A DNA stretch of 13,203 bases. It comes from Anaerolineales bacterium (GTDB lineage Bacteria; Chloroflexota; Anaerolineae; 4572-78; NAK82). The stretch covers positions 1 to 13,203 of the forward strand of contig JAHELX010000101.1 of NCBI GenBank assembly GCA_024643945.1, read 5' to 3'. Position numbers and translations under genes: made by a program. Shown in pieces: positions 1 through 13,203 of this stretch (the stretch's first letter is position 1; each line of letters begins with the position of its first letter). A model generated the notes under the pieces. That model was not told the DNA's origin. It saw nothing but the letters and a program-made list of their open reading frames with translations, and did no database searches.

Positions 1-998
1 AAGCAGGAGGGGCTGCTTTGTTGGATTGGGCGAACCAAACCTGGGCCACGGACAGGCTGGAGTTAGTTGGGTTGAATGCCTCCGTGTTGCCGCCGGTGCG
101 CAAAGCGGATGCCATCGTCGGGCCTCCTTTGCCAGACAGTGCCGCCAACTTGGGCCTCAATCACCAGGCCCAGGTCGTGGTGGGTATGGGCGACGTGGCT
201 GCCTTGATCGGAGGTGCACCGCCCAGGCCCGGCCGCGTGGTTTGCTCGCTGGGTAGCTCATCGATGGTCTTTATGGCTCTCACCGACGATCAGCATGCGC
301 AAGACCCAGCTTACCGCTTATATACTTATCCGTTGCCCCCCTATCGTCTACTGGGTGGGGTATCCTCAACCACCGGTGCAGCCCTCATGTGGGCTTATAA
401 CAACTTGGCCCACAATAAAGCCCAGGAACCTTCCTTTGAAAGCGTGGTACTACAAGCCGCCAATGTAGCGCCAGGGGCGGATGGGCTTTGCTTTATACCT
501 TATCTCGCCGGAGAAAGAAGCCCTTACTGGTCAGATGACATCAAAGCCGGCTTTTATGGCCTTCGCTTATCTCACGACACGTATCATATGATCCGCTCAG
601 TGATGGAGGGGATAGCCTTTGGCTTGCGCCACCTGCTAGATATCTACCAGGAGTTAGCGGTGCCTGTGGAAGATTTGGCGTTGGCCGGGGGAGGCGTCAA
701 GACACCAGGGCTGTGCCAAATCATTGCCGATATCTGCCAACGAGACGTTTCCATCTATACCGAAGAGGAAACCGTAACCCGCGTTCTTTATGCATTATGC
801 CAGTCAGCGCTAAACCGGGCTGATTTTAATGCGACCTTGGTGAGCACCTTTCCCCAACCAGATGTCATTCACTGCAATCCAGACTATGCCGCCGTCTATC
901 AAAGGGGCTATGCTATCTATAGGCGCTTTGCGGATTTTGCCTGGCAAGAAGCAAGGCGCTCGGCCAATGGAATAACCTCAAGGAGAACATCGCAATGA
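1..998 (+). CDS. FGGY-family carbohydrate kinase, 5'-truncated by window edge
   Basis: ATP-dependent sugar kinase of the FGGY family (xylulokinase/LsrK type), expected to phosphorylate a ketose or polyol in the cytoplasm. The frame is open to the window edge: the codons before the TTG at 18 read A-G-G-A-A-L, which continues the family pattern before LLDWANQTW, so the true start lies upstream and the N-terminal actin-like domain is mostly missing. Visible are the phosphate-binding loop SLGSSSMVF (about 247-273), the signature block FIPYLAGERSPYW (about 493-531), and the adenosine-binding loop ALAGGGVKTPG (about 679-711). The usual small-residue GAA helix near the C-terminus is replaced by TVTRVLYALCQSA, which is divergent. 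It overlaps the aldolase gene by four bases (ATGA), so the two are probably translationally coupled and may act in sequence. The exact sugar is unknown. Confidence 0.88.
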   Translation, partial: AGGAALLDWANQTWATDRLELVGLNASVLPPVRKADAIVGPPLPDSAANLGLNHQAQVVVGMGDVAALIGGAPPRPGRVVCSLGSSSMVFMALTDDQHAQDPAYRLYTYPLPPYRLLGGVSSTTGAALMWAYNNLAHNKAQEPSFESVVLQAANVAPGADGLCFIPYLAGERSPYWSDDIKAGFYGLRLSHDTYHMIRSVMEGIAFGLRHLLDIYQELAVPVEDLALAGGGVKTPGLCQIIADICQRDVSIYTEEETVTRVLYALCQSALNRADFNATLVSTFPQPDVIHCNPDYAAVYQRGYAIYRRFADFAWQEARRSANGITSRRTSQ

Positions 999-1741
999 CT
1001 GGAAAGAACAGACGGCTAAGAAGGTTGTTCATTGGATCCCACCATCGCTGTCTTCTGGTACCCTTGGACCACGGGCCATGGCTGGGGCCGTTGGCGGGCA
1101 TTGATCATCCCCGTGACATAGTCAACCAAGTCATTGCCGGGGGTGCTAATGCGTTGTTAGTGACCCCCGGGTTTATGCGAGAAATCGAGCCGATCATTCA
1201 TCCTGAGGTGGGGATTGTCTTGCGTGTAAGCCTGAGCGCTGGCCTGAGTGCAGAGGCCGTCCAAGAGGTTCCCACGATGACCGCTACCACAGCGGTACGA
1301 CTGGATGCCGATGCCGTGGCTGTGTCCATTTTCTTCGGTCGCGGTGGCGAGGTCACCCTGATGCGTTGGTTGGGTCAGCTCATCGAAGAGTGCAACGGGC
1401 TGGATATACCTGTCCTGGCGGAAATGATGCCGCCTCCTGACAAGTTCTACCAGCCTGAGGCTATCGCCCATGCAGCGCGTATTGGGATGGAATTAGGTGC
1501 AGATATCATCAAGACCAACTATTGTGGCAACGTGGAAGCATTCAAACAGGTGGTGGCTGCCATACGTTTGCCGATCCTCGTCGCCGGCGGCCCCAGTGAG
1601 AGCGAAGACGATACATTGCGTGTCGCTCAGGACGCTATTCAGGCCGGCGCGGCAGGAGTAGCATTTGGCCGGCGGGTATGGCAGGCGGACGATCCTGAAG
1701 GTATCGTATGCAAGCTCAAAGAGGCGATCCTTTCGGCTTAA
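995..1741 (+). CDS. Class I aldolase, DhnA/FbaB/LsrF (DeoC-LacD) family
   Basis: A 248-residue TIM-barrel Schiff-base aldolase, likely cytoplasmic and likely cleaving (or transferring an acyl unit from) the phosphorylated product of the upstream kinase. The N-terminal VPLDHGPWLGP (Asp25) is the family signature. The presumed Schiff-base lysine is Lys173 in GADIIKTNY. The phosphate-binding end of the barrel is seen in LVAGGPSES and in GVAFGRRVW. Where archaeal fructose-bisphosphate aldolases have the WSYPRG stretch with a proton-donating tyrosine, this protein has AEMMPPPDKFY, so that tyrosine may be absent and the reaction may differ; this rests on a by-eye alignment. The ATG at 995 is preceded by AAGGAG at 980-985 with 9-base spacing and overlaps the kinase stop. 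LsrF, fructose-bisphosphate aldolase and ADTH synthase are the nearest known types; the substrate is not resolved. Confidence 0.85.
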   Translation: MTGKNRRLRRLFIGSHHRCLLVPLDHGPWLGPLAGIDHPRDIVNQVIAGGANALLVTPGFMREIEPIIHPEVGIVLRVSLSAGLSAEAVQEVPTMTATTAVRLDADAVAVSIFFGRGGEVTLMRWLGQLIEECNGLDIPVLAEMMPPPDKFYQPEAIAHAARIGMELGADIIKTNYCGNVEAFKQVVAAIRLPILVAGGPSESEDDTLRVAQDAIQAGAAGVAFGRRVWQADDPEGIVCKLKEAILSA

Positions 1742-1795
1742 GCCCCGAGCACGGGAAATTTAGCCTCTCACCCTAGATTGTGCCAGGAGTAAACC

Positions 1796-3145
1796 ATGGA
1801 CAAAAGTCGCATCCTCGGACGTCTGGCTGAGGTAGTTGGGCCTCAATATGTCGCCGACGAACGCTTCGTGTTGCAGTCTTACTCTCAGGATTTCGGCATT
1901 ATGCCTCGCAGTATGCCGGATCTTGTCGTCAGGCCCAGAACCACGCAAGAGATTTCGGAGATCATGAAGATCGCCAACGAGTTCCGGGTCCCTGTCATTC
2001 CCCGTGGAGGTGGCTCTGCGCAAGAAGGTGGGGGCACGCCTGCCAGAGGCGGGATCACCCTCGAGACACTCCGCATGAACGAGATCATCGAAGTGGATGA
2101 GACGAACGGGACTGTCACTTGCGAAGCCGGCATCACCTATGTCAAGCTGATGGACCACCTGGAGAAGAAGGGCTGGAAAATCGGCATTGCCCCCTCGGGC
2201 GCCATGGCCGGCACACCGGGAGCACACATTGCTCGCCCAGGTGTCGGTTGGGGGAACATCAAGTACGTCTCTAGTGGCGACCAGGTGCTCGGGCTGAAAG
2301 TCGTTCTCCCTAATGGCGACATCGTCGGGACTGGGACATCGGCCAATCCGAATTCCGACGTTTTCTTCCGCTACGGGTTAGGTCCCGACCTGACCGGCCT
2401 TTTCGTGGGCGCTGAAGGGGCCTTTGGCATTATTACCGAGTGCACGCTGCGCCTGTACCCCTACCCACAAAAGATATATCTGGAGCGCTACACAACCAGC
2501 GACCTGACCGAAGCCATCAAGGTCTTCCGCGAGTTGGCTGTGAGTAACCTGGTCGTTTACGTCTCAGTACCAGTCATCAAGCCAGGTGAATTCATCCTAT
2601 TCGATATCAACGTCGAAGGTGATGAGCAAGAAGTAGCCATGCGGGTGGAAAAGATCCGCAATCTGGTTATGAGTCACCCTGGAATAAAGTACGAAGGGCC
2701 CGAAGGCCCCCAGCGATTCTGGAATAACCGGTGGTACCTGACTGGCGAAGAGTTTAAGGAAGGTATTGCCGGGGCCGTCAACTACTTCTTGCCCTTTGAC
2801 AAGCTCGAGAACGCGACTTATGTGATGAAGGAGGTTATGGACCGCCATCAGGTCAAGGTTTACGCCCAGCAGATGTTCCCCGAACCAACAGGGTCAGAGC
2901 ACGTTAGCTTGATGTTCTTTCACCCCGCTGATAAAGACGAGAGAGCCAAGATCCTGACTGCTATGGACGAAATGATGAACAAAGCCCTGGAAATGGGTGG
3001 GGCGCCTTATTCAAAAGGCCGGCAATGGGGGCCCTACCTGCGAAAACACCTGGGAAACACGGGCTATTGGCGTTTGCTTACCTCCATCAAAGAAACGCTT
3101 GATCCCAATCACATCATGAACCCTGAGGTGATTGGGCTTTCTTGA
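1796..3145 (+). CDS. FAD-binding oxidoreductase, GlcD-like (VAO/PCMH superfamily)
   Basis: A 449-residue flavoprotein expected to oxidise a hydroxyacid or alcohol and pass electrons to the iron-sulfur protein encoded next. The N-terminal FAD_binding_4 domain (about residues 1-225) shows the pyrophosphate loop R70-G-G-G-S-A-Q-E-G-G-G, then GAHIARPGVGWG and the family block DLTGLFVGAEGAFGIITE (about 197-214). The C-terminal FAD-oxidase_C-like domain ends in IKETLDPNHIMNP, the usual end of this superfamily. The canonical GlcD/D-lactate dehydrogenase motifs HxGDGNxH and GEHGxG are not seen; GSEHVSLMFFHP and GGAPYSKGRQWGPYLRKH occupy those places, the latter reminiscent of vanillyl-alcohol oxidase-type C-termini. 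Glycolate is therefore only one possible substrate. Start: AGGAG at 1785-1789, six bases before the ATG. No signal peptide, so cytoplasmic or peripherally membrane-bound through its partner. Confidence 0.85.
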   Translation: MDKSRILGRLAEVVGPQYVADERFVLQSYSQDFGIMPRSMPDLVVRPRTTQEISEIMKIANEFRVPVIPRGGGSAQEGGGTPARGGITLETLRMNEIIEVDETNGTVTCEAGITYVKLMDHLEKKGWKIGIAPSGAMAGTPGAHIARPGVGWGNIKYVSSGDQVLGLKVVLPNGDIVGTGTSANPNSDVFFRYGLGPDLTGLFVGAEGAFGIITECTLRLYPYPQKIYLERYTTSDLTEAIKVFRELAVSNLVVYVSVPVIKPGEFILFDINVEGDEQEVAMRVEKIRNLVMSHPGIKYEGPEGPQRFWNNRWYLTGEEFKEGIAGAVNYFLPFDKLENATYVMKEVMDRHQVKVYAQQMFPEPTGSEHVSLMFFHPADKDERAKILTAMDEMMNKALEMGGAPYSKGRQWGPYLRKHLGNTGYWRLLTSIKETLDPNHIMNPEVIGLS

Positions 3146-3181
3146 GTAGAGTTATCTCAACACCTGAAAGGGGAATTGCCG

Positions 3182-4330
3182 ATGCTGGATTTGAGCCTGG
3201 CAAAACTGAGAAAAGAACTATATGATTGTAGCCGCTGTGGTTTCTGCCGTGTCTGGGAATGGAAGGGAGTGGTATGGGTTTGCCCAACCTACCCTTACAC
3301 CGAAGCCTACGATACGCAGTACGCGCGCGGCCGACTACGTATGGCGCAGAGCTTTTTTGAAAACGATGCCGAGATCAACCTGACCTATTTAGAGCATGCC
3401 ATGCAGTGCTCGTTGTGCGGCAGTTGCGGTGTGCACTGTCCGGTCAATATACCTTTGTTTGAAATCTGGCACGCCTGGCGCAAGGATTTGATTGAAGCCG
3501 GTTATGTGTTGCCGGCTCATCAAAGGGCAGCCGACAATGTATCCCAGCACTATAGTATTTTCGGCCCCAGGCCGGGCAAGCAGGTCGAGACCAGCGCAGA
3601 AAAGCGAAAAGTAAACGTTCTTTATTTCCCCGGCTGTCAAACCAATCGCAAGGCGAGAGCAATTGGCCAGGCAACAGTCGAGCTTTTGCAGAAACTGGGC
3701 GCTGATTTTGCGGTGCTGGAAGAAGATGCCTGCTGCGGCTATCCTATGTATGACATTGGCCAAATGGAGGTGGCGCGTAAGGTGGCGCTCCATGCCCTGG
3801 AAAGTATCAAAGCCTACCAGCCAGACGTGGTCTTGACCACATGCATCGGTTGCTATCGCGCATTGACTGTTGTGTATCCCCAGGACTTGGGACTTGTGCC
3901 GGGCATTCAAGTCCAGCATGTTCACGAATTCTTCCCCTCGTTGATCCAGGGCAAACTGCACTCCATCACCCGCAAGATCGCCTTCCACGATCCCTGTATT
4001 ATGGGGAGGCATATGGGCCTCTACGACGAGCCCCGCTCGCTGCTCAGTTCTATTCCGGGTGTCGAGTTGGTGGAAATGTACTCCCACCGCGAGCACGGCC
4101 TGTGCTGCGGTGGCGGGGGCGGCGTCTTGGGAGCTTTCGACGACATCGCGGCTCAGGTTGCCATCGAACGATTGCAGCAAGCCGCTGCGGCCGGTGCTGA
4201 CCAGTTGGTGACCTCTTGTCCCACGTGCGTCGTAAATCTGAAGCGAGCTGTCAAGAAGGCGGGTGTTAACCTCAATGTCTCGGATATCGTGGAGTTGATT
4301 AACGAGGCGATACCAAATGCTGGAAATTGA
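3182..4330 (+). CDS. Iron-sulfur oxidoreductase subunit, HdrD/GlcF-like, two CCG domains
   Basis: A 382-residue electron-transfer protein, the probable partner of the preceding flavoprotein, comparable with GlcF, LldE/LutA-type proteins and HdrD. Counting from the ATG at 3182, a first [4Fe-4S] site uses Cys16, Cys19, Cys22 and, after an unusually long gap of 11 residues, Cys34-Pro. A second, classical CxxCxxCxxxCP site uses Cys76, 79, 82 and 86. Two C-terminal CCG (cysteine-rich) domains follow: FPGCQTN...CCGYP...CIGC and DPCIMGR...CCGGGGG...CPTC, the motif set that binds a noncubane or extra cluster in heterodisulfide reductase. An in-frame TTG at 3176 is possible, but the AAAGGGG at 3167-3173 is only two bases from it and eight from the ATG, so the ATG is preferred. 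No membrane segment is seen. The end overlaps the next gene by 14 bases. Confidence 0.85.
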   Translation: MLDLSLAKLRKELYDCSRCGFCRVWEWKGVVWVCPTYPYTEAYDTQYARGRLRMAQSFFENDAEINLTYLEHAMQCSLCGSCGVHCPVNIPLFEIWHAWRKDLIEAGYVLPAHQRAADNVSQHYSIFGPRPGKQVETSAEKRKVNVLYFPGCQTNRKARAIGQATVELLQKLGADFAVLEEDACCGYPMYDIGQMEVARKVALHALESIKAYQPDVVLTTCIGCYRALTVVYPQDLGLVPGIQVQHVHEFFPSLIQGKLHSITRKIAFHDPCIMGRHMGLYDEPRSLLSSIPGVELVEMYSHREHGLCCGGGGGVLGAFDDIAAQVAIERLQQAAAAGADQLVTSCPTCVVNLKRAVKKAGVNLNVSDIVELINEAIPNAGN

Positions 4331-5699
4331 TCTTCTGATCATCCACGGGCTGGTCGTCACCATGGACGACCAGCAGCCTGTGATAGAAGACGGTGCCGTG
4401 GCGGTACATCAGGGCAGGATCCTGGCCGTGGGGGCCAGCGCCAACGTTTCCGCCCAGTATAAAGCCGCCAAGATCGTTGATGCCAGCCGCAAGGCCGTAC
4501 TGCCCGGCTTTGTAGACACACACCACCATTTCTTACAGAACTTTCACAAAGGCACGCGCGATGACCTGGACCTGATAGATTGGATTGACAGGGTATCAGT
4601 CCCCCGCATCAAGGTGGCGGTTCAGGACTATTTGGCCGGTCAGTATGCTATTCAACTGCACGCGTCCAGGCTGGGCTGTATAGATGCCATCAGGTCAGGT
4701 ATCACTACCATCCTCAACATGGAATGGGCCACCCATCCCTCGGTCATTGACGTGCTCGAGCAAGCCGGTATCCGTGTCGTACATACGATTACGATGACCG
4801 ATCAGTGGATCTCCCCGGCGGTGCTCCTTCCCCATGACCGCCTGCTGGCCCTGGCCGACCAACTGCGGGAACGCTGCCAGTCATCTGCCAACGCCAGGAT
4901 CTCCTTCCGTTACGGACTCGCTTGCCCCAATTCCTGCAGCGTCGAGCTTATCAAGGAAGTGCGGGCCCTGGCGGATCGCCACCGGGTGCCCATCCATATC
5001 CACATCGCCGAGTCGGAGTACGAGTGGCACAACATTCACAACCTATTTGGCGCCACACCCACCGGCCACTTGCATAACCTGGGTCTATTGGGACCGGATG
5101 TCCTGGGGGCTCATTGCATCTGGCTGTCGGATGACGACATCGAGCTCTTTTTTAGGACCGGGACCAAAGTTGCTCACAACCCTGAATGTAATATGAAGGT
5201 TGCCGATGGCATTGCCCCCATTGCTAAGATGTTAGAGGCTGGCATTGTTGTCTCGCTGGGGACAGATAGCTGCGCCGTCAACGATAACATGGACATGTTC
5301 GAAGCCATGCGTACGGCGGCATTTCTACAGAAAGTGGCCACCATGAACCCTGCCGTCTTGCCGGCACCGGTTACACTGCGCATGGCCACGTTAGGGGGCG
5401 CTGAGGCATTAGGCATGGAGCAGGATATTGGCTCGCTGCAAGCGGGCAAGAAAGCCGACCTGATTCTGGTCGATTTGGGCCAGTCCCATATGCGGCCCAT
5501 CAATAAAATCGAAAACAGCCTGGTCTATTGTGCCAATGCCCACGATGTGGAAAGTGTGATGGTTGACGGTCAGCTTGTGATGGAAAACCACAAGATTTTG
5601 ACCGTGGATGAGGAAACCTGGGTTACCGATGCGGTAACGTACGCCTACCGGAGGTTCACCCAAGCCGGGATCGAGCTACCCACATACTATTGTCTGTGA
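4317..5699 (+). CDS. Metal-dependent amidohydrolase, SsnA/TrzN/SAH-deaminase type
   Basis: A 460-residue cytoplasmic hydrolase of the amidohydrolase superfamily (COG0402-like), whose known members deaminate S-adenosylhomocysteine/methylthioadenosine, guanine, cytosine or 8-oxoguanine, or dechlorinate triazines. Metal and catalytic residues are all in place: His69 and His71 in PGFVDTHHH, His229 and Glu232 in HIHIAES, His266 in LGAHCIWL, and Asp317 in SLGTDSC. HNPECNMKVADGIAP is the usual substrate-pocket strand of the deaminase branch. The N- and C-terminal beta-sandwich pieces are present (ADLILVDL near the end), so the length is normal. It starts inside the end of the iron-sulfur gene (14-base overlap; GAGG at 4304-4307 as ribosome site), implying the same transcript. 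Its presence hints that the pathway substrate carries an amine, an imine or a ring nitrogen; the true substrate is unknown. Confidence 0.85.
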   Translation: MLEIDLLIIHGLVVTMDDQQPVIEDGAVAVHQGRILAVGASANVSAQYKAAKIVDASRKAVLPGFVDTHHHFLQNFHKGTRDDLDLIDWIDRVSVPRIKVAVQDYLAGQYAIQLHASRLGCIDAIRSGITTILNMEWATHPSVIDVLEQAGIRVVHTITMTDQWISPAVLLPHDRLLALADQLRERCQSSANARISFRYGLACPNSCSVELIKEVRALADRHRVPIHIHIAESEYEWHNIHNLFGATPTGHLHNLGLLGPDVLGAHCIWLSDDDIELFFRTGTKVAHNPECNMKVADGIAPIAKMLEAGIVVSLGTDSCAVNDNMDMFEAMRTAAFLQKVATMNPAVLPAPVTLRMATLGGAEALGMEQDIGSLQAGKKADLILVDLGQSHMRPINKIENSLVYCANAHDVESVMVDGQLVMENHKILTVDEETWVTDAVTYAYRRFTQAGIELPTYYCL

Positions 5700-5726
5700 G
5701 ATTGTGGCGAAACGAGGTGCTGACCC

Positions 5727-6746
5727 ATGAAAATCGCCCTTCTGCAACAACCCTTGGTAATGAAAGTAGAAGAATCTGACAAACCAGTCGTCGGCCCCCA
5801 TGAAGTCCTGGTCAAAATCGCCGCCTGTGGGGTGTGTGGCACCGACGTCGAGGCCTACTTGGGCAAAGTGCCGCGCGGCTGGACGATCACCTATCCGCTC
5901 CGCATGGGACACGAGTTGTCGGGGACCGTGGTCGAGGTCGGCGCAGAGGTGCCCAATGTGAAACCAGGCGACCGCGTGGTACCGGATGGCCGCCTGACGT
6001 GTGGCTATTGCTATTACTGCCGACATGGTCTGTTCAGCGCTTGTGAAAACCAGGGCTACTTCTCGGGTGGGTTGGCCCAATTCAGCAAGTATCCTTACCG
6101 CAACCTGGTCAAAGTTCCCGATGGCATGTCTCTACAAGAGGCAGCTTTTACTGAGCCCCTCGCTTGCGTAGTAAATGGCCAATCTAAGCTGGACGTACCC
6201 TTTGGCGGGGTAGCCGCCGTCATCGGCGATGGCCCGATCGGGCTGCTGCATCTGCAGATGCTCAAACATCGCGCGGCGTTTACGGTAATGATCGGCTTGT
6301 TGGATCATCGGCTGGCCGTCGCCAGGGAGTTGGGCGCCAACCTGGTGATTAACGCCAGCCGCGAAAACGCAGAGCAAATCGTCCGCCAGGTATCCGGCGG
6401 ACATGGTGCCGACATCGTGATCAGTGCGGCTGGCAAAGTACCCGTTCTGCTACAGGCGATTAATATCGCGGCCAGGTGCGGGCAGGTGCTGTACTTCGCC
6501 GCTACGATGGAGCCTCGCGTCGAGCTGGATCTCGACCTGATCCACTACAAGGAGCTGTGCTTAATTGGCAGCTACGACTCGACCATCGCCCAGTACGAAG
6601 ACGCTTTGGCTTTGTTAAAGGCCGGCGTTGTCAACGTCAAGCCATTGATTTCCCATAGATTGCCTCTTGAACAAGTGCAGCAAGGCTACGAAATCGCCCG
6701 CAAGCAAGAGGGCCTGAAAGTCTTGATCGTCCACGAAGGAGAATGA
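5727..6746 (+). CDS. Zinc-dependent alcohol dehydrogenase (MDR, sorbitol/threonine dehydrogenase-like)
   Basis: A 339-residue NAD(P)-dependent medium-chain dehydrogenase, probably oxidising a polyol or other secondary alcohol in the cytoplasm. The GroES-like catalytic domain shows catalytic-zinc ligands Cys37 (CGVCGTD) and His62-Glu63 (GHELSG). The structural-zinc cysteines are Cys92, 95, 98 and 106 (CGYCYYC...C). The Rossmann domain begins with VIGDGPIGLLHLQ, and the acidic residue in GLLDHRLA at the end of the second strand suits NAD(H). The length is typical. The ATG at 5727 is preceded by GAGGTG at 5714-5719, seven bases away, and the gap to the amidohydrolase is only 27 bases. The substrate class follows from family resemblance only. 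Confidence 0.88.
   Translation: MKIALLQQPLVMKVEESDKPVVGPHEVLVKIAACGVCGTDVEAYLGKVPRGWTITYPLRMGHELSGTVVEVGAEVPNVKPGDRVVPDGRLTCGYCYYCRHGLFSACENQGYFSGGLAQFSKYPYRNLVKVPDGMSLQEAAFTEPLACVVNGQSKLDVPFGGVAAVIGDGPIGLLHLQMLKHRAAFTVMIGLLDHRLAVARELGANLVINASRENAEQIVRQVSGGHGADIVISAAGKVPVLLQAINIAARCGQVLYFAATMEPRVELDLDLIHYKELCLIGSYDSTIAQYEDALALLKAGVVNVKPLISHRLPLEQVQQGYEIARKQEGLKVLIVHEGE
6736..6741 (+). promoter_or_regulatory. Ribosome binding site that decides the Ftr-homologue start
   Basis: AAGGAG lies ten bases before the ATG at 6752 but only one base before the ATG at 6743 that overlaps the upstream stop. Spacing and the match of MKINNVTIYDTFAEAW to the N-terminus of archaeal Ftr proteins both favour 6752. 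Confidence 0.6.
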
Positions 6747-6751
6747 TCGCC

Positions 6752-7624
6752 ATGAAGATCAATAACGTGACCATCTACGACACCTTTGCTGAAGCCTGGG
6801 ACCTGGAGGTCATGCGGGTGGTTCTCACAGCCACGACAGGCGAACTGGCCCTGGGAGGGGCCTACCAGTTTGCTGGAGCCGCCGGTTCCAGCATGATCGG
6901 CTCGCGCATCAACGCGGGCATTGAGCGCCCCGCTCTCCCTCACGAAACGCCCGATGGCCGGCCTGGCGTCTTTATCTCCATGGCCATGGTACCCACGGCT
7001 CGCCAGGATATGCTCAAAGAGTTGGAGCTGCGCGTGGCTCTGGCCTCGTTGATCCCCACTATTGCCGTCTTCAATGCCAGCGTGGGCGCCGTGCCAACCG
7101 TTCAGGCCAACATTCACGACCTATTCAATATGTCCAAGGAACGATGGAATGGATACGACGCCGAATGGCAGGTGAACGGACACACCGTGTGTGTCGTCCC
7201 CACCACCATGGGAGAGTTTATCTACGAGAAGGAATACCAGGTTTGCACCAGCGGCACCGACGGCCACTTTGTCTGCTTTGCAGACAGTGCCCTGTCCGCT
7301 GTGGCAGCCATTGGCGCAGCCAAGGAGGCCATTGCCGGCGTGGATGGTGTCGCGCCTATGGGCTATGGTCTGGAACAGGTCTTTCGCGAATACGACTATA
7401 TCCCCTCGCTGCGCGACAAAATAAAGGACAGCCACGTTCCAGAGGGCGTCCAGTCCATTCTCAACCTGCTGATGTTTGGCGCCAGCCCCGAGCTGATGAA
7501 AAAGGCCATGAGAGTCAGCCTGACCGCCGCCGTCCAGGTGCCCGGCGTGTTGTATCTGGGCGCTATGAATTTCGGTGGCCAGTTCGGCAAACACCAGTAT
7601 CACCTGCACCAGATATTGAAATAG
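6752..7624 (+). CDS. Formylmethanofuran:tetrahydromethanopterin formyltransferase (Ftr/FhcD) homologue
   Basis: A 290-residue, apparently full-length member of the Ftr family. Characterised members move a formyl group between methanofuran and tetrahydromethanopterin in methanogens, sulfate-reducing archaea and H4MPT-using methylotrophs. Recognisable blocks, from memory of archaeal Ftr, are: N-terminal MKINNVTIYDTFAEAW; AGIERPALPHETPDGRPGV (invariant-looking E65-T-P-D-G-R-P); the middle-domain ALSAVAAIGAAKEAIAGVDGV; PSLRDKI (Arg221-Asp222-Lys223) with VPEGVQSI; and the end GAMNFGGQFGKHQYHLHQIL. The loop just before PSLRD, which in classical Ftr carries a SGSKVGSKY-like stretch, is shortened to MGYGLEQVFREYDYIP, so carrier binding may differ. 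No formylmethanofuran dehydrogenase, cyclohydrolase or methylene-H4MPT dehydrogenase gene is in view. It is very close to the alcohol dehydrogenase (5-base gap) and 80 bases before the MttB homologue, so a linked role is likely. Family assignment is strong; the actual carriers and acyl group are not known. Confidence 0.82.
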   Translation: MKINNVTIYDTFAEAWDLEVMRVVLTATTGELALGGAYQFAGAAGSSMIGSRINAGIERPALPHETPDGRPGVFISMAMVPTARQDMLKELELRVALASLIPTIAVFNASVGAVPTVQANIHDLFNMSKERWNGYDAEWQVNGHTVCVVPTTMGEFIYEKEYQVCTSGTDGHFVCFADSALSAVAAIGAAKEAIAGVDGVAPMGYGLEQVFREYDYIPSLRDKIKDSHVPEGVQSILNLLMFGASPELMKKAMRVSLTAAVQVPGVLYLGAMNFGGQFGKHQYHLHQILK

Positions 7625-7632
7625 GAATCCAC

Positions 7633-7695
7633 ATGCCAGGTCCCGGGACACCACTGGCCGAAGTGATTGACCTTGCCAGACGTCGGCCAGGTTAG
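7633..7695 (+). CDS. Possible 20-codon small ORF between ftr and mttB homologues
   Basis: A short frame (MPGPGTPLAEVIDLARRRPG) starts nine bases after the Ftr stop, with TAGGAA five bases upstream of its ATG, and ends in TAG just before the next gene. It fills almost the whole 80-base gap, and its stop overlaps the MttB ribosome site. It could be a leader peptide coupling translation of the two genes or a chance frame; nothing in its sequence identifies a function. Confidence 0.2.
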   Translation: MPGPGTPLAEVIDLARRRPG

Positions 7696-7698
7696 GAG
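7693..7698 (+). promoter_or_regulatory. Ribosome binding site supporting the GTG start of the MttB homologue
   Basis: TAGGAG sits six bases before the GTG at 7705. No ATG lies in the right place at the family N-terminus, so this site is what fixes the start. Confidence 0.6.
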
Positions 7699-7704
7699 TG
7701 CCAA

Positions 7705-9153
7705 GTGCCCAGAAAGGGATTTACTCGCCAATTTCAGGCCCTGGAATTTCTTTCTCAAGCCCAGCTTGAGGCAATGCATCGCGCAACGCTGGACATCCTA
7801 TGGGAAACGGGCATACGCTTTGAGAGCGATTGGGCTCTCGACTTTTTGAACAAGAACGGCTGCCGGGTAGATGCCGAGCACAAGCGCGTCAGGTTTCCTG
7901 GGGCCCTGGTGCAGGAATGCCTGGCCCAGGTCCCTAAGCAATTCCGGGTCAAGGCGCCCGGCCCGCAAAACGAACTGGTGTACGGCGGCAATACCGTCTA
8001 CTTCTCGCATAGCTCGGGCATGCAGACTATTGATCTAGACACCTACCAGCCGCGCCTGCCGACCCGGTCCGAATATATTGATTGCATCCGCGTCCTGGAT
8101 GCCTTGCCGGCGCTCGACCATTTGGGCTGCTATCCCTATTTTGGCTATGAGGGCATCTCGCCCGCCATGGGTATACCCGAGGGCGTCGCCCTGCACATGC
8201 AGTATTCAGGCAAACACCAACTGGCCTGTTGCTCCAACGACTGCGAGCTGTTTACCATCCAGATGGCCCAGGCCGTCGGGCACGAACTGACCGGTACCAT
8301 CGGCTCGTCGCCACCCCTGGCCTGGGGCAAAGATGCCATCACCGCTGCGCGTCGAGTGGTTGAAGCCGGCTTCCCCCTGGCCACCGTGGATGGCTGCATC
8401 ATGGGCGGCAATGGACCGGTGACCGCCCCCGGTTCTGTCCTGGTCAGCAATGCCGAACAACTGGCCATGGTGGTGCTCGTCCAGATTTTGCGCCCAGGAC
8501 AGCGCATGTTGATCGGCCATTTCTCTTTATCAATGAATATGCGGACCGGCTCGCCCAACTTCGGCGGGATCGAGTCCTCAATCAATAACGTGATCTTTAA
8601 CCAGCTTTGGCGGTATTATGGCGTGCCCTTCAGCAACGGCAGCCCAGGCTACGTCAATGCCAAAACAATAGACTATCAGGCGGGGTATGAGAAGAGCATG
8701 GCGGCGCTCATCTCCGCTTTATCCGGCGCCAACCACATCTTGCTGCACCTGGGGGTAGCCGGCGAGCTGTCGGCCCATCCCGTCCAGGCCATCCTGGACG
8801 ACGACATCGCCGGCATAATTGGGCGCTTTATCCAGGGCGAGGAACTCAGCGACGAAACCATTGCCTTGGATCTGATCAAGGAAGTGGGGCCGCTGCCCGG
8901 CAACTATCTGAGTACCATCCATACCCGCGACTGGTGGCGCAAGGAACAATACGTGCCCCAGAGCGCCGATCGCTCCACGTATTCGGAATGGACACAGACC
9001 GGCAAGAAGCGTGCCCTGGATTACGCCCGGCACCGCATGGACAAGATCTTGGCCGCGCCCCAGACGATACACCTGACACCCGGCCAGGAACGCGACATAG
9101 ACAAGATCTTGCAGGAAGCAAGAGAGTTTTACGCAAAGAGAGAGCAAGTTTGA
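7705..9153 (+). CDS. MttB-superfamily methyltransferase homologue, non-pyrrolysine
   Basis: A 482-residue TIM-barrel protein of the trimethylamine methyltransferase (MttB) family. Known members pass a methyl group from trimethylamine (pyrrolysine type) or from glycine betaine, proline betaine or carnitine (MtgB/MtpB/MtcB, no pyrrolysine) to a corrinoid protein. Family marks are the N-terminal MHRATLDILWETGI (residues 24-37), the central VDGCIMGGNGPVTAPGS, the QAGYEKSMAALISALSGAN helix, and the C-terminal half IDKILQEAREFY. There is no in-frame TAG, so no pyrrolysine. The segment after Gly341-Ala-Asn (HILLHLGVAGELS), close to where MttB carries pyrrolysine, differs from the usual GYLE/WLExGL pattern. 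The GTG start has a good ribosome site. No corrinoid-binding protein, RamA-like activase or MtaA/MtgA-type second methyltransferase is in the window, so the methyl acceptor is unclear. The family is sure; the methylated substrate is not. Confidence 0.83.
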   Translation: MPRKGFTRQFQALEFLSQAQLEAMHRATLDILWETGIRFESDWALDFLNKNGCRVDAEHKRVRFPGALVQECLAQVPKQFRVKAPGPQNELVYGGNTVYFSHSSGMQTIDLDTYQPRLPTRSEYIDCIRVLDALPALDHLGCYPYFGYEGISPAMGIPEGVALHMQYSGKHQLACCSNDCELFTIQMAQAVGHELTGTIGSSPPLAWGKDAITAARRVVEAGFPLATVDGCIMGGNGPVTAPGSVLVSNAEQLAMVVLVQILRPGQRMLIGHFSLSMNMRTGSPNFGGIESSINNVIFNQLWRYYGVPFSNGSPGYVNAKTIDYQAGYEKSMAALISALSGANHILLHLGVAGELSAHPVQAILDDDIAGIIGRFIQGEELSDETIALDLIKEVGPLPGNYLSTIHTRDWWRKEQYVPQSADRSTYSEWTQTGKKRALDYARHRMDKILAAPQTIHLTPGQERDIDKILQEAREFYAKREQV

Positions 9154-9190
9154 CACATGCCTCACCAACCACTTGGGTTACAAAACCGTC

Positions 9191-10204
9191 ATGCAACCAC
9201 TTAGGCTAGGCATCATCGGAACGGGCGTCGCAGCTCGAGAACTTCACTGGCCGGCGCTTAAGCAAATGCCAGATCGCTACCAGGTCGTGGCCGTCGCCAA
9301 TCGCAGCCGCGACAAAGCGGAGGCATTTGCTGACATGGTGGGCCTCCAGCGCGCAGCCGTATACAGCGACTACCGCCAGTTGTTGGCTCGTGATGACGTG
9401 GATGTTGTAGATCTGGCCTTGCCTCCACAGCTCAATTACAGTGTCGCACGAGCAGCAGCAGAGTCAGGCATCCACGTGATTTGCGAGAAACCCATCGCGA
9501 TAACAATGGAAGAGGCTCACGCGATGGTTGCTCTTTCGTCGGAGTTCGGTGTCCAGGTGCTAATTGCCGAGAACTTTCGCTACGATAACGCGATACGAAA
9601 AGCCAAAATGCTACTGGATGAGGGAAAGGTCAACCCTCCGTTTATGCTGTCATATCAATATGTGCAGCCGGTGCCACCCGATGATGAAATCGCCGGCCGC
9701 CCTTGGCGACAGCAGCCAGCTCATGCAGGCGGATGCCTGAGCGACCACGGGGTCCACATGATCGATGTCATCCGCTATCTGATGGGTGAGGTGGCAGAAG
9801 TGCAGGTCTTTGCTTGTGACCTGTGCGACGACCTGGTCGGGATGGATACCGCTGTTTACAACCTCAAATTCGAATCGGGGGCCATTGGCTCAATCCAGTG
9901 GTCCTTCAGCGTCGCTTCAGAGCGCCGCTCTATCATCCAGCTATGGTCTGAGGACGCAACCATGCATACAAGCCCGGATGAAGTGCGCGTGATGCGACGA
10001 GGTCATGCTGATGAAGCCTTTCCAATCAGCGGCCCAACCAGCTTCGTGAATGAGTTCGAAGACTTTTACGCAGCGCTGACCCAAGGTCAAGTTCCGTTGG
10101 TGACGGCTCAGGACGCGCTAAGGGATTTAGAGACCGTATTGGCTGCGCATCGCTCGGCCATTGTTAATGAGGTAATAGTTCTTGATCGGGAGAGACACAA
10201 TTGA
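9191..10204 (+). CDS. Gfo/Idh/MocA-family oxidoreductase
   Basis: A 337-residue NAD(P)-dependent dehydrogenase of the glucose-fructose oxidoreductase/inositol dehydrogenase family, expected to oxidise or reduce a sugar, inositol or aminosugar-like ring carbon in the cytoplasm. The Rossmann domain opens with LGIIGTGVAAREL. The family's EKP motif is Glu99-Lys100-Pro101. The catalytic region GGCLSDHGVHMIDVIRYLMG supplies Asp185 and His189 with Asp192. The C-terminal beta-sheet domain is complete. A TTG at 9173 would add six residues, but the homologous start MQPLRLGIIG fits the ATG at 9191. Neither has a clear Shine-Dalgarno, so translation may be coupled to the MttB gene 37 bases upstream. The stop overlaps the TTG start of the SDR gene by four bases. 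The substrate is unknown. Confidence 0.87.
   Translation: MQPLRLGIIGTGVAARELHWPALKQMPDRYQVVAVANRSRDKAEAFADMVGLQRAAVYSDYRQLLARDDVDVVDLALPPQLNYSVARAAAESGIHVICEKPIAITMEEAHAMVALSSEFGVQVLIAENFRYDNAIRKAKMLLDEGKVNPPFMLSYQYVQPVPPDDEIAGRPWRQQPAHAGGCLSDHGVHMIDVIRYLMGEVAEVQVFACDLCDDLVGMDTAVYNLKFESGAIGSIQWSFSVASERRSIIQLWSEDATMHTSPDEVRVMRRGHADEAFPISGPTSFVNEFEDFYAALTQGQVPLVTAQDALRDLETVLAAHRSAIVNEVIVLDRERHN
10188..10194 (+). promoter_or_regulatory. Ribosome binding site supporting the TTG start of the SDR gene
   Basis: GGGAGAG lies six bases before the TTG at 10201. That TTG overlaps the Gfo/Idh/MocA stop (TTGA) and gives MRLPGKVAIVTGG, the expected SDR N-terminus, so the TTG start is well supported. Confidence 0.6.
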
Positions 10205-10983
10205 GACTGCCAGGCAAAGTGGCTATTGTTACCGGTGGGGGATCTGGACAGGGTCGTGCCATTGCACTTCTTTTTGCGCAAGAAGGCGCTCGCGTTGTAA
10301 TAGCTGATGTCAACCCAGCTTTGGCGCAGGAGACAGCACACCGGATCAGGGCTTCGGGGAGCAGTAGCGCCCTTGTCATAGCTACAGATGTGAGTAATGA
10401 GAGGGATGTCCAGCGCCTGGTGGACGAAGCAGTGCGCGAGTTTGACGGACTGGACATTCTGGTGAACTGTGCTGGCAGGCTGGGGCCGCTGGGCAAAGAG
10501 ACGGCAGATCAGTTGACACGTGAGGAATGGGATGCGACATTGGGGGTCAATCTGATTGGCCCATGGTTGTGCATCAAATACGCTGCGCCTGTGATGAAAG
10601 AGAGGGGAGGCGGTATCATCATCAATGTGGCTTCCACGGCGGGGTTGCGACCCTTCCCGGGGGCTGCGCCCTATTGTGTCTCCAAAGCAGGCTTGCTGAT
10701 GCTCACCAAGACCGTGGCGCTCGAGTATGTCTCACATAATATCCGTGTCAACGCCATCTGCCCAGGACATATTGATACGCCTATGATGGACGTGGTCATA
10801 GCGGACATGGAGGCCCATGGAATTGCCGATGCACGCGGCAAAGTGCATAGCCAGAGCAACCCCATGGGACGCCTGGCACAACCTGAGGAAGTCGCAACAG
10901 CCGCGCTTTTCCTGGCCTGCCAAGATTCGTCTTTTGTAACCGGTTCCTATGTCTTGGTAGACGGTGGCTATATGGCCAGGTAG
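10201..10983 (+). CDS. Short-chain dehydrogenase/reductase (SDR, classical type)
   Basis: A 260-residue NAD(P)-dependent oxidoreductase of the classical SDR family (FabG/glucose-1-dehydrogenase/sorbitol dehydrogenase-like), acting on a hydroxyl or keto group of an unidentified substrate. The cofactor loop is TGGGSGQG (residues 11-18), with LVNCAG as the NAG motif. The catalytic set is Ser145, Tyr158 and Lys162 (YCVSK), with the normal 13-residue Ser-Tyr spacing. VRVNAICPGHIDTPM and a C-terminal SSFVTGSYVLVDGGYMAR complete the family pattern. An Asp (VIADVNP) at the end of the second strand suggests NAD(H) rather than NADP(H). It starts with TTG inside the previous stop codon, implying translational coupling. 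The next gene lies 70 bases on, with its own strong ribosome site. Confidence 0.9.
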   Translation: MRLPGKVAIVTGGGSGQGRAIALLFAQEGARVVIADVNPALAQETAHRIRASGSSSALVIATDVSNERDVQRLVDEAVREFDGLDILVNCAGRLGPLGKETADQLTREEWDATLGVNLIGPWLCIKYAAPVMKERGGGIIINVASTAGLRPFPGAAPYCVSKAGLLMLTKTVALEYVSHNIRVNAICPGHIDTPMMDVVIADMEAHGIADARGKVHSQSNPMGRLAQPEEVATAALFLACQDSSFVTGSYVLVDGGYMAR

Positions 10984-11041
10984 AGCCGTCCTCGGTTGTG
11001 CCGACCCGCAAGCAGCGTTCTCGAATCAGCGAACAAACCCT

Positions 11042-11047
11042 AGGAGG
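11042..11047 (+). promoter_or_regulatory. Ribosome binding site that decides the aldo/keto reductase start
   Basis: AGGAGG directly abuts the ATG at 11048 but lies six bases before the ATG at 11054. The latter gives MRYRKLGKTG, the standard N-terminus of this family, so 11054 is chosen. Confidence 0.65.
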
Positions 11048-11053
11048 ATGACT

Positions 11054-12025
11054 ATGCGTTACCGCAAGTTAGGCAAGACAGGCTTTGAGGTATCAGAAAT
11101 CAGCTTCGGCGCCTGGGGCATCGGCGGCGATTGGTGGAAGGGCGCAGTGGACGAAGAATCCCTGCAATCTATGCGCACGGCGCTCGAACTGGGGGTCAAC
11201 TTTATTGACACGGCACCCAACTATGGCAACGGCCACAGCGAAAAGCTGGTTGGCCAGGCAATTCGTGGCCGGCCGGGTCGAGTGTACGTCGCCACCAAAG
11301 TGAATCCTAAAAATTACACCTGGCCCGCCGCTCCAGGCACCCCACTCCAAGCGGTATTCCCCAAGGATTGGATCGTCGAATCCACCGAAAAGAGCCTCAA
11401 GAATCTTGGCCTGGAATGCATAGACCTGCAGCAATTCCACGTCTGGTTGGATGAATGGGCCGAACAGGACGAGTGGAAAGAGGCCGTGGTGCAGTTGAAG
11501 CAACAGGGCAAAGTCGCTGCATTCGGCCTTTCGTTGAACTACCCCTTAGAGCCGGATTATGGCGCACAGGCGATCCGCACCGGATTGATAGACGCTTGCG
11601 AGGTCGTATACAACATTTACGAGCAAGTCCCCGAGGCAGGCCTCTTCCCCCTGGCGCTCGAAAAGAACATCGGCATCGTCGTCAAATCTCCGCTCGACGA
11701 GGGCGCCTTGACAGGCAAAATCAGGCCGGATACAGCCTTTCCAGAAGGCAGTTTCCAGGATTTTTATTTCAAAGGAGACCGCAAGCACGAAGTTGCGGAG
11801 AGGGCCAAGGCACTGGAGTTTTTGTTGCACGACGGCGTTGAGACCCTGGCCGAAGCAGCGCTACGCTTTTGTCTCAGCCACCCGGCTGTTTCGACACTGA
11901 TCGTTGGCATGCGTAAGGCAGAGCACACCAGAGAAAACGTCAAAGCATCGGACAAAGGCCCTCTGCCCCAAGAGGATTTAGCCAGGTTGAAAGAGCACGC
12001 CTGGCCCCACAACTTCTGGGTATAA
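11054..12025 (+). CDS. Aldo/keto reductase
   Basis: A 323-residue TIM-barrel NADP(H)-dependent oxidoreductase of the bacterial aldo/keto reductase family, likely reducing or oxidising an aldehyde or ketose intermediate in the cytoplasm. The N-terminal RKLGKTGFEVSEISFGAWGIGG is the usual opening. The catalytic tetrad is complete: Asp52 and Tyr57 (IDTAPNYGNGHSE), Lys82 (VATKVN) and His129 (LQQFHVW). The C-terminal HPAVSTLIVGMRKAEHTREN is the phosphate-binding region for the cofactor. The frame is open upstream to 10964, but the ribosome site and family alignment place the start at 11054. It follows the SDR by 70 bases and is followed by a 136-base leader before the transporter gene, so it may end this operon. 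The substrate is not deducible. Confidence 0.9.
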   Translation: MRYRKLGKTGFEVSEISFGAWGIGGDWWKGAVDEESLQSMRTALELGVNFIDTAPNYGNGHSEKLVGQAIRGRPGRVYVATKVNPKNYTWPAAPGTPLQAVFPKDWIVESTEKSLKNLGLECIDLQQFHVWLDEWAEQDEWKEAVVQLKQQGKVAAFGLSLNYPLEPDYGAQAIRTGLIDACEVVYNIYEQVPEAGLFPLALEKNIGIVVKSPLDEGALTGKIRPDTAFPEGSFQDFYFKGDRKHEVAERAKALEFLLHDGVETLAEAALRFCLSHPAVSTLIVGMRKAEHTRENVKASDKGPLPQEDLARLKEHAWPHNFWV

Positions 12026-12161
12026 GCATACAGTTTACTTCATCCAAATCTGTCCAAGAAAGAAAGGAGGGAGGATACGCAACCAAAGGACATCCAGCAA
12101 CCCTGTTCGCCAGCCTTACCATCTCTAACAAGTTATTCAGGAAGGTAGAAGGAGGAACAAA
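12026..12161 (+). other. 136-base leader before the solute-binding protein gene
   Basis: The longest gene-free stretch in the window. It holds two purine-rich, Shine-Dalgarno-like tracts: AAAGGAGGGAGGA at 12063-12075, which has no ATG, GTG or TTG within the next dozen bases, and GGAGGA at 12151-12156, five bases before the ATG at 12162. No confident promoter boxes, rho-independent terminator or strong inverted repeat could be seen by eye. It most likely carries the promoter and 5' leader of the transporter operon. Confidence 0.4.
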
Positions 12162-13203
12162 ATGTCCAAGAGTCTTCTGGTCAAGGTTGCCTTGGTCGCA
12201 GTCGTGGCCACCTTGGCGCTTATCGCGGCCCAATGTGGCCCCGCGCCGACTCCCGAGAAGATTGTGGAGACAGTCATCGTCACCAAAGAAGTCCAGGGTG
12301 AAACGATAACTGTGGTCGAGACAGTCGAAGTGGTCAAGACGGTTGAAGTGGAAAAGACCGTCGAGGTAGAAAAGATTGTCGAGAAAGAAGTCCCCGTCCA
12401 GACAGATGTGGTGACTATCGCCTACAACGGATACTTTAACAAGACCTTCGGCCCGGCGGATACCCCCATCAACGTGATACGCCAAGAGGTGGCCAAGAAG
12501 TATCCCAACATCAAGGTCGAGTTCAACGTCATGCCCTACGACGCCGGCCCCTGGCACGACAACTACCTGACCTGGTTCCAGGCCGAGGATGGCACCACCG
12601 ACCTGTTCGGTGTTGGCCTCTACTGGCTGCCGGAGTTTGCTGCGGCGGGCTACTTGCTGCCCCTGGATGGCAAGATCAGCCCCGATATCCTGAAGCAGTT
12701 AAACCCGACCTACCTCAAGGCATTCACCTATGACGGCAAGCTGATGTCGCTGGGGCCATGGTGGGGCGGTATCGGTGGCCTCTACTATCGCAAAGATCTG
12801 CTGGAGAAATACGGCTTTGAGCCGCCCAAGAGCTACGACGAAGTGGTGAAAATCGCGCAAGCGATCACAGCGGAAAACCCCGACATGAGTGGGTGGACCT
12901 GGCCGGCCTTGAAGGACCAGGTGCTCGTCAACCGTTGGGTGGAATATCTCAACGGCTTCGGCGGCACCTACTTTGACAGCGCCGGCAAGTGCGTCATGAA
13001 CGACGAAAAAGGGCTGGCTGCCCTGGAGTTCATGATGAGCCTGTTCGATCAAGGCATCACCCCTCGCGAAGCGCTGACCTGGAAGGAGGAGGAATCCCAG
13101 GTGCAGTTTGCCAGCGGCCAGGCTATCTTCCACACCGGCCGTCAGGATATGATGTTCTGGCTGGACAACCCGGAACAGTCCAAGATCGTCGGCCAGTGGG
13201 GTT
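12162..13203 (+). CDS. ABC transporter sugar-type solute-binding lipoprotein, 3'-truncated by window edge
   Basis: The first 347 codons of an extracellular, membrane-anchored binding protein of the family-1 (MalE/UgpB-like) type, which would capture a carbohydrate-like ligand for an ABC importer. Residues 1-24 form a lipoprotein signal peptide (Lys3, Lys8, then a VALVAVVATLALIAAQ hydrophobic core), with Cys25 as the lipid-attached residue. Gln at the -1 position makes the lipobox (AAQC) non-canonical. Residues about 33-80 are a Val/Glu/Lys/Thr linker including four six-residue units at 54-77, seen often in Chloroflexota lipoproteins. The binding domain follows (VVTIAYNG..., YPNIKVEF, DLFGVGLYWLPEFAAAGYLLPLD, GGLYYRKDLLEKYGFEPPKSYDE, FASGQAIFHTGRQDMM). 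Tryptophans in the ligand region fit sugar stacking. The gene continues past the window; permease and other transporter genes are expected beyond. Confidence 0.9.
   Translation, partial: MSKSLLVKVALVAVVATLALIAAQCGPAPTPEKIVETVIVTKEVQGETITVVETVEVVKTVEVEKTVEVEKIVEKEVPVQTDVVTIAYNGYFNKTFGPADTPINVIRQEVAKKYPNIKVEFNVMPYDAGPWHDNYLTWFQAEDGTTDLFGVGLYWLPEFAAAGYLLPLDGKISPDILKQLNPTYLKAFTYDGKLMSLGPWWGGIGGLYYRKDLLEKYGFEPPKSYDEVVKIAQAITAENPDMSGWTWPALKDQVLVNRWVEYLNGFGGTYFDSAGKCVMNDEKGLAALEFMMSLFDQGITPREALTWKEEESQVQFASGQAIFHTGRQDMMFWLDNPEQSKIVGQWG
12321..12392 (+). repeat. Four imperfect 18-base coding repeats (VEK linker)
   Basis: Four consecutive 18-base units encode TVEVVK, TVEVEK, TVEVEK and IVEKEV between the lipid anchor and the binding domain. 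Third positions vary between units (GTC/GTT, GAA/GAG), so selection appears to act on the peptide spacer rather than on the DNA. It probably acts as a charged, extended stalk. Confidence 0.75.

Follow-up and report, generated by a model that had tools for sequence, protein, structure and literature searches.

Ftr, the formylmethanofuran-tetrahydromethanopterin N-formyltransferase, is commonly taken to indicate C1 metabolism of the methanogenesis type. As its key catalytic residue we take Glu245 (M. kandleri numbering), which, in a 2006 structure paper on Ftr with its coenzymes, reportedly binds the substrate and stabilises the intermediate. Fhc systems have an amidohydrolase gene close to the gene of FhcD, an arrangement that is also found at the locus described here. 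According to excerpts of an account of the MttB superfamily (PMC12155760), several of its non-pyrrolysine members remove methyl groups from quaternary amines; in Eubacterium limosum, choline is first phosphorylated by a kinase and then demethylated by an MttB-family protein, and the methyl group is passed to tetrahydrofolate. Excerpts of the literature on Chloroflexi note mttB in Anaerolineae (PMC11264602) and mention Ftr with reference to a methanogen (PMC7117926).

The window, i.e. the whole stretch of 13,203 nucleotides that was analysed, contains an Ftr-like gene at 6752-7624 on the forward strand. The open reading frame extends from 6743 to 7624 (+) with candidate ATG codons at 6743 and 6752. 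An AGGAG sequence is located 10 bases upstream of ATG 6752 and just 1 base upstream of ATG 6743, and the majority of the aligned homologues begin at the residue encoded by position 6752. Because the spacing is usable there and the homologue starts coincide with it, we placed the start at 6752, and the coordinates of the original prediction are right. The preceding dehydrogenase gene (ADH) ends 5 bases before the Ftr-like gene, and 80 bases separate the latter from the gene of an MttB-superfamily protein.

Two Pfam profiles match the Ftr-like protein above their gathering cut-offs: PF01913 (E = 4.8e-25, 88.6 bits, cut-off 27) and PF02741 (E = 1.3e-20, 74.3 bits, cut-off 25). A sequence search of the PDB yielded archaeal Ftr as the top match (E = 3.6e-42). 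The predicted fold (pLDDT 89.7) resulted in TM-scores by query of 0.85-0.87 to the entries 1m5s, 1ftr, 1m5h and 6s6y_D. The protein is thus borne out as an Ftr homologue by profiles, PDB match and fold; with both profiles significant, the homology is not refuted. The motifs quoted earlier, including DTFAEAW and ETPDGRPG, are present as well. An end-to-end match to Ftr had also been claimed. This stands insofar as the similarity spans the whole length, but the protein contains a deletion and its PF02741 alignment starts only at profile position 76. The curated cut-offs were missed for both TIGR03119 (score 151.4, cut-off 292.6) and NF002554 (score 176.2, cut-off 297).

With the window protein as query, a search of 5.8 billion protein sequences returned 333 relatives at E-values up to 0.001, and identity to the window protein was 61-95% among the matches listed (120 of the 333). 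A second search, with the locus member that differs most from the window protein (L007), returned 179 relatives, 120 of them listed. Of the listed proteins, the 196 with 270 or more residues were aligned with ten locus members and the window protein, which gave a clade alignment of 207 sequences. A first canonical set of 21 sequences was composed of 17 proteins encoded at other loci of bacterial genomes and four PDB chains. For the residue counts it was extended to 141 by the best 120 of 8000 scored sequences; these lie near Anaerolineae FhcD and form an uneven sample, which the four PDB and 17 locus rows broaden. Two database rows of less than 270 residues and the incomplete locus rows in the canonical score range (L031, L033, L034 and L040) were omitted before counting. 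A maximum-likelihood tree was built from 69 rows, made up of the 21 canonical sequences and 48 Ftr-like ones out of the 207. One branch with 100/100 support separates the two groups; it was recovered in 100% of 200 bootstrap trees and has a length of approximately 2.9 changes per column. The placement in an Ftr tree that had been proposed as a check therefore puts the protein outside the sampled Ftr/FhcD group, as judged from an unrooted tree with 21 canonical rows.

Column 245 (M. kandleri numbering) is occupied by Asn in 206 of the 207 clade sequences and by Glu in all 141 canonical sequences. The window protein is among the former; its residue is Asn241, counted from the ATG at 6743. The sole exception in the clade, P0198, has Thr. 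The loop Mk204-215 is deleted in the window protein and gapped in 207 of 207 clade sequences, whereas the canonical rows occupy every position of it but 214 (gap in 138 of 141). All 141 canonical sequences have Ser207 and Ser209, and the loop reads Ser-Gly-Ser-Lys in most of them. Positions Mk198-200 are likewise gapped in the clade. Further changes are fixed in all 207 sequences: Phe to Trp19, Thr to Ser49, Gln to Leu100, Asn to His175, Gly to Met275 and Leu to Phe281. The clade has a charged motif of its own, GLEQxxRE, and has in common with Ftr the motifs DT[FY]AEA, ETPDGRPG and, close to the C-terminal end, GG.[FL]G. The many invariant positions argue for a working enzyme with a different job rather than for decay. 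We consider it very probable that the Ftr-like proteins form a distinct, neofunctionalised family.

All genes of the window are on the forward strand and were named by profile searches. The window starts with an FGGY carbohydrate kinase, nearest to xylulokinase (3-998), which is truncated by the left edge and has a full-length homologue in Candidatus Formimonas warabiya. It is followed by a DeoC/DhnA-type class I aldolase (995-1741; closest solved structure MJ0400), a GlcD/VAO-like FAD-linked oxidase with FAD_binding_4 and FAD-oxidase_C domains (1796-3145), a CCG-domain Fe-S protein (3176-4330) that is likely the partner of this oxidase, a TRZ/ATZ-type amidohydrolase similar to SAH/5'-deoxyadenosine deaminases (4317-5699) and the ADH, a Tdh/IolM-like, Zn-dependent medium-chain dehydrogenase (5727-6746). 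Downstream of the Ftr-like gene are the MttB superfamily protein (7705-9153; PF06253, 270.6 bits, cut-off 25), a Gfo/Idh/MocA oxidoreductase (9173-10204), a short-chain dehydrogenase (SDR, 10201-10983; Pfam), an IolS-like aldo-keto reductase (AKR, 10964-12025; Pfam), whose true start is probably downstream of 10964, and a sugar-type ABC solute-binding protein (12162-13202) truncated by the right edge. The MttB homologue has an open frame of 482 codons. A pyrrolysine-containing MttB proper was rejected for this gene, as the cut-off of TIGR02369 was missed (263.9 of 525 bits) and there is no in-frame amber codon; the closest solved structures include glycine betaine methyltransferase. The sugar-type dehydrogenases, kinase, aldolase and MttB homologue that had been named as neighbours are confirmed by these profiles. 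No Fwd/Fhc, Mch or Fae family was detected among the 12 main proteins (Pfam for 12, NCBIfam for 10), so that the predicted absence of formylmethanofuran dehydrogenase/Fhc and Mch from the window holds.

Fourteen separate neighbourhoods were considered (the window, L001-L009, L055, L068, L069 and L070), with genes named by profile searches or by BLAST to genes named by profile. The Ftr-like gene, kinase, aldolase, amidohydrolase, ADH and AKR form a module that is conserved in Chloroflexota and Bacillota. Amidohydrolase, ADH and Ftr-like gene are adjacent in this order in 13 of 14 neighbourhoods; in the exception, L003, an MtmB homologue and not ADH precedes the Ftr-like gene. The AKR is present in 12, and the contigs of the other two (L006 and L007) stop early. 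Kinase, aldolase, FAD oxidase and CCG protein are encoded upstream in the window, L004, L005, L006, L008, L055 and L068, and on a separate contig in the genomes G001 and G002 (L071 and L072). The contigs of L007 and L009 start within the CCG gene. Kinase and aldolase were found in L069 and L070, with no match to FAD oxidase or CCG protein within 20 kb, and a search of G003 for the FAD oxidase found none. Identity between the window and L001, computed in some cases from partial sequences, is 77% for the Ftr-like gene and 76% for the ADH, 71% for the amidohydrolase, 70% for the AKR, 68% for the solute-binding protein and 64% for MttB. There is little doubt in our view that the Ftr-like gene is a member of this module, and it is near certain that the distinct family is sited in it.

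The MttB gene is located downstream of the Ftr-like gene, directly or after a corrinoid protein gene, in six of 14 neighbourhoods (window, L001-L004 and L055) and upstream of it in L008. The ftr-mttB neighbourhood, whose recurrence had been suggested as a check, does recur but is not universal. The intervening corrinoid protein gene is present in L001, L002, L003 and L055; the window has none at this place. Other neighbourhoods have MtmB, pterin-binding methyltransferase, URO-D or GcvH-type genes near the Ftr-like gene. At least one gene of corrinoid or methyl-transfer type is found in 11 of 14, where the evidence in L069 consists solely of one URO-D family protein under the MtaA-type cut-offs; the three without such a gene are the short contigs L006, L007 and L009. 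The description as a carbohydrate-type operon holds, but it is incomplete in view of these methyl-transfer genes. The importers differ as well: sugar-type ABC importer genes are present in the window and L001-L003, where relatives of the window's solute-binding protein are followed by permease- and ATPase-type genes, and CbiQ-type (ECF) importer genes in L005, L006, L068, L069 and L070, all from the phylum of G005. L007 contains the small membrane gene of this importer alone.

Some further features of these neighbourhoods were observed. In the window, the Gfo/Idh and SDR pair (9173-10983) is inserted between MttB and AKR, unlike in L001, L002, L003, L004 and L055, where the next matched gene after MttB is the AKR; the Gfo/Idh/MocA gene had no BLAST match in the other 13 neighbourhoods. 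A conserved small membrane protein precedes the CbiQ-type and ATPase genes in L005 (11050-11664), L006 (10998-11624), L068 (11568-12215) and L069 (722-1333). That of L005 had no Pfam or NCBIfam match; gene position and hydrophobic sequence suggest a possible new ECF substrate-binding (S) component. MtmB homologues near the Ftr-like gene were identified by profile search (PF05369) in L070 (15966-17390) and L008 (1-1029) and by BLAST in L003 (3709-4731), L004 (1590-2609) and L055 (17423-18442). The frames of L070 (profile positions 4-449) and L008 (115-450) contain no stop and thus lack the in-frame amber codon of pyrrolysine MtmB. A second FAD oxidase/CCG pair together with a GcvH-type lipoyl protein (PF01597) is encoded in L005 (16747-19791) and L068 (1580-6273), perhaps as a redox system with a lipoyl carrier that is linked to the module. 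In L068 this set adjoins a lipoate-ligase-like gene (156.8 of 280 bits).

For the methanofuran and H4MPT genes we searched 13 carrier genomes (G001-G009, G028, G792, G876 and G1028; G005 is Ca. F. warabiya), so that genome-wide absences are those of relatives of the window genome, drafts included. A canonical Ftr besides the Ftr-like gene and an FwdA over cut-off were both found in G005 and G006; the remaining 11 of 13 have neither. General amidohydrolases matched the FwdA profile below cut-off in nine of the nine genomes searched for this. Mch homologues over the PF02289 cut-off are present in seven of 13 (G005, G006, G007, G028, G792, G876 and G1028), and the five Mch proteins tested (from G005, G028, G792 and G876) are all over the TIGR03120 equivalog cut-off. 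MfnB was found in one of nine carriers searched (G005). In G001, G002, G003, G004, G008 and G009, all titled or sampled as Chloroflexota, PF01913 detected the Ftr-like gene and no second Ftr, and no Mch, MfnB or FwdA over cut-off was detected. The same searches were positive in methanogens, which served as controls, and in Ca. F. warabiya. The drafts may have gaps, but gaps alone are an unlikely cause of the joint absence of four genes from six genomes. Ca. F. warabiya, whose genome is complete, has a standard cluster of fwdA, ftr, mch and mfnB at 0.869-0.876 Mb; its Ftr-like gene (L005 10004-10873) is 2.4 Mb away at 3.238 Mb, within the module genes at 3.228-3.249 Mb. Neither the window nor the identified genes of the other 13 neighbourhoods include a complete Fhc/H4MPT set beside the locus, and the outcome of an ordinary FhcD was not obtained. 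It is rejected on curated cut-offs, residues, loop, tree and gene context together.

The Mch homologues of three carriers were inspected in their own surroundings, which lie outside the Ftr-like module in other gene groups (G876, G028 and G792). They are found in L073 (8468-9439 and 13613-14581), L075 (6899-7924 and 18598-19563) and L076 (7721-9567), in genomes without a canonical Ftr or FwdA over cut-off. Mch adjoins genes of E1/E2-type dehydrogenases in L073 and L075 (G876 and G028, several names by eye) and is near TRZ/ATZ-type amidohydrolases and BMP/nucleoside-type importers in L075 and L076 (G028 and G792, importers by eye); the L076 amidohydrolase and four Mch proteins of this set were checked by profile, the other names were given by eye. 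In L075, from a Chloroflexota sample, a luciferase-family (PF00296), Mer-like gene (5916-6902) adjoins Mch and reached 240 of 276 bits against NF002619 (methylene-H4MPT reductase). These placements hint that archaeal C1 enzymes have been reused more widely in the catabolism of bacteria, and the seven carriers with Mch may use an H4MPT-like carrier.

Among 396 genomes from the class of G002, six have the Ftr-like gene at E < 1e-100; five genomes have the FAD oxidase (E up to 1e-90), and each of them is one of these carriers. Sixteen other genomes of this sample gave weaker matches (E = 3e-43 to 6e-15), and those of their sequences that were placed in the tree are canonical. Samples of 400 genomes from the phylum of G001 and 398 from that of G005 yielded two carriers and, at E up to 1e-60, six carriers, respectively; all three samples contain the starting genomes. 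A tblastn search of plasmids with the Ftr-like protein returned 32 records, all below 60% identity, and the named genes among the 20 listed are fhcD. With the FAD oxidase of the module 896 plasmid records were obtained, all below 60% and at most 29.7% among the 25 listed, and this search found no plasmid-borne version of the module without the Ftr-like gene that could reveal the substrate.

Based on these genes we propose the following function. The Ftr-like protein would be a member of the Ftr fold family that acts in anaerobic catabolism and probably moves formyl-level carbon; leaving the acceptor aside, we regard the case for this as evenly balanced. We lean slightly towards a protein that is still an acyl or formyl transferase, and tetrahydrofolate as the formyl acceptor is a tentative choice. 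Reaction and substrate are both inferred from the genes. The substrate of the module would be a polyol- or sugar-like amine, usually N-methylated; a possible candidate is the trimethylaminopentanetetrol head group found in the lipids of methanogens. After import, the sugar- or polyol-like compound would be oxidised by ADH and AKR, the xylulokinase-like kinase would phosphorylate it and the class I aldolase would then cleave the carbon chain. MttB- and MtmB-type methyltransferases would transfer methyl groups to corrinoid proteins, from which the pterin-binding-type methyltransferase would pass them on, probably to tetrahydrofolate. The amidohydrolase could hydrolyse a C=N or C-N bond and possibly yield an N-formyl compound; this product is a guess, because the TRZ/ATZ family mainly deaminates heterocycles. 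The Ftr-like enzyme would take the formyl-level carbon freed after the amidohydrolase step and transfer it to an acceptor, perhaps tetrahydrofolate, with Asn241 assuming the role of an oxyanion hydrogen-bond donor. Asn at position 245 could, however, also sustain the old Ftr chemistry, which speaks against this explanation. An undescribed anaerobic pathway for N-methylated polyol amines in Chloroflexota and Bacillota, in which methyl groups (via MttB/MtmB and corrinoid proteins) and formyl-level carbon (via the Ftr-like enzyme) both end on tetrahydrofolate, is rather doubtful as a whole. If it were true, this would be the first Ftr-fold enzyme that operates without methanofuran and H4MPT.

The original prediction had left two readings, a methanofuran/H4MPT one-carbon branch wired into the pathway or a fold with a different reaction. 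The former would imply a diverged but functional FhcD/Ftr that moves formyl groups between methanofuran-like and H4MPT-like carriers, in a C1 branch joined to MttB methyl transfer. Fold and common motifs, the Mch proteins of seven carriers and the methyl-transfer genes in the same neighbourhoods are in line with it. However, the clade lacks Glu245 and the loop, the standard pathway of Ca. F. warabiya has its own, separate Ftr, FwdA is over cut-off in only two of 13 carriers, and six Chloroflexota carriers have none of the four genes searched. The branch is disfavoured by this last result, and we consider a diverged Ftr of this kind improbable. What favours the latter reading is that these proteins have lost Glu245 and the loop Mk204-215 and form a clade of their own. 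The gene check that had been proposed, run on 13 relatives, came out mixed, with none of the genes in six, Mch in seven and FwdA plus canonical Ftr in two.

A different reaction need not involve one-carbon units. The fold might serve as a hydrolase, lyase or acyltransferase for a non-formyl group of a sugar-like intermediate, as could be read from the loss of the presumed catalytic Glu and the loop, the new motif GLEQxxRE and the resemblance of the rest of the module to sugar or polyol catabolism; the methyl-transfer genes of 11 neighbourhoods make a C1 role the simple guess, if indirectly, and we think the non-formyl activity possible but not likely. Alternatively, the module might degrade a purine- or pterin-type ring, which the amidohydrolase would deaminate or open, with the formyl carbon taken by the Ftr-like protein and a ribose-like part used by kinase and aldolase. 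The amidohydrolase is indeed closest to SAH/5'-deoxyadenosine-type deaminases, the Mch genes of G028 and G792 are near amidohydrolases of the same type and nucleoside-type importers, and the CbiQ-type importers of five neighbourhoods (and the lone small membrane gene of L007) belong to a kind that is usual for vitamin-like compounds. Yet no nucleosidase or phosphorylase is among the identified genes, the importers of the window and L001-L003 are of sugar type and those Mch genes are unlinked to the Ftr-like genes, so we rate ring degradation as unlikely. The gene might also be a mere passenger of the operon, a relic that is decaying or has no catalytic role. This would agree with the loss of the presumed catalytic Glu, but it is hard to reconcile with the many positions that are invariant across 207 sequences and with a conservation between window and L001 that at least equals that of the neighbours (77% versus 64-76%); we give it hardly any credence. 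The transfer of formyl-level carbon from an intermediate of the pathway is our preferred reading.

This bacterial family accounts for at least 196 cluster representatives in the databases. Many named members (e.g. P0001, P0004 and P0015) are labelled as formylmethanofuran--tetrahydromethanopterin N-formyltransferase, others (e.g. P0014) as 'hypothetical protein'. Members named as Ftr that lack the canonical Glu and the loop can therefore point falsely to H4MPT/methanofuran pathways. The locus provides a testable case, with one carrier, Ca. F. warabiya, under study and completely sequenced, and it connects MttB proteins that lack an assigned substrate to a concrete gene set. No prior description of the family was found in titles and abstract openings, a search outside of which most subscription papers lay. 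A term search of the main text of the Ca. F. warabiya proteome paper gave no formyltransferase, methanofuran, aldolase or ECF, the main text on the Mlp clusters (PMC10418091) contains neither formyltransferase nor MttB, and excerpts of PMC8141765 and PMC11656701 contain nothing about Ftr residues.

Compared with the known systems, the Ftr-like protein has the same whole fold as archaeal Ftr (1ftr, 1m5s and 1m5h), with 32-34% identity in the structural alignment, and the motifs DT[FY]AEA and ETPDGRPG in common. It differs from archaeal Ftr by the Asn in place of Glu245, the missing loop, the separate clade, the gene context and scores below the curated Ftr cut-offs. Methylotroph FhcD (6s6y_D), which is also bacterial, has the same fold (TM-score 0.85 by query and 0.81 by target), but its identity is just 23%. 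The amidohydrolase of the locus is of the TRZ/ATZ type and not the FhcA of an Fhc complex; an FhcA/FwdA over cut-off is found only in two of 13 carriers, both with a canonical Ftr. With the MtgB, MtcB and MthB systems (the last with the kinase MthK) the locus shares a non-pyrrolysine MttB homologue, and related loci have a corrinoid protein, a pterin-binding methyltransferase and a kinase nearby, as is the case in MttB-superfamily systems. The kinase of the module is of the FGGY type, unlike MthK, and the excerpts of the MttB-superfamily account (PMC12155760) mention no Ftr-like, aldolase or amidohydrolase gene, all of which are part of the module described here.
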